Below are positions 1 to 64,000 of a stretch of DNA of 64,000 bases, piece by piece. This stretch comes from Armatimonadota bacterium. Lineage in GTDB: Bacteria > Armatimonadota > Fimbriimonadia > Fimbriimonadales > Fimbriimonadaceae. Position numbers and translations under genes: made by a program. The notes beneath the pieces were generated by a model. The model was not told the origin of the DNA. It saw only the letters and a list, made by a program, of their open reading frames with translations, and did no database searches. Every line of letters begins with the position of its first letter. The first letter of the stretch is position 1. The stretch spans positions 124,001 through 188,000 of the forward strand of contig JADFMN010000006.1 in assembly GCA_022563855.1 (NCBI GenBank). The letters run 5' to 3'.

Positions 1-2
1 AG

Positions 3-1970
3 CATCTCCCCAGCCTTCCGGAGCTGGAGTCCAGGCTACTGACTAGCCTCGACGGGGATGGAAGCGTCAGGGACGAGGCCAGCGCCGAACTCCAGTCAGC
101 GCGAGGGCGGATCGGAAGCCTGCAATCTCGGATCCAAGACGGAATGCAGAAGTTTGTGTCCGGCAAGTTCAGAACTCTGCTCAGCGACCCGCTGTTCACG
201 CAGCGCTCGGGCCGGTACGTGCTGCCGGTGAAAGCAGAGAACAAAGGCAAGATCAAGGGCATCGTGCACGACGTGAGCGCCAGCGGGCAGACCGTGTACG
301 TCGAGCCGGAACAGATCGTCGCGCTCGGCAACGAACTGCGCGAAGCGGAAGCCGCAGAGAGGGCAGAGGTCGCGCGGGTTCTGTCGGAGCTCTCTGAGAT
401 GGTAGGCGACTGCGCGGAAGACGTCATCCTCGGCTTGGAACTCTCGGCGGAGCTTGACTTGATCTTCGCCAAGGCGCGCTACGGCGCGGGTTCGGGAGGT
501 GTGATTCCGAAGCGCGAGAAGGGCACGTACCTCCGGCTAGAGCTTGCGCGCCACCCGTTGCTCGACCGGAAGACGGTCGTGCCGCTGACGATAGATTTTG
601 GTCGCGAGCACGACGCGGTGCTGATCACCGGGCCGAACACCGGCGGCAAGACCGTCGCAATCAAGGCCATAGGGCTGAGCGTAGCCATGGCTCAGAGCGG
701 GCTGATGCCGACGGCAGAGGCGGTGCGGCTAGGAACTTTCACACAGATTTGGGCCGACATCGGCGACGAGCAGTCTATGCAGCAGTCGCTGTCGACGTTC
801 AGCGCGCACATCAAGAACATTGCAGCGGCAATAAAGCACTTGGTACCGGGCGCGCTGGTGCTGCTCGACGAACTCGGCGCTGGTACCGATCCCGCAGAAG
901 GAGCTGCTCTGGGCCGCGCGATCCTGCTGAAGCTCCAGCAGGGCGGCGCTTGCGTCATCGCCAGCACGCACTACGGCGAACTAAAGCTATTTGCCGAAAA
1001 CACGGATCGCTTCATGAATGCGTCCATGGAGTTCGATCAGAAGTCGCTGAGGCCGACCTACAGACTGATGGCAGGAGTGCCCGGATCGAGCCACGCGATG
1101 ACGATCGCAGAGCGATACGGCGTGCCAAGCGACGTAATCGCGGAGGCGATGTCGGGAGTCAGCGAAGAGGAGCTGGACGTGGCCAAAATGATCGAGAGGC
1201 TGGAGGTCGCAGAGAGGCGGGCGCGAGGTGCGCAGAGCGAGTCCGACCGTCTGTCGGCAGAGCTTCGAGAGCTCAAACGCCATGTGGAGGCGCGGGAGAG
1301 CAAAGCTCAGCAAGCGATAACCAACGCACGAGCAGAGGCGGCCGAAGAGATGCAAGACGCGCTTGCTGAAATGCGCGAGGAGACGAGCGCCGTGCTCGAT
1401 ACGTTGAAAGCCAGCGGTTCACAGCGCGAGCTCGACGAGGCGAGAGAGAAGTTGAAGCGCATTCAAGCTGAGGGCGCTTCAGCGGTCGAAGAGTTCCAAC
1501 CCGAGCCTGAGACTCGCGAGCCGCTCGAAGTTTCGCCAGGGATGTCGGTTCGCGCTGTGAATCTGAACCAGACGGGAGTCGTTGTTGGCAAACCTCGGGG
1601 CGGCTCGGTGCAAGTCCAGATCGGATCGATGAAGATAACGATTAAGCTGAATGATCTGGAGGAGGTCGTCGAGCGCCCCAAGGCGCGCCGCTCGTCCACC
1701 GGGATGCGCGCGGAAAAGAGCTTGTCGGTCAGCAGGGAGATTCATTTGAGGCGAAAACGGGCCGAGGACGCCAGGGAAGATCTGGAGAGGTTCATCGACG
1801 ACGCCGTACTCGCCGGATTGTCCAGTGTGCGCATCGTACATGGAAAAGGCGGTGGCGCACTGCGTAAACTGACGGATGAGTTGCTGCGCCGCCACTCAGC
1901 CATCAAATCGCACAGGCTCGCAGATGTCTCTGATGGAGGCGACGGAGTGACCGTAGCACAGCTGAAGTGA
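3..1970 (+). CDS. mutS2: Endonuclease MutS2 (5' end outside window)
   Basis: MutS2 is a MutS-family ATPase and nuclease that acts on recombination intermediates and stalled ribosomes. The frame is open from the window edge (codons start at nt 3), so the true start lies upstream; about 655 residues are visible of a usual 750-800. Seen in order: the end of the clamp/lever region; a Walker A motif GPNTGGKT near nt 625-650; a Walker B motif LLDELGAGTDP near nt 865-900; a long charged coiled coil (nt about 1180-1480); a KOW-like linker; and a C-terminal Smr nuclease domain with the typical HGKGGG motif near nt 1840. The stop is followed at once by a duplicated start of the next gene (see the repeat at 1936-2156). 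Confidence 0.96.
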   Translation, partial: HLPSLPELESRLLTSLDGDGSVRDEASAELQSARGRIGSLQSRIQDGMQKFVSGKFRTLLSDPLFTQRSGRYVLPVKAENKGKIKGIVHDVSASGQTVYVEPEQIVALGNELREAEAAERAEVARVLSELSEMVGDCAEDVILGLELSAELDLIFAKARYGAGSGGVIPKREKGTYLRLELARHPLLDRKTVVPLTIDFGREHDAVLITGPNTGGKTVAIKAIGLSVAMAQSGLMPTAEAVRLGTFTQIWADIGDEQSMQQSLSTFSAHIKNIAAAIKHLVPGALVLLDELGAGTDPAEGAALGRAILLKLQQGGACVIASTHYGELKLFAENTDRFMNASMEFDQKSLRPTYRLMAGVPGSSHAMTIAERYGVPSDVIAEAMSGVSEEELDVAKMIERLEVAERRARGAQSESDRLSAELRELKRHVEARESKAQQAITNARAEAAEEMQDALAEMREETSAVLDTLKASGSQRELDEAREKLKRIQAEGASAVEEFQPEPETREPLEVSPGMSVRAVNLNQTGVVVGKPRGGSVQVQIGSMKITIKLNDLEEVVERPKARRSSTGMRAEKSLSVSREIHLRRKRAEDAREDLERFIDDAVLAGLSSVRIVHGKGGGALRKLTDELLRRHSAIKSHRLADVSDGGDGVTVAQLK

Positions 1971-2156
1971 ACCTATGAAAGCTCTGATTGCAGCCGCAAG
2001 AATAGCGAACCCAAGACTGGCGACGACAATACCCCTCCCCCCTGGGGGAGGGCCAGGGAGGGGGTGCTGATGAGACGAGGAACGCTCCTCGCCAACCCTC
2101 CGCCAGGGAGAGGCGACGGAGTGACCGTAGCACAGCTGAAGTGAACCTATGAAAGC
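1936..2156. repeat. 47-bp direct repeat pair spanning mutS2 end and cdd start
   Basis: Positions 1936-1982 and 2110-2156 are identical (47 bp, offset 174 bp). Each copy holds the last codons of mutS2, its stop, and the start of the cytidine deaminase gene. The second copy is the one joined to the full cdd. Between them lies a G/C-rich palindrome of the CCCTCCCC/GGGGAGGG type (about 2031-2063), a family found elsewhere in the window. The simplest reading is a small tandem duplication into which, or together with which, a palindromic element was placed. Confidence 0.9.
1975..2070 (+). pseudogene. Truncated duplicate of the cdd 5' end
   Basis: An ATG at 1975 opens a 31-codon frame whose first 12 residues (MKALIAAARIAN) match the start of the real cytidine deaminase at 2149 (MKALITAARKARAN). 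Similarity ends where the G/C-rich palindrome begins, and the frame closes at 2070. It arose from the 47-bp duplication and has already diverged after the exact repeat (for example att-gca against att-aca). It is unlikely to make a working product. Confidence 0.65.
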
Positions 2157-2553
2157 ATTGATTACAGCCGCACGAAAGGCCCGGGCGAACGCTTACGCCC
2201 CGTATAGCGTCTATTCCGTAGGCGCTGCGGTACAGTCCTCCTCTGGGGCGGTGTACGCAGGGTGCAACGTCGAAAACGGCGTATACGGCCTGACGATCTG
2301 CGCAGAGCGCAGTGCGCTGTGCCAGATGGTCGCAGCTGGGGAGCAGACGGTGGTCGCGGTCTGTATCGTCACGGAGGACGGCGCGACTCCGTGTGGAGCG
2401 TGTCGGCAGTTCATCGCTGAGTTTGCGGATAGGGAGCTTGGGGTCAAGGTAGTTTGTTGCGACGAGAGCGGCAACTTGAAAACGTATACGTTGGCCGAAC
2501 TGCTTCCAAACGCATTTGAGTTCTCAGGTCCCAGGGACGTCGACGAAAAGTAA
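2149..2553 (+). CDS. cdd: Cytidine deaminase
   Basis: Zinc-dependent hydrolytic deamination of (deoxy)cytidine to (deoxy)uridine in pyrimidine salvage, in the cytoplasm. The 134-residue length fits the homotetrameric bacterial class. Substrate-binding CNVEN, the catalytic CAER (zinc Cys plus proton-shuttling Glu) and the second zinc motif PCGACRQ are all present in the usual order. The gene follows mutS2 after the duplicated segment, so the upstream 35 bases are a copy of the mutS2 tail rather than a dedicated leader. It is followed 5 bp later by a lipoprotein gene. Confidence 0.97.
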   Translation: MKALITAARKARANAYAPYSVYSVGAAVQSSSGAVYAGCNVENGVYGLTICAERSALCQMVAAGEQTVVAVCIVTEDGATPCGACRQFIAEFADRELGVKVVCCDESGNLKTYTLAELLPNAFEFSGPRDVDEK

Positions 2554-2558
2554 AGCGT

Positions 2559-3377
2559 ATGAGAGTACTTAAACCTGGCTTCATTGGCACGATCGTCGCG
2601 ATCGTGATCACCGTGCTGATATTCGGATGCGGCGGTGGTGGTGAAGGCGCTGGCGGCGGAGGGGGCGGCGGCGGCGGCTGGGGCTATACGCCAGAAGCCG
2701 GTCAGTACATTGAGTTCGTTGGTATCAGCCGCTCTGGCAATCTCGATCCGCTAAACCTTCAAGTCGGCGATACGGTGCAGCTCCTGCTGGTGAATTACGA
2801 TCTGCAGGGAAACCGCACCGTGATGACCGTGAGCGGTTGGTTCATGAATACTGCGAACGGTCCGATCACGCTCAACGCGACCACGGGCGTGTTCACAGTC
2901 AATTCCAATCCCAACCGGTTTGTGCAGTTCTCAATCAACGCTTTTGTCAGCGGCCAGTGGATACGGGTCGACCAGGACTCTTTCTATCCGACGGCAACAT
3001 CGACGGTATCGGGCGTCGTGGATGAAGAGAACATATTCTTTCCAGGTTTTGGCACTGGTGACGGAGTCATTTACGCCCAGATAGAGTTTTATGATTCGAT
3101 AGGGAATCGGGTAGGAGCCGCCCGCGTATTCGGCAACGGCGCGTTCGTTGCCCAAATACCGACGAGCGTAGTGAAAATGGGCATCAAGGGCTCCACCATC
3201 CCGTTGCCGAAGTACTTCCGTTCATTCCGGTATCTCGGGGAACTGTATTCAGCGACCGGCAATAGCTGCTCTGCGCCCGTTGGCCCCATGGGTGCAGGCG
3301 CAAACCTGCTGCCTGATCCGGTGCTCGTGATCCAGCAAGCTAGCGGGCCGCCCCCTCCGCCAGGCGGCTGCGGCTAG
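2559..3377 (+). CDS. Predicted lipoprotein, function unknown
   Basis: I do not recognise this 272-residue protein. It has a short charged N-terminus, a hydrophobic segment (residues about 8-25) and a lipobox ending LIFGC, followed by a glycine-rich linker (GGGGEGAGGGGGGGGG) that probably spaces the domain from the membrane. The body is rich in beta-forming residues; residues about 45-160 look like an Ig-like or BIG-type domain (QVGDTVQLLLVN). The C-terminus is a proline/glycine tail (PPPPPGGCG). It starts 5 bp after cdd and could be cotranscribed. Likely exported and anchored; the ligand is unknown. Confidence 0.75.
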   Translation: MRVLKPGFIGTIVAIVITVLIFGCGGGGEGAGGGGGGGGGWGYTPEAGQYIEFVGISRSGNLDPLNLQVGDTVQLLLVNYDLQGNRTVMTVSGWFMNTANGPITLNATTGVFTVNSNPNRFVQFSINAFVSGQWIRVDQDSFYPTATSTVSGVVDEENIFFPGFGTGDGVIYAQIEFYDSIGNRVGAARVFGNGAFVAQIPTSVVKMGIKGSTIPLPKYFRSFRYLGELYSATGNSCSAPVGPMGAGANLLPDPVLVIQQASGPPPPPGGCG

Positions 3378-3434
3378 CCTGAGAACCGTTTATTCTGGCG
3401 TTCTGAGCCGTTGCGGTTGTAAAATCAATCCAGC

Positions 3435-4670
3435 GTGGAACTTCAGGAGGACAAGAGTCCGAATCTGGCCAGCGTCGGCCTGATGAGCGACGACTCTATA
3501 CAGGAGGTAATTCTCCTTGCCAAGCGCCTTCGCGAGACCGCCGGAGGTGAGCTTGACGATTCCGCAGTTTTGGCTATTGCGGAAGCCACCGGTGCGCCGG
3601 CGGACTACGTCCGGCTCGCCATCCACGCGCTGCCGGTCGAGAAGAACATGACGCCTTGGGAGCGCGTTCGCACGTCGTTCCTCGCCTTCAACAACAATGT
3701 GCGCCGGTTCATGATGTCTGGAGTACTGGCGTCGCTGTCGGGACTGGCGTCTGGGCTTGGCCGTGCGTTCGACGACGCCTCAAGCCTACTGGGCACGTTG
3801 ACATTGCTTTTCACCGTAGGCGCAATCTATAACTGCGCGATAGCGAAGGACGCCAAGGCGGGCGCTCTTTCCGGAGCGATCTACGGATCCGTCGCGTTCC
3901 TCATGACGACGCTGTTCATCTTCTTGGCTAACCTTGCGCCGGGTGTCGCGGCCACGGGCCCGGAGCCCTTTCTGATTCTCCTTGCTGCCGCCGGTGGCGC
4001 CGCAGCCGGTGCCGCAGTTCAAGGCATATATGGGAGTCAGCGGAGGAGACTGGGAATCAAGGATCAGGCTGACCAGAGACAGGAGCTGCTGCAACAACTG
4101 CTCGAGCTACAAGACGAGTTGCGTTCGGACGAGAGATTCGTGACGTTCTTGAGCGTCGATATCGTCGGTTCGACCCGGATCAAGGCCGTCTCGGACGAAC
4201 TTGCCGTTGAATTTACGTTCACGGAGTATCACAAGTTTGTCGAGTCGGTGGTTTGCAACAATAATGGGCGTATCCACTCGACCGCTGGCGATGGGGTCAC
4301 CGCAGTGTTCGAGTCGCCGACGAACGCGTACAGCGCCGGTCGCCAACTGCTGGCCGGGCTGTTCGAGTTCAACGCATTTCGCAATAGAATCGGTTCGCCG
4401 GTCGAATTGCGCGGAGGTCTTCACACGGGCAGCGTCCTGACGCCAGGAGAAGATATCACGAGCGTCAATTTCGCGCACGTGATCGACATTGCTGCTCACA
4501 TGCAGAAGGTCAGCCCCGTCGGCTGCCTGACGGTCAGCGAGGCCACCGCCACGTACCTACCTGGAGGTCTTGATGCCATCGGCAGCGAGCGCGTCGAGAC
4601 CATGGACGTGGCAGGCGCCGTCTGGAGGCCCAGGAACACCGTTACCGTCGGAACTCAGGCGACTTCATAG
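3435..4670 (+). CDS. Membrane-anchored class III nucleotide cyclase-like protein
   Basis: Residues about 235-400 resemble a class III adenylate/guanylate cyclase homology domain: the first metal-binding Asp lies in LSVDIVGSTR and a second in STAGDGVTAVF, with a following GGLHTGSV strand. Before it come about four hydrophobic segments (residues about 90-200) and a short coiled coil (QELLQQLLELQDEL). The N-terminal 70 residues form a small helical domain. The start at 3435 is GTG; an ATG at 3483 (MSDDS) is an alternative, with an AGGAGG about 30 bp upstream of it. Purine-selecting and transition-state residues cannot be assigned with confidence, so catalysis is not certain. The last 6 bp overlap the convergent gene. 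Confidence 0.72.
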   Translation: MELQEDKSPNLASVGLMSDDSIQEVILLAKRLRETAGGELDDSAVLAIAEATGAPADYVRLAIHALPVEKNMTPWERVRTSFLAFNNNVRRFMMSGVLASLSGLASGLGRAFDDASSLLGTLTLLFTVGAIYNCAIAKDAKAGALSGAIYGSVAFLMTTLFIFLANLAPGVAATGPEPFLILLAAAGGAAAGAAVQGIYGSQRRRLGIKDQADQRQELLQQLLELQDELRSDERFVTFLSVDIVGSTRIKAVSDELAVEFTFTEYHKFVESVVCNNNGRIHSTAGDGVTAVFESPTNAYSAGRQLLAGLFEFNAFRNRIGSPVELRGGLHTGSVLTPGEDITSVNFAHVIDIAAHMQKVSPVGCLTVSEATATYLPGGLDAIGSERVETMDVAGAVWRPRNTVTVGTQATS

Positions 4671-5882
4671 CCCTGGCGCTTCGAGCCTGAGGTCGGGGGA
4701 AACGCCTAGCCGATCCGAGTCGCCTCCGTCGTCGAGCCAGTTGCTGCCGACCGAGTACACGAAGGAGTCGGTACCGGCTGCCATGTACCTTAGACGGTCG
4801 CCAGTGTAAGGGTCGACCACTTCCGGCCCAACCAGCCCGTCGAGCGCGCCTGGCTCTATGCCCTCGTCGTTCAGGCGGGCTTGCACGTATGCGTTGGCAG
4901 CGAGCAACCGCGTTCGAGCAAGGGCGCGGTCGCGCACGGCGATGTAAGGCTCGACAGTCTCGAGGAACTGCCGAGATAACTGTGCCCACGGGCGATCGTC
5001 GGACGCCGGGCGGAACGGCTGGCGCTGACTGGCAGCAAGCGTAATCTCTTGCTGGTGATGCTCGATGCGATCCCGGGTCTCGGCCATCATGCCTTCGATG
5101 AAGTCCTCCCGCTCCTCTCCACGCAGTCGCTGGAAAGTATTGACCGACCTTGATTGGCTTCCTAGATGATCCCGGATCGCTGAGAAGTCGCCTTGCCGGT
5201 GGGCGTCCTGAAGCGCTTGGATTGCGGAGAGCATCGACTCCATTTCATGATCCAGCGAGCTGATCTCAGAAGGTCTTGCTTTGAGCGCGGCGTCAACTCC
5301 ATCTTGCAATGAGTATAGGTTGTCTGAAGGAATCCTATATAAATCGGAGGCGATTGCGATACGGCCTCGATCCGCGATGCTCCAGCCGAGCGTCGAATCT
5401 ACGAGGTCTCCGCCAGTCAGCTGCAGGCCAAAATGGACCGTAGCGATCGTCCAGGCCACGGCCTCGTCCCAATCCTCTTCGGCGACTGCCTGCTCGATTT
5501 TCCACGTCAGCATGCGCCCCGCAAGACGCCAGCCGCGATGATTGGCTCGCTCCTCGAACGGGGGCTGATGTCGAAACAGGAACTCGCACGGAACCTCGAC
5601 AGCTTGTAGAAGCAGGTCCAAGCTGGCTGAGTTTTCGGCGAGCAGTTCGCGCCGCTTTGCCCGTGCGAACGATGTGCGAAAGAGGTCGTCTGTGGAGGTC
5701 TCCTGGATTTGCTGTGCCGCCGTGGCGTAGTAGTCGAATGCGTTGTCGGAGGGCAGATGGGCTACGTACTCTGCCGCAGGCGGGAGCACGACGGAGTACG
5801 GGGCTAGGGCGGGGTCGTCCCTACAGCCCAGGCTCGACGCTGCCACAGCGCCTAGCGCCAACCAACAGTAGATGCGCCGCAT
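4665..5882 (-). CDS. Secreted lipoprotein with a GspG-like C-terminal motif, function unknown
   Basis: A 405-residue protein. The ATG at 5882 gives a signal peptide and lipobox (MRRIYCWLALG...SSLGC). The body is mostly alpha-helical and resembles uncharacterised secreted proteins of Planctomycetes/Armatimonadota. The C-terminus (DPYTGDRLRYMAAGTDSFVY, then SVGSNWLDDGGD) is the pattern found at the end of many such proteins and of GspG-type pseudopilins, where it forms a calcium-binding loop. An upstream ATG at 5909 would add nine residues in front of the signal peptide. Convergent with the cyclase-like gene, 6-bp overlap. No enzymatic motif is seen. Confidence 0.7.
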   Translation of the reverse strand: MRRIYCWLALGAVAASSLGCRDDPALAPYSVVLPPAAEYVAHLPSDNAFDYYATAAQQIQETSTDDLFRTSFARAKRRELLAENSASLDLLLQAVEVPCEFLFRHQPPFEERANHRGWRLAGRMLTWKIEQAVAEEDWDEAVAWTIATVHFGLQLTGGDLVDSTLGWSIADRGRIAIASDLYRIPSDNLYSLQDGVDAALKARPSEISSLDHEMESMLSAIQALQDAHRQGDFSAIRDHLGSQSRSVNTFQRLRGEEREDFIEGMMAETRDRIEHHQQEITLAASQRQPFRPASDDRPWAQLSRQFLETVEPYIAVRDRALARTRLLAANAYVQARLNDEGIEPGALDGLVGPEVVDPYTGDRLRYMAAGTDSFVYSVGSNWLDDGGDSDRLGVSPDLRLEAPGL

Positions 5883-5942
5883 ATCCAAGGCGATTGTACT
5901 GCAGCCCAAGTATTATCCTCGTATCTCGATGAGGAAAGCCGC

Positions 5943-6872
5943 ATGAAAGGCGTTGTTCTCGCCGCTGGCAAAGGCACCCGTCTGTTTCCAGTGACGCGGG
6001 CTGTCGCAAAGCCGCTGCTGCCGATCGCGAACCGCATGACGATCCAGTACGCGTTCGATCAGTTTGGCCGGTGCGGCATCAGCGACGTGTGCGTCGTTGT
6101 TGGCGAGTCTGAGGAGCAGATGCGCGATGCGCTCGGGGACGGATCGCGTTTCGGCGTCGATCTGACTTACGTCCGGCAGACGACTCCAAAGGGGTTGGCT
6201 CACGCCGTCGGCTTCGCACGGGAGTTTGTGGGCGATGACGACTTCATGCTGTACCTCGGTGACGCGGTGTACGGTGAGTCGCTAGCTCCATTTGCAGCTC
6301 AGTTCCAAGAGCAGGGGGCGGCGAATCTAAACCTGGTCAAAGCGGTCGATGACCCGAAACGGTTCGGCGTGGCCACGGTCGAGGACGGACGCATCGTGAA
6401 GCTGGTCGAAAAGCCCGCAGAGCCGGAGAGCAACCTGGCCATGGCTGGAATGTACATCTTCGGGCCTCAGATATGGCCGTGCATCGATCGACTCGAGCCG
6501 AGCGCGCGCGGCGAGTACGAGATCACCGATGCGATCCAACTGCTCGTCGAGAGCGGCGCTCTCGTGATCCCTGGAGTGTACGACGGCGAGTGGTTCGATA
6601 CCGGAACGCTCGATTCGTTTCTTGAGACAAGCAGGTTCTTGACCGATGGAGGTGTGCTGGTCGGTGACGGGGCGACTGTTTCGGCGCAAATGGCCGCCGG
6701 CGTTGTGATCGGAAGCGGCGCCACGGTCGTTGCGAACCGCATCGAGAACTCCGTGATCCTGCCGGATGCCGACGTGCACGTGACAGGCGATATCCGCGGA
6801 TGTCTGCTAGGCGGCAGGATCAACGCCGATCAATTGGAAAACACGATTCGGTACGGAGAGATGCTCGAATAA
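5943..6872 (+). CDS. Sugar-phosphate nucleotidyltransferase (RmlA-like)
   Basis: Transfers a nucleoside monophosphate (probably dTMP or UMP) to a sugar 1-phosphate, giving an activated sugar for envelope glycans. The N-terminal 230 residues are a nucleotidyltransferase domain with the signature LAAGKGTRLFPVT, a metal-binding LGDAVYG and the EKPAEP motif. The tail (about 240-309) has the hexapeptide-like periodicity of a left-handed beta helix (GDGATVSAQMAAGVVIGSG), as in the longer archaeal-type RmlA/GlmU-like enzymes. The sugar cannot be told from sequence. Ends inside a strong bidirectional terminator. Confidence 0.88.
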   Translation: MKGVVLAAGKGTRLFPVTRAVAKPLLPIANRMTIQYAFDQFGRCGISDVCVVVGESEEQMRDALGDGSRFGVDLTYVRQTTPKGLAHAVGFAREFVGDDDFMLYLGDAVYGESLAPFAAQFQEQGAANLNLVKAVDDPKRFGVATVEDGRIVKLVEKPAEPESNLAMAGMYIFGPQIWPCIDRLEPSARGEYEITDAIQLLVESGALVIPGVYDGEWFDTGTLDSFLETSRFLTDGGVLVGDGATVSAQMAAGVVIGSGATVVANRIENSVILPDADVHVTGDIRGCLLGGRINADQLENTIRYGEMLE

Positions 6873-6910
6873 AATAAATGGCCTGGGCGGATGCCCAGGC
6901 CATTTATTTT
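6871..6910. terminator. Bidirectional rho-independent terminator
   Basis: A perfect 18-bp inverted repeat, AAAATAAATGGCCTGGGC / GCCCAGGCCATTTATTTT, with a GGAT loop at 6889-6892. It has A- and T-rich arms on both sides, so it can end transcription from either strand: the nucleotidyltransferase on + and the small lipoprotein gene at 6927-7055 on -. It overlaps the TAA stop of the former. Confidence 0.92.
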
Positions 6911-6926
6911 AGATTCTTTGCTGCGA

Positions 6927-7055
6927 CTAGTTGTCGTCGCCGCCTTCGTCAGATCCGTTCGTAGTTTCGTCGCTCTCATCTTCGCTATCGCCACATCCGG
7001 CAACGAACACGCCGACTACAGCCAAGGCAAGCAGAATCGCAATCAGTTTCTTCAT
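6927..7055 (-). CDS. Small lipoprotein (42 aa)
   Basis: A short frame that a length cut-off would miss. It starts with MKKLIAILLALAVVGVFVAGC, a complete lipoprotein signal peptide with lipobox VAGC, and goes on with an acidic, Ser/Asp/Glu-rich 21-residue tail ending GGDDN. An AGGAGG (complement of 7067-7072) lies 11 bp before the ATG, and the gene ends 16 bp before a bidirectional terminator. Together these support a real gene. It resembles small acidic lipoproteins of unknown role in many genomes; no function is proposed. Confidence 0.72.
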   Translation of the reverse strand: MKKLIAILLALAVVGVFVAGCGDSEDESDETTNGSDEGGDDN

Positions 7056-7294
7056 TTATACAAAGACCTCCTCAGATACTTTGCACCCGGTCAAGGGTGA
7101 TGCTCCGAACGCGACGCCTGACCGATATAGTCAACGCGCTTCGCAGTCCGTTCATTATAGACCGACGTGGCGTCTTTAGCAAGAGTTGCGGGAAAGAGGC
7201 CCTGGATTGGTGGAAAACTCCCTAAAATCACGCTCTATTTTTGCTATTCTTGGCCTCAAAGCGGTACCGTCAGCCTCTTTCTCGGGATAGACCA

Positions 7295-8191
7295 ATGGCT
7301 GAAACTACGGAGAACTACGACCTTTTGGCGATCGACGACCTCGACAGAGGCGCGGCGGAGCGGATTCTAGAGCTGGCGACCAGGCTCAAGATTCAACGGA
7401 TTGAGGCGCCCAGCGTCATCGTTCCAGTTGAGGGCCGCACCGTCGCCCTTGTCTTTGAAAAGCCGTCGCTGAGAACTCGCGTCGCCTTCGAGATCGCAGT
7501 TCGAGAGCTCGGTGGCGAAGCGGTATTCCTCAGCAAGAGCGAAATCGGAATGGGGTCTCGCGAATCGATCCGCGACGTCGCTTGCAACCTCAGTCGTTGG
7601 TGCCGTGCAATAGTCGCTCGTCTTTACTGGCACAAGGATCTTCTTCAGATGGCGGCGGATGCGTCAGTGCCCGTCATCAACGCCCTTACCGAGATGGAGC
7701 ACCCCTGCCAGGCGTTCGCCGATTTGATGACGGTTCGCGAGGTGTTCGGCGAGGAGCGCGTGAAGATAACTTACGTCGGCGACGGCAACAACGTCGCGCG
7801 AAGTCTGGCAAAGCTCGCGGTCATGCTCGACTACCCGTTCACGATCTGTGGTCCCGAGAACTTCCGTCTAGAGGACATGAAAGGAGTTGAGCAGACGACG
7901 GACCTCGTCGAGGGCCTCGCCGGGGCGCACGTCGTGTATACGGACGTGTGGATCAGCATGGGTGACGAGCACGAGCAAGAGCACCGGCTCAAGATCTTCG
8001 AGCAGTACCAAGTGAATGCAGCAGCGATGGCGATGGCTGACGGCGACGCGATCTTCTTGCACTGCCTGCCAGCGCGCCGCGGGTACGAGGTGACCGACGA
8101 CGTCATGGACTCGGAGCAGAGCAGGGTGTACGACCAAGCTGAGAATCGGCTCCATGTTCAGAAAGCGATATTGAGCAAGATTCTCGTTTGA
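7295..8191 (+). CDS. argF: Ornithine carbamoyltransferase
   Basis: Condenses carbamoyl phosphate with L-ornithine to citrulline in arginine synthesis. The ATG at 7295 (MAETTEN) is the likely start; frames extending upstream have no support. Seen: carbamoyl-phosphate loop KPSLRTRVAFE (Leu where many enzymes have Thr in STRTR), HPCQAFADLM, the GDGNNVARSL motif, and the catalytic/ornithine-binding HCLPARRGYEV. Length 298 residues is normal. No other arginine gene is nearby, so it seems to be a single transcription unit with its own promoter in the 7056-7294 gap. Confidence 0.95.
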   Translation: MAETTENYDLLAIDDLDRGAAERILELATRLKIQRIEAPSVIVPVEGRTVALVFEKPSLRTRVAFEIAVRELGGEAVFLSKSEIGMGSRESIRDVACNLSRWCRAIVARLYWHKDLLQMAADASVPVINALTEMEHPCQAFADLMTVREVFGEERVKITYVGDGNNVARSLAKLAVMLDYPFTICGPENFRLEDMKGVEQTTDLVEGLAGAHVVYTDVWISMGDEHEQEHRLKIFEQYQVNAAAMAMADGDAIFLHCLPARRGYEVTDDVMDSEQSRVYDQAENRLHVQKAILSKILV

Positions 8192-8316
8192 ACCAACCCC
8201 GCAAATTCACCAGTATTCTCAGCAGAAGTCGGGCGTGCTTGAGATCGGGTTCGAACCCCTGGCATACTGAGGCCAGAGTCAGGCTAGCAGAATTGCCTGT
8301 CCTGGAGGATTTGAGA

Positions 8317-9084
8317 ATGAAGAAATCACTGTATCTTATCGTGACCATCGGTGTGTTGGTTGCCTCGTCGGTCACCGCCTTTGGGCAGGTGTTCGTATTT
8401 GACAATTTCAACTACAACGGCGCGCTGACCGACAACGGCTGGACCGCCCACAGCGGCGCCGGCAACAAAGTAATCATGGCCAACGGCTCCTTTGCCACGC
8501 TCGAGCAGAGCGGTGGCTCGGGAGAGGACGTCAATATGTCGTTCGCCCCGCAGGGCGCTACGGCCAGGACCTTCGCCGGATTCGACGTGAACGTCGCGAC
8601 CGCAGACCTTTCCATCCTCGACGGCAACGGAAACTACTTCGCCCACTTCAAGGACAGCGGGTTTGCCTTCCGAGGCCGCACTGGCGTCGTTCAGCCTCCG
8701 GCTGGTCGGGGCTGGGGCCTGGCCATCAACGCAAACAGCAGCGCTCTGGGCTCCGGAGCTACCTGGGTAAGCGATCTGATGTTCGACACGTGGTACCGCG
8801 TGGTGATCTCGTGGGATGCCGGTACGGGCGAGGCCGAACTGTGGCTGAATCCAACCGTCGAGTCCGATCCCAGCATCACGCATACTGCCGCCTCTACGGG
8901 CGATCTAATCGAGGCGTTCGCGCTGCGGCAGAGCAACGACTACACCGGCTTTCAGGGGATCGACGGCGTTGTTGCCGGCGGATCGTTCCGCGACGTGGTA
9001 AATCCAGTTCCTGAGCCGGCGACGCTGCTCGTCCTAGGTGTTGGAGCAGTGCTCGCACTGCGAAAGCGACGAAAGCGGAGTTAG
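8317..9084 (+). CDS. PEP-CTERM sorting domain protein
   Basis: An exported 255-residue protein. It starts at ATG 8317, with CTGGAGG eight bases upstream; the longer frame to 8188 lacks a ribosome site and would bury the signal peptide. It has an N-terminal signal peptide (residues 1-22, ending TAFGQ), a beta-rich body resembling a laminin-G/concanavalin-like fold (FDNFNYNG...), and a C-terminal sorting tail VPEPATLLVLGVGAVLALRK ending in basic residues. The tail directs processing by an exosortase, which is not in this window. Followed by a strong terminator. Confidence 0.88.
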   Translation: MKKSLYLIVTIGVLVASSVTAFGQVFVFDNFNYNGALTDNGWTAHSGAGNKVIMANGSFATLEQSGGSGEDVNMSFAPQGATARTFAGFDVNVATADLSILDGNGNYFAHFKDSGFAFRGRTGVVQPPAGRGWGLAINANSSALGSGATWVSDLMFDTWYRVVISWDAGTGEAELWLNPTVESDPSITHTAASTGDLIEAFALRQSNDYTGFQGIDGVVAGGSFRDVVNPVPEPATLLVLGVGAVLALRKRRKRS

Positions 9085-9103
9085 ATCGAGGCGTAGCCTG
9101 ATG

Positions 9104-9136
9104 ACAGCGGCGGGCCCTTCTGGGGCCCGCCGCTGT
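9104..9136 (+). terminator. Rho-independent terminator after PEP-CTERM gene
   Basis: A 14-bp perfect stem ACAGCGGCGGGCCC / GGGCCCGCCGCTGT with loop TTCTG, followed by a T-rich run (TTCGTTCTTTG). It ends the single-gene unit 8317-9084 and separates it from the large operon starting at 9223. Confidence 0.9.
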
Positions 9137-9222
9137 TCGTTCTTTGCGCGACGAGGATCAATTCTCCCTCGGCGCTCGTTCTAGAACATTAAGGCATCGG
9201 CTAGAATGAAAACGAGGGTTGC

Positions 9223-11178
9223 ATGATGAATCGTTGGGCGGGAACACGAATTCTGGCCTCCGTTCTGTTTGTGTGCTTTGCAGTGCCCGTGGCCTCGCAA
9301 GGTACGCGCACTTCAGATCGTTCGCCGTTGACGCGCGACGAGATATCGCTCACGTACGAGTTCGTTTGGACCGGTCAGCAGGCGTACGGCTCGTTTGTTC
9401 CAGTCCGCTTTGAGATTGCGAATCCGCTGCGCGACGACGAGGGCATGCTGACGGTCACGCTCGGCAGCTATCAGGTCCACTACCCCGTCCAGCTTCCCTC
9501 GAACTCGGTGCGGAGCTTCATCGCGTACATACCGGCCGAGGATTATCTCGATCCGGTCGTCGAACTGCGGTGTCGGCAAGAGACAATTAAATTTGACCTC
9601 TCGCTCCCGATGTCCGGTTATGAGACAGTGTACGATGTGGCTTTGATCAGTGACAGCCCGTCGCTGCTCACCTTCTTGCGGACGGTCGTAATCGAGGTCG
9701 AGGAAACAGACGACTACGTGTCGGAGCCGACGACTTTCCACGACTACGCCGTACTTCCACAGATGGCGCCGGATCGCGCCGTCGGCTACGACGGCATGGA
9801 CTTGGTGGTTCTCGGCGAGGGATCGGAGAGGATGACCGATGCAGCGGTGGCGGCCGTCCAGCGGTACGTGCTTGCTGGAGGAAGCGTTCTGTTTCTTGGT
9901 GGTGCGGTGGCGCCCGTTCTAAGAGACTCAAGATGGGACGCATTCATCCCTGGCGAGAATCCGAGAATCGTCAATTTGTCGGGCAGCTCCGTTGTTTCGG
10001 AGGCGACTGGGGTGCCAATGGATCAGACGTTCACTGCGACGCAGCTCGACCCGATACCGGGGACGACCGGCCTGGAGGAGAACGGCGTCCCGATCTTCTG
10101 GTACCGCAGGTGCGGGCTCGGCCTCGCGATTTACTGGGCCTTCGACCCGTTCCAGCAGCCGTTCCAATCCTACGCTGGCAAGGCGGGGCTTTTTGAAGCT
10201 ACCTTTAGTACCCTAGGCGAGGGGGTGTCGGAGTACATCGCAGCGATCGGAGCATCGCTCGATTCAGGCGGGTACGACTCGTACATGTACCCCGGATACC
10301 CTGGATACTACGAGCAGACTGACAGCGTGTTCCAGGTAGAGATGCCTGGAACGGGAAAGGTTTTCCTGATCCTTGCCGCCTACTTCGTGTGCGTCGTGCC
10401 CCTGAATTTCCTCATCCTGAGGAAGTTGAATCGCGGTGAGTACGCTTGGATTACGTCGCCGATCATCGGGCTTGCCTTCGCCGGCGTCTTTTTCCTGATC
10501 GCCAGCGATCTGTACAGCGCTGGACTTGCCCGTTCGACGACCGGTCTGCTGGTCGCGCATCAAGGTTCGAAGGTCGCTTACGGCTTCGGCAATCAGGAGC
10601 TGTTCTTCCCATCGGGCGGTCGTTACGATCTAAGCTTCTCGGGGATTGAGGCGATTGCAAACTCTTCCGGTGACATGTGGGACTACATGGGAGAAAGGAG
10701 CGATACCGGATTTGGAGGAGACCTGTACGACGTAGGCGAGATCATAGCGACGCGTGCAGCGGTATCCAACCTGGCGTTCCGCGAGATTCACTTCCGGCAA
10801 GCGCTCGACTGGCCGTACCGAATTCCGCTGACGATCGAACTAACCTCTGACGGACCGAACGTGAAGGCGGTCGGGTCGATTCTCAACGACACTCCGTACA
10901 CCATGCTCGACGTCCAGCTGCATTTGGGATTCCGCCAAGTGTATTTAGGAACGATCGAAGCTGGAGACCACAGGTCGATCGATACTCTCGCAATCGGTAC
11001 CGTGTTTGCGGACCGTGCCCCAAACGCCCCTCCAGTCGGCGACGGGCAGGTTGTTTTATCGGCAAAGATTCTGGATGCAAAACTTGGCGCATTAATTGGC
11101 AGGGAGGAGCGGCTGGGTTCCGTGCAGTTCTTCTATACGTTCAGCGGCGTATCCGCCGAGGTGGTCGATCCGGAATGA
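9223..11178 (+). CDS. Membrane-anchored exported protein at head of ABC/MoxR operon
   Basis: A 651-residue protein: signal peptide (residues about 1-26), a long exported region rich in beta structure (an NEW3/Ig-like part about 40-150, then a Rossmann-like segment with LISDSPSLLTFLRT and VVLGEGSERMTD), two closely spaced membrane helices at about 385-405 and 415-435, and a second exported part. The architecture resembles uncharacterised proteins encoded next to ABC-2 exporters and gliding-type GldG proteins, but no catalytic motif is seen. Its stop overlaps the next ATG (ATGA at 11175), so it is translationally coupled to the ABC-2 permease and probably its periplasmic partner. Confidence 0.75.
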   Translation: MMNRWAGTRILASVLFVCFAVPVASQGTRTSDRSPLTRDEISLTYEFVWTGQQAYGSFVPVRFEIANPLRDDEGMLTVTLGSYQVHYPVQLPSNSVRSFIAYIPAEDYLDPVVELRCRQETIKFDLSLPMSGYETVYDVALISDSPSLLTFLRTVVIEVEETDDYVSEPTTFHDYAVLPQMAPDRAVGYDGMDLVVLGEGSERMTDAAVAAVQRYVLAGGSVLFLGGAVAPVLRDSRWDAFIPGENPRIVNLSGSSVVSEATGVPMDQTFTATQLDPIPGTTGLEENGVPIFWYRRCGLGLAIYWAFDPFQQPFQSYAGKAGLFEATFSTLGEGVSEYIAAIGASLDSGGYDSYMYPGYPGYYEQTDSVFQVEMPGTGKVFLILAAYFVCVVPLNFLILRKLNRGEYAWITSPIIGLAFAGVFFLIASDLYSAGLARSTTGLLVAHQGSKVAYGFGNQELFFPSGGRYDLSFSGIEAIANSSGDMWDYMGERSDTGFGGDLYDVGEIIATRAAVSNLAFREIHFRQALDWPYRIPLTIELTSDGPNVKAVGSILNDTPYTMLDVQLHLGFRQVYLGTIEAGDHRSIDTLAIGTVFADRAPNAPPVGDGQVVLSAKILDAKLGALIGREERLGSVQFFYTFSGVSAEVVDPE

Positions 11179-12008
11179 AGCACTTGTTCGCGGGCAACCC
11201 GATGATGGCGGAAGTCCTTCGCGAGAAGAACAAGGCGCTGGCGCCTGAAAGCTGGCGGGGAGGTCAGCTAGCGGCAAGGATTCTGCTTGGAGTCTTCTAC
11301 CTCCTCGGTCTGGCTCTCGTGCTCAATAACATCCAGTACATCGAACCGGTCATCTTGCTGTACGTGCTGATGGGGGTGCAGACGCTCTTGATCCCCGCGG
11401 TGCTGCACGCCACGATAGCGGGCGAGCGCGAGAAGCGGAGCCTGGACATGCTGCTCGTTGCTCCTGTAACCGCGAGCCAGATCGTCATCGGTAAGTTCAG
11501 CCGCGCTTTGGTGCCCGTCGTCGCTTTATCGTTGGCCATCGGGTTGCCAACCTTGGCGGTGGAGCTCGCCAGGAGCGCCGATGGAGCGGAGCGTTACGAT
11601 CTCAATCGTCCTGGCATGCTCGGTTTCATGATCGCGTCCCTGTTCTGTCTGCTTTTCGCCATGGCGATAGGTGGACTGACGATGTGGATTTCGTCCAAGA
11701 CGCGCACCGCTTCAGCGGCGATGATGTCGACCATCGGAGCGCTGTTTCTTCTGTTAATCGTAGTGCCGGCTATTGCAGCAACTATGAGCTACGGTGCTGG
11801 CGACTTCGCTGATTTCGTCATAGAGATGAATCCGTTCATAAGTCTCTATTCGGCGTACATGGGCCCCTCGGAGCAGGGGGCCTTCTCGGTCTCCTCTGGC
11901 GAGTACACGCTTCTTGCCATGATCCTGTACGCCGTGTGCACAGTGGTGACGCTATGGCTGGCGACGAACAACGTGCACAAACTCGCGCGCACCGGAGGGT
12001 CTCAATGA
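11175..12008 (+). CDS. ABC-2 type transporter permease
   Basis: A 277-residue integral membrane protein with six predicted helices. It carries the ABC-2 signature TIAGEREKRSLDMLLVAPVT, found in permeases such as those of NatAB/Gld-type exporters, where the short charged segment touches the ATPase. It overlaps the upstream gene by 4 bp (ATGA) and lies 1 bp before the ATPase gene. With 12010-12939 and 12939-14525 it forms a heterodimeric exporter of unknown substrate. Confidence 0.9.
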   Translation: MKHLFAGNPMMAEVLREKNKALAPESWRGGQLAARILLGVFYLLGLALVLNNIQYIEPVILLYVLMGVQTLLIPAVLHATIAGEREKRSLDMLLVAPVTASQIVIGKFSRALVPVVALSLAIGLPTLAVELARSADGAERYDLNRPGMLGFMIASLFCLLFAMAIGGLTMWISSKTRTASAAMMSTIGALFLLLIVVPAIAATMSYGAGDFADFVIEMNPFISLYSAYMGPSEQGAFSVSSGEYTLLAMILYAVCTVVTLWLATNNVHKLARTGGSQ

Positions 12009-12009
12009 A

Positions 12010-12939
12010 ATGCTAGAAGTCCAAGGCCTCATGAAGAGGTACGGAAACCTCGTCGCCGTCGGCGGCATCGAGTTCACCTTGCAGCCAGGAGACATCTTAG
12101 GCTTCATCGGCTCGAACGGCGCCGGGAAGACGACCACGATCAAGATGCTGGCGACTCTGCTCGAGCCCACGTATGGCACGGCCTCCCTCAACGGCATCGA
12201 CATCGTCCAGGATCCGATGTCGATCAAGCGCATGATCGGCTACATGCCAGATTTCTTCGGGCTGTACGACGACGTGAAGGTGTGGGAGTACTTGGACTTC
12301 TTCGCGTCGATCTACGAGGTACCGGTTCGCGAGCGTCCCGGCGTGATCGACAACGTCTTGGAGCTGACGGACTTGACCGTCAAGAAGGGATCGTTTGTGG
12401 CCACTTTGTCGCGCGGTATGCAGCAGCGGCTTTGCCTTGCAAAGTGTTTGGTCCACGATCCGCAGCTGTTGCTTCTTGACGAGCCGGCGAGCGGGCTCGA
12501 TCCGCGCGCCAGGGCGGAGCTGAAGGAGCTGATCGCGGAGCTGGGCCGCATGGGCAAGATCGTGATCGTGTCGTCTCACATCCTCCCCGAACTCGCGGAC
12601 TTCTGCAACATGGTCGGCATCATCGAGCGCGGCGACTTGCTGGCTTTTGGTCCAGTCGACGAAGTCGTTCGAACAATTCAGTCGGCGAAGACGATTGAGA
12701 TTCACGTAATCGAGGGCGCTGCGGATGCGAGCATGTTCCTGCACGGCAAGCCGCACGTCGTGGATACCCACATGATGGGCTCGACGACGCTCAAGATCGA
12801 GTTTGAAGGAGACGAGGCGGACCAGGCAGCGCTTCTCAAGTCGTTGATCGACAATGGGTATCAGGTCAGCCAGTTCCGCGAGCATGCGGCGGATCTTGAG
12901 GACGTGTTCCTCAAAGTCACGACCGGGGCAGTGAACTGA
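12010..12939 (+). CDS. ABC transporter ATP-binding protein
   Basis: A 309-residue cytoplasmic ATPase of the ABC-2 exporter class. Walker A GSNGAGKTTT (residue about 38), Q-loop region in YMPDFFGLYDDVKV, signature LSRGMQQRL, Walker B LLLLDEPASGLDP and the switch His in VSSHILPEL are all present. Residues about 225-309 form the accessory C-terminal domain usual for this group. GGAGGG sits just upstream of the ATG, and the TGA overlaps the next ATG (TGATG). It is flanked by both permeases it must serve. Confidence 0.95.
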   Translation: MLEVQGLMKRYGNLVAVGGIEFTLQPGDILGFIGSNGAGKTTTIKMLATLLEPTYGTASLNGIDIVQDPMSIKRMIGYMPDFFGLYDDVKVWEYLDFFASIYEVPVRERPGVIDNVLELTDLTVKKGSFVATLSRGMQQRLCLAKCLVHDPQLLLLDEPASGLDPRARAELKELIAELGRMGKIVIVSSHILPELADFCNMVGIIERGDLLAFGPVDEVVRTIQSAKTIEIHVIEGAADASMFLHGKPHVVDTHMMGSTTLKIEFEGDEADQAALLKSLIDNGYQVSQFREHAADLEDVFLKVTTGAVN

Positions 12940-14525
12940 TGGCCGTTGCCGGCTGGATTCGCGAGCAGCGGAGGATCTACTTCGGCAACGCGACCTCGGT
13001 CCGCGACTATCGGGCGCAGCTGAGAGGGGTTCGCGCCAGCCTCTTCTGGGCGGCGTACCTGGGGCTGCTCATCCTGTTCGTGACCGTGGCGTACTGGAAC
13101 ATCGTCAGCCAGGGACGGCAGTCGGTCGCCCAAATCCAGAGCGAACTAAAGTCGTTCTACAACCTCATTCTGGTTTTGCTCGAGGTGATGGTCGCGCTGG
13201 TCGCCCCCGTGATCGTCGGCATGTCGATCCACGCCGAGCGACGCCGACAGTCGCTCGATCTAATCCTGACAGCGCCGGTGTCGCCAAAGTACTTTCTGAT
13301 CGGCAAGTTCGTCAGCGGATACCGGTACATTGTGATGCTGCTGTTCCTGTCGCTGCCGATCACGGCGGCTGCGGTCGTGCTGGGCGGCGCGACGTGGAGC
13401 GAGGTCTTGATCTCGTACGTGCTGATCGCGACGCACGCTCTTCTGCTGATGGCGATCTCCCTGCCGATCGCGCTGCTGTCGCCGAAGGTCGTTTCGGCGG
13501 TGATTTATAGCTATATGGGTTGCTGGGCGGTATTCCTCGTCGGCTCCACGTTCAGCGCAGGAATGATGTTCACAAGCGGCTTCGGTGGCTTGATCGGCAG
13601 CCAAGAGGGACCGTTTTGGCCGCTGATGTTTCCCAATTTCTTCGGATTTGGCATCGAGACGCATACGACCATGTTTGGCGCACAGGTGCCGAACTGGATT
13701 CTCGCCGTCGCCATGACGCTGTTCATCGTCAAGTTCTTCGTGCTTGCGGGCGGATCCGTGATGACGCGGGCGGGTTCGAAGGAGACGGTGTCCCTCAGGA
13801 TTCACGGTCTCGTCATCGCCGCGCTGCTTTCGTTCATCCTGACTCGCGACTCGATCGCGAGCGGCGGTTTTTCGTCGGGGCCCGCTGCCGTAGCTTACGA
13901 GTTCGCGATCATGGTGTCTGTGCTGACGCTGCCGCTAGTTGTCATCCTGCCTCATATCTCGACGTGGAGCTTTTTCGACGAGCGCAAGACGCGGCCCAAC
14001 GGAGTTTTCTCTTTGCGCGCTGCGCTGACCAGTGCGCCCGAGGGAGGGCTGCCATACCTGATGATGTTGGTTGCGGCGGTCATCATGGGGCCGTTTGTTT
14101 CGACCCTAGTCGGGGGCGATCGACTGACCACCATCGTCTGGCCGTACTTGATTTGGCTAGCCGGAGGTTGGGCGTTTTTCTGGTCGCTCGGCTGGCTGCT
14201 TTCGTCGTTCGTCACAACTGGTATCGCCACGGCGAGGAAGTCTCAACTGGCGTTCACGGTCATCATAGCCGTCCTGCCGTGGCCAGTCATCGCGATGCTG
14301 TCAGCCGCCATGGGAACGTCGTCGGACGGATGGATCATCTATCCGCTCACGGCGCTGGCGCATGAGCCTGATGAACTGCTAATCGTCATGTTCATGGCGT
14401 CGGAATTTTGGCTTCTTGCCGCAGTATTCGGTGTTTGGGGTGAGTGGAGGCGTAAAAACGTCGTATCCTCATATGTAAGGCGCAAGAATGAAGCAGAACC
14501 CGCTAGACCTTGGATCGTTCGGTAG
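12939..14525 (+). CDS. ABC-2 type permease, large subunit
   Basis: A 528-residue membrane protein with about 12 predicted helices, roughly twice the length of its partner at 11175. It contains the same family motif (MSIHAERRRQSLDLILTAPV, residues about 93-112), placed after the second helix. The start overlaps the ATPase stop by one base. Its last 38 bp overlap the next gene in another frame. The doubled length suggests an internally extended permease; whether the second half is a duplicate cannot be settled by eye. Confidence 0.85.
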   Translation: MAVAGWIREQRRIYFGNATSVRDYRAQLRGVRASLFWAAYLGLLILFVTVAYWNIVSQGRQSVAQIQSELKSFYNLILVLLEVMVALVAPVIVGMSIHAERRRQSLDLILTAPVSPKYFLIGKFVSGYRYIVMLLFLSLPITAAAVVLGGATWSEVLISYVLIATHALLLMAISLPIALLSPKVVSAVIYSYMGCWAVFLVGSTFSAGMMFTSGFGGLIGSQEGPFWPLMFPNFFGFGIETHTTMFGAQVPNWILAVAMTLFIVKFFVLAGGSVMTRAGSKETVSLRIHGLVIAALLSFILTRDSIASGGFSSGPAAVAYEFAIMVSVLTLPLVVILPHISTWSFFDERKTRPNGVFSLRAALTSAPEGGLPYLMMLVAAVIMGPFVSTLVGGDRLTTIVWPYLIWLAGGWAFFWSLGWLLSSFVTTGIATARKSQLAFTVIIAVLPWPVIAMLSAAMGTSSDGWIIYPLTALAHEPDELLIVMFMASEFWLLAAVFGVWGEWRRKNVVSSYVRRKNEAEPARPWIVR

Positions 14526-16235
14526 ACGCGTGAGGCTGGTTCGCGCCTGGCGCGGATTGGCTGTCGGCTTGCTGGTCGGCGGTGCGCTTGGATTCGTCTG
14601 GGCGGTGCTCGATCTGACCAGCGTCTGGTTTACCGAGTTGTCGCAGCTCGCGATTCTGTTCGGCGCCTGTGGCGTGGTCGGGGGTCTAGTCGGACTTCTG
14701 GTTCCCGTGCGAGCGGACGCCGTCGCGCGGAGCATTGATCGCAGAGCACGGCTCCAAGACCGCCTGGGAACTTCCATCGAGCGGGAAGATCTCAGTGACG
14801 ACTTCGACGAGGAGCAGCGGCAGGACGCCGCGCAACACCTGAGCGGCGTGCGCGCGCGAGCCGTGTTCCCCGTGCGTTTTGGACGGTGGCAGTACAGCGC
14901 GCTTGCAATCGTCGCTCTGGCATCGACCGTGTTTCTGCTCGGCAACAACTGGTATATGCTGGACGAAGACGCGAGGAAGGCGAAGGTAGAGCTTGAGAAG
15001 ATCGCAGCGCAGATCGAGCGAGTGGCCAAGCCTTTGGCGGAGGACAAGTCCGGTTCGGTCAGCCCCGAAGAGCGCGCGCTGGCCAACGAGATGAGGCAGT
15101 TTGCAAGGAAGCTGGAGAAAGGACGGCTGAACAAGGAAGAGGCGATGCAGCGCGGCAACGAACTGCTGAAGCAAGCGCAAAAGCTGACCAGGAATCGGAC
15201 GGATCAGGCGCAGAGCCAGATGCAGACCGCACGCGAGCAGATGACGAGAATGGAGCTCGAAAGTCGCGGAATTAAGTCGGCGAACCTAGAGCGTCTGAAC
15301 ATGTCGCCGGAACAGCAAAGGCTGCTGCAACAGCTAAAGACGCAGCTCAACATGCAGAACTCTCCCGGCAGCAACAGTTTCGACCAGGGGAAGATGCAGC
15401 AGCTTGGGCTGGATGACATCGATCCATCTCTGCTCAACCTCACGGAAGACCAGTCCGACGCTCTGAAACGGTTGATCGACCAGCAGCTGAACGACATCCA
15501 GCGACAACTAGGAAATTCCCAGAACCTAACGCCCGAGCAACTGGCGATACTTCTGCAGCAACAGCAGGAGCTACAGGAGATGCAAGAGGCGCTAGAGCTG
15601 AGCGATGAGGCGCGGAAGATCCTCGAAGAGTTCATGAACAGCCCTGAGTACAAGGACATCATGAAAGCTGTGCGAGAGATGCGCAACGCTGCGCAGCAGG
15701 TCGCCGACGGGGAGCCGCTGACCGAGCAGCAGATTGCCGATCTTGAGCAGATGCTCGATGAATTGGAAGAGCGCCTTGAGGGTTCCGAGTATCAAGAGAT
15801 GGTCATGGATCAGCTGCGCGCAGCCCTTGAACAGCTCAAGGCCGGCAACGCCTTCTGCAAGGCGTGCAACGGCCTCGGTTCCGGCCTGGGTCTGAGCCTA
15901 AACATGAACGTCTTGAGGGGCTTCGGCTCGGGCGGAAGATCCAAGGACAATTTCTACGCGGGGTACGGAGGGATCAACTTGTCCGAGGAGGAACAGAAGG
16001 GCGAAGGACAAACGAACGCCCTCGGGGTGCGCGGCCAAAGACGCGCCGAGGGAGAAGAGTATTTCGTCGAGGTAAGAGCGCCGTCGCCGATGGGAGACCG
16101 GACCACCGTTCCTTATCAAGAGGTGCTGCCACGGTACAACGAAGCGGCTGAGAAGGCGATCGAGCGCGAGGAAATTCCAAAGGAGCACGAGAAGCGCGTG
16201 AAGGAGTATTTCGAGAGCCTCAGCGGGGGTAGGAA

Positions 16236-16239
<4 letters not shown>
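14488..16239 (+). CDS. Membrane protein with long coiled coil (DUF4175-like)
   Basis: A 583-residue protein: two N-terminal helices (about 20-75), a third (about 137-153), then more than 300 residues of heptad-rich, Gln/Glu-rich coiled coil, and a disordered basic/acidic tail. The layout matches DUF4175-type proteins that accompany MoxR/VWA operons. A single DnaJ-type zinc half-site, CKACNGLGSGLG, sits at residues about 457-468; alone it would bind metal only in a dimer. It overlaps the upstream permease by 38 bp and the moxR start by 4 bp (GTGA), so it is embedded in the operon. Probably links the ABC part and the MoxR/VWA part; function unknown. Confidence 0.75.
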
Positions 16240-17240
<1,001 letters not shown>

Positions 17241-17277
17241 CCGTGGCGTGTGCGCCGGCAGATCCTCGTTTTCTTCA

Positions 17278-17312
17278 TAGGACCTATACGTCGTATAAGT
17301 CCTATAGGTCTT
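17278..17312. repeat. AT-rich inverted repeat in the moxR-DUF58 spacer
   Basis: The 94-bp spacer holds reiterated CCTATA/TATAGG words. The clearest inverted repeat pairs GACCTATA (17281-17288) with TATAGGTC (17303-17310). It is far more AT-rich than its surroundings, sits between two genes of an otherwise tightly overlapped operon, and ends just before the GGAGG of the DUF58 gene. It could be an mRNA processing hairpin or a dispersed micro-repeat. Confidence 0.6.
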
Positions 17313-17334
17313 ATTGGACTTCGTCGGAGGGCGC

Positions 17335-18213
17335 ATGAGCAGACTCGTCCTTGCCCCGAACGAGTTTCGGATTCTCGAAGGGCTGCGGCTGAGCCCTCGC
17401 AAGGCGTTCCAGGGCAGGGTGCGCGGCGAACGGCTGACGAGGAAGAAGGGGATCAGCATCGACTTCGACGACTACCGCGACTACGTGGAAGGGGACGATT
17501 TGAGACACCTGGATTGGAACGTCCTCGCCAGGCTTGGGCAGCCGGTGATGAAGACGTACCGCGACGAAGAGGACTTGGCCGTCCACCTTCTGCTCGATTG
17601 CAGCGCTTCGATGAGCTTTGGAGAGCCGAGCAAGCTCGAGTACGCCGCAAGGATCGCGTGCGCGCTTGGCTACATAGCGCTGAGCGGAGGAGACGCCGTC
17701 TATCCCCGAACGCTCGGCTCGCGCCAACAGCCCCTTCCGGCGCTGCGCGGTCGCGCGTCGTACCCCAAACTCGCGCGATGGGCGTCGGCGGTCGAACCGG
17801 TCGGCAATCACGGGCTTGCAGAGGAGCTCAGGCTGTTCGCTGCCAGCGGGGTGCGAGCGGGCATGGCGATGATCGTCACCGACGGCATGGATCCTGACCT
17901 GGTGCCGGGAATCAGGATTCTCGGGGGGCGCGGACACGAGGTGAACGTGCTCCAGATACTCAGCGACATCGAACTGCGCCCAGACCTCGAAGGCGACCTG
18001 CGGCTGCTGGACATCGAGAGCGCGAGCGCGGTCGAAATCACCGCCAACAGCATCACGATGGCCGCTTACAAGAAGAGTTTGAACGAGCACAACGACGCCG
18101 TGGCAGAGGAGTGCAGAAGGCTCGGCGGACGTTACACGCTCCTGACAGTTGGCACGGCGCTGGATCGGTTCGTGCTCGACGTGCTCCGGCGCAATAGGTG
18201 GGTGGCAGCGTGA
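17335..18213 (+). CDS. DUF58 domain protein
   Basis: A 292-residue soluble protein of the DUF58 family, which has a degenerate VWA fold and always travels with MoxR ATPases. Seen: the family motif around DDYRDYVEGDDLRHLDWNV (about residues 44-62) and the VWA-like LLLDCSASMSFG. GGAGG lies five bases before the ATG at 17335; a start at 17314 would lack this site. The stop overlaps the next GTG (GTGA at 18210). Confidence 0.92.
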   Translation: MSRLVLAPNEFRILEGLRLSPRKAFQGRVRGERLTRKKGISIDFDDYRDYVEGDDLRHLDWNVLARLGQPVMKTYRDEEDLAVHLLLDCSASMSFGEPSKLEYAARIACALGYIALSGGDAVYPRTLGSRQQPLPALRGRASYPKLARWASAVEPVGNHGLAEELRLFAASGVRAGMAMIVTDGMDPDLVPGIRILGGRGHEVNVLQILSDIELRPDLEGDLRLLDIESASAVEITANSITMAAYKKSLNEHNDAVAEECRRLGGRYTLLTVGTALDRFVLDVLRRNRWVAA

Positions 18214-20036
18214 GTTTTCAAAGCCTCGGCGCGCTCGGCTGGCTGTTGCCGCTCGGCGGGGTCATCATCGCGCTGTATCTGCTGCGAATGCGGCGGAAGA
18301 ACGTGCAAGTCCCGGCCACCTTCCTATGGCCGGAGCGCACGGATGAGGTGCGGGCGAACGCGCTCTTCCAGCGGCTGCGATTCAGTTGGCTGCTACTGCT
18401 GCAACTGCTGGCGCTGGCACTGTTCGTTTTCGCGCTGGCCCGGCCACAGACGTTGCAGAAAGGTCTTGCAGGAGAGGTCACGGTCGTTGTTCTGGATGCG
18501 AGCGCAAGCATGGGCGCGACCGACATCGAGCCGACGAGGTTCGACGAGGCGGTCAAGATCGTAAGAGGGATGATCAACAGCGCAAACATCGGCGACAGGC
18601 TGATGCTGATCGAAGCCGGCGCGATGCCGCGAGTCGTGTTTCCGCTGAGCAACGACCCAGCGGCCCAGCGTCGCGCAATGTCGAGCGTCCGGCGAGCGGA
18701 CGGCCCGAGCGATATCGGCGAAGCGCTCCGGCTGGCAGCAGCCAGAGTCGGCACCATCGATGGAGCGAAGATCGTGTTGCTCTCCGACGGCGTTTTTGAA
18801 GAGGTCAAGAACTTCGGCCCGGGCAAATCTTCGCTGGTGTACCAGAAGATCGGCGAGAGCCGCCGAAACGTCGCGATCGAAGCCCTCGGCAGCAGCGACA
18901 GTCCGACCGGGCGGATCGTTTACTGCGGCGTGAAGAACCACGGGTACGACGCGGTCGAGGTCACCGTGACGATCTACGCGGACGGCGAGGTCATCGACTC
19001 CGAGATAGCAAAGATCGACGCCGGAAAGACGTGGGGAAAGACGTTTCCTGCACCCCCGGGCGTTCAAGTCGTTGAAGCGAGGCTCAGCGGCGAAGACATC
19101 CTGGCCGCCGACGACTACGCGGTGACGGTCGTTGATCCAGGCGCGTCGCTCCGTGTGCTGTTGGTCACCAAGGGAGACATGTTCTTGGAGCGGGCGCTGG
19201 TGCTCGACCCGCGCGTGACGCTCGACAAGTCGTCGGAAGTTCCGGTTAACGAACGGGCCGACAGCGCGGGCCCAGGCGTTTACGACATCGTCGTCTTCGA
19301 CGGCATACAAGAGGTCGCGGTGAAGGCGCGAGGCGTTCTCACGCTCGGTGCGGCTGGGCCGCCCTCGCCAGTGACCGTCTCCGGCACACACGAGCGGTTG
19401 AATTTCCTGGATGCACAGGACGTTCCCATGATGCGCGGAGTGAACTTCGCATCGGTGTACATCGAAGATGCGCAAGCTGTCAGCCCAAAGCCACGAGGCC
19501 GGGTCATAGCCGAGGCAGTGGAAGGCCCGATCCTGGTCATGGCAGAAGCGGAACAGCGGCAGCTATACCTATCGTTCGAGCCGCTCAGCTCGGACTTTCC
19601 TCTGACGGTCGGCTTTCCGATTTTCGTGGCCAACGCGCTGGATTTTCTGGCCGGTGAAGTCGCGAGCGACACGCTGGCGATCTTGGCGGGGCAGCAGTTT
19701 CACGTCCCCGCCGATACCGACGACGCAGCGACTTTGATCCGCCCCGACGGAACAAAGGTAGCTGTGCACGCCCTGCAAGGCCGGTACGTCGTTCGAGGCA
19801 TCGATCAGGTCGGCACCTACACCTTGCAGGCGAACGGCGAGGAACGGACGATCTACGCCTACATGCGCGACGATCTCGAGTCGAGCGTCGATGCGCAGGA
19901 GTTCGTCAGTATCAAGGAGAACGAAGTTCAGACCGAGCGCGACCTCCACCGGTACGCCGACTTCTGGAAGCCGCTGGCGCTCCTTGCGCTGTTGGTCCTC
20001 AGCGTCGAGTGGTGGATGTACGCGAGGAGGTCTTAG
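18210..20036 (+). CDS. BatA-like membrane protein with VWA domain
   Basis: A 608-residue protein. The N-terminal 80 residues match the aerotolerance-regulator N-terminal (BatA) domain: one helix, a PATFLWPERTDEVRANALF segment and a second helix. A VWA domain follows (about 85-240) with MIDAS-type DASASMGATD. The remainder is exported and beta-rich, with a GAT-like segment, and a last membrane helix lies near residue 590. I chose GTG 18210, which overlaps the DUF58 stop as other junctions in this operon do; GTG 18198 is a possible alternative. Confidence 0.87.
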   Translation: MSFQSLGALGWLLPLGGVIIALYLLRMRRKNVQVPATFLWPERTDEVRANALFQRLRFSWLLLLQLLALALFVFALARPQTLQKGLAGEVTVVVLDASASMGATDIEPTRFDEAVKIVRGMINSANIGDRLMLIEAGAMPRVVFPLSNDPAAQRRAMSSVRRADGPSDIGEALRLAAARVGTIDGAKIVLLSDGVFEEVKNFGPGKSSLVYQKIGESRRNVAIEALGSSDSPTGRIVYCGVKNHGYDAVEVTVTIYADGEVIDSEIAKIDAGKTWGKTFPAPPGVQVVEARLSGEDILAADDYAVTVVDPGASLRVLLVTKGDMFLERALVLDPRVTLDKSSEVPVNERADSAGPGVYDIVVFDGIQEVAVKARGVLTLGAAGPPSPVTVSGTHERLNFLDAQDVPMMRGVNFASVYIEDAQAVSPKPRGRVIAEAVEGPILVMAEAEQRQLYLSFEPLSSDFPLTVGFPIFVANALDFLAGEVASDTLAILAGQQFHVPADTDDAATLIRPDGTKVAVHALQGRYVVRGIDQVGTYTLQANGEERTIYAYMRDDLESSVDAQEFVSIKENEVQTERDLHRYADFWKPLALLALLVLSVEWWMYARRS

Positions 20037-20037
20037 C

Positions 20038-22860
20038 TTGCGGTTTACCGATCCCGCTTGGGGGCTGCTTTTCATCCCGCTCATCGTTGGCTTGATTCTC
20101 AGTTGGCGACACTTCCACGGCATGGCTAGGGTGCGCAAAGGGATTGCGTTCACGATACGCTTCCTGATGGCAGGCGCGGTCGTCATCGCGCTGATGGGGC
20201 CGCAGTCGTACCGAGAGAACAAGGGGACGGCGGTCATCTTTGTCATGGATCGATCCGACAGCGTCGCGGAAGCCGACCGCCGCGTGGCGGAAGAGTTCGT
20301 CGATCGAGCGATGCGCTCGCTCGGGCCCGACGATGCAGCCGGAGTCGTTACGTTTGGGGCGCAGGCCGTCGTCGAGGCGATACCGGGAGGCAAGCGTCCG
20401 CTCGGTCGGCTCATGTCGGTGGTTGATTCGTCCGGCTCGGACCTTGCTGCGGCGATCAGGCTTGCTGCTGCGTCGTTCCCAGACGGCAAGGCGCGCCGCA
20501 TCGTTGTGCTGACCGACGGAAACGAGACTCGCGGCGACGCGGCTCGGGCCGCAGAGGCAGCCGCCATCGAGGGCGTGGACGTCGACTACGTGGCGCTCGG
20601 AACGGTGCAGCGACGAGTCGAGGCGTCGGTGTTGGAACTGCAAGCACCGAGCGAGCGACGGGCGGATCAGCCGTTCGAACTGCGCGCGCTTGTCGAATCG
20701 AGCACCGAGCAGCGCGGCGTGCTGATCATCGATCGCAACGGCGTGGTCGTCGCCGAGATTCCAGTGGAGCTGCCGGCTGGCAAGTCTTCGATCGTCATCA
20801 GCCAACTGCTCGACGAGCCCGGCTTTTATCGGTACCGCGCTTCCTTGGCCGTCCCCGAAGACACCGACAACAGAAACAACGTCGGAGCGGCGTTCGTCAA
20901 CGTCCGCGGAAGACCGAAGCTGCTCCTCTTGCAAGGAGACGCGAGCCAGACCGAGCTTGCCGACGCGCTGCGCAAACAGGGGCTGATCGTCGATCTGTAC
21001 GGGCCGGAGGGAATGCCTGCCCGCGCGGAAGACTTGCAGCCGTACGACGCCGTAATCCTGAACGATCTGAACGCGTACTACGTGGCCGAGTATCAGATGA
21101 ACATGCTGAGGGCGGCCGTGAACGACACCGGCATCGGTCTTGCGATGATCGGCGGTGAGGACAGCTTTCTTCCTGGCGGCTGGTACGGCACACCGGTCGC
21201 CGAGGCTCTCCCCGTCGATCTGGACATCCGTCAGCGCAAGAGCTTTCCGAGTACGACTGTGCTGATCGTAATCGATACGTCGGGCTCGATGGCGATGAAG
21301 GAAGACGGGATTGAAAAGTACAAGCTTGCGATCAAGGCGGCGGTGATGACCGCGGAGCTACTGTCTCCGCGCGACCGGATCGGCGTAGCAGGAAGCACCG
21401 ACGACATCGTTTACGTAGCGCCGATCCAAGATCTGACGAACAAGCAAGCCGTCATCAGCAACATACGAAAGCTGCGACCGGGTGGAGGGGGCGTTTACGC
21501 AGAGCCGTCGATGCGGTTTGCCGATCAGGAGCTTAGAAAAGAGGACACCAAGGTGCGGCATCTCATCTTCTTGGCTGACGGCGCCGACACCGATATGTAC
21601 GGCAACTCGCTGGCGATCGTGTCCCAGATGTACAGGGACAAGATCACGACGACAGTCGTGGCGATCGGCGGCGGCAAGGACGAACGGTTTCTTCAGCAGT
21701 TGGCAAAGGCGGGCGGAGGACTGTATTACCTTGCGGACAAAGCGAGCAAGCTGCCGCAGATATTCACGCAGGACGTCGCCGTAATGTCCCGTTCGGCGAT
21801 CGAAGAAGGCGCGTTTTACCCGGAGGTTGCGTTCGGCGAGGAGATTCTCAGCGGGATCGATCCGGGCTCAATCCCCGCGCTCTACGCGTACTGCCTGACT
21901 GATCTGAAACCGCTCGCCCGACTCGGAATGAAATCCCCGAAGGACGATCCGATCCTCGCCACTTGGCAGTACGGGCTCGGCACATCGCTCGCGTTCACGT
22001 CGGACGCGAAGTCGCAGTGGGCGTCTCTATGGGTTCCGTGGGATGGGTTCGCTCAGTTCTGGGCACAGGCAGTGCGCGCGATATCCCGCCGCGCGACGAG
22101 GAACGACTATCAAGTGCAGGTCTCTCCCGTCGGCGGGCGCGGCGAGATCACGGTGCACGCATATGACCGGCTGGGCAATCCGCTGGTGAGCAACGACACG
22201 ACCGTTCGCGTGAGCACTCCGTCGGGCGAGACGCGCGACGTCAAGCTAACGCAGGAAGCGCCTGGCGTGTTCACGGGCTGGTTCGACGCCGAGCAGCTTG
22301 GCAGCTACATCGTTACGGTCGCCGAGCAGGACGCAGACGGGGAGTCGCGAGTCAGCTCTAGCGGTTTCTCGATTCCGTACCCGCCGGAGTATCAGTACCA
22401 GGCTACGAACTTTCCGCTGCTCGAAGGGATCGCGGGCGTGACCGGCGGTGCGGCGATCACCGATCCCCTGGACGCCCTTCGTGCCGTTCCAGATCCGGGC
22501 GTGTCGATCGAAGACCTTTGGCTGTACTTCCTTTTGGCAGCCGCGGTGATGTTGCCGGTCGACGTCGGTGTGCGGCGCATCGCGCTGCCTTTGACAGAGA
22601 TGATCGCGACGGTCGTCGCGTGGATGAAGAGGAAGCCGGCTCAGGAGCCGTCGGAGGCTGATGAGCGGATCGCGCGTCTGCGCAAGGCCAAGCTCGCCGC
22701 CACGGATTCAGACCCTGCTGAAGCTAGAGGTAAGACCGTGATTCTGAAGCCGACTGAACGGAAGCCGCGCGAGCAAACTCGAAAACCTGCCGCCACCGGT
22801 GCCACTGCCAGCAAGCTGCTCGAAGCCAAGCGCAAGCGCCGTGAGTCCGACGAAGAGTGA
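20038..22860 (+). CDS. Large membrane protein with two VWA domains and a GAT-like domain
   Basis: About 940 residues from a TTG start at 20038, preceded by GAGGAGG; the longer frame back to 19891 lies wholly inside the previous gene. Two helices (about 8-25 and 38-55) precede a VWA domain (MDRSDSVAEADRR), a beta domain, a glutamine-amidotransferase-like segment (LLLQGDASQTELADALRKQG ... MIGGEDSF) and a second VWA domain with a canonical MIDAS (IDTSGSMAM). A C-terminal helix at about 835-855 and a basic, probably disordered tail end it. The order VWA-GAT-VWA is that of BatA/BatB-related proteins. Last gene of the operon; the next gene starts 28 bp on. Confidence 0.85.
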   Translation: MRFTDPAWGLLFIPLIVGLILSWRHFHGMARVRKGIAFTIRFLMAGAVVIALMGPQSYRENKGTAVIFVMDRSDSVAEADRRVAEEFVDRAMRSLGPDDAAGVVTFGAQAVVEAIPGGKRPLGRLMSVVDSSGSDLAAAIRLAAASFPDGKARRIVVLTDGNETRGDAARAAEAAAIEGVDVDYVALGTVQRRVEASVLELQAPSERRADQPFELRALVESSTEQRGVLIIDRNGVVVAEIPVELPAGKSSIVISQLLDEPGFYRYRASLAVPEDTDNRNNVGAAFVNVRGRPKLLLLQGDASQTELADALRKQGLIVDLYGPEGMPARAEDLQPYDAVILNDLNAYYVAEYQMNMLRAAVNDTGIGLAMIGGEDSFLPGGWYGTPVAEALPVDLDIRQRKSFPSTTVLIVIDTSGSMAMKEDGIEKYKLAIKAAVMTAELLSPRDRIGVAGSTDDIVYVAPIQDLTNKQAVISNIRKLRPGGGGVYAEPSMRFADQELRKEDTKVRHLIFLADGADTDMYGNSLAIVSQMYRDKITTTVVAIGGGKDERFLQQLAKAGGGLYYLADKASKLPQIFTQDVAVMSRSAIEEGAFYPEVAFGEEILSGIDPGSIPALYAYCLTDLKPLARLGMKSPKDDPILATWQYGLGTSLAFTSDAKSQWASLWVPWDGFAQFWAQAVRAISRRATRNDYQVQVSPVGGRGEITVHAYDRLGNPLVSNDTTVRVSTPSGETRDVKLTQEAPGVFTGWFDAEQLGSYIVTVAEQDADGESRVSSSGFSIPYPPEYQYQATNFPLLEGIAGVTGGAAITDPLDALRAVPDPGVSIEDLWLYFLLAAAVMLPVDVGVRRIALPLTEMIATVVAWMKRKPAQEPSEADERIARLRKAKLAATDSDPAEARGKTVILKPTERKPREQTRKPAATGATASKLLEAKRKRRESDEE

Positions 22861-22888
22861 GTCGCTCCAGTACAATGCCCTTAGCGGC

Positions 22889-24967
22889 ATGGCCACCACA
22901 CACCACGATTCGAGCACCGTTCCGAACCTCTGGGATTCTAAACGGGCTGGCGGCATGGACGACGTCGGCCAGCTCGTCTATGCGTCGAACCTGCTCGGCT
23001 CCGACCCTCGCGTGACCAACTTCGGCGGCGGGAACACCTCGGTCAAAAGTTCTCAGGCCGACCCGCTGACCGGAGAGGAGGTCGAGGTGATGTGGGTCAA
23101 GGGATCCGGCGGCGACCTTGGGACCGCGAAGAGGGACGGATTTGCATCGCTGTATCTCGACCGCGTCCTGGCCCTAGAGTCAAAGTTTCAGGGCGAGCGT
23201 TTGCGCGAGGACGAGATCGTTCCGCTGTACAACCACTGCGTTTTCGGTTTGAACCCCCGTGCGTGTTCGATCGACACCCCTCTGCACGCCTATGTGTCGT
23301 TCAAGGCCGTCTCGCACATGCACGCCGACGCGGTGATCGCCGTCGCCGCGAGCTCGGCCGCCGAGGCGTTGACTCAGGAAATATGGTCGGGGGAGATGGG
23401 TTATCTGCCGTGGAAGCGGCCGGGATTCGAGCTGGGTCTGATGTTGCGCGACTTGCTCAAGTCGAACCCTAGCATCAAGGGCGCGCTCATGGGGTCGCAC
23501 GGTTTCATCAACTGGGCCGACACGTGGGAGGAGTGCTACGCCGACACGATCCGGATGATCAACCAGGCGCAGGAGTTCATCGACTCCCGCGCTGGCTCGC
23601 ATCCTTTTGGCGACGAGGTGCGGCCTGTTCGCGCTGACGATCCGCGCAAGATACTGTTGGAGGTGTTGCCGGTGCTGCGCGGCAAGGTTTCCTATGAAGG
23701 CAAGCGGCTGATTGCAAACGTCGATCAGAGCGACGAGGTGTTGGAGTATCTGTCACGCGCGAAGATGACTGATCTGGCCGCGCTTGGCACGAGCTGCCCC
23801 GACCATTTCTTGCGTACGAAGATCTGCCCGATGGTGTTGGAAATCGAGGGCGACATGGACAATGCGCTCGCTGGCTTTCGCGAGGGATATGCAAAGTATT
23901 ACGAGCGGTGCAAGCACGACGATTCGCCCGCGATGCGCAACCCGAATCCGAGCGTCGTCCTGATGCCCGGAGTCGGGATGGTGAGCTTCGGGAAGAACCT
24001 GGTCGAGGCGCGCGTCACCGGCGAGTTCTACCGCAACGCGATCCGCGTGATGCGTGGCGCAGAGACGATCAGCAGTTACAAGTCGCTGGCAGAACAGGAG
24101 GCGTTCAACATCGAGTACTGGCTGCTCGAAGAGGCGAAGCTGAAGCGCCAGCCGCCGGAGAAGGAGCTGTCGCGGCAGGTCGCCCTCGTCACCGGCGCGG
24201 CGCAGGGGATCGGCCTCGCGACGGCGAAGAAGCTGGCTTCGCTCGGTGCGTGCGTCGTGTTGCTCGACATCAATGAAGAGAAGCTGGAGCAGGCGCGAGC
24301 AGATGTCGCTGCGATCAACAACGACGAGTGCGTCCTGTCCGCCTTATGCGACGTCACCGACGGCGACGCTCTTAGAAATGTCTTTGAAGAGACGATCTTG
24401 AAGTTTGGAGGCCTCGATATCGCGGTCGTCAATGCGGGCAACGCGCGGCGCGGATCGGTCGCAGACACCTCTTGTGAGGACTACGAGTTCTTGAGGTCTC
24501 TGTTGGTCGATGCTTACTTCGACACGATGGCACACGCGACTCGCGTCATGCGAGATCAGGGCACTGGCGGCTCGATCATCGTGATCGGATCGAAGAACGG
24601 CACCGCCGCAGGTTCGAACGCCGCGCTGTACTCCGCCGCGAAGGCGTTCGAGCTGCACCTGATGCGCTGCACCGCGGTCGATATGGCCAAGCACGGCATC
24701 CGCGCCAACGCGGTCAACCCCGACGCGGTCGTGATCGGGAGCGGAATCTGGAACGACGCATGGCGCGCTCAAACCGCCCAGTCGCTCGGTATCCAGCCTG
24801 ACGAGATCGAGGCGCACTACCGCAACCGCACGATGCTGCAGGTCGATGTAACCCCCGACGACATCGCCGAGGCGGTCGCCTGGCTCGCCAGCGAGGCAAG
24901 ATCGAGCCGGACGACGGGCTGCACGATCACGGTCGATGGTGGAAACCGCGAAGGATTCGTCCGTTAG
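22889..24967 (+). CDS. Bifunctional class II aldolase / short-chain dehydrogenase (rhamnulose-1-P type)
   Basis: A 692-residue fusion. Residues about 1-420 are a class II aldolase with zinc histidines in SHMHADAV and GSHGF; residues about 430-692 are an SDR with TGAAQGIGLATA, YSAAK (Tyr-Lys) and a Ser in VIGSKNG. Such fusions cleave rhamnulose 1-phosphate to dihydroxyacetone phosphate and L-lactaldehyde, and the SDR half oxidises lactaldehyde to lactate. The kinase and lactate genes that follow fit this pathway exactly. Start chosen at ATG 22889; upstream codons overlap the VWA gene. The aldolase could instead take fuculose 1-phosphate. Confidence 0.9.
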   Translation: MATTHHDSSTVPNLWDSKRAGGMDDVGQLVYASNLLGSDPRVTNFGGGNTSVKSSQADPLTGEEVEVMWVKGSGGDLGTAKRDGFASLYLDRVLALESKFQGERLREDEIVPLYNHCVFGLNPRACSIDTPLHAYVSFKAVSHMHADAVIAVAASSAAEALTQEIWSGEMGYLPWKRPGFELGLMLRDLLKSNPSIKGALMGSHGFINWADTWEECYADTIRMINQAQEFIDSRAGSHPFGDEVRPVRADDPRKILLEVLPVLRGKVSYEGKRLIANVDQSDEVLEYLSRAKMTDLAALGTSCPDHFLRTKICPMVLEIEGDMDNALAGFREGYAKYYERCKHDDSPAMRNPNPSVVLMPGVGMVSFGKNLVEARVTGEFYRNAIRVMRGAETISSYKSLAEQEAFNIEYWLLEEAKLKRQPPEKELSRQVALVTGAAQGIGLATAKKLASLGACVVLLDINEEKLEQARADVAAINNDECVLSALCDVTDGDALRNVFEETILKFGGLDIAVVNAGNARRGSVADTSCEDYEFLRSLLVDAYFDTMAHATRVMRDQGTGGSIIVIGSKNGTAAGSNAALYSAAKAFELHLMRCTAVDMAKHGIRANAVNPDAVVIGSGIWNDAWRAQTAQSLGIQPDEIEAHYRNRTMLQVDVTPDDIAEAVAWLASEARSSRTTGCTITVDGGNREGFVR

Positions 24968-24998
24968 AACACCCCCGTTGCGGTAGCATCCGATCATC

Positions 24999-26348
24999 AT
25001 GACCAAGCGGCCGTTTGGTGCTGTCGCGGTCGATATGGGCGCGTCCTCGGCGCGTTTTGCCGCAGGGTGGATCGAGGGGGGCGCGATCCGCTATGAGGTC
25101 GTCGAGCAGATGGTCCACGAGCCCGCACGCGGGCATTGGCAGATAGACTTCCTGATAGGCCTCTGCCGTCGCGCCGTGCGGTGCGCAGAAGAGCGCTTCG
25201 AGAAGGCGACGGTCGGAATCGACACCTGGGGCGTCGACCACGGCTTCATCGACGGCGACGGGCATTTGGTCCAGGACCCGGTTGCGTACCGCCACGAGTC
25301 GCACGTCAAGAAATTCGACGAAATGGTTCGGCATCGCAAACGGCTGTTCGAGCTTACGGGCATTCATCATCAGCCGTTCAACACGATATATCAACTGGCG
25401 GCGCGCCGTGAGGAGCACGCTGACTGGCCCGAGGCGTTCCGGTGGCAGTTGCTGCCGGATCTGTTTGGCTTCCTGCTCACGCGTCGAATGAATTATGAAT
25501 ACACGCAATCCTCAACGACGCAGCTGATGGGCCTGGATGGATTGTGGTGCGCAGAAGCGTTTGAAATTGTTGGTTGGCCAGTGCCGTTGCAACAACCGAG
25601 GAAGCCCGGGCGGATCATTGGGCCGGTGAGCTACACGGTCGATCTGGCGAGCGTCGCGAGCCACGATACCGCGTCAGCTGTCTGCGGTCTTGGCGATCTG
25701 CAAGACGACGAAGTCTTCCTGAACGTTGGCACGTGGACGATTCTCGGGACGGTTCTCGACGAGCCGTTGCCTTCGCAGGCTGCGGAGGATGCCGGCTGGA
25801 CGAACGAGCGCACGCACGATGGCCGCGTGCGATTTCTCAAGAACATCCCCGGCTACTACATCATCAACCGACTTCACAGCGAGCTCAAGGTAGAGATGCC
25901 AGTTCCGGATTGGCTTGCGACTGCGGACTACTCGTTCGACGGAACGTTCGACTACTTCAACAAGGACTTGTTCAACCCGGAATCGATGACAGCAGCGGTG
26001 CTAGAGCTGTCCAGTCGAACGCCGACGAAGAGCGGGCACTGGGCGGCGATGGCGCTCAACAGTCTGATCGCCGCAACGGCGTACCAGCCAGCAGCCCTCG
26101 GTGAACTGGTAGGTCGGCAGTTCTCCAGGGTCAGAATCGTCGGCGGAGGTTCGCGGAGCGATAGACTGTGTCAAGGCATCGCTGACGGCACCGGGCTGTC
26201 AGTGGTCGCCGGTCCCGCAGAGGCAACGGTGCTTGGCAATTTGGGCATGCAGTTCGTGGCGTCCGGCGAAATCCCTGCGGATGAGTTGTCGTCGGTGATC
26301 GATGCGAGCGCTGAAACACGGACGTACGAGCCCGGTGTCCCCGTATGA
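24999..26348 (+). CDS. rhaB: Rhamnulokinase-like FGGY-family sugar kinase
   Basis: A 449-residue carbohydrate kinase that would phosphorylate L-rhamnulose at O1 to feed the aldolase just upstream. N-terminal FGGY phosphate-binding turn AVDMGASSARFAAG, substrate region GIDTWGVDHGF, the second-domain VNVGTWTILG-type turn (LNVGTWTIL) and the adenosine motif GGGSRSDRLCQGIADGTG are visible, all typical of the RhaB subgroup. Length is normal. It lies 31 bp after the aldolase fusion, and its stop overlaps the lutA start (ATGA at 26345). L-fuculokinase is a less likely alternative. Confidence 0.85.
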   Translation: MTKRPFGAVAVDMGASSARFAAGWIEGGAIRYEVVEQMVHEPARGHWQIDFLIGLCRRAVRCAEERFEKATVGIDTWGVDHGFIDGDGHLVQDPVAYRHESHVKKFDEMVRHRKRLFELTGIHHQPFNTIYQLAARREEHADWPEAFRWQLLPDLFGFLLTRRMNYEYTQSSTTQLMGLDGLWCAEAFEIVGWPVPLQQPRKPGRIIGPVSYTVDLASVASHDTASAVCGLGDLQDDEVFLNVGTWTILGTVLDEPLPSQAAEDAGWTNERTHDGRVRFLKNIPGYYIINRLHSELKVEMPVPDWLATADYSFDGTFDYFNKDLFNPESMTAAVLELSSRTPTKSGHWAAMALNSLIAATAYQPAALGELVGRQFSRVRIVGGGSRSDRLCQGIADGTGLSVVAGPAEATVLGNLGMQFVASGEIPADELSSVIDASAETRTYEPGVPV

Positions 26349-27052
26349 GGGTCCAGCTCATGCTGACCTGCCTGTGCGATGGCGTAGCAGGCGACGTTGG
26401 GATTGCCACGGTTACGGTCTTAGAGCATTTGGGCTGCGAGGTGTCGTTCCCGTCAGAGCAGACTTGCTGTGGGCAGCCGCCGTTCAACGGGGGAGATTGG
26501 GTCACCGCCAAGGAGATCGCCGTGAGAAACGTCGAAGTCTTCAGCCTCGCCGACGAATACGATCCGGTGGTCACGCCGTCAACGTCGTGCGCCGCGATGC
26601 TGCGGCACGGGTATCCGATGCTGTCGATGCCTGCGGCGTCTCGTGCGTACGAGCTTTGTGAGTTCATCGTAGACGTGCTGGGGCGAGACGAGTGGCAAGG
26701 CGAGATTCCCGCTCGCCACATAGGCCTTCACGAAGCCTGTCACGGGCGCGTGCTTGGCACGAACGGGCATCAGCGAAAACTGCTTGAGTCGATCTCCGGC
26801 GCGGAGCTGATCCCCTTTGGCTCGGACGAACAGTGTTGCGGCTTTGGCGGTTCGTTCTGCACTACCCACGGCAAGGTGAGCGAGAGCATCGGCCTAGAAA
26901 AACTGCAACAACTGCGGGATGCAGGAGTCGAGCAAGTCGTCAGCGGCGATATGGGGTGCTTGCTGCACTTGCAGGGGCTGATCGACCGCAACGGTATCGA
27001 ACTGTCAACGCTTCACATCGCGCAGGTGCTGGCGGAGGCGATCTCCGCGTGA
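26345..27052 (+). CDS. lutA: L-lactate utilisation protein LutA/LldE
   Basis: A 235-residue Fe-S/cysteine-rich subunit of the LutABC L-lactate dehydrogenase complex. It has the two CCG-domain motifs TCCGQPPFNGG and QCCGFGGSFCTTH, which bind clusters or heterodisulfide-type centres. Overlaps rhaB by 4 bp (ATGA) and lutB by 4 bp (GTGA). It supplies the step lactate to pyruvate after the lactaldehyde formed upstream. Confidence 0.93.
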   Translation: MRVQLMLTCLCDGVAGDVGIATVTVLEHLGCEVSFPSEQTCCGQPPFNGGDWVTAKEIAVRNVEVFSLADEYDPVVTPSTSCAAMLRHGYPMLSMPAASRAYELCEFIVDVLGRDEWQGEIPARHIGLHEACHGRVLGTNGHQRKLLESISGAELIPFGSDEQCCGFGGSFCTTHGKVSESIGLEKLQQLRDAGVEQVVSGDMGCLLHLQGLIDRNGIELSTLHIAQVLAEAISA

Positions 27053-28371
27053 GAGTCGCCTTCGATCGTTTCGTAAGGGGTGTGAAGGTTGAGACCGTAG
27101 CCAGCGTCAGGTCGTCGGCGGCGCGCGTTTCTGCAGCGAGGTCCGTTACGTTGGCCGCAGTCTTCGACGACGTTGATGCAGCACGAACCGCGGCTGCGGC
27201 AGCCAAGAAGCACGTGCTCGCGAACCTGAAGCCGCTGCTTCTCGAGTTCGAAGAGAACTTGATCAAAAACGGAGTCAAAGTCCACTGGGCCCTCGACGCA
27301 GGCTCGGCTTGCAAGCAGATATCGGCGATCTGCAGCAGCGCTGCGCCGAACGGCGCTCTCATCGTCAAGGCGAAGTCGATGGCGACTGAAGAGATTCATC
27401 TGAACAAGAGCCTGATCGAGGATGGGCACACGCCGATCGAGACAGATCTCGGCGAGTTCATCATTCAGCTGGATCAAGACACTCCCAGTCACGTGGTCCA
27501 GCCGATCATCCACAAGAATCGAAGGAACATCGCTGAGTCGTTCCGCGAACATGGACTTGGTCCGTACACCGAGGACCCGGAGGAGCTGACGATGCAAGCG
27601 CGCGCGCATCTGCGCGAGAAGTTCCGCAAGGCCGACGTCGGGATCAGCGGCGTGAACTTTGGGATCGCAGAAACGGGTCGGATCGTTCTCGTTGAGAACG
27701 AAGGGAACAACCGGCTTTCCACGACGGCTCCAAAGGTGCACATCGCTGTAATGGGAATCGAGAAGCTGTTGGCCTTCGAATCAGACCTTCCGCTGTTTCT
27801 GAGACTGCTGGCGGGCTCTGCAACAGGTCAGCGCCTCACCGTGTACACGCACTTCATCACTGGCCCGCGGCGAGAAGCGCTCGACGGGCCGCAAGAGGTG
27901 CATGTCGTCCTGCTCGATAACGGCCGGTCCGGCATTTTAGAGGGTCGGTACCGCGACATCCTCGGCTGCATCCGTTGTGGCGCGTGTCTGAACGTCTGCC
28001 CCGTGTACCGTGCAGCGACCGGACACGCGTATCGGCACGTCTACCCCGGCCCAGTCGGTGCGGTTCTTGCGCCGGCGCTCGAAGGGGTCGACTCGATGGG
28101 CGATCTCGCATTTGCGTCCACACTTTGCGGCGCGTGCAAGTCGGTCTGCCCGGTCGACATCGACATACCTTCGATGTTGCTGCACCTTCGAGCAGAGCAG
28201 CGGGCGAACAAATGGCGGTTGTACGCAAAGAGCGTGACGAGCGCCAAGGCGTGGAGGCGAACCTTGCGCATGCTGCCGCTTGCCACGAAACTGCCGAACC
28301 CTTGGAAGGAGTTCCGCGACACTCCTGCACGGGGGAAGAGCTTCAGGAGGTGGTGGAATGAACGATCGTGA
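27049..28371 (+). CDS. lutB: L-lactate utilisation iron-sulfur protein LutB/LldF
   Basis: 440 residues: an N-terminal LUD domain (about 40-280; TEEIHLNKSL ... GISGVNFGIAETG) and a C-terminal ferredoxin part with two [4Fe-4S] motifs, CIRCGACLNVCPVY and CGACKSVCPVD. The GTG at 27049 overlaps the lutA stop, which I prefer over the frame reaching back inside lutA. It is expected to pass electrons from lactate oxidation towards quinones, with LutA and LutC. Confidence 0.92.
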   Translation: MRVAFDRFVRGVKVETVASVRSSAARVSAARSVTLAAVFDDVDAARTAAAAAKKHVLANLKPLLLEFEENLIKNGVKVHWALDAGSACKQISAICSSAAPNGALIVKAKSMATEEIHLNKSLIEDGHTPIETDLGEFIIQLDQDTPSHVVQPIIHKNRRNIAESFREHGLGPYTEDPEELTMQARAHLREKFRKADVGISGVNFGIAETGRIVLVENEGNNRLSTTAPKVHIAVMGIEKLLAFESDLPLFLRLLAGSATGQRLTVYTHFITGPRREALDGPQEVHVVLLDNGRSGILEGRYRDILGCIRCGACLNVCPVYRAATGHAYRHVYPGPVGAVLAPALEGVDSMGDLAFASTLCGACKSVCPVDIDIPSMLLHLRAEQRANKWRLYAKSVTSAKAWRRTLRMLPLATKLPNPWKEFRDTPARGKSFRRWWNERS

Positions 28372-28912
28372 CGTCGTGCTTGCAAGCCTCCCAGAACCCA
28401 CCGGAGAGGCGAGAGCCCAGGCACAGAAGACGAACGTGAAGTCGGTTCCGGCCGACGACCTCTGGACGCGCTTCGTCGAGAGGCTGGCCGAACTTGGCGG
28501 AGAGGTCAAGAGGCTCGAAGACCTGGCGGAGTTTAGAGGCCGAGCCGTGTGCGACTATGACGTGCCTGAGAACGTCCGGCGCGATTTGGGCACTCCGCAG
28601 GACGACCCCTGGTTGGCCGAGGTCGGAGTGACCCTGGCGGATATGGCTGTCGCGGAGACTGGGAGCGTTCTGATATCGGCTGGCAACGGTCGACGGCGCC
28701 TAGCTAGCCTCGCCCCGCCGATTCACGCCGTCCTGATCAAGTCGGGCTCCATCGTTGCCTCTCTCGACGAGTGCATTTTGAACCTGCCGGAACCTAATTC
28801 GGTACTCATCACCGGGCCTAGCAAGACTGCCGATATCGAGGGCGTGATGGTCATGGGCGCCCATGGACCGAAGCGACTCTGGATCATCCGGCTGCCTGAC
28901 CCTGAATTCTAG
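28358..28912 (+). CDS. lutC: Lactate utilisation protein LutC/LldG
   Basis: A 184-residue LUD-domain protein, the third LutABC subunit. Its core LADMAVAETGSVLISAGNGR resembles the LUD segment of LutB (IAETGRIVLVENEGN). ATG at 28358 has AGGAGG nine bases upstream and overlaps lutB by 14 bp. It is the last gene of the five-gene catabolic operon 22889-28912; no clear hairpin terminator was seen in the short gap that follows. Confidence 0.9.
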   Translation: MNDRDVVLASLPEPTGEARAQAQKTNVKSVPADDLWTRFVERLAELGGEVKRLEDLAEFRGRAVCDYDVPENVRRDLGTPQDDPWLAEVGVTLADMAVAETGSVLISAGNGRRRLASLAPPIHAVLIKSGSIVASLDECILNLPEPNSVLITGPSKTADIEGVMVMGAHGPKRLWIIRLPDPEF

Positions 28913-28968
28913 CCTAAATCCAACCGAAACTTAATATCAGGCATGAGGTCTACTCGTCGTGCCTCGCG

Positions 28969-30414
28969 GTGACTATGGCGAAAGGCTTTCTGCGCTCACA
29001 ATCTGACGGTCCACGCGAAACCGCGGTACCGAAGTTAGAGAGCCAGCATCCAGAAGTGAGCGATCAGCTATTGGAGCAGATAGCCTCGCAGATGGCTGAC
29101 TTAGTGCGGGAGGTGACCGAACTGCGGGCGGAAGTCTCGGATTTGCGCGCGGCGAAACCAGTTGAAGGCGCTGACCCGGAACGGCAAGAAGGTAGCGCAT
29201 CGGAATCGGAGAGCGGAACCTGGGAAAGAGGTTTCAACGGTGCTAGCCTGGCGCGAGATATCGATGTTGCGATGTCTCAGCTCGACGAGACGAGTGGGGA
29301 AGATAACCTGATCGACGAGGAGGAGCCAGAGGACGATCCGATCGATGAAGAAGAGCGCAAGAGACTGGAATTGGAGGTTCTTGAGAGCCATCCGGATTTG
29401 ACGGATACGGTTGCGCAGTTCAATGCGCCGCTCGGACACTCGCCGTCAGTGGATAGCGAGCCGATGCCAGAGAGTGGCGACAAGAAAAACGAGGAGACAG
29501 AAATGGATGACCAAGTTCAGAGCGATTCGGCTGCAATGAGCGAAGATGAGATTCAGGCTCTGCTTGCCGAGGCGTCGGCAGGTGAAAGCAAGCCGACCGA
29601 TCCGCCCGCCGAAGGCGCGGGCGAAACGGCGGCGCAGGGCGGCAGCGAGACCGAGCCTTTGCCGGCACAGGCCGACGCGAGCGAAAGTGAGCCCGTGGAG
29701 CCACCCCAGGCAGAAGTTAAGGCCTCCGCTGACTCCGGCGACATGACCGACGACGAAATCCAGGCCCTGCTGGCAGGAGCCTCTGCGGAGTCGCCCGACA
29801 AAGATCAGCCTGCTGCTACAGAAGCAACATCCGATGAAGCGCCGGACACTGCCGACCCCGCTGACTGCGTGTCCGCAGATGCCGGAGCCGAATCAGCCCC
29901 GCAGGTTGCGGGGGCCGACGAGGACGCAGGCGTGGGCGAGGGTTCCGTCGAACTGGGCTTCACGGCGTTCCAGGCAGGCAAGGATATCGAAGAGAGCCAG
30001 CCGGTGGAAAAAGAGGAGCCGGTCGCTGAGCCGCCGAAGGTGCCGAAATTTCCCGAGCGCCAGAGTCCAAGCATGGAGCTCGACCCCGCTGTGATCGCGC
30101 GCGTTCCAGCACACCTGGCAGTCGGTGCGCTCGCTGTCCCCATTCGCATTGAAAATGATGAACTCGTGTGCCGTGTCGTAGAACCGTTCGATCAAGAAGC
30201 ACTGGACCTCATCGCGAACGCCCTGGCCATGCGCGTCGTTCCAGAGCCCGCACCGATCGACGAGGTCGTCAAGAACTTGCGGCTCGCCTACTCGGCGGAG
30301 GCGGCCAAAGGCGCCCGCACTGCTGTGCTCGATGCCGCGCCAGGCCAGTTGCAGAAGAAGCGATCAAACAAGAAACGACGAAAGCTGAGCAAATCGAAGC
30401 GGAGGGCCGCGTAG
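28969..30414 (+). CDS. Acidic adaptor with two FliM-type EIDALL-like motifs and MshEN-like C-terminal domain
   Basis: 481 residues. An N-terminal coiled coil (about 30-62), a long acidic, Pro/Ala/Glu-rich disordered part, two near-identical short motifs MSEDEIQALLAEA (about 190) and MTDDEIQALLAGA (about 259), and a folded C-terminus (about 360-445; VPAHLAVGALAVPIRI ... EALDLIANAL) that resembles the N-terminal domain of type II secretion/pilus ATPases (MshEN, sometimes c-di-GMP binding). A very basic tail (KKRSNKKRRKLSKSKRR) ends it. The short motifs match the EIDALL element at the N-terminus of FliM/FliY. Start GTG 28969; ATG 28975 is possible. It is followed after 4 bp by a FlhG-like ATPase, its likely partner. 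Confidence 0.7.
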   Translation: MTMAKGFLRSQSDGPRETAVPKLESQHPEVSDQLLEQIASQMADLVREVTELRAEVSDLRAAKPVEGADPERQEGSASESESGTWERGFNGASLARDIDVAMSQLDETSGEDNLIDEEEPEDDPIDEEERKRLELEVLESHPDLTDTVAQFNAPLGHSPSVDSEPMPESGDKKNEETEMDDQVQSDSAAMSEDEIQALLAEASAGESKPTDPPAEGAGETAAQGGSETEPLPAQADASESEPVEPPQAEVKASADSGDMTDDEIQALLAGASAESPDKDQPAATEATSDEAPDTADPADCVSADAGAESAPQVAGADEDAGVGEGSVELGFTAFQAGKDIEESQPVEKEEPVAEPPKVPKFPERQSPSMELDPAVIARVPAHLAVGALAVPIRIENDELVCRVVEPFDQEALDLIANALAMRVVPEPAPIDEVVKNLRLAYSAEAAKGARTAVLDAAPGQLQKKRSNKKRRKLSKSKRRAA

Positions 30415-30418
30415 CAAA

Positions 30419-31318
30419 ATGAAAACGATTGCGATAGCAAGCGGAAAGGGTGGAGTTGGCAAGACGGTGATCGCCGCAAACCTTGCGGCGGCGCTGGTCG
30501 ATTGGGGTCACTCGGTGCTGCTGTTCGACGCGGACTTCGGCCTCGCGAACGTCGACATACTTTTCGGAGTTGAGTGCGATAAGTCGCTGAAAGACGTGGT
30601 GGTGGACGGCGTTGAGCTCCGCAAAATAATTTGCACCGGTCCAGGCGAAGTAGACCTGATATCTGGCGGGTCAGGGGTCGACGAGCTGCTCGATCTCAGC
30701 GATTCCCAGCTTGAAGACGTGCTGCAGCAATTGGCGAAGGTCGCCCGCGAATATGACTACGTTATTGTCGACACGGCCGCTGGCCTGCATCCGCACGTCC
30801 TCGCGTTCACCAATTCGGCGGATCTTGCGCTGTTCGTGTGCACTCCTGATCCCACGAGTTTGATGGACTGCTTTGTTGCGCTCAAGATGCTGTATCGCGT
30901 CAAGCCTGATGCGAAAACAGCGCTCTTGGTGAATCAGGCTGACACAGCAAGCCAAGCCGAGATAGTCTTCAACAAGCTCAAGACGATCGTCGGTCAGTTC
31001 TTGAGCAAGAGCGTCCTCTATGCGGGTGCAGTTGAATGGGACGAGACGGTCGCGGCGTGCTCACGAACGTGCGCCAGCCTGGTGCTGACAAAGCCGAAAT
31101 CCAAACCTGCCAAGCAGATCGACGAGCTGGCCGAGTGGATTATCGACGGTGCGGGGGAGATCGAAGAAGAGGACGACGACCAGTTCTCGCTCATGCAGAG
31201 GCTGCGGTCTGCGTTTAGCTTCTTGAAGCGCGACGACGGCACTGATGACACTGACGATGAGGAAGAATCAGAAGAGTCGGACGAGCAAGAGGAAGACGAG
31301 CGGAGAACGGCCGCCTAG
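30419..31318 (+). CDS. FlhG/MinD-like ParA-family ATPase
   Basis: 299 residues. Deviant Walker A SGKGGVGKTVIAANLAAAL at the N-terminus, switch I LFDADFGLANVDILFG (the FlhG/YlxH form), switch II YVIVDTAAGLHPHV, and the base-binding LLVNQADTAS. A probable amphipathic helix, SLMQRLRSAFSFLKR, lies before a strongly acidic tail; by analogy with MinD/FlhG it could be the membrane-targeting helix. No flagellar genes are in the window, and its neighbour is an EIDALL-motif adaptor, so it may place another polar machine (pilus or secretion). Its TAG stop shares a CTAG with the stop of the convergent antiporter gene. Confidence 0.88.
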   Translation: MKTIAIASGKGGVGKTVIAANLAAALVDWGHSVLLFDADFGLANVDILFGVECDKSLKDVVVDGVELRKIICTGPGEVDLISGGSGVDELLDLSDSQLEDVLQQLAKVAREYDYVIVDTAAGLHPHVLAFTNSADLALFVCTPDPTSLMDCFVALKMLYRVKPDAKTALLVNQADTASQAEIVFNKLKTIVGQFLSKSVLYAGAVEWDETVAACSRTCASLVLTKPKSKPAKQIDELAEWIIDGAGEIEEEDDDQFSLMQRLRSAFSFLKRDDGTDDTDDEEESEESDEQEEDERRTAA

Positions 31319-33099
31319 TCGGTGGCATCTCCTGGCGCAAGATACAGCAGCTTTTGCCCGCGTTTGAGCGCTGGCCGGTCCGCAGCCGTGAACAGGTCCG
31401 GTTTGCCCTCTTCTGAAATCGTCGCGAGCAGGACGCGGTCTTCGCTGCCGGCTTTCAGATCGTCTTCGTTCTCTTCGGAAATCGTCATCGAGCGCGGTAT
31501 CCAACCGCGCTCGTAGTAATCCTGCAGGCCGTCGAATCCGGTATCGAGGGAGAACAGAACTCGCCCACCGTGGTCCTTAGGAGATGGTTTCTCCTGTTCT
31601 TCATCGCCAGTTCTCGGAGCCATTCGATACACCCGGGCACGGCCGAACTCTTCAGCGCCGCGGTTGACCAAGAACATGTTGGCATTGTCGTTCGGCGTCA
31701 GGGCCAGCAGGCTCCCTATACCGTTGAGGTCCATCTCCTCGCGTTCGTCCTCGTGCAGAAAGTTGACAAGCTCCGCGTCTATGCCGCGCGATCGGGCGAG
31801 TTCGACTTTCTCTTCGTTCGTGTCGATCAGCTTGACTTGCACATCGCAGTTCATCAACTCCTTCGCGAACTCTCGCGAGAAGGCGCTGGAGCCGACTAGC
31901 AGCAGGCCGTTCGGCTCTGGTTGCGCTAGTCCGAGTCGCCGCGCGATCGGCAATGCCGCGAACCCATAGATAACGACTGTGCTGACGACGACGAGGAAGG
32001 TGTTGGTCATGATCGTGTCACCGTCGCCTCCGGTCAGTTTCAGCGCGAAGATCGAAGCGACCGCCGCCGCGACGATCCCGCGCGGCGCCATGATCGACAG
32101 AAACACCTTCTCCTCCCGGCTAAGCCCCGATCGCAGCGTCGAAATGAAGACTGCGACAGGCCTCACGATTAAGATCAGCGCAGCTATGAACAACGCGTGA
32201 TGCCACTTGATATCGCCAAGGATGCTGGGCTGTAGGCGAGCGGCTAGAATCACGAACAGAGAGCTGATGAGAAGCACCCGCAAGTTCTCCTTGAACTCTA
32301 GGATGTGCCCGACCTTGACCCACTTCTGATTTGCGAGCGCGATTCCCATGACCGTGACCGCGACCAAGCCAGCTTCCGGCCTGAAGTGATTCGCCCCGAC
32401 GTATGCCAGCACGACGAACGCGACGCTCGACGGACTGATAAGGAAGTCCGGTATCCAGAACTTCTTGAGCAGAATCACCGTGACCGCAGCGCCAGCCAGC
32501 CCTGCAACAGTGCCTACGCCGAAGGTCGAGACGAGGGCGATGATCGCTTCTTGGGGCGTATCGGCGCTGCCCTCCGCGAACAGGAACTCGTATGTGAGAA
32601 CGGCGGCGATAGCGCCGATCGGGTCGATCGTCAGCCCCTCCCACTTCAGTATCGTGCCGGACTTGCCGATCGGTCTCACGTGGCGGAGCAGCGGGCCGAT
32701 CACAGTCGGGCCGGTGACGATCATGATCGCGCCAAATAGGATTGCCAGTTGGCGGTCCATTCCAAGAATCGCAATTGCAAAGACGGCTGACAAGCTCCAC
32801 GTCACGATCGATCCGACAACGACGAGCATCGACAGCGTCCTGCCCGTGCCGCGCAGCTCCCGAATCCGCAGACTCATACCCCCCTCGAAAAGGATGATCG
32901 CGACGGAGAGCGAGACGATCGCGATCAGCGAATCGCCAAGAACCTCGTCCGGCTTGAGGAAGCCGGTGACCGGCCCCATGATGATCCCGCCGAGCAGTAG
33001 GAGCACGATCGCCGGCAGGCGCACGCGCCAGGCGAACCACTGGCAGGCGATGCCGACGATGATGACGAGCGCGAGCGGCAACAGCGAGCTTTCGTCCAT
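31315..33099 (-). CDS. Cation:proton antiporter with TrkA-N-like domain (CPA1, NhaP-like)
   Basis: 594 residues. The N-terminal part (1-385) has about 12 membrane helices with family hallmarks FEGGMSLRIREL and GPTVIGPLL, and the ion-binding Asp region TIDPIGAI. The C-terminal part (about 395-500) is a Rossmann RCK/TrkA-N-like regulatory domain (LLVGSSAFSREFAKELM, KLIDTNEEKVE), then a short tail. It would exchange Na+ or K+ for H+ at the inner membrane. ATG at 33099 preceded by AGGAGG; the adjacent TTG at 33102 is too close to it. Convergent with the FlhG-like gene and sharing its CTAG stop. Confidence 0.92.
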   Translation of the reverse strand: MDESSLLPLALVIIVGIACQWFAWRVRLPAIVLLLLGGIIMGPVTGFLKPDEVLGDSLIAIVSLSVAIILFEGGMSLRIRELRGTGRTLSMLVVVGSIVTWSLSAVFAIAILGMDRQLAILFGAIMIVTGPTVIGPLLRHVRPIGKSGTILKWEGLTIDPIGAIAAVLTYEFLFAEGSADTPQEAIIALVSTFGVGTVAGLAGAAVTVILLKKFWIPDFLISPSSVAFVVLAYVGANHFRPEAGLVAVTVMGIALANQKWVKVGHILEFKENLRVLLISSLFVILAARLQPSILGDIKWHHALFIAALILIVRPVAVFISTLRSGLSREEKVFLSIMAPRGIVAAAVASIFALKLTGGDGDTIMTNTFLVVVSTVVIYGFAALPIARRLGLAQPEPNGLLLVGSSAFSREFAKELMNCDVQVKLIDTNEEKVELARSRGIDAELVNFLHEDEREEMDLNGIGSLLALTPNDNANMFLVNRGAEEFGRARVYRMAPRTGDEEQEKPSPKDHGGRVLFSLDTGFDGLQDYYERGWIPRSMTISEENEDDLKAGSEDRVLLATISEEGKPDLFTAADRPALKRGQKLLYLAPGDATD

Positions 33100-33177
33100 C
33101 AAGACCTCCTAATATAGGGGTGAATCGTCGTTCTTAACTTTGAACTCACGCATTTCTGCTCTAGCCGCCAACAGCCG

Positions 33178-33429
33178 TTACTCCTTGGCCGCGGCGTCGA
33201 TCGCGTTCAGAATACGGGTCGCCAGGCCATCAGGAAGATTCGTTGCCTGAACTTTTTCCCGCACGCACTTCAGCATTTTTTCTTCGAAGCTGTAGGCGCC
33301 CGCGCACCCTTCGCACGTCGCGAGGTGCGCCTCTAGCGACACAATGTCCTCTGGCGAGAGCTCTCGGTCCAAGTAATTTTGAAGACGTTCAAACGCTTCG
33401 TCGCACGAGCATGGAATCGGATCAGACAT
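33178..33429 (-). CDS. Zinc-finger anti-sigma factor (RsrA-like)
   Basis: 83 residues with the zf-HC2/ZAS signature HLATCEGCAGAYSFEEK (HxxxCxxC) and a leading Cys-rich segment (CSCDEAFERLQNYLD). Such proteins bind and hold an ECF sigma factor, often releasing it on thiol oxidation. Its start overlaps the sigma gene's end by 8 bp, the normal cognate pair arrangement. Confidence 0.92.
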   Translation of the reverse strand: MSDPIPCSCDEAFERLQNYLDRELSPEDIVSLEAHLATCEGCAGAYSFEEKMLKCVREKVQATNLPDGLATRILNAIDAAAKE

Positions 33430-33994
33430 GACTTTCCTCCTGTTGGGCTTTCTTTACGATTCCCCTGGACTCAGCTAAGGTCCACAGCTTTTTCTGCAGC
33501 ACCTTGCGGCCGCGGTGCAAGCGAGACCTGACGGTGCCGACTGGTATTTCTGCGACGTTCGCGATCTCTTCGTAACTAAAGTCATTCATGAAATATAGCA
33601 GGCAAACAACTCTGAACTCTTGCGGTAGTTCGTCGATGGCGATCTGCACTTCTTCTTGGTCGAGAGCGTCGATTACCTGACTGGCGCTGTCGCGCACGCC
33701 GGCCTTTTCAGACTCAGTGTAAAGGAACAGGTCCTCTGCATCATCGAGAGAGACCGTTTGGCCGCGCCTTGCCTCCTTCTCCTTCGCCTTGTAGAACTTG
33801 TTCGTGAGGATCCTCATGAACCACGCCTTGAAGTTCGTGCCCTCCGTGAAGGTGTGGATGCTCTTGAAGGCCTGGATGGACGCGTCCTGAACGAGGTCCA
33901 TAGCGTCGTCCTGGTTGTGCGTCAGCTTGACCGCATAACCGTATCCGACCTGCAGCACAGGTTGGAGCAATCGCTCGAAAGCGTCTCGTTCCAT
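33422..33994 (-). CDS. ECF RNA polymerase sigma factor (SigR/RpoE type)
   Basis: About 190 residues. Region 2 with DDAMDLVQDASIQAFKSIHT and NFKAWFMRILTNKFY, then region 4 with LPQEFRVVCLLYFMNDFSYE and a helix-turn-helix ending IPVGTVRSRLHRGR. It directs RNA polymerase to a small stress or redox regulon and is held by the anti-sigma factor at 33178. ATG 33994 (MERDAF) is chosen; ATG 34015 adds seven residues, and neither has a clear ribosome site. The upstream gap is made of repeats. Confidence 0.93.
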   Translation of the reverse strand: MERDAFERLLQPVLQVGYGYAVKLTHNQDDAMDLVQDASIQAFKSIHTFTEGTNFKAWFMRILTNKFYKAKEKEARRGQTVSLDDAEDLFLYTESEKAGVRDSASQVIDALDQEEVQIAIDELPQEFRVVCLLYFMNDFSYEEIANVAEIPVGTVRSRLHRGRKVLQKKLWTLAESRGIVKKAQQEESHV

Positions 33995-34015
33995 GTTATG
34001 GCGATAGTTTAGCAT

Positions 34016-34297
34016 TTGGGGGGAGGTTCGGGAGTTCGGGTTGGTTCGGGTTGGTTCGTGTGACTCGGGACTCGGGACTTGGGACTCGGGACTTCTGAAG
34101 CGCCGATGGAGGGTCGTCCTCCTGGGCGACCTTAGCTTTCGCGCGCTGCGAACTTCGGACTAAGAGTCCGAAGGCCGGGATGCGGACTAAGAGTCCGCGC
34201 TCCAACGGGACACGGACAAACCCTTCGGGCCTGACCGTGGCACACGGCTCGTGCACCTCGCACCTCGCACCTCGCACCTCGTACCTCGTACCCTCCC
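34016..34297. repeat. 282-bp intergenic block of short repeats and hairpins
   Basis: No gene seen. In order: two TTCGGGTTGG decamers (34035-34056), several ACTCGGGACT words (34063-34102), a GGAGGGTCGTCCTCC palindrome, two perfect hairpins CTTCGGACT-aag-AGTCCGAAG (34153-34173) and GCGGACT-aag-AGTCCGC (34181-34197), then CACCTCG heptamers repeated about six times (34254-34294). It lies between the sigma gene's 5' side and the 3' end of the permease gene, both on minus, so it must also hold the sigma promoter, which I cannot place. Confidence 0.8.
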
Positions 34298-35518
34298 TCA
34301 TCCCTTCAGCCCAGTCGCAGCGATGCCCTGGATGAACAGCCTCTGTGTGAAGAAGAACAGGATGATGACCGGTGCAAGGACGACTGTCGACGCCGCCATG
34401 AGCAGGTGCCACTGCGCGCCCTGCTGGCTCCGATAGAAGTTCAGGCCGAGCGAGAGGGTGAAGTGCTCCTGGCTATGGAGGTAAATGAGCGGGCCGAGGA
34501 AGTCGTTCCACGACGACATGAACGCGAAGAGCGCAACGACCGCCAGCGCGGGCTTGGTGAGCGGCAGGATGACCTTGTAGTAGATGCCCCACTCGCTGCA
34601 GCCGTCGATCTTCGCGGCCTCGCTCAGCTCGTTCGGGATCGACTTGTAGAACTGCCTCAGAAGGAAGATGCTGAAAGCGCTGCCGAACCACGCCGGCACC
34701 CAGAGCGGACGAAACGTACCGGCCCAGTCGAGCTTCACGAACAGGGTGAACAGCGGCACCATGATGACGGGGAAGGGGATCATCATGGTCGCGAGGGTGA
34801 GAGCGAAGACAAGGTCGCGCCCCGGCCAGCGGAGCCGCGCGAACGAATAGGCGACGATCGAATTGGAGATCACCACGCCGCCCACGAAAAGGATGCAGAA
34901 CAGAATCGTGTTGCGCGCGTAAACCAGGAACGGTTTGTAACCGAGCGTCTGTTCGCCGTATGAAATCGCGTCGGCGAAGTTGTGGAACTGGAACGAGACC
35001 TCTTTGACCGGTCGTAAGTCGTCTTTCGGAACTTCGAGCACCGTCCCGGCCTCGGAGGACGAGCCGATGATCTCGAACTGTGCGATACCGTCCTCTTCCG
35101 ACCTGATGAAGCCGGGAAAGACGAGGCCGTCGCGGTCGAATTCATAGACGCCAGTGGTCTTCGGCACCTCTTTCAGGGCCGACCGGTCCATCGGGATCTT
35201 CTTGTAGAGCTGTCCCGGCGGGTCTGTGATGAGGAACTCGACTTGGCCGTTCTCGATCTCCCCGCTGATCTTGCCGCGCACGGTCTGGCCGAGGTGCTCG
35301 GTCTCGTAGATCGGATCGTCCGCATCGAAGTACTCGTGCTTGACCTGCTCCATCGGGATGAAGTTGATCTCGCTGGTCGCGGTCTCTTCAATGACCTTGA
35401 GCGAGGTCGAAAGCATCCAGACGAGCGGGATGATGAATACGCAGCCCAGGGCGATCAGCACTGCGTGGATGACCGCGTGCTGGGCTAGGCTGCTCCTGCT
35501 CTTCCTCCTCTTCGCCAT
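34298..35518 (-). CDS. Sugar ABC transporter permease, MalG-type, with long periplasmic insertion
   Basis: 406 residues against the usual 270-300. TM1 is at about 14-36. The second helix begins only near residue 195 (PFLVYARNTILFCILF), so about 160 residues separate them, roughly 90-100 more than normal. This insert is hydrophilic and beta-rich (ENGQVEFLITDPPGQL, FPGFIRSEEDGIAQF) and must face the periplasm. The EAA loop EAAKIDGCSEWGIYYKVIL is canonical. It pairs with the MalF-type permease 4 bp upstream; a shared cytoplasmic ATPase encoded elsewhere must drive both. Confidence 0.9.
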   Translation of the reverse strand: MAKRRKSRSSLAQHAVIHAVLIALGCVFIIPLVWMLSTSLKVIEETATSEINFIPMEQVKHEYFDADDPIYETEHLGQTVRGKISGEIENGQVEFLITDPPGQLYKKIPMDRSALKEVPKTTGVYEFDRDGLVFPGFIRSEEDGIAQFEIIGSSSEAGTVLEVPKDDLRPVKEVSFQFHNFADAISYGEQTLGYKPFLVYARNTILFCILFVGGVVISNSIVAYSFARLRWPGRDLVFALTLATMMIPFPVIMVPLFTLFVKLDWAGTFRPLWVPAWFGSAFSIFLLRQFYKSIPNELSEAAKIDGCSEWGIYYKVILPLTKPALAVVALFAFMSSWNDFLGPLIYLHSQEHFTLSLGLNFYRSQQGAQWHLLMAASTVVLAPVIILFFFTQRLFIQGIAATGLKG

Positions 35519-35522
35519 CTGA

Positions 35523-36404
35523 TTACCCGCCCTCGTAGTGAACGAACTTATCGCTCTTTTTGAGCGCGAAGACAGTCAGGAAGAAGATGATGATGAACAT
35601 GATCCACGCCATCGCGCTCGCGTACCCCATCTTGTTGTAGTTGAACGCGTTGTCGTAGATGTACATCGAGTAGAAGTAGATCGACCGGGCGGGTGCCCCG
35701 GTCGAGGACATGACGAACGGCTGTGTGAAGATCTGCAGCGAGCCGATGATGCTCATGATCACGTTGAACAGGATCACGGGCGAGATCAGCGGGATCGTGA
35801 CGTGCAACGTCTTCTTCCACGCGGTCGCGCCGTCGATGTCGGCAGCTTCGTAGAGCGACAGCGGAACCTCCTGCAGGCCGGCAAGGTAGATGATCATCGC
35901 GTTGCCGACTCCCCAGAGTGACATGAACACGATCGCGGGCTTCGACCAGCGAACGTCGCCGAGCCAGTTCGGCCCGTCGATGCCGACCCAGCCGAGCATG
36001 GTGTTGATCAGCCCGTACTCGCCATTGAACAGCCACAGCCACAGGATGACCAACGACACGACCGGCACGAGCGAGGGGACGAAGAAAACCGTGCGGTAGA
36101 TCGACATGAACCGCACCTTGGTGTTCAAGAGCAGCGCAAGCCCCAGCGCGACGACCGTGGCAAGCGGAATGAACAGTGCGGCGAAGAAGAGCGTGTTGAA
36201 AAGCGACTTCCAGAACACCTCGTCGGCGATCAGCGTCGAGTAGTTCTCGAGCCCGACCCAGATCGGCGGGTTGAGGACGGAGTAGGAGGTGAAGCTGAAG
36301 TAGATCGACGCGAAGATCGGATAGGCGAGGAACATGCCGAAGCCGATGAACCAGGGGATCGCGAAGACGTAGCCCGCCCTCGCCTCTTTGGTCCGGATGC
36401 TCAC
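35523..36404 (-). CDS. Sugar ABC transporter permease, MalF-type
   Basis: 293 residues with six helices and the EAA loop EAADIDGATAWKKTLHVTI. The start is GTG 36404, with AGGAGG eight bases before it and a 4-bp overlap (GTGA) with the binding-protein gene; the longer frame into that gene is spurious. Middle gene of the order binding protein - MalF - MalG. Takes up an oligosaccharide or sugar released by the nearby glycosidases (inference). Confidence 0.93.
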   Translation of the reverse strand: MSIRTKEARAGYVFAIPWFIGFGMFLAYPIFASIYFSFTSYSVLNPPIWVGLENYSTLIADEVFWKSLFNTLFFAALFIPLATVVALGLALLLNTKVRFMSIYRTVFFVPSLVPVVSLVILWLWLFNGEYGLINTMLGWVGIDGPNWLGDVRWSKPAIVFMSLWGVGNAMIIYLAGLQEVPLSLYEAADIDGATAWKKTLHVTIPLISPVILFNVIMSIIGSLQIFTQPFVMSSTGAPARSIYFYSMYIYDNAFNYNKMGYASAMAWIMFIIIFFLTVFALKKSDKFVHYEGG

Positions 36405-37738
36405 CGTTGCGCCTCCTGCCTGATCTTGCTCTCGCGCAGGTACTTGTCGAGCATGGGCTGGACGCGCCTTTTGACCATGTCCATCGCCTCTTGTGGGTCC
36501 ATGCCGTTGATGTAGACCTCGTCGAAGGCGTTTTGCAGTTCTGCCTGATACTCGGGCCAGATCGCGATCTTGGGCACGGAGACCGCGTTCGGGCCTTTCG
36601 CAAGCTCCGTGAAGAGCCGGATGCGCGGGTTGGGGTGCTGCTCGTAGAACTCGTCGCTGGCTTCGGCGAGCGGCGAGTGCTTGCGCTGGCCGAGGCAGAG
36701 CAGCTCCATGGCGTGCTGCGACTGCACGAACTTGATGAACTCGAACGCTTCCTTCGGGTGCTTTGCTCCGCGCGGGATGACGAGGATGTCGGCCTCTGCG
36801 ATCGTCATATTTGCAAGGTCTGGGCGGCTCGCGGGGTGGGGGAACGGCACCGCGTCCCACTCCAGGTCGGGGTTGTACGTGTTGATGAAGTTCGACATCC
36901 AAACGCCCTGCAGGACCATGGCGACCTTCTCGTCCATGAAGGCGTTCTGTGGAGAGGCGAACTTGCCGAACCCGCTCTTGAAGTTCTGCAGGTTGCCAGT
37001 CCCGAACTGTTGCGCGTGCTTCTGCACCCAACGCATCGCTTCGACGATCTCGGGCTCGTTGCAGGTGATCTGCGACTCGCCGTCCCAGAGCCGACCGCCG
37101 AAGAAGTAGCCCCACGCCCAGTTCCACCAGCCCGGTTCGGCGTGCATGAACCCGCTCTGAACGATCGAGCCGTTCTTGCCGATCTTAGTCAGTGCCTTGG
37201 AGTACTCGTCCAGCTCTTCGATCGTCTTCGGCGGCGAGTCGGCGTCGAGCCCAGCGTTGCGGAACATCGCCTTGTTGTAGTGCAGCGCGTTCGTCGCAGG
37301 CGTGGTCGGAAGAGCGTAGATCTTGCCCTGGAAGACGCCGAGGTCCCAGTAGACGGCGATGTAGTCGTCGCGGGTGATGCCGGCATCTTTGCAGAACTCG
37401 TCGAGCGGAATGATCGCGTTGTCGTGGACGTACTGCGCGACGTTGAAGCTGTAGAGCCCCGCGACGTCGGGCGGGACCCCCGCCGAGGTCGCCAGCATGG
37501 TCTTCTGGTGGATGCTCGAGACAGGGAGCAGATCGACGTAGATATCGTCCTGCGAGTCGTTGAACTCGTCTACGACCCGCTTGATCGCCTCGAACTCGAT
37601 GTCGGACCACTTCTCCCAATAGCTGATCCGGACCCTGTCTTTGATCTCCTTCGGCCTGACGATTACTTCGCTTGCCCAGAAAGCGCCGATCACGAGAACG
37701 ACGGCCAACAGAGGAACGAGCTTGCCAAGGGTTTTCAT
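36401..37738 (-). CDS. Sugar ABC transporter substrate-binding protein (family 1)
   Basis: 445 residues from ATG 37738. N-terminal hydrophobic signal/anchor (MKTLGKLVPLLAVVLVIGAF) without a lipobox Cys, so it may stay membrane-tethered. The body has the solute-binding family 1 pattern: YWEKWSDIEFEAIKRVVDEF, VPPDVAGLYSFNVAQ, ALHYNKAMFRNAGLD, and many aromatic residues (EPGWWNWAWGYFFGG) for sugar stacking. First gene of the importer operon. No ATPase gene follows, as is usual when an MsmK/MsmX-type ATPase is shared. Confidence 0.9.
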   Translation of the reverse strand: MKTLGKLVPLLAVVLVIGAFWASEVIVRPKEIKDRVRISYWEKWSDIEFEAIKRVVDEFNDSQDDIYVDLLPVSSIHQKTMLATSAGVPPDVAGLYSFNVAQYVHDNAIIPLDEFCKDAGITRDDYIAVYWDLGVFQGKIYALPTTPATNALHYNKAMFRNAGLDADSPPKTIEELDEYSKALTKIGKNGSIVQSGFMHAEPGWWNWAWGYFFGGRLWDGESQITCNEPEIVEAMRWVQKHAQQFGTGNLQNFKSGFGKFASPQNAFMDEKVAMVLQGVWMSNFINTYNPDLEWDAVPFPHPASRPDLANMTIAEADILVIPRGAKHPKEAFEFIKFVQSQHAMELLCLGQRKHSPLAEASDEFYEQHPNPRIRLFTELAKGPNAVSVPKIAIWPEYQAELQNAFDEVYINGMDPQEAMDMVKRRVQPMLDKYLRESKIRQEAQR

Positions 37739-37864
37739 GCCGGTCGTTAGCTCAAGTCCATGATACCGGCTTGTTTCGGCGCCTTCGTTCGCGCGGGCCA
37801 ATCTATTCGGGAACAAATCTGCGGAAATCGGAATTGTGAGATTGGGCGCTCCAGGAGTCCACCG

Positions 37865-38896
37865 ATGAGACCATTTACTCTATCAATTTTGGTTGTCCTC
37901 GCGTTCGTTATGGGATGCGATGAAGAAGCTTCGTTAGCTAAGGCACAAGACGCAAGCTCAGGATTCAACAAGGCGAACATTCCGTCAGACCTAGCGATCT
38001 TGCTGCCGCGCGATGGGATCATGGCGATCTGGGATCCGGTGTTCGTCTCGGCCGCCGAAGCGAATATGCCGGACGATGCCGAGGTGATCGGCTTCGTGCA
38101 CAACGGCGAGGCGCACGCTTACTCGATCAATCTGCTGGACGGGCACGAGATCGTGAACGACGTCGTCGGCGGCGAACGGATCGCTGCAACGTGGTGACCC
38201 CTGTGCTCCTCGGCTATCGTGTATAGCCGCATGCTGGACGGAAAGGAATTGACGATCGGTGTCAGCGGGATGCTGTGGAAGAACTCGCTCGTCATGTACG
38301 ATCGCGAGACGGAGACGCTTTGGTCGCACTTCACCGGCGAAGGGTTGGCCGGTCCGAACAAGGGCAAGACGCTCAAGATGCTACGATCGACGCCCCGCGT
38401 GAAGTGGCCGGATTGGGTAGCAGCGTATCCGGACACTAAGGTGCTGAAAGTCGACGGCATGACGCACAAGGTTGTCAGTCGATATGCCGGGTACTTCCGC
38501 GATCCCTCGAAATTTGGAATGAGGCCTGTAGAGAACAGTGATAAGCGGCTACGGGGCAAAGCTTTGGTGCTGGGGGTTCTCGTCGGCGACACCAGAACCG
38601 CCATCTCGTTCGACTTGCTAGCTGAAGAAGTCATCGTCGAGGCGAATGTCGGCGGCCAGAGAATTGCGGTTTACATGGACTCCGAGACCAGGCTGTTCGG
38701 TGCGGTCGAACTGCCGGACGGCGTCGAAGTCACAGACGTCAGCGAAAGGAGAATCACGACGTCCGACGGCAAGTCGTACTCTGCCGCAGACGGCCAGGGC
38801 GACGGCGACAGTCTGACGATGCTGCCCGCTATCCGCACGTTCTGGTTTGCGTGGTCGGACCACCACCCGGAAACGGAACTGATCACCGGCCGTTGA
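37865..38896 (+). CDS. DUF3179 lipoprotein with in-frame UGA at conserved CPLC: candidate selenoprotein
   Basis: One 344-codon frame, interrupted only by TGA at 38195-38197. Both sides are in the same frame and together match DUF3179: VIGFVHNGEAHAYSINLLDG, then HEIVNDVVGG, ERIAATW, [TGA], PLCSSAIVY, DGKELTIGVSGMLW, LVMYDRETETLWSHFTGE. The family has WCPLC at this spot, so the UGA replaces its first Cys and gives U-P-L-C, a UxxC redox-type motif (U111, C114). A hairpin fitting bacterial SECIS rules follows. N-terminus is a lipoprotein signal (MRPFTLSILVVLAFVMGC) after AGGAG. If UGA is read as stop, a 110-residue fragment without the domain's core results. A recent nonsense mutation (TGC to TGA) or sequence error is the main alternative; no selenium genes are in the window. 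Confidence 0.72.
38195..38229 (+). promoter_or_regulatory. Candidate bacterial SECIS element after UGA
   Basis: After the in-frame UGA (38195-38197) a 7-bp perfect stem CGGCTAT (38211-38217) / ATAGCCG (38223-38229) closes a 5-nt loop CGTGT. The loop begins 20 nt after the UGA and has G at its second position. This meets the published bacterial SECIS description as I recall it (stem 4-16 bp, loop 3-14 nt with G in the first two positions, 16-37 nt from UGA). A looser lower pairing GTG (38203-38205) with CAT (38230-38232) is possible. SelB binding is untested. Confidence 0.55.
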
Positions 38897-39869
38897 CGAC
38901 GCAGCGAAAGCCGGTGTGACTGTGGCTGTCAGTCGGCGGAGTCTTCATGCGCGTCGACGGGAGAAATCCGCTGCAGTACGTCTCATGGCACAGGAACGAA
39001 CCGCCACGGATCGTTTTCTTCGGGCTGTTCGGTTCGTCGGGGTCTAGGCTGCTGTTCGGGCCTGTTGGGTTGTCCTTTGGACTGTTCGAGTAGTAGTCGT
39101 AGCGGTACCAGTCGGTGCACCACTCCCAGACGTTGCCAGCCATGTCGTAAAGCCCGAGTGAGTTGGGTGGAAACGATCCGACCGGCGCGGTCGCTTCGTA
39201 GCCGTCTTTGACGGTGTTGTTGTAAGGGAACTCGCCGTGAAAGATGTTCGCCTGCGGGAGTTTCGGGTCGCCGGTCAGTCCCTTCTTCGCGGCGTACTCC
39301 CACTGCGCCTCGGTCGGCAGCGATTTTCCCGCCCATTCCGCGTACGCCATCGCGTCCTCCCAGCTGACGTGCACGACAGGGTGGTCCATGCGGCCCTCGA
39401 TGTCGCTGCCTGGGCCTTCAGGGTGTCGCCAGTTCGTGCCGTCTCTGATCTCCCACCAGGCTGAGACGTTGCGCAGATCGACTGGCCCTTCGCTCCCAGT
39501 GAACACGATCGAGTTCTTGAAGTCGTCCGCGCTGGTCTTGTAATCTGTTTCCTCGACGAACTTTGCGAACTGCTCGTTTGTGACTTCGTGCGTCTCCATC
39601 CAGAACCCGTTGACGGTGACTTCATGCACCGGTCGTTCGTCTGGCTTGTTGTCGTTCGATCCCATTTGGAATGCGCCGCCTTCGACGTAGACCATGTTGG
39701 AGAGGTCTGGGTCGATCGGATTTGTTCGGATTTGTTCGGTTTTGTTCGGACTTGTGTCTTCGGGTTTGCCGGCAGTGTCAGTTCCTTCTCCACAGCTTGA
39801 AACTAAGATGAGCCCCAAAAGCAAAACCGGACTAACCCGGACCACCCCGGACAAAACCGAACGTGGCAT
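38883..39869 (-). CDS. Formylglycine-generating-enzyme-like (SUMF1) lipoprotein
   Basis: 328 residues from ATG 39869 (TGATG overlap with the fucosidase stop). Lipoprotein signal ending LVSSC, a linker, then the FGE-sulfatase domain: GGAFQMGSND, PVHEVTVNGFWMETHEVTNE, SWEDAMAYAEWAG, GNVWEWCTDWY. The segment GGSFLCHETYCSGF keeps both cysteines of the copper/active site of genuine FGEs, which convert a sulfatase Cys to formylglycine. No sulfatase is in the window. Odd: linker residues (NKTEQIRTNP) are encoded by three tandem 10-bp repeat units (39721-39750) of a family otherwise intergenic. Convergent with DUF3179, 14-bp overlap. Confidence 0.87.
   Translation of the reverse strand: MPRSVLSGVVRVSPVLLLGLILVSSCGEGTDTAGKPEDTSPNKTEQIRTNPIDPDLSNMVYVEGGAFQMGSNDNKPDERPVHEVTVNGFWMETHEVTNEQFAKFVEETDYKTSADDFKNSIVFTGSEGPVDLRNVSAWWEIRDGTNWRHPEGPGSDIEGRMDHPVVHVSWEDAMAYAEWAGKSLPTEAQWEYAAKKGLTGDPKLPQANIFHGEFPYNNTVKDGYEATAPVGSFPPNSLGLYDMAGNVWEWCTDWYRYDYYSNSPKDNPTGPNSSLDPDEPNSPKKTIRGGSFLCHETYCSGFLPSTRMKTPPTDSHSHTGFRCVVNGR
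39721..39750. repeat. Three in-frame 10-bp repeat units inside the FGE-like gene
   Basis: TTTGTTCGGA, TTTGTTCGGT, TTTGTTCGGA in tandem: the reverse complement of the CCGAACAAA decamers that form the array at 57368-57436. They lie in the linker between the lipobox and the catalytic domain, a tolerant site. Ten is not a multiple of three, so three units are needed to keep the frame, and exactly three are present. Confidence 0.85.
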
Positions 39870-41974
39870 CAATGCTTAAACTCCTCTGCCCTCATCTCGT
39901 GCTTCTTAATCTCCGGCCCGGTCATCTCTAGCTTCAGGCCTAGCGCGCCGGTGGCATTGAAGTATTCGACCCGGATCATATGGAAGCCTTTCGCGAGCGG
40001 CGCCATGCCTTGCTTCGTGACCAGTCCGTGCAGGCCGTCGTTGTCTACGATCAGTTTGTCGTCGATGTAGAGTCGGCTGCCGTCGTCGCTGGTGAGGCTG
40101 AAGGTGTAGATGCCGTCCTTCGGCGCGGTGATGACGCCTTGGAACTTGAAGCCGAAGTGCTCGTCTCTCTTCCTTAGGCGGAGGTCGAGGCCCATCATGC
40201 TAACGCCGGTCTCGGTCTCTTTCGCATCCTTCAACTGGTCGAGCGTCTGCCAGCCCTGTTCGATGTAGAAGTAGCGCAGACCTGGGTCGGGCGCTCTTAT
40301 GAACACGATCGCTGGCATCAATTCCTGTTTGTCGTATCGCGTGAACTTCTGCTCGATCGGTTTGAACGAGCGCCGACCTTCATAGAACGCTGCGGCTTTG
40401 AGCGTCACAGTCTTGTCGATCTTGATCGGGCCTTCGTAGAGCGGTGAGTACTCCTGCGGACTCGCACCATCGAGTGTGTAACGAATTTCGGCGAAAGGAT
40501 TGTCGGACTTCAGTTCGATCGTTTGCTCACCCATGAACGACGGCGCGCCGCTTGCTATCTCGACCGAGGGCACGCCGAGATACGCTTCGATACTCGCTAC
40601 CCTTATTGGAACGCCGCCAGGGCCGAATACTTCGACCATGAGAGACTCGCCATCTTTGACTTCAAGCGGAGGAAATTGGACAATGCGTCGATAGCCGACA
40701 GTAGTTCCTCTCGCTAAGGTCAGGTAGGGCGAATCTTGATTTCTGCTGAACAGCCACACGCTGAAATGCGTGATTCGTTGACTGTTGATAAGGTTTTCTT
40801 GAATTACGACGTGATCGACAAGCGTTGGCTTTGTCCAGCTCAAGGCGTAGACCAAGCCGATTTTGGGACGGGGAACCTCATAGTACGTGGTCGGATCGTG
40901 ATCGCTTAAGACTTGAACCATGCGCTCACTTCCGGCAGGGCGGTTTTCGAAATCTAATTGCATTTTCTGAGACAGATCTTCTTCGAATGTCTCCTCCCGC
41001 CAGCGCCTGAACTCCATCAGCGCATGGACGTCGTTCTTGTGGATCAACCCGCGTGAGTCTGGCGGGACGTTGAGCAACAGGTTCCCTCCGTGGCCGATTG
41101 AGCGGTAGTAAATCTCGCTGAGTTGCTCAATCGACTTGACGCGGTCGTTCTCTGACTCGCGCCAGAACCAGCCGGGGCGGATCGAGACGTCGCACTCGCC
41201 GGGGGAGTACTTGTCGCCGTTCGGGTCGCCTTCGAAAAGGAAACTGTAGATCGACTGGTCGCCCGGATAGTGACCAGAGGGCAGGAAGTTCCAATTGGTT
41301 TCGCCGACGAAACCGCTCTCGTTTCCGACCCACCGCACGTCACCGCCGTCGCCGAAGATCACGGCGTTCGGCGCAAACTCGCGCACGGTCGCTTCGAAGC
41401 GCGGCCAGTCGTAGATCTGTCGCTTGCCGTTCGGGCCTTCGCCGTTCGCGCCGTCGAACCACACTTCTTTCATGTCGCCGTAGTTGGTCAGCACCTCTTC
41501 GAGCATGTTGACGAAAACGTCGTTATACTCAGCCGTTCCGTAAGTCGGGTGGTTGCGGTCCCACGGCGAGAGGTACACGCCCATCCACAGCCCGTACTCC
41601 TTGCACGCCTCGCTCAAGTCTTTGAGCACGTCGCCCTTGCCGTCGCGCCACTTGCTCGCCTTCACGCTATGGTCTGTGTACTTGCTTGGCCAGAGCGCGA
41701 AGCCGTCGTGGTGTTTGGCGGTGATGATCACGCCGGTCATGCCCGCTTCTTTGAAAACCCGGCACCACTGCCGCGCGTCGAACTCGGTCGGGTTGAAGAT
41801 GTTTGGGTCTTCGGTGCCCTGCCCCCATTCGACCCCGGTGAAGGTGTTGGGGCCGAAGTGCACGAACGCGTAGTACTGCCGCTCGTGCCAGGCCATCTGG
41901 TTCGCGCTCGGCAGCGGCCCGACCGGCGCCGGCGGGTCTTGGGTGATGGACATGGCTATCAGCAGGCTGAGCAT
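39869..41974 (-). CDS. Exported GH29 alpha-L-fucosidase with chitobiase-C and PA14-like tail
   Basis: 701 residues. A short N-terminal hydrophobic stretch (MLSLLIAMSITQ) suggests export. GH29 catalytic domain about 25-330: [31 protein letters not shown], and nucleophile Asp in KEVWFDGANGEG. Next a galactose-binding-like domain (about 335-455), a chitobiase/beta-hexosaminidase C-terminal domain (about 470-545; IRYTLDGASPQEYSPLYEGP) and a PA14-like domain (about 560-690; SLTSDDGSRLYIDDKLIVDN). Hydrolyses alpha-L-fucosides outside the cytoplasm. Followed by the FGE-like gene with 1-bp overlap. The tail is shared with the proteins at 46973 and 50504. Confidence 0.92.
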   Translation of the reverse strand: MLSLLIAMSITQDPPAPVGPLPSANQMAWHERQYYAFVHFGPNTFTGVEWGQGTEDPNIFNPTEFDARQWCRVFKEAGMTGVIITAKHHDGFALWPSKYTDHSVKASKWRDGKGDVLKDLSEACKEYGLWMGVYLSPWDRNHPTYGTAEYNDVFVNMLEEVLTNYGDMKEVWFDGANGEGPNGKRQIYDWPRFEATVREFAPNAVIFGDGGDVRWVGNESGFVGETNWNFLPSGHYPGDQSIYSFLFEGDPNGDKYSPGECDVSIRPGWFWRESENDRVKSIEQLSEIYYRSIGHGGNLLLNVPPDSRGLIHKNDVHALMEFRRWREETFEEDLSQKMQLDFENRPAGSERMVQVLSDHDPTTYYEVPRPKIGLVYALSWTKPTLVDHVVIQENLINSQRITHFSVWLFSRNQDSPYLTLARGTTVGYRRIVQFPPLEVKDGESLMVEVFGPGGVPIRVASIEAYLGVPSVEIASGAPSFMGEQTIELKSDNPFAEIRYTLDGASPQEYSPLYEGPIKIDKTVTLKAAAFYEGRRSFKPIEQKFTRYDKQELMPAIVFIRAPDPGLRYFYIEQGWQTLDQLKDAKETETGVSMMGLDLRLRKRDEHFGFKFQGVITAPKDGIYTFSLTSDDGSRLYIDDKLIVDNDGLHGLVTKQGMAPLAKGFHMIRVEYFNATGALGLKLEMTGPEIKKHEMRAEEFKH

Positions 41975-42072
41975 GGCTCTCTAGAGAGTTTATCAGGTTC
42001 GGGCGCTCGGAGGTTCGGGAGTTGGAGCGCGGGGGTTTGCCCCGCACCGCGGAGCGTTCGGATTGGTTCGGG

Positions 42073-42660
42073 TTACCATCCCTCCACACTCGCAGTGTGG
42101 AGGGTTCTATCTTCAAGGTCGCGCAGACAAGCTGTGGCTAGGCCAGACGAGTCGTCCCAAGCTTCGTTGAGGCTCACCTTCGCACTGCTCCAAGGATAGT
42201 CAACTAGGTTTGTACAAAGCTCTGCCCTGATCGGGTTTTCGTGGACGTAGGCGATTTTCTGGTCGAGCATTTTTTCTCTATCAATCGTGATTCCACGAAA
42301 AGAGCGCATCCAAATTCTGCGGTCGTTAAGCTTGGCCTGCGCACTCAATTCGCCCTTCTCTTCTGCAGTAAGAAGCGGCGTAATTATCTTTGCCGAGTTC
42401 GTCTTGATCCGCTGCACGAGCCAAGAGACTGTGCGGCCGTCTGGGGCTTGGACGACGAGGTGCGCGTGATGCTTCATGACGACGTAGGCATATAGCCGAG
42501 CCGAGTAGTGAATGCAATCTGAGAGGATCGACTTTACGACGACCGTCCTTAGCTCTGGCCTTGCGAACAGGTGGGCGAAGTCCAGGCAGGTTGTCGTGAC
42601 GAACATGAGTTGTCCATCTGACTGGTCGTTCCGCCAGTGCTTGTATCCGCTCCTTGCCAT
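42073..42660 (-). CDS. REP-associated tyrosine transposase (RAYT, Y1_Tnp)
   Basis: 195 residues from ATG 42660. Y1 single-strand transposase/HUH-type fold: the metal-binding histidine pair in YVVMKHHAHLVVQ, FVTTTCLDFAHLF at the N-terminus, and a C-terminal ENPIRAELCTNLVDYPWSS, a RAYT hallmark. The catalytic Tyr is probably in KIAYVHENP or nearby. RAYTs cut and move REP hairpins, and such hairpins flank the gene on both sides (42080-42104 overlapping its 3' end, 42686-42710 upstream). It appears intact, and the upstream side holds a fragment of a second copy. Confidence 0.9.
   Translation of the reverse strand: MARSGYKHWRNDQSDGQLMFVTTTCLDFAHLFARPELRTVVVKSILSDCIHYSARLYAYVVMKHHAHLVVQAPDGRTVSWLVQRIKTNSAKIITPLLTAEEKGELSAQAKLNDRRIWMRSFRGITIDREKMLDQKIAYVHENPIRAELCTNLVDYPWSSAKVSLNEAWDDSSGLATACLRDLEDRTLHTASVEGW
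42080..42104. repeat. REP hairpin at the 3' end of the RAYT gene
   Basis: CCCTCCACACT-CGC-AGTGTGGAGGG: an 11-bp perfect stem with a 3-nt loop. Same element as at 42686 and 42834, but with CGC instead of TCG in the loop. The last codons of the RAYT gene run through it. Confidence 0.92.
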
Positions 42661-42685
42661 CGCTCTTATTGTAGCCCGGAATGAA

Positions 42686-42710
42686 CCCTCCACACTTCGA
42701 GTGTGGAGGG
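42686..42710. repeat. REP hairpin upstream of the RAYT gene, copy 1
   Basis: CCCTCCACACT-TCG-AGTGTGGAGGG, 11-bp stem with 3-nt loop, 25 bp before the RAYT start on the minus strand. Followed on the plus strand by GATGATGGCTGCGAGTGTGG, which adds an extra half-element. Identical in sequence to copy 2 at 42834. Confidence 0.92.
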
Positions 42711-42729
42711 ATGATGGCTGCGAGTGTGG

Positions 42730-42809
42730 AGGAACGAAGTCGTCGTCGCGAACATGGGCTATTCGTTCGCCTGATAGTTGCGCCAGTGCTTGTATCGGAT
42801 CCTTGCCAC
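42730..42809 (-). pseudogene. Fragment of a second RAYT 5' end
   Basis: Reading minus from 42809: V-ARIRYKHWRNYQANE, stop, then PMFATTTSF. This matches the start of the intact RAYT (MARSGYKHWRNDQSDGQLM, then FVTTTC). The ATG has become GTG and a stop follows 16 codons in. It sits in a segment of about 100 bp duplicated with a 148-bp offset, together with the REP hairpin. Confidence 0.75.
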
Positions 42810-42833
42810 TGTGTGATTGTAGCCCGGAATGAA

Positions 42834-42858
42834 CCCTCCACACTTCGAGTGTGGAGGG
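42834..42858. repeat. REP hairpin, copy 2
   Basis: Same 25-bp hairpin as 42686-42710, preceded by the same 16 bases (TTGTAGCCCGGAATGA-type context). It stands between the RAYT fragment and the end of the DUF4382 gene at 42918, and interrupts the frame that would continue after that gene. Confidence 0.92.
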
Positions 42859-42917
42859 ATGATGACTGCGAGTGAGGAGCGATGGAGAAGGCGAGAATCG
42901 CGCGACATCCGACGCAG

Positions 42918-43727
42918 CTAGCGGATGACCGGCGTGTGCTCGACGTTGCCAATGTTCGTGTTCTGCCCGCTGGTGACGACTACGTCTTCTACCGTCGCAA
43001 CGAAGATGATCAGGCCGCCTGGTGTGTGCAAAATGAAGTCGAGCTCGTACACGCCTTCCTTCAGCGCCCAGACCTTGAACGAGCCGTCCGGCATGCTCAT
43101 GGATGTGTTGACCTCGGTGCCGATGTCATAACTTGGGCCGGCCGTGTAAGTCGCAGTGATGTGGACGCCGAACAGCGGGCGACCGTTGTGCACTGCGAAA
43201 CCGGAGATCGATCCTGCCAGTTCCTTCAGCAAGACCGGAATGACAGGCTTGAGCTTGTACTGTCCGTTGCCGGTTCGCGTCAGCGATTTCTGCACATTGA
43301 AGTCGAGGAGGATCTCAACCGTGCCTTCTCCGACGGTGGCGTCGACGTTGAGCTTGAGGCCGGTCTGTGCCCCGCTCGGAATCTGCACGTCGTGAGTGCC
43401 CGTGTCGTCTGTGACGGTCGCTTCGCTGAGGAACAGCCTGATCTGGGTGTAAGTCCCGCTCGGCACTCCGGCCGAGCCGATCATCGTTTCGTTCTGCGTC
43501 AGCGTGAGAAGGTCGATCGTCTGCGGATCCGTCTCGATCTCGACCCATTGCCCGTCGAGGTGCGCCTCGATGCGGTCGATGGTGATGTTGAGCGCCGTTA
43601 TATTTTGCAGCGGAGCGTCGGCCATGAAGATGTTGAGCCAACCTCCTCCGCCGGAAGTCTCACCCCCGCAGCCGACAAGTGCGACACTCGCCGCACCAAG
43701 AGCCGCCAGAATGAACCCTCGTCCCAT
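42918..43727 (-). CDS. DUF4382 lipoprotein, copy 1
   Basis: 269 residues from ATG 43727. Signal peptide and lipobox (ASVALVGC), a glycine linker, then a DUF4382 domain (about 30-165; DRIEAHLDGQWVEIETD, QIRLFLSEATVTDDTGTHDV) and a carboxypeptidase-regulatory/CNA-B-like beta domain (about 175-260; GSISGFAVHNGRPLFGVHIT, GSFKVWALKEGVYELDF). Likely a surface-anchored beta-sandwich protein; no ligand known. Close paralogue of 45673-46497, with a conserved leader upstream. Downstream sequence in another frame (AASDVARFSPSPSL) matches a remnant after the paralogue. Confidence 0.88.
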   Translation of the reverse strand: MGRGFILAALGAASVALVGCGGETSGGGGWLNIFMADAPLQNITALNITIDRIEAHLDGQWVEIETDPQTIDLLTLTQNETMIGSAGVPSGTYTQIRLFLSEATVTDDTGTHDVQIPSGAQTGLKLNVDATVGEGTVEILLDFNVQKSLTRTGNGQYKLKPVIPVLLKELAGSISGFAVHNGRPLFGVHITATYTAGPSYDIGTEVNTSMSMPDGSFKVWALKEGVYELDFILHTPGGLIIFVATVEDVVVTSGQNTNIGNVEHTPVIR

Positions 43728-43808
43728 ACCTCGTTTTTCCGCAGATCGGCAGCAGGTGGGGCAGAAACTGGTGTTGCTCCCGGCTGTGAAAATTGCTGGA
43801 TTTGCCCG
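43728..43808 (-). promoter_or_regulatory. Conserved leader of DUF4382 copy 1
   Basis: The 80 bases before the start align with those before copy 2 (46498-46578): GGGCAAATCCAGCAATTTT against AGGCAAAACCAGCAATCTG, then CACAGC, GAGCAAYACCAGTT, and TGCGGMAAAAC close to the ATG. Conserved words with variable spacers suggest an RNA or operator element. Some words recall a c-di-GMP-I aptamer, but key parts are missing, so I do not assign a class. Confidence 0.45.
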
Positions 43809-44001
43809 CGTGGCTGGGCTGACGTGCGGTGCCATCAGCTCCCAGACAGTTTCTCGACTCAGTGGCAGCGCTGCCTGGCCCGTCTACAGTAGGTCGTCGA
43901 GTCCCCTGTCGCGCGGCAGCGAGGCTAGTTACGTGCCGCTATATGTAAAGTAATAGAGCAACCACGCCCGGGCTGACCAGTACACGGGCACGGAGAGAAC
44001 A

Positions 44002-44574
44002 ATGTCAAGCGAAATCCAGGAGAAAGTAATCTGCAACGGAGTCGACGTGACCGCGCTAGGCGAGGTCATCGGCGCGATCGAACAGGACAAGACCATCGCT
44101 GAGTTCACCTTCCGCGCCGACAATAAGTGGATCGACGGCGCGCTCAACCGCACCACGATCAAGGACTTCAAAGGCGGCGGCGGAGAACAGGTCCGCGACA
44201 AGGAGTTCGTGATCGACAACGACGAGCCGCCAGTGTTGCTCGGAAAAGACACTGCGGTCAACCCGGTCGAGTGGCTGTTGCACGCGATCGCGGGTTGCAT
44301 CACGACGACCACGATCTACCACGGTGCCGCGCGCGGGATCAAGATCAGCGAGATGTCGATCAAGCTCTCAGCTGACCTCGATCTGCGAGGGCTCTTGGAC
44401 ATTCCCGGCTCTGACAGACCTGGTTACACGAGCATCAACATGGACGTGACGATCAAGGGCGACGCCTCTGCGGAAGACCTGAGGGAGCTCGTCGAGTTCG
44501 CGAAGAACCACTCGCCGTCGGTCGACGTCATCAACAACGGCACGCCTGTAAACGCGACCGTCAACGCTAACTGA
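44002..44574 (+). CDS. OsmC family protein, resolving cysteine absent
   Basis: 190 residues of the OsmC/Ohr fold: KGGGGEQVRDKEFVIDNDEP, then GKDTAVNPVEWLLHAIAGCI with the peroxidatic Cys, and LSADLDLRGLL. OsmC proteins reduce organic peroxides with two cysteines; here the position of the second reads NHSPSVDVI, with Ser, so a classical disulfide cycle is not possible and another role (thiol or lipid carrier, or one-Cys peroxidase) must be considered. Own promoter in the divergent gap with copy-1 DUF4382; a hairpin terminator follows. Confidence 0.88.
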   Translation: MSSEIQEKVICNGVDVTALGEVIGAIEQDKTIAEFTFRADNKWIDGALNRTTIKDFKGGGGEQVRDKEFVIDNDEPPVLLGKDTAVNPVEWLLHAIAGCITTTTIYHGAARGIKISEMSIKLSADLDLRGLLDIPGSDRPGYTSINMDVTIKGDASAEDLRELVEFAKNHSPSVDVINNGTPVNATVNAN

Positions 44575-44596
44575 CGGCCTTTGCCGGACGGACGCC

Positions 44597-44629
44597 AGAA
44601 CCCTGCAGACTCGAAGTCTGGGGGGTTCT
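44597..44629 (+). terminator. Terminator hairpin after OsmC gene
   Basis: AGAACCC-tg-CAGACT-tcga-AGTCTG-gg-GGGTTCT, a two-part stem followed by TCTTTC. Lies 23 bp after the stop. Its shape (GAACCC ... TTCGA) is close to the REP hairpins of this region, so it may be an exapted REP. Confidence 0.75.
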
Positions 44630-44801
44630 TCTTTCGGAGTGCGGCCGTCTACACCTGCGGCAGACCGCGAGGTCGCCGCAGGCAGTCTGATCTAGGCAAA
44701 ATTGCTAGGTTTCCGACTATAGCAATGCGATCTTGAACCAATGTTGGTAAAGTAGAGCATCTGAAATTGCTCTGTAAAGAGTATTGGAGAGGAATCAGGA
44801 C

Positions 44802-45401
44802 ATGAGAAGCATTTTTGTTGTATCTATTTTAGTTCTATCGTCGGCAGCCTTCGCCCAGCCCGCCTTCTGGTCCGGTGACACAACCGGCCAGGCGACTTGG
44901 GATCGGCCGCTTAGCTTTACAGGCATATCGAGTCTCGGACCTGTACACTTTGAAATTCAACCGTTCTGGGTGACCGTCGGGAGCGAGTACGTTTTCGAGG
45001 TAAACGGCACCGGCCATCCCGACACGTATATCCACGTGTATGAGGGCACCTTTAATCCGCTCGACCAGCTCGTCAATCTGATTGCGGGCGACGACGACTT
45101 CAGCGACACGTTTACTGTGCTGAGCGGTACAGGCCAGGGCTTTGCTTCTTCACGAATTGCTCTGGGCGAAGGCTCAAATTACGGAGGCGCGGGGACGGGC
45201 CTCAACTTGACGGCCGGCTCGCAGTACTTTGCGATCGTTTCTGGGTTCGGCGCAGGGGATTTCGGTCCGTACGACGCCGGCATCGGCGGCGGACAAGGCC
45301 AGGTAAACCTTGGGATAGTTCCTGAGCCCGCTACTCTCACAGTCCTCGGACTCGGCGCGCTGGCGCTCCTGCGACGCCGCCGACGCAAGACCTCCGCTTA
45401 G
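44802..45401 (+). CDS. PEP-CTERM sorting domain protein
   Basis: 199 residues from ATG 44802 with TTGGAGAGGA upstream. Signal peptide (MRSIFVVSILVLSSAAFAQP), a beta-rich body resembling a pre-peptidase C-terminal-like domain (GHPDTYIHVYEGTF), and the sorting tail VPEPATLTVLGLGALALLRR with basic end. Exported and processed by an exosortase encoded elsewhere. Single-gene unit closed by a strong terminator. The body is unrelated to the PEP-CTERM protein at 8317. Confidence 0.88.
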   Translation: MRSIFVVSILVLSSAAFAQPAFWSGDTTGQATWDRPLSFTGISSLGPVHFEIQPFWVTVGSEYVFEVNGTGHPDTYIHVYEGTFNPLDQLVNLIAGDDDFSDTFTVLSGTGQGFASSRIALGEGSNYGGAGTGLNLTAGSQYFAIVSGFGAGDFGPYDAGIGGGQGQVNLGIVPEPATLTVLGLGALALLRRRRRKTSA

Positions 45402-45425
45402 AATAGAATAGTCTGCATCTAATAG

Positions 45426-45459
45426 AGCCGGTCGCCCGATGGGTGACCGGCTTTTTTTT
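45426..45459 (+). terminator. Rho-independent terminator
   Basis: AGCCGGTC-g-CCC-gat-GGG-t-GACCGGCT stem followed by eight T residues (45452-45459). A textbook terminator for the PEP-CTERM gene. Confidence 0.95.
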
Positions 45460-45465
45460 GTTTTC

Positions 45466-45494
45466 ATCCCTTCACACTGCGAGTGTAGAAGGAT
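45466..45494. repeat. Degenerate REP hairpin
   Basis: CATCCTTC-type element: CCCTTCACACT-GCG-AGTGTAGAAGG, the same design as the RAYT-linked hairpins (11-bp arm, 3-nt loop) with a few mismatches. It replaces the natural end of the protein fragment at 45496-45672. Confidence 0.75.
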
Positions 45495-45495
45495 G

Positions 45496-45672
45496 GCCAT
45501 CTGATCGTGAACCAGGTGTAGGAGTTCGGTGCGACCGATGCGCGGACGGTCATCTTGTAGCCGCGCGAGAGCGGCACGGAATTGCCCGGGCCGTTAGGCA
45601 CGAAGACGGTCGCACTGCCGCTAAGCTGCGGCAAACTGGCAGAGGGGGAGAACCGTGCGGTGTTCGCCGCAG
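45496..45672 (-). pseudogene. Remnant coding segment after DUF4382 copy 2, ended by a REP
   Basis: Directly after the copy-2 stop, the +1 frame is open and reads VVAAANTARFSPSASLPQLS, then SVPLSRGYKMTVRASVAPNS and YTWFTIR, and then runs into the degenerate REP. The end matches the 53-codon frame at 46619-46780 (PLSRDYRITVAAMVAPNSYT, WFTIR, stop). The beginning matches sequence after copy 1 (AASDVARFSPSPSL). So a small gene or domain once followed each DUF4382 gene; no start codon is left here. Confidence 0.6.
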
Positions 45673-46497
45673 CTACGACAGGTAAATCTCCGTGTGCTCG
45701 ACGTCGCCGACATCCGTGTTCTGCCCGGCGATTACGACTACGCCCTCCGACGCGGCAACATGTGTGAGCAGTCCTTCTGGAGAGTACAATTCAAAATCGA
45801 GGTCGTACACGCCCTCCTTTAACGCCCAAACTTTGAACGATCCGTCCATAATGCTCGAGGACGTATTGACAACGGTGCCCGGGTTGTAGCTTGGGCCATC
45901 CACGTAGGTCGCGTCGACGTGGACGCCGTACAGCGCGCCACCGTCGTTCACTGCGAAGCCGGAGATTGATCCGGCCAAATCCCGTAATATCACGTTAATT
46001 ACGGGCTTGAGCTTGTACTTTCCGTTGCCGGTTCGGATTAGCGACTTCTCCAAGTTGAAGTCGAGAAGAACCTCAACCGTGCCTTCTTCAACCTTGCCAT
46101 CGATGTTGAGCTTCAACCCTCTCCTTCCTGCGCCCACAATCTGCACGTCGTGTGTGCCTGTGTCGTCGGTAACGGTCACCTTGCTCAGGTACAGCTTGAT
46201 CTGGTTGAAATTCCCGCTCGGCACCATGGCGGAGCCGATCATCGTTTCGTTCTGTGTCAGCGTGAGCAGGTCGATGGTCTGCTGCTCAGTCTCGATATCG
46301 GCCCATATGCCGCTGACGTGCGCCTCGATGCGGTCGATCGTGATATTCACCGCTGTCACATTTAGTGGCGGGGCGTCGGACATGAAGAGGTTCAACCCTC
46401 CGCCCCCGAGTACGTCGGCACCAAATGCACCCCCACAGCCAACTGCTGCGACACCGGTAATCCCAAGCATCGCCAGGAATAGGAACGACCGACTCAT
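45673..46497 (-). CDS. DUF4382 lipoprotein, copy 2
   Basis: 274 residues from ATG 46497. Lipobox AAVGC, then DUF4382 (about 35-170; DRIEAHVSGIWADIETE, QIKLYLSKVTVTDDTGTHDV) and a CNA-B-like beta domain (GSISGFAVNDGGALYGVHVD). Highly similar along its length to 42918-43727, including the leader, so the two come from a segmental duplication that now brackets OsmC and a PEP-CTERM gene. Anchored, exported; function unknown. Confidence 0.88.
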   Translation of the reverse strand: MSRSFLFLAMLGITGVAAVGCGGAFGADVLGGGGLNLFMSDAPPLNVTAVNITIDRIEAHVSGIWADIETEQQTIDLLTLTQNETMIGSAMVPSGNFNQIKLYLSKVTVTDDTGTHDVQIVGAGRRGLKLNIDGKVEEGTVEVLLDFNLEKSLIRTGNGKYKLKPVINVILRDLAGSISGFAVNDGGALYGVHVDATYVDGPSYNPGTVVNTSSSIMDGSFKVWALKEGVYDLDFELYSPEGLLTHVAASEGVVVIAGQNTDVGDVEHTEIYLS

Positions 46498-46578
46498 ATC
46501 TTGTTTTGCCGCACATTCCCTATTGTAGGCCCAAGAACTGGTATTGCTCTCAGCTGTGCAGATTGCTGGTTTTGCCTG
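46498..46578 (-). promoter_or_regulatory. Conserved leader of DUF4382 copy 2
   Basis: Counterpart of 43728-43808; see that entry for the alignment. Here the element also has TTGGGCCTACAATAGGGAATG before TGCGG; copy 1 has an unrelated CCCCACCTGCTGCC stretch at that place, so only the two flanks are conserved. Confidence 0.45.
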
Positions 46579-46618
46579 CACTACGTAGACGGCGGCGCTG
46601 CTGCGACACTGCGTTGCG

Positions 46619-46780
46619 CTAGCGGATCGTGAACCAGGTGTAGGAGTTCGGCGCAACCATCGCGGCGACCGTGATCCTGTAGTCGCGGGAGAGCGGCATG
46701 GGTTGGCCGACTTCTTTTATCCAGATGCTTCCACCGGAGAGTGGGGCGCTCGCGACGCTGCGCTTAGGCGCTGCCGACAT
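46619..46780 (-). CDS. Short frame (53 aa), likely remnant of an exported protein's C-terminus
   Basis: Starts MSAAPKRSVASAPLSGGSIW and ends APNSYTWFTIR, then stop. The second half is similar to the remnant at 45496-45672 in protein sequence, and third-position changes between the two suggest past selection on the protein. No ribosome site or signal peptide, so it is more probably the tail of a decayed gene than a working small gene. Lies upstream of DUF4382 copy 2. Confidence 0.45.
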   Translation of the reverse strand: MSAAPKRSVASAPLSGGSIWIKEVGQPMPLSRDYRITVAAMVAPNSYTWFTIR

Positions 46781-46972
46781 ATCCCTAAGCAGATGGGACT
46801 GTTACTGTCGAACCCCTCACCCATCCACGTCGAACTCTCCACCGGAGACTTCTTTGGCGGACCCTCCTCTCCCTCAAGGGGAGAGGGGACAGCTCGCGAG
46901 CCGGACTTGCTGAGTCGTTCTGCGCTCAACGCGATCCAATGGTAGAATCGACTTGCCCACAGTGAGGTTTGT
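46781..46972. repeat. Gap with G/C-rich palindrome
   Basis: No gene seen. Contains AACCCCTCACCCATCC (46811-46826) and the hairpin CCTCTCCCTCAAGGGGAGAGG (46865-46885), a member of the CCCTCTCCC palindrome family also at 2031, 57021 and 62160. The rest should hold the promoter of the phosphodiesterase gene at 46973. Confidence 0.7.
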
Positions 46973-48598
46973 ATGCTCGTCGCTCTCGCGCTTTCGCTGT
47001 CCTTCTCCAACATCAGCCATGAACCACCGACCGCAGCAGCCCAGGTCAACAAGGTGCTTGTCATCGGGCTCGATGGGTGTCGGCCTGACGCGCTCGAAGT
47101 AGCCGAGACGCCGTACATCGACGGCCTCATCGAAAACGGTGCATACGCCGTCGGGCTCGGCAATCCGAGATCGTCCAGCGGGCCGTGCTGGTCGAGCATT
47201 CTCTGTGGAGTTTGGTCGGACAAGCACGGCGTCATCGACAACAGCTTTACAGGTAGCAACTACGCGGAGTACCCGGACTTCTTGACGCTCGTCGAGAGGC
47301 TGAAGCCGTCGCTCCGCACAGTCGGAATCACGGCGTGGACGCCGATCGCGGATAAGATTATCCAGGTCGCGGACTACGAAGGGCCGCAGACCGGCGACGG
47401 TGACGACGTCACCGCCCGAGAGGTCGCCGCCGAGCTGCGAACGAACGATCCAGATGTGATCTTCGTGCATTTTGACGATCCGGACATCGCAGGCCACACA
47501 TACGGCTACGGCCCGGATATTCCCAAGTACGTGGAGGTGATCGAGGAGGCTGACGCAAAGGTCGGCGTAATACTCAATGCGTTGCGCGGTCGGTCTTCGT
47601 ATGCGGAGGAGAACTGGCTGATCATCCTGACTTCCGATCACGGCGGAACGGGGTACGGCCACGGCCTGGACATTCCAGAGCACGTCAACATCCCGTTCAT
47701 CGTCAGCGGCTCGGATGCGGCGTCCGAGTTCTCTGTCGTGCCGAAGCAAGTCGACGTCGCCCCGACTGTGATGGCGCACCTCGGGATCGAGTTGGACAAT
47801 CTCGTTGATTTCGATGGCATTCCGGTGGGTCTGGCTGCTTTCGATAGCGAAAAACTTGCCATATCGCGCGGTCTATTCCGCGTCGGATTCTATCCCGACG
47901 ACACGTTTCACGTTGGAACTGTCGACGTGTATCTAGCCCATTCCTTTCCTGACCTTGACGTTCGGTTCACGACGGATGGATCGTTGCCAACGGTAGATTC
48001 GCCACTGTCAAACGGTGCGATCAAGTTGGAAGAATCCACGACGATCCGTGCGGCAGCGTTTAGTGACGAACGGCGCATCGGGCCGACGAGCAGCAAGGCG
48101 TATTTCGTGCAGAAGGAAATTGCAAAGTCCGTGCCGTTGCCGGACAACTTGAAAGTCGGAATCCTGTACGCCGTGTTCGAAGGGGAGTTTTCAAAATGGC
48201 CGGAAGAGCAGTTGCTGAAGGCGACAAAGTCCGGAATCAGCGACCGCATTACGCACGAGGTCGCCGGGCTGGAGGAGAACTACGCGATCCTCTTTGAGGG
48301 GTACTACAACGCCCCGGCTGAAGGAGTGTACGAGTTTGCTCTATCGTCCGACGACGGCTCCAAGCTATGGATCGACGACGTGCTCGTCGTCGACCACGAC
48401 GGCCTGCACGGCACATCGTCCAAGTCCGGCTTCTACGCGCTGGAGGCCGGGCACCACCACATCCGCGTTGGGTTTTTCCAGGCTGGCGGCGCTCACAGTT
48501 TGAAGCTGGGCATCAAACTGCCGGATGGCACGGCGATCGAGCCAGGTGCGGCAGAGCTGGCTTACGTAGTGCGGGATGTCGGCGGAACAGGGCCGTGA
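46973..48598 (+). CDS. Exported alkaline-phosphatase-superfamily phosphodiesterase with chitobiase-C and PA14-like tail
   Basis: 541 residues. Signal peptide (about 1-24). Catalytic domain about 27-290 of the type I phosphodiesterase/nucleotide pyrophosphatase kind: metal-binding VLVIGLDGCRPDAL, nucleophile region SSSGPCWSSILCGVWSDKHG (Ser at the Thr/Ser position), HFDDPDIAGHTYG and TSDHGGTGYGHG. Then a chitobiase-C domain (about 305-375; VRFTTDGSLPTVDSPLSNGA) and a PA14-like domain (about 395-520; SSDDGSKLWIDDVLVVD). Removes phosphate diesters or sulfates from an external substrate. Stop overlaps the GH127 start (GTGA), so the two act in one operon. Confidence 0.87.
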   Translation: MLVALALSLSFSNISHEPPTAAAQVNKVLVIGLDGCRPDALEVAETPYIDGLIENGAYAVGLGNPRSSSGPCWSSILCGVWSDKHGVIDNSFTGSNYAEYPDFLTLVERLKPSLRTVGITAWTPIADKIIQVADYEGPQTGDGDDVTAREVAAELRTNDPDVIFVHFDDPDIAGHTYGYGPDIPKYVEVIEEADAKVGVILNALRGRSSYAEENWLIILTSDHGGTGYGHGLDIPEHVNIPFIVSGSDAASEFSVVPKQVDVAPTVMAHLGIELDNLVDFDGIPVGLAAFDSEKLAISRGLFRVGFYPDDTFHVGTVDVYLAHSFPDLDVRFTTDGSLPTVDSPLSNGAIKLEESTTIRAAAFSDERRIGPTSSKAYFVQKEIAKSVPLPDNLKVGILYAVFEGEFSKWPEEQLLKATKSGISDRITHEVAGLEENYAILFEGYYNAPAEGVYEFALSSDDGSKLWIDDVLVVDHDGLHGTSSKSGFYALEAGHHHIRVGFFQAGGAHSLKLGIKLPDGTAIEPGAAELAYVVRDVGGTGP

Positions 48599-50442
48599 AG
48601 CAAGCGGACGACGGTAAGATCGACGATTCGTTTTGGAGTCCGCGGCTTCGCACGAACCACGAGACCACGATCTGGGCGGGTTTCAACCGGTGCGAAGAGA
48701 CAGGCCGCATCGACAACTTTGCCATCGCGGGAGGATTGAAAGAAGGCGAGTTCAAGGGAATTTGCTACGACGATTCCGACGTGTACAAGATGATCGAGGG
48801 CGCGTCGTACGTGTTGGCTGCGAGCCAGGACAAGACGCTGGACAAGTATCTGGACGAGCTGATCGCGAAGATCGCCAGCGCGCAGGAGGAAGACGGCTAC
48901 CTGTACACGATCCGCACGATCCAGGGGGAGGATGTGCGCGGCGCTGCTGGCCGGAAGCGGTGGTCGAATCTGGCGCACAGCCACGAGCTCTACAACGTCG
49001 GGCATCTTTACGAAGCGGCGGTTGCGCATCACCGTGCGACGGGTAAGGAATCGCTGCTGGATGTTGCGGCAAAGAGCGCCGATCTGATCGTGAAGACGTT
49101 CGGCCTCGAAGAGGGGATGAACCGTGCGGTTCCCGGCCATGAAGAGATCGAGATCGGTCTGATCAAGCTGTCGCGCGCGACCGGTAAGGAGGAGTACTTC
49201 GCTCTCGCAAAGCACTTCATAGACATGCGAGGCCAGTCGAATTTGAGGTCGGTATACGGCGACTACTGCCAAGACGGAAAACCGTTTACCGAGCAGCGCG
49301 ACCCGGTCGGCCACGCGGTGCGCGCGATGTATCTGTACACCGCCGCAGCCGACGTTGCGGCGATCAACGGAGACCGCGAATACATCGAAACGGTAGATGC
49401 GCTGTGGCAGGAGATCGTATCGACTCGCATGGCGGTAACGGGCGGAATCGGTGCCCGCCGTTCGGTCGAGGGGTTCAGCGAACCGTACGACTTGCCGAAC
49501 GCCAGCGCGTACAACGAAACGTGTGCGGCGATCGGGTTCGGTCTGTGGAACCAGCGCATGTTCGTGCTGCACCGAGACGGCAAGTACGTCGATGTACTCG
49601 AGCGGATTCTGTACAACGGCTTTCTCTCCGGCGTATCGCTGAGCGGTGACACGTTTTTCTATCCTAATCCGCTTGCATCGGACGGTATCGATCCCTTCAA
49701 CCACGGAAGCGCGAACCGCAAGGAGTGGTTTGAAACTTCGTGCTGCCCTGTGAACATCGTTCGCTACATGCCTTCTATCGCAGGGATGATCTACGCTGCG
49801 GACGAGAAGGGCGTGAGCGTGAACCTCTTCATCGGCAGCGATGCAAACTTGGTCTTCCGCGACTTGAGGGTGCGAGTCGGCCAGCGAACGGAGTACCCGT
49901 GGAGCGGGCGTATCGAGCTATCGGTCGACCCTGAGAAAGAGGGGGAGTTCGAGCTGCGGATTCGTGTCCCGGGTTGGGCTAACGGTCGCCCAGTGCCGAG
50001 CGACCTGTATCGCTACCTATCGCCTGCACCTGCAAGCGACTCTTGGTCCGTTTCTGTGAACGGTGAATCGAACAATGCACCGATCGAACTTGGGTTTGCA
50101 GTCGTGCGGCGCGTTTGGAAAAAAGGTGACGAGGTGGTGATCGAGTTCCCGATGGACGTACAGCGCGTCGTCGCTCACGAGGAGGTCGAGGAGGACAAGG
50201 GGCTTGTCTGTCTGGAGCGCGGGCCGATCGTCTACTGCTTCGAAGGGGCTGACAACCCTCAAGCGATGGACGGTCTAGTCGTGCCCGATGACGCCCGGAT
50301 CAGAACGACGCACAAGCCTGACCTGCTCGGCGGCGTCACCGTGCTTGAAACCCTTGGCGATCCGCTCTTGACGGCGATCCCGTATTTTGCGTGGTCGAAC
50401 CGTGGCACGAACCCAATGCGAGTCTGGGTCGGCCGCCGGTAA
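48595..50442 (+). CDS. GH127 glycoside hydrolase (beta-L-arabinofuranosidase-like)
   Basis: 615 residues from GTG 48595, overlapping the previous stop by 4 bp; the longer frame back to 48367 lies inside the phosphodiesterase. Matches DUF1680/GH127: DGYLYTIRTIQ, AHSHELYNVGHLYEAAVAHH, GGIGARRSVEGFSEPYDLPN, and the zinc/cysteine active site with Glu-Cys in YNETCAAIG and paired Cys in SCCPVNIVRYMPS; a Cys of this site is the nucleophile in characterised members. No signal peptide, so it may act inside the cell on imported oligosaccharides while its neighbours act outside. Confidence 0.92.
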   Translation: MKQADDGKIDDSFWSPRLRTNHETTIWAGFNRCEETGRIDNFAIAGGLKEGEFKGICYDDSDVYKMIEGASYVLAASQDKTLDKYLDELIAKIASAQEEDGYLYTIRTIQGEDVRGAAGRKRWSNLAHSHELYNVGHLYEAAVAHHRATGKESLLDVAAKSADLIVKTFGLEEGMNRAVPGHEEIEIGLIKLSRATGKEEYFALAKHFIDMRGQSNLRSVYGDYCQDGKPFTEQRDPVGHAVRAMYLYTAAADVAAINGDREYIETVDALWQEIVSTRMAVTGGIGARRSVEGFSEPYDLPNASAYNETCAAIGFGLWNQRMFVLHRDGKYVDVLERILYNGFLSGVSLSGDTFFYPNPLASDGIDPFNHGSANRKEWFETSCCPVNIVRYMPSIAGMIYAADEKGVSVNLFIGSDANLVFRDLRVRVGQRTEYPWSGRIELSVDPEKEGEFELRIRVPGWANGRPVPSDLYRYLSPAPASDSWSVSVNGESNNAPIELGFAVVRRVWKKGDEVVIEFPMDVQRVVAHEEVEEDKGLVCLERGPIVYCFEGADNPQAMDGLVVPDDARIRTTHKPDLLGGVTVLETLGDPLLTAIPYFAWSNRGTNPMRVWVGRR

Positions 50443-50503
50443 CACGACCGATAGCATCACAACCGCGCCATCCTGTACGCGTATTGCGTACAATCTGTGT
50501 GCT

Positions 50504-52513
50504 ATGGTGCTTTCCGTCTTGGTTCTGTGCGGTGCGATGATGACGACAACCTCTGTTCAGCAAACGACGAACGACGAAAGGATGGATTGGTGGCGCGAGG
50601 CGCGGTTTGGGATGTTCATCCATTGGGGCCTTTACGCAGTCCCCTCTGGCGAGTGGGGCCAGGGCACCGATCACGGCGAGTGGATCTACACGACCGCGCA
50701 GATCCCAATTCCCAAGTACGAGGAGTTTCTGCAGCAGTTCAACCCTGTGAAGTTCGACGCAGAGGCGTGGGTGAAGATGGCGAAGGACGCGGGGATGAAG
50801 TACATCGTCATCACGTCGAAGCACCACGACGGGTTTGCGCTGTTCGATAGCGAGGTAAGCGACTACGACATCATGGCGACGCCATTCAAGCGCGACATCA
50901 TGAAGGAGCTGGCCGAGGCGTGTCGCAAATACGGCATCAAGATGTGCTGGTACCACTCGATCATGGACTGGCACCACCCGGACTACTTGCCGCGCAGGGG
51001 GTGGGAAGACCGGTCAGCCGAGGGCGCTGACTTCGACCGCTACGTCGACTACTTGCACGAACAGGTGACGGAGCTTCTGACGAACTACGGCGACATCGGC
51101 GTGATGTGGTTCGACGGCGAGTGGGAGTCGACTTGGAGCCCGAAGTACGGCGAGTCTCTTTACGAACTGTGCCTTCGGTTGCAGCCGGACGTGATCGTGA
51201 ACAACCGCGTGACGGTCGGTCGCGCTGGCATGCAGGACGCGAACAGAGAGGGCGTCGGCGACTTCGGCACGCCCGAGCAGCACATCCCCGCCGAAGGCAT
51301 CCAAGGGCTCGACTGGGAAACGTGCATGACGATGGGGCGGCATTGGGGATACAACAAGCGCGACACGTTCAAGTCGCCGCGCGAGCTGGTGCGCAACCTC
51401 ATCGACATCGCATCGAAAGGCGGCAACTACCTGCTCAACGTCGGACCTCGCCCTGACGGTACTTTTCCGGACGAGTCGGTCGCGATCCTGAAGAACTATG
51501 CGGAGTGGATGAACGTGAACGGGGAGGGGATCTACGGCACGCAGGCTTCGCCGCTCGGCGCACTGGATTGGGGCCGCTGCACAGCGAAGCAGGTCGACGG
51601 CAAGTGGCGCTTGTACCTGCACGTGTTCGATTGGCCGAGCGACGGGAAGCTCGTCGTCCCGCTGATCGGCAACGATAGCAGTGAGGCCTGGATGCTCGAT
51701 GGGGGCGCGCGTCTGACGTCCACCGTTGTGGGTAACGACATCGTCATCTCGGTCCCGCAAATTACAGACGCCGGTGACGCGACGGTTGTTGTTTTGGAGC
51801 TGGACGAGAAGCCGATCGTCTACAAAGCGCCGACTATCGCAGCCGAATCAGACATCTTCATTGAGAGCGTGTCCGTGCAAATAGAAGCGAGCTCGGATCA
51901 GCTAGTCATCCGATACACTACCGATGGCTCTGATCCCATGGCTGACTCACCCGTCTACAGGGCGGCGTTCAGCGTTGACGAAACAACGGTCGTCCAGGCG
52001 CGAGCGTTCTTCAACGGCCGCGCCGTCAGCGACGTCACGTCGAGACAGTTCGAGCGCGTGGCGCCGATGCCAGCATCGGGCCAGGGTTCTCAGGCTGGTC
52101 TTGCGCTCAGGAGGTACGAAGGCGATTGGAACACGCTGCCCGACTTTGATCAGTTGACTCCGGTTCGCACGGCGGTGGTCTCCAAGGTTGGGCTTGATCC
52201 ATCACCGTACCCGGAGTACGCCGGTTTCCGGCTAACCGGAACGATCACAGTTTCCAAGACGGACGTTTATCGATTTGCGCTGACCTCGGATGACGGTGCC
52301 AAATTATGGATTGACGGGAACCTGATCGTGGACAACGATGGGCTGCACGGCGCCACGGAATTGCAAGGTGTCGCCGCGCTGGCGGCTGGGGCCCACACGA
52401 TCCGCGTGGAGTACTTCAACAAGACAGGCGGATCGGCTCTTTCGTTGAGGTTTGCAGGCACGGGAAAAGCGCTGGCAGCGATCGCAAACGATGCCCTGCG
52501 GCACAGCCCATAA
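50504..52513 (+). CDS. Exported GH29 alpha-L-fucosidase with chitobiase-C and PA14-like tail
   Basis: 669 residues from ATG 50504; hydrophobic N-terminus ([15 protein letters not shown]). Catalytic domain about 20-370: [35 protein letters not shown], nucleophile Asp in [10 protein letters not shown], and [14 protein letters not shown]. Then a beta domain, a chitobiase-C domain (about 435-510; [19 protein letters not shown]) and a PA14-like domain (about 540-655; [18 protein letters not shown]). Its catalytic domain is only distantly similar to the other GH29 at 39869, so they probably cut different linkages, but the tails are alike. Follows GH127 after 61 bp. Confidence 0.93.
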
Positions 52514-52515
52514 TC

Positions 52516-53190
52516 ATGGCACCGGTGCCGAAAGCAGTCGTGCTCCTTTCTGGCGGACTTGATTCAGCGACCTGTCTCGCGATCGCGCAATCGCAGGGGT
52601 TTGCGTGTTTCTGCATGAGCTTCGACTACGGCCAGCGGCACCGCATTGAGCTGCAGAGCGCAAAGCAGACTGCGGAAAGCCAAAGCGCAACTGAGCATCG
52701 CGTCGTGAAAATCGACGCAAGCGCGTTCACCGGCTCTGCCCTCACGGAGGATATCGATGTGCCGAAGAGCGAGACAGACGGGATACCGGTCACGTACGTT
52801 CCTGCGCGCAACACCGTGTTTCTCAGTTTCGCGCTCGCTTGGGCCGAGGCGCTTGGCTCGCAGGACATCTTCATAGGAGTCAACGCGCTCGATTACTCGG
52901 GCTATCCGGATTGCCGCCCCGAGTACATCTCCGCTTACGAACGGATGGCGAACCTCGCAACAAAGGCTGCCGTCGAGGGAAGGCTGATGACGATTCACAC
53001 TCCGCTGATCGACAAGACCAAGGCGCAGACGATCGAGATCGGCTCCGGCCTGGGTGTCGATTACGGATTGACCTCAAGCTGTTACGACCCAGACGCCGAG
53101 GGCAAGCCGTGCGGGGAGTGCGACTCATGCCGAATCCGCAATCGCGGATTTGAGGAGTTGGGGATGGAAGACCCGTTGCTGGCACGATGA
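52516..53190 (+). CDS. queC: 7-cyano-7-deazaguanine synthase
   Basis: 224 residues. ATP-dependent conversion of 7-carboxy-7-deazaguanine to preQ0 in queuosine synthesis. PP-loop [10 protein letters not shown] at the N-terminus, [21 protein letters not shown], and the C-terminal zinc Cys set SCYDP ... [11 protein letters not shown]. The TGA overlaps the queE ATG (ATGA at 53187). It starts 2 bp after the fucosidase stop, with no visible terminator between, although the functions are unrelated. Confidence 0.96.
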
Positions 53191-53885
53191 AGAAGCTCCG
53201 CATCGCAGAGGTGTTCGGCAGCATCCAGGGCGAAGGCATCTACGCCGGAACGCCATCGCTCTTCGTACGCATCAGCGGATGCAACCTGCGCTGCGTCTGG
53301 TGCGACACGCCGTACGCAAGTTGGACGCCCGAAGGAGATTCATTTACCGTTGACGAGATCGTGGCGCAACTGGGCGAACTGGAGAATCACAACCACGTCG
53401 TGGTTACGGGTGGAGAGCCGATGCTGTTCCCAGAGGTTGTCGAACTGTGTCGACAGCTCGCCGCACGCGAGAAGTTCATCACGATCGAAACCGCCGGCAC
53501 GATGTTCCAAGAACTGAAGTGCGACCTCATGTCGATCAGCCCCAAGCTCGCGAACTCCACGCCTCCGATCGACAGCGGATGGGCGGAGCGTCACGAGAAA
53601 ACGCGCACCAACATCAACGTCCTGACCCAGCTATTGAACAAGTACGACTGCCAGCTGAAATTCGTCGTTAACCCAGACGTAGATGGCGATATCGACGAGA
53701 TACTGGAGCTGTTGGTAAAGCTCCCAACGATCCGAGCGGATCGCATAATGCTGATGCCAGAGGGCACCGACTCACCGACCCTGGCCCGCCGCATGAAGGT
53801 GCTCGTCGAGCCCGCCGCAGCGCACGGATGGCGGATCAGTCCAAGGTTGCACATCGACCTATTCGGCGACACTAGAGGGACATGA
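53187..53885 (+). CDS. queE: 7-carboxy-7-deazaguanine synthase (radical SAM)
   Basis: 232 residues. Radical SAM ring contraction of 6-carboxytetrahydropterin to 7-carboxy-7-deazaguanine, the step before QueC. Cluster motif CNLRCVWC, preceded by [20 protein letters not shown], and the SAM-binding TGGEPML. Translationally coupled to queC. queD and queF are not in the window. Confidence 0.96.
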
Positions 53886-53903
53886 CGGTAACATCTTGGA
53901 AGC

Positions 53904-54746
53904 ATGCCCACACGAGAGTTCGAGAAGGGAATTCACACTGACTTTGAAAAGAAGCTGGACTACTCAAGCTACCTGCAGCTAGACAAGCTTCTCGACTCCC
54001 AAAAACCGCTCAGCGATCCCGAGCACCACGACGAGATGCTGTTCATCATTCAGCATCAGACGAGCGAGCTTTGGATGCTGCTGGCGATTCATGAACTGAC
54101 TTCTGCGATCGACTGGATCAAGAAGGACAAGCTCGAGCCGTGCTTCAAAATCCTCTCGCGGGTGAAGCATATTCAGCGGATGCTGTTCGAGCAGTGGGCG
54201 GTGCTCGAAACGCTCACCCCGAGCGAGTACGTGCAGTTTCGAGGGGTATTCGGCCAAGCTAGCGGATTCCAATCCCATCAGTATCGCACGATCGAGTTCT
54301 TGTTCGGCAACAAGGACAGCAACATGATCAAAGTGTTCAAGCACGATGAGACGATTCACTCCAAGCTGGAAGAGACGTTGCGGACGCCGAGCCTATACGA
54401 CGAGTTCTTGCGGTACCTGCATCGCCAGGGATTTGCAATACCCGACTCCTGCGTCGAGCGAGACTGGACGGAGCAGTACGAGTCGAACGAAGAGCTTCTG
54501 CAAGTTTTCAAACTGATCTACGACAACCCGCGCGACAATTGGAACGCGTACAACATGTGCGAAAAGCTGATCGACGTGGACGAGCAGATGTCGCTGTGGC
54601 GGTTCAGGCATGTGAAGACGGTTGAGCGCATCATCGGTCACAAGCGCGGGACCGGTGGCAGTTCCGGCGTGTCGTTCTTGCGTCAGGTCGTGGACATCAG
54701 GTTGTTCCCAGAGCTGTGGGACGTGCGCACTATCATCGAAAAATGA
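53904..54746 (+). CDS. kynA: Tryptophan 2,3-dioxygenase
   Basis: 280 residues. Haem enzyme that opens the indole ring of L-tryptophan to N-formylkynurenine. Substrate segment [28 protein letters not shown], and the axial-haem His region [20 protein letters not shown] are all conserved. Overlaps kynU by 4 bp (ATGA), giving a kynurenine pathway pair; the formamidase that works between them is not seen here. Confidence 0.95.
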
Positions 54747-55981
54747 GCCTTGTTACGCTTCCAGACGGGCCGCTGAATGAGAGCGTCGTCAACGAGCACA
54801 TCAGGCCGCTGTTCAGCCGTGCGATGAAGGGCGACGCTAAGCGCGGCGAGGTTTATCTGGCGAACCACTCGCTCGGGCGTCCACTGGATGCCGTGGCGGA
54901 AGACGTAGCGCGCGGCTTGGAAAAGTGGTACTCCGACATGGACCGCAGCTGGGACGACGGCGGCTGGCTCGACGACATGAACGCTTGGCGTCTCAAGACC
55001 GCCGAGTTGCTCGGGCTGCCCAGATACGACTGCGTCGTGCCAAGAGCCTCCGCTGGGCAGGGGTTGCGGGCGGTCCTCAACGCGTTTCCCCCGGACAAGG
55101 TTCTCCGCGTTACGACCACGACCGGCGAGTTCGACTCGATCGACTTCATCTTGAAGCGGTACGAACTGGCGGGTCGTGCGAAAGTAACATGGGTCGAGCC
55201 GACGGGTCGCGAAGGGCCCGTGCCTTTGTTTACCAGCGAGGACATCTGTGCGGCGATCTCTTCAGATACCGACGTGGTCGTGTTCTCCAACGTGCTCTAC
55301 GCAACCGGACAGATACTTCGGGGTGTTCCGGCGGTGGTCGAGCGGGCGCATGAGGTGGGCGCTGTCGTGGTGATGGATGTGTTCCACGCAGCGGGAGTCA
55401 TTCCACTGGAAATCGAGAAGTCGGATGTGGACTTCACGATAGGCGGGTCGTACAAGTATCTGCACGGGGGGCCCGGCGCGTGCTGGCTAGCGATCCACCC
55501 ACGGGTTCTGGATGAGGATCGTTTTCACACGCTCGACACTGGATGGTTCGCCAAGAAGGACACGTTCGGGTTTCATCGAGGGCAAGGCGCGGAGTTGAAG
55601 CCCGGCGGCGACGGTTGGCTCGAGTCAACACCGGCGATCATCGCGCCGTATCACGCGAGGGCGGGCTTGCAGCTGATTCTCGATGTCGGTGTTGAGCGAG
55701 GCCGCGAGTACAGCCTCGACCGGCAGCACAAAATGCGGCAGGCGATGAATGATCGTGGAGTCGAGATGTTCGTGCCTGAGGATCCGGCGAAGTTTGGCGG
55801 GTTCAGCCTGTTGCCGCATCCAGATGCAGCGGCGTTGCGCACCGAGCTAATGGCGAAAGGTGTGAACACAGATGCTCGGACCGGTTTCGTCCGCTTCGGC
55901 CCGGATCTGCTGAACACGGAGGAGGAGTTCGAGCGCGCCAGCAAGATCGTGGCCGAAGCGTTGAAGGTCAGAGCCGTCTGA
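54743..55981 (+). CDS. kynU: Kynureninase
   Basis: 412 residues from ATG 54743, overlapping the dioxygenase stop. PLP enzyme that cleaves kynurenine to anthranilate and alanine. PLP-lysine in [12 protein letters not shown], and Asp of the cofactor site in [26 protein letters not shown] at the start is the family's N-terminal pattern. Its end overlaps the convergent DUF1080 gene by 14 bp. Confidence 0.94.
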
Positions 55982-56642
55982 TCCGCATATTGCGGAACCA
56001 AACTCGAGTGCCGTGGTCCTGGAAGCATATGTACCCCATGTCGTCTTTGGCGTAGCTCGGCATCTCGCTGTACTTGCTCGCTGCCCTTCTCTTCACCCAG
56101 TCCTCGGAATGCAGCTCGTACTCCACGATTTTGAAGCCGTTCAGCCAGTGCTCGACGGAGTTCCCCCTCTTGAGGATGCGTGCCTTGTTCCACTGGCCCG
56201 CCGGCCTATGCGCGTCCCGGACAGGCGCGTGCATATCGTAGTTCGCACCTGTCATTTGATTTGCCGCCAGCTCATAGGCGGTGTCGTCGATGATCTGGAA
56301 CTCCGGACCAATCGGGGAGTCTTCGCCACCGTCCTCAGCCACTAGTATCTTGATACCGCTGTTTCCGCCGGCGGAGATTTTGAATTCGACGCGGAGGTCG
56401 AAGTCGGTGAACTTCCGAACGGTCGAGAGGTCGCCGCGGTCCGAACCTGGCGTAAAGACGAGTTCGCCGCCCGAGGCGCTCCAACTGGTCGGGACGTCGT
56501 CGCGGTTGTAGCCTTTGAAATTGGCGAGGGACTTCCCATCGAAGAGCAGTTCGAACCCGGCGGCCATCTCGTCGGCAGTCAGCTTATTGAGAGGGCTGTC
56601 CTGGGATGAAGCTGTCGCGAAGATCAAGAGGGCTCCGAGCAT
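55968..56642 (-). CDS. DUF1080 (3-keto-disaccharide hydrolase-type) exported protein, copy 1
   Basis: 224 residues. Short signal peptide, then the DUF1080 concanavalin-like fold: FELLFDGKSLANFKGY, FTDFDLRVEFKISAGGNSGI, PEFQIIDD, RPAGQWNKARI and the terminal FRNMRIRRL. Members bind or hydrolyse keto-sugars or other glycans. About half of its residues match copy 2 at 57530-58237. The two are same-strand paralogues parted by 887 bp of repeats, which argues for duplication followed by repeat insertion. Confidence 0.9.
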   Translation of the reverse strand: MLGALLIFATASSQDSPLNKLTADEMAAGFELLFDGKSLANFKGYNRDDVPTSWSASGGELVFTPGSDRGDLSTVRKFTDFDLRVEFKISAGGNSGIKILVAEDGGEDSPIGPEFQIIDDTAYELAANQMTGANYDMHAPVRDAHRPAGQWNKARILKRGNSVEHWLNGFKIVEYELHSEDWVKRRAASKYSEMPSYAKDDMGYICFQDHGTRVWFRNMRIRRL

Positions 56643-57529
56643 GGGTCTAAGAGAGTTTCGCTGGCCTAATTTGGACGCTTGCCTCGGACTGACATCCAGA
56701 GCAGATCGACAAGATAATCGCGTGTGCGATGCGGCTTTATGTGCGAGACCTTACCTCAGTCGCGGCTCGAGGGGTCCTTTCCTTCGTCAAGCTCAGGACA
56801 GGCTCGCTCAGGATGACTGCTCGCCCTCCCGAACCAAACCGAACGGACCATGGTGCGAGGGTCTAGGGTCGAGGGTCTAGTTCCGAACCCCCGAACCCCC
56901 CTAAACCTCCCACAAAGCAAAAGGAGGGTGGCGCTCCAGCGACACCGCGCGAGGCTGAGGCTCACGAACTGGAGCACCGGTTGCGTCGCAGAAAACGGGA
57001 AACGCGGGTTGTGGTTCGCACCCCCTCCCTAACCCTCCCCCAAGGGAGAGGGGATGACGGGCAAGGGTCGGTGGACCAAGCCGAACAAACCCGAGCCAAT
57101 ACGAGCACCGTGCGCTGTCCTTCGTCAAGCTCAGAAGAACGCCCTGGACCGGGGTGCGGGGCAAACCCCCACGCTCCATCTTCCGAACCTCCGAACCCGC
57201 GAACACAGTTTTCAGTTGGCTGTTTGCAGTTGGCCGTTCCCCGAACTCCCGAACCTCCGAACCAACCCGAACCAGTCCGAACGCGTCGCGCCGTGCGGTC
57301 CTTCGTCAAGCTCAGCCCGAACGCCCCCGGATCGACGTGCGGGGCAAACCCCCGCGCTCCATCTTCCGAACCCCCGAACCAAACCGAACAAACCCGAACA
57401 AATCCGAACAAACCCGAACAAATCCGAACAAACCCGCACACAGTTCTCAGTGTGCAGTTCGCAGTTTGCAGTTTCCAGAACTTCCGATCTTCCGAACTTC
57501 CGAACCCCCGAACCAACCCGAATGTCCCC
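56643..57529. repeat. 887-bp intergenic repeat block
   Basis: No credible gene. It is a patchwork: CTTCGTCAAGCTCAG words (56781, 57120, 57299); a GGAGGGTGGCGCTCCAGCGA element (56924); a CCCTCCC palindrome (57021-57053); two 80-bp-plus imperfect copies with 179-bp offset, each holding GTGCGGGGCAAACCCCCRCG and CTCCATCTTCCGAAC (about 57120-57200 and 57299-57375); and long CCGAAC-rich arrays, the cleanest a 10-bp tandem array GAACAAACCC/GAACAAATCC at 57368-57436. CCTCCGAACC runs continue to the 3' end of DUF1080 copy 2. Confidence 0.85.
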
Positions 57530-58237
57530 CTACAACCGTCTGATTCGCATGCTGCGGAACCATAGCGGCCCACCGTGGTCCTGGAAGCAGATGAAGCCCT
57601 TCTCGTTCTTCCCGTAGCCCGGCATGCTGTCGAACTTGCTCGCCGCGCGGCGCTTGTCCCAGTCTTCGCTGTGCAGGACGTACTCGACGACCAGTTCACC
57701 GTTGAGATAGTGCCAGACGTTGTTGCCTTTCTTAACGATTCGCGCGGTGTTCCACTGCCCGGCAGGGCGCAGGACTTTCTTTGTGGGGGCGTGAAGCGCG
57801 TAGTTCGCGCCGGTCATCTGCGTGTCCATAATGTCGTAAGTCGGGTCGTCGAGCAGTTGGTACTCCGGCCCGGATTGGTAAGAAGCGCCTTGGTCCTCGC
57901 TGACCAGGTAGATGATCCCGCTGTTCCCGTGCTCGTTCATTTTGAAATCAACGCGCAGGTCGAAGTCCTCGTACTCTTCGCGAGTCGAGAGGTCGCCGCC
58001 GTCGATACCTGGCGTATAGGTGATCTCGCCATCCTTCACAGTCCATCCCTTCGGCACGTCGTCGCGCTTGTACCCCTTGAAGTTCTTGAGCGACTTGCCG
58101 TCGAACAGGAGAACGAACCCTTCCCTCTTCTCTTCTGCAGTCAGCTCATTGTGGCCCGGAGTCTGGATCAGGATGCTCCACTGGCCAGCGTCGGCGGGCG
58201 ACGTGAGAATGGCGGCGAAGAGAAGGACGCTCAACAT
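57530..58237 (-). CDS. DUF1080 exported protein, copy 2
   Basis: 235 residues with signal peptide (about 1-18). Same core as copy 1: FVLLFDGKSLKNFKGYKRDD, YEDFDLRVDFKMNEHGNSGI, PEYQLLDD, MTGANYALHAPTKKVLRPAG and FRSMRIRRL. Some members of this family are 3-keto-glucoside hydrolases; the active residues are not well defined, so the substrate is left open. Ends at the repeat block; the upstream side faces the importer's terminator at 58306. Confidence 0.9.
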   Translation of the reverse strand: MLSVLLFAAILTSPADAGQWSILIQTPGHNELTAEEKREGFVLLFDGKSLKNFKGYKRDDVPKGWTVKDGEITYTPGIDGGDLSTREEYEDFDLRVDFKMNEHGNSGIIYLVSEDQGASYQSGPEYQLLDDPTYDIMDTQMTGANYALHAPTKKVLRPAGQWNTARIVKKGNNVWHYLNGELVVEYVLHSEDWDKRRAASKFDSMPGYGKNEKGFICFQDHGGPLWFRSMRIRRL

Positions 58238-58305
58238 AACAGAATCATGTTATCCATTCTGTGGTAGCGCGTGCCACAGAACAGCCTTCGCCAAGCAAAA
58301 CGAAC

Positions 58306-58336
58306 GGCGAGGATCGGGCATCGCCCAATCCTCGCC
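58306..58336 (-). terminator. Terminator of the RbsABC-type importer operon
   Basis: GGCGAGGATcGGGC / GCCCaATCCTCGCC with loop ATC; a 13-bp stem with one mismatch. On the minus strand it is followed by GTTCGTTTTG, a T-rich run, and it lies 32 bp after the binding-protein stop. Confidence 0.88.
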
Positions 58337-58367
58337 CGGTAGTCAGAGACCAATAGATGCTGTGCGA

Positions 58368-59372
58368 CTAGTACGGAGAGTCCGGGAAGTAGAACTTCGC
58401 TGCGTTTTCAGGCGTGACCAGCTCGACGACGATCTTGATGTGCTTCGGCATGAACCGATCGAGGCTTGTCGTCATCCCGTCGCGCAGATTCGACACGGCC
58501 CAGTGCATTCCTTGAGCGATCATCGCTGGTGGGTAGGTGACGTCGGCCGGATACATCGGGTCGCCGTCCATCACGCGCTTGATGATCGACTTCTTGCCCG
58601 CGCCACCGAGGATCCAAAGATCCTTGTCGCGGCCTGCCTCTTTGAGGGCTCGCTCGATCCCCTCCGCCATGTCGTCATCGCTCGCCCAGATCGCGTCGAT
58701 CCTCGTGTCAGCGAGCTCGACCATGAGCGTCGTCGTAATGTCGAAGGCGTCTTCGGAACTCCAGTTCGCCTGCTCCTGCCGCAGAATCTTGATCTGCGGA
58801 TTTTCGTTGAACACCTTCATGGCACCGTTCACACGGTCGTCATTGACGGTCGAAGTGGCACCCTCGTAGATCAGAATGTTTCCGCCAGCCGCGCCTAGCC
58901 TGTCGACGATGAACTCCGCCGAAATCCTGCCGAACGCCGTGTTGTCGCCTTCGAGAAACAGGTTAGCGATCGTCGGGTCGGTAAACCCACGGTCGACGCT
59001 AACGATGTAGACGCCTTGGGCTGCGGCATCTCTGCCGATGCTGTCGAGCGGGCCGCTTTCGTGGCAAAGAATGATCAGAGCGTCCGGCTGCTGGACGAGC
59101 ATGCCCTCGATCTGTTCCCGCTGCTCCTCGACATCGTCGGCCTCTTGGTAGATCCACTCGATATCCGGGTACATCTTCATGACCTCCTTCGCCCAGTAAG
59201 TCACTCCATCCGTCCAACCGTGGTCCCCCGACGGGATCGACACGGCGATCTTCAGTTCACGATCGATCGTCGCGGTTTCAACCGACTCTTTGTCGGCGCT
59301 GTCCGTACCACATCCGATCAGAAAAACGCCGGCCACGGTCAGCAATATCGTTGACAACAAACTTCGTTTCAT
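58368..59372 (-). CDS. Sugar ABC transporter substrate-binding lipoprotein (RbsB/RhaS-like)
   Basis: 334 residues. Lipobox VFLIGC, then a type I periplasmic-binding fold: IAVSIPSGDHGWTDGVTYWA, EQREQIEGMLVQQPDALIIL, SVDRGFTDPTIANLFLEGDN, and WASDDDMAEGIERAL. The pattern is that of pentose/deoxyhexose binding proteins. It is the last gene of the operon ATPase - permease - binding protein. L-rhamnose or L-fucose would fit the catabolic operon at 22.9 kb, but this is inference. Confidence 0.92.
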   Translation of the reverse strand: MKRSLLSTILLTVAGVFLIGCGTDSADKESVETATIDRELKIAVSIPSGDHGWTDGVTYWAKEVMKMYPDIEWIYQEADDVEEQREQIEGMLVQQPDALIILCHESGPLDSIGRDAAAQGVYIVSVDRGFTDPTIANLFLEGDNTAFGRISAEFIVDRLGAAGGNILIYEGATSTVNDDRVNGAMKVFNENPQIKILRQEQANWSSEDAFDITTTLMVELADTRIDAIWASDDDMAEGIERALKEAGRDKDLWILGGAGKKSIIKRVMDGDPMYPADVTYPPAMIAQGMHWAVSNLRDGMTTSLDRFMPKHIKIVVELVTPENAAKFYFPDSPY

Positions 59373-59393
59373 AAGCTCAAATCCTCTCGCAGA

Positions 59394-60395
59394 CTAGTTC
59401 CGATCTCCCTGGCCCCTTTGCATCAGGACCGCGATCAATATGATGGCACCTTTCACGAAGTCCTGCCAATCGCTGGAGACGTTCATCAGCACCAGCAGGT
59501 TGGAAATTACCGCAAGGATCATCACTCCTACCACGGTGCCCCATATCCGTCCCTTGCCGCCGGCGAGCGACGTTCCGCCGATCACGACCGCCGCAATGGC
59601 GTCCAATTCGTAGAACACGCCGGTCTGCTGTGGCGCTATCGCGCTGTATCTCACGGCCTGGACGACTGCCGCAAGACCGACGCACAGGCCGAGCAGCGTA
59701 TACGCGATAGCGCGGACGCTCTTGGCGTTGATGCCGGAGTACCTGGCTGCTCTTTCGTTCGCCCCGACCGCCACGACGTGACGACCGAAAGCAGTCTTGC
59801 TCAGGAGCACGCCGTACGCCAGAGCGACCGCGACGAACAGCATGATTCCCCAAGTGACCATAACAGGTTCGCCGTTCGGGAGCTGTGCGCCGGGGATGGC
59901 GATGCCCTTCGACGCAAGCTCCTCGAAGACCAGGCTGTCCGCCTTCACTTGGCCACCGCCTGCGACGACCTTGGTCAGCGACCGGAAGGCGACCAAGCCG
60001 CCCAACGTCGCGATGAACGGCGCAACTCGACCGACCGTCACCAAGAGCGCGTTGAACGCGCCGACTGCAACGCCAACGACGACAACGATCAGCATTGCAA
60101 GCGCGATGACTGGGCCCTCCGAACCGCCGTTGGCGAGCTGGCCGTTCATGAACTTCAGGCCGATGACAGCGGACAGGGCGACCGCAGACCCGACAGAGAG
60201 ATCGATCCCTCTCGTCATGATGACGACAGTCATGCCGACCGCGATGATGCCGACGGCGGCGCTCTGGTTGACGATGTTGCGCAGGTTGACGGCGCTCAGA
60301 AACGTGTCGGTCTTCCAAATTGCCGCAATGACGATCAGCGCGATCAGCGCGACGAGGACGCCGTACTCCTGCATGAATTTTACGAACTTGTTCAC
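59394..60395 (-). CDS. Sugar ABC transporter permease (RbsC-like)
   Basis: 333 residues, about ten helices. Hallmarks: FLSAVNLRNIVNQSAAVGII, GMTVVIMTRGIDLSVGSAVA, GGLVAFRSLTKVV, SGINAKSVRAIAYTLLGLC and VVIGGTSLAGGKGRIWGTVV. Acts as a homodimer with the double ATPase encoded just upstream; the start overlaps that gene's stop by 4 bp. One permease gene only, as for ribose- rather than rhamnose-type (two-permease) systems. Confidence 0.94.
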   Translation of the reverse strand: MNKFVKFMQEYGVLVALIALIVIAAIWKTDTFLSAVNLRNIVNQSAAVGIIAVGMTVVIMTRGIDLSVGSAVALSAVIGLKFMNGQLANGGSEGPVIALAMLIVVVVGVAVGAFNALLVTVGRVAPFIATLGGLVAFRSLTKVVAGGGQVKADSLVFEELASKGIAIPGAQLPNGEPVMVTWGIMLFVAVALAYGVLLSKTAFGRHVVAVGANERAARYSGINAKSVRAIAYTLLGLCVGLAAVVQAVRYSAIAPQQTGVFYELDAIAAVVIGGTSLAGGKGRIWGTVVGVMILAVISNLLVLMNVSSDWQDFVKGAIILIAVLMQRGQGDRN

Positions 60396-61876
60396 GCCGC
60401 GCCGACTCCTGCCGCGAGTTGCATGATGTTCTCTTCAGTGATATTCTCGCCGACAAGTTCGCCGACGATCCGGCCTTCGCGCATCACATAGACCCGGTGA
60501 CAGAGCCCAATGATCTCGGGCAGTTCGGAGCTGATCAAGATCGTCGCCAGCCCTTGCTCCGAAAACTTGTGGACGAGGTTGTAGATCTCCCTCTTCGCGC
60601 CGACGTCGACGCCGCGCGTGGGTTCGTCGAGCATCAGCACTTTCGGTTCGAGGTCGAGCCATTTGGCGATCGCGACTTTCTGCTGGTTCCCGCCGCTCAT
60701 GTAGAGGAGCGGCGCCTTCAAGTCTCCGACCCGGATGTCGAGATCCTTCTGCCAACGCTCGGCGGTCTGCCGCTCGCGCTTCTTGTCGATCAGCGGTCGG
60801 GCGTACTTCGAGAGGTTTGCGAGCGTCGTGTTCTCGATCGCGTTCATGTCGAGCACGAGCCCCGAGCCTTTGCGGTCCTCGGAGACGTAGGCGATGCCAT
60901 GCTTCGCCGCCTGTTTCGGCGACTTGCAAGTGATACTTTTTCCCATCAGTTCGATGGTGCCCGACCGCATGGGCCGCGCGCCGACGATCGCCTCGCACAG
61001 TTCGCTTCGACCGGAGCCGATCAGCCCCGCGAGCCCGACGATCTCGCCTGGGCGCACGTTGATCGTAGCGCCTCTCACTCCCTCTGCGACTATGTCCTTC
61101 GCAATCAAAGCCGGATCGCCGCTCGGCATCTCTGTCTTCGGCGGATAGACGTCGCCGATCTCTCGTCCGACCATGTGGTTCGCCAACTGAGTTTCCGTGG
61201 CTGCTCCGCGTTCGAGCGTCGTCACGAGTTTCCCGTCGCGCAACACGGTGATGCGGTCGGCCACCGTTACTACCTCGGCGAGGCGGTGGCTGATGTAGAT
61301 GACGGTCGCATCTTGACCGCGAAGATCGCTGATGAGTTTGAACAGCGACTCAACTTCGCGATCGCTTAGCACGGCCGTCGGCTCGTCCATGATGAGGATC
61401 GACGCCTCTTGCGACAGCGCCTTGGCGATCTCGACTAGCTGTTTGCCCGCGATCGAGAGGTCCGCGACCCTGGTCGTCGCGTCGAACCCGGCGCTCACTC
61501 TCTTTAGGATTGCGTTCGTCTTCTCGATCATCTGCCGCTTGTCCAACAGGTAGAACTTTCGAGGCTCATTGCCGAGGAACACGTTTTCGGCGACGGTCAG
61601 GTCGTCGACGACGTCCAGCTCTTGGTGGATCATCGCAATGCCGAGCGAAAGCGCGTGGCGAACCCCCCGAATTTGAACCGCCGCGCCATCCAGGAGGACT
61701 TGGCCGCTCGTCGGCTCTTGCAGACCGCACAGAATGCGCATCAGCGTACTCTTGCCGGCCCCGTTTTCGCCGATGACCGCGTGAACCTCGCCCGGATCGA
61801 AAGCCAGGGACACACCGTCCAGCGCGCGGACGGCGGGAAACTGCATCGTGACGTCGCGGACTTCGAGCTTCGGCAC
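60392..61876 (-). CDS. Sugar ABC transporter ATP-binding protein with two ABC domains (RbsA-like)
   Basis: About 494 residues. First ABC domain: Walker A GENGAGKSTLMR, signature-like DLSIAGKQLVEIAKAL, Walker B ILIMDEPTAVL. Second: a degenerate Walker A GLIGSGRSELCE, signature YMSGGNQQKVAIAKWL and VLMLDEPTRGVDVG, as usual for this family. The GTG at 61876 (VPKLEVRDVTMQFPAV) is chosen because family members begin within a few residues of this core; the frame stays open to 62065, but that stretch looks noncoding. Drives the permease at 59394. Confidence 0.92.
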   Translation of the reverse strand: MPKLEVRDVTMQFPAVRALDGVSLAFDPGEVHAVIGENGAGKSTLMRILCGLQEPTSGQVLLDGAAVQIRGVRHALSLGIAMIHQELDVVDDLTVAENVFLGNEPRKFYLLDKRQMIEKTNAILKRVSAGFDATTRVADLSIAGKQLVEIAKALSQEASILIMDEPTAVLSDREVESLFKLISDLRGQDATVIYISHRLAEVVTVADRITVLRDGKLVTTLERGAATETQLANHMVGREIGDVYPPKTEMPSGDPALIAKDIVAEGVRGATINVRPGEIVGLAGLIGSGRSELCEAIVGARPMRSGTIELMGKSITCKSPKQAAKHGIAYVSEDRKGSGLVLDMNAIENTTLANLSKYARPLIDKKRERQTAERWQKDLDIRVGDLKAPLLYMSGGNQQKVAIAKWLDLEPKVLMLDEPTRGVDVGAKREIYNLVHKFSEQGLATILISSELPEIIGLCHRVYVMREGRIVGELVGENITEENIMQLAAGVGAA

Positions 61877-62441
61877 CGCATGCGAGGGTACCCCGGCGTG
61901 CTGTTCGTTTGATCGATGCTCGCTGCCCCCTCCTATCCTCCCCCGGCCACGATAGCATCGTGAATGCGGAATTGTTGCGGACCTGGGGAGGGATTTCTTG
62001 GCAGGGCGAGCGTCCTCGCGACACTGTGCTCGCGCCCGACATGCAGGTCTGGAGACCCGCACCACGATTCTTGCAGTTTCACCCTAGAGGGTGGTGCTCC
62101 TGCGACACCGCTTTCTCTGCTGTTCGCGCCTTCTGCGGAAAGGACTTTGTCTGATTCGCCCCCTCACCCTAACCCTCTCCCTCAAGGGGAGAGGGACCGC
62201 TGTGCGTCCGCCACTCGGGACTCAGCACCAGTCCGGGCGACGCTTGCACGCGCGGAGCTGACGCTCTTTCTTTCTGATGCGCGTATTTCGAGCGTTTCGG
62301 GACAGAGACCGATGGCATGCGTTCCAAATCTAGGGACTCGGGACTGAATACTCGGGACTCCCCCGTGGGCAGCGAACGGCGCGATAGCCCGTGAGCAACC
62401 AGGGGTTGCGTGTCCAGGCGTCGTGAAGCTAATCTAGGGTC
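61877..62441. repeat. 565-bp intergenic repeat block
   Basis: No gene seen. Contains GAGGGTGGTGCTCCTGCGAC (62087; near-copy of the element at 56924), the hairpin CCCTCTCC-CTCAAGG-GGAGAGGG (62173-62195), and ACTCGGGACT words near 62214, 62335 and 62352 like those at 34063-34102. It separates two divergently transcribed genes, so both promoters must lie here, but none is clear by eye. Confidence 0.8.
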
Positions 62442-63198
62442 GTGATAGGATTACTGCTGTTTGCAGCAAGCGCACAGAGCGACACATTCGGTCGAACGGA
62501 GACCGTGCCCGCTGGCCTGCGGGTGTTCGTGTTCTCTCGAACGACGGGGTTCCGGCACGGATCGATCGACGCTGGAAAGAAGATGTTTCGCGAACTGGCC
62601 GCCGAAAATGACTGGCTGGCAACGTTTTCTGAAAACCCGGAAGACATCCGTGAGGGAATCCTTCGAGGCTTTGACGCCGTCGTGTTCCTCAACACAACCG
62701 GCGACATTCTTGACGATGCGCAGCAGAAGGAGTTCGAGCTGTACATTCGCAAGGGCGGCGGCTTTTTGGGCATCCATTCTGCGGCAGATACGGAGTACGG
62801 CTGGGAGTGGTACGGCGGTCTCGTCGGCGGTTACTTCAAAGGCCATCCGGCGGTGCAGGATGCGAAGGTGATGGTCGTCGACCGCGAGCATCCGGCTACG
62901 AAGTTCCTGCCGGAAGTCTGGGTGCGCAAGGACGAGTGGTACGACTACCGTGCAATACCGGCAGAAGGGGTTCGCATCCTCGCGCGGCTCGACACCGGCA
63001 GCTACAACGGCCACACGATGGGCGACGATCACCCGATCATGTGGTGCCACGAATACGAGGGAGGGCGGGCTTTCTACACGGGGTTTGGCCACACGAACGA
63101 GTCGTATTCCGACCCGATGTTTCGCCGCCTGATAACGCAGGCGATCGTCTGGCTGGCAGAAGCGAAGAAACAAGTCCCGTGCGGAGTGCTGCGTCCGA

Positions 63199-63206
<8 letters not shown>
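62442..63206 (+). CDS. ThuA-like domain exported protein
   Basis: 254 residues from GTG 62442, with a short hydrophobic N-terminus ([13 protein letters not shown]). ThuA domain: [60 protein letters not shown], then [20 protein letters not shown] and [18 protein letters not shown], a class I glutamine-amidotransferase-like fold without its Cys. Found widely in Planctomycetes/Armatimonadota with glycan-degrading genes; function not settled. Convergent, 8-bp overlap with the DUF1501 gene. Confidence 0.9.

Positions 63207-64000
<794 letters not shown>

Follow-up and report, generated by a model that had tools for sequence, protein, structure and literature searches.

We asked whether an in-frame UGA in a gene of an Armatimonadota bacterium is read as selenocysteine (Sec) or marks a broken gene. 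On its plus strand, the window (the whole stretch of 64,000 nucleotides analysed here) holds a single frame that runs from ATG at 37865 to TGA at 38894-38896 with one internal stop. ORF lists split this gene, the first ORF ending at 38197 and the second beginning with GTG at 38219; under the standard code, with no recoding, it appears as two fragments. The features of the locus are:

37853-37857, plus strand: Shine-Dalgarno-like AGGAG, seen directly in the sequence 7 nt upstream of the ATG
37865-38896, plus strand: predicted gene for a DUF3179 selenoprotein of 343 residues, residue 111 being Sec; terminal TGA
38195-38197, plus strand: in-frame UGA, predicted to be read as Sec (W-U-P-L-C); TGA in 20 further homologues, Cys in 104
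38211-38229, plus strand: putative bacterial SECIS hairpin, stem CGGCUAU/AUAGCCG, loop CGUGU

The two segments had been proposed to lie in one frame and to form a complete DUF3179 protein. This was borne out by a full-length match to Pfam PF11376 (DUF3179), which covered residues 49-337 of the protein and profile positions 1-292 of 292 (E 3.4e-69) and, at 233.9 bits, exceeded the cut-off of 27 bits. The only internal stop is 38195-38197, in agreement with the original prediction that the sole defect is a TGA at the first Cys of W-C-P-L-C. Elsewhere in the window TGA is an ordinary stop, as had also been noted: it terminates 19 of the 38 long ORFs, as well as the DUF3179 gene itself, and a changed genetic code was therefore excluded. 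The N-terminus of the protein, read by eye, shows a hydrophobic segment followed by VMGC-DEE with C18, which is likely an imperfect lipobox. Minus-strand neighbours at 33422-41974 of the window encode a sigma-70-family (ECF-like) factor, a sugar ABC permease and binding protein, an FGE-sulfatase-domain lipoprotein and an alpha-L-fucosidase. No window neighbour was conserved beside other DUF3179 genes in the loci compared (L003, L186 in genome G079, L187 in genome G102, L188 and L189).

Decoding of UGA as Sec depends on dedicated machinery, and selA, selB, selD and tRNA-Sec were sought in the host genome (22 contigs, 96% complete). All four are present: SelA (513 bits), SelB (345 bits), SelD (359 bits, with one in-frame TGA) and a tRNA-Sec (74 bits) whose anticodon, TCA (UCA), was also found by ARAGORN. 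The host SelD reads CAG-U-ASKLG, and a strong hairpin follows its TGA. SelD is a second case of UGA recoding in the host genome. It resembles the window DUF3179 gene in having an in-frame TGA and then a hairpin, decoded by the same machinery, but it is an unrelated protein and a well-known selenoprotein.

We then examined homologues at the same column. A survey of the phylum Armatimonadota (291 genomes) gave four DUF3179 genes with one internal TGA, the window gene included, and in all four the TGA occupies the codon of the first Cys in CxxC. Their motifs are W-U-PLC (window and L003), W-U-TLC (L053) and Y-U-IVC (L054). In 48 genomes reached through named loci, a second search gave more DUF3179 genes with an internal TGA; 17 of these were retrieved, hosted by Chloroflexota (including SAR202 and Dehalococcoidia), Poribacteria and Gemmatimonadota. 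In 16 of the 17, the TGA lies at the window's codon and there is no other stop across the aligned domain; the 17th, L177 in genome G321, has TGA at the Sec site (ISLMW-U-TLCGTG) followed by a frameshift, and is a decaying gene or an assembly error. In total, 20 further DUF3179 genes from four phyla have TGA at the window's codon, most of them with a hairpin downstream, and 104 homologues have Cys at this position. The window's genus has one other member, a genome 68% complete in which no DUF3179 gene was found, and the window gene therefore lacks a very close relative for comparison. In L004, near position 1684 on the plus strand of genome G050, C-S-P-L-R replaces W-C-P-L-C, and the motif is thus lost though tRNA-Sec is present.

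The hairpin in the window (CGGCUAU-CGUGU-AUAGCCG, 38211-38229) is as originally described, with 7 bp, a 5-nt loop and G at loop position 2; the stem begins 13 nt and the loop 20 nt downstream of the UGA. The bacterial SECIS model allows a loop of 3-9 nt, a stem of 4-16 bp, G in the first two loop positions, a loop 16-37 nt after the UGA and an MFE of at most -7.5 kcal/mol. With an MFE of -11.3 kcal/mol, the window hairpin falls within all of these limits, as had been claimed, though the rules are permissive in this GC range. By itself it is weak evidence, because 58% of random sites in related loci pass a loose bacterial-SECIS filter and the local fold at the window site has a stability ordinary for its composition (z -0.58). 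Local folding and a generic SECIS filter were accordingly rejected as proof, since neither separates the site from background and only comparison does. No Rfam model matched at the hairpin site.

Comparison with relatives turns the window hairpin into strong evidence. A stem of at least 5 pairs above a fixed score was sought at the same place, and was found in 19 of 20 TGA genes (window included) compared with 11 of 104 Cys homologues (Fisher p 9e-14, a value that overstates independence because the rows are related to each other). L167, the sole TGA gene that scored too low, nevertheless forms 5 pairs that close an identical CGUGU loop. Across 11 genes in the register of the window hairpin, 90% of cells pair and 4 of 7 pairs are changed on both sides. 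The covariation score of these genes was 0.462, against 0.134 +/- 0.042 in shuffles, none of which reached it (0/500), and it fell to 0.03-0.07 when the partner was slid by 1-3 columns. Protein-preserving synonymous shuffles reached the observed stem with p 0.006 for the window gene and p 0.052, 0.018 and 0.018 for the other Armatimonadota genes. Taken together, comparison strongly supports the predicted Sec position, the putative SECIS hairpin and the machinery.

If the gene were decaying, a nonsense mutation would have struck the active-site Cys codon and nothing downstream would be functional. Read with the standard code, the frame does contain an internal stop, and few genomes of the host's own family (4 of 85) carry the gene. 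However, the same stop stands at the same codon in the 20 further homologues, 19 of which were fully analysed and have no other stop in the domain, and the hairpin with its compensatory changes and the complete Sec machinery in the host genome argue in the same direction. Decay thus appears very improbable and is, in practice, refuted by the recurrence of the TGA; the original prediction had likewise held that this is not a decaying gene. Still less probable is a sequencing or assembly error that made TGA from TGC or TGT. These codons are one base change apart and the TGA was judged from the assembled sequence, but independent assemblies of organisms from four phyla share it at this codon, and a hairpin lies near it in those genes. 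On the sequence evidence, the UGA at 38195-38197 is very probably decoded as Sec. The ribosome would meet it at codon 111, SelB carrying Sec-tRNA-Sec would bind the hairpin at 38211-38229, and Sec would be inserted without termination; the terminal UGA of the same gene would act as a normal stop. The product would probably be an extracytoplasmic lipoprotein, presumably lipid-anchored, in which U-P-L-C replaces C-P-L-C.

Plasmid records already carry the name 'DUF3179 domain-containing (seleno)protein'. Zhang and Gladyshev reportedly described a DUF3179 selenoprotein from a symbiont of Olavius algarvensis in 2007. DUF3179 (PF11376) is tabulated as a selenoprotein family with the motif UxxC/T in a 2022 paper (PMC9312934), which gives as its source Zhang and Gladyshev 2007, Nucleic Acids Res. 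35:4952, and likewise in a 2026 paper (PMC13188914). The earlier statement that no DUF3179 selenoprotein had been described was therefore mistaken. As for a candidate new selenoprotein, Sec decoding is strongly supported by the machinery, the homologues and the hairpin, but the claim of a new family is wrong because reviews already list it. The window gene shows the DUF3179 selenoprotein motif, a UxxC in which the in-frame UGA falls in the alignment column of the first CxxC cysteine; compared by listed domain and motif, the listed family and the window protein share the Pfam domain and UxxC. The window member is hosted by Armatimonadota, whereas PMC13188914 makes no mention of Armatimonad-. 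The Cys forms of DUF3179 (in Nitrospira, Gammaproteobacteria, Haloarchaea and others) share the domain and its H-E-I-V-N-D ... C-P-L-C core, but have a Cys codon instead of the window's TGA, and most lack the hairpin. Our additions to knowledge are modest: the distribution of the family within Armatimonadota, a Cys homologue that has retained the hairpin in a genome that yielded no tRNA-Sec, and an internally duplicated domain whose fold is tentatively a Rieske-like barrel. Well-supported Armatimonadota members are thereby added to a little-studied selenoprotein family, together with 20 TGA genes for comparison, whose hairpins covary.

We next considered what the protein may do. An AlphaFold2 model built from 57 aligned sequences had pLDDT 87 and pTM 0.84. 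The DUF3179 domain is internally duplicated, as the profile of residues 60-215 matches that of residues 222-343 with a probability of 99.8%; CPLC is missing from the second repeat. No solved structure was related to DUF3179 by sequence, Foldseek alone gave no significant match for the model, and NCBIfam held no specific DUF3179 model, with one irrelevant match below cut-off. In the VIA comparison with solved structures, ranks 1-48 were all Rieske-type barrels, with Z up to 7.5 compared with at most 4.0 for unrelated rows. By structure only, each half of the model matches the small beta-barrel of Rieske-type ferredoxins or NirD-like small subunits. In contrast, the CxH ... CxxH cluster ligands that Rieske-type proteins carry are absent from the window protein and from conserved alignment columns, and no significant similarity emerged when profiles were compared with those of 25 Rieske proteins taken from the genome of the window and its relatives. 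Because the ligands are absent, DUF3179 was not filed under Rieske proteins, and we describe the modelled barrel fold as tentatively Rieske-like. Equating CPLC with the Rieske CPxH box, at the same 17-residue spacing from His, was rejected, as neither the structural match nor the profile comparison follows that register.

Given Sec at the UGA, U/CPLC together with the conserved His94 might bind a metal ion and form no redox pair. Metal binding by Sec is known from enzymes, the fold is similar to that of Rieske barrels, and H94, E95, N98 and D99, like C111 and C114, show little or no variation in the alignment. Such a metal site is nonetheless the less likely reading: the Rieske CxH/CxxH pattern is missing, and model residue 80 pairs with Rieske ferredoxin residue 2, which by position would place CPLC well before the cluster loops. 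Furthermore, UxxC is typical of thiol-redox selenoproteins (PMC13188914). From this motif and by analogy with other selenoproteins, the UxxC of the window protein more plausibly forms a selenol/thiol redox pair, a reading that we hold with fair confidence, and extracytoplasmic redox chemistry is the best inference for its function.

Use of Sec in the DUF3179 family strongly tracks the tRNA-Sec gene. This gene was found in each of the 13 genomes that carry a TGA form of DUF3179, and in 26 of the 61 remaining genomes with DUF3179 (p 8e-5). To account for the distribution of Sec on a tree of 82 proteins, 7 changes are required, at least 6 of which are forced by well-supported branches. The window gene groups with L050 (Cys), L003 (Sec), L053 (Sec) and L049 (Cys), beside SAR202-type Sec genes. 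L049 (1684-1731, plus strand, genome G065), whose DUF3179 sequence is identical to that of L073, has a Cys codon yet keeps an 8-pair stem with a CGUGU loop, in a genome (89% complete) that yielded no tRNA-Sec. Most simply, Sec would have been replaced by Cys while the SECIS hairpin stayed in place, a direction that the tree does not prove, and the hairpin is possibly a fossil SECIS. Nor was tRNA-Sec found in the genome of L050 (G155, only 77% complete). A broader picture joins these points: DUF3179 would consist of two tandem copies of a Rieske-like beta-barrel without a cluster, the active selenol or thiol being placed at a hairpin turn in the first copy. The Sec form would be old in Armatimonadota and Chloroflexota and lost several times, and one genome would have kept the SECIS hairpin next to a Cys codon after losing the machinery for Sec. 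We consider this combination possible, though short of probable.

Two further observations were made at these loci. Genome G155 carries two adjoining DUF3179 genes (L191:2924-4852, minus strand), of which the one scored at the site, L050, has Cys. In genome G048, a thioredoxin/AhpC-TSA-like protein with W-UGA-G-P-C (L003:789-1284, minus strand) is encoded divergently from the DUF3179 selenoprotein gene, and is a probable second selenoprotein.
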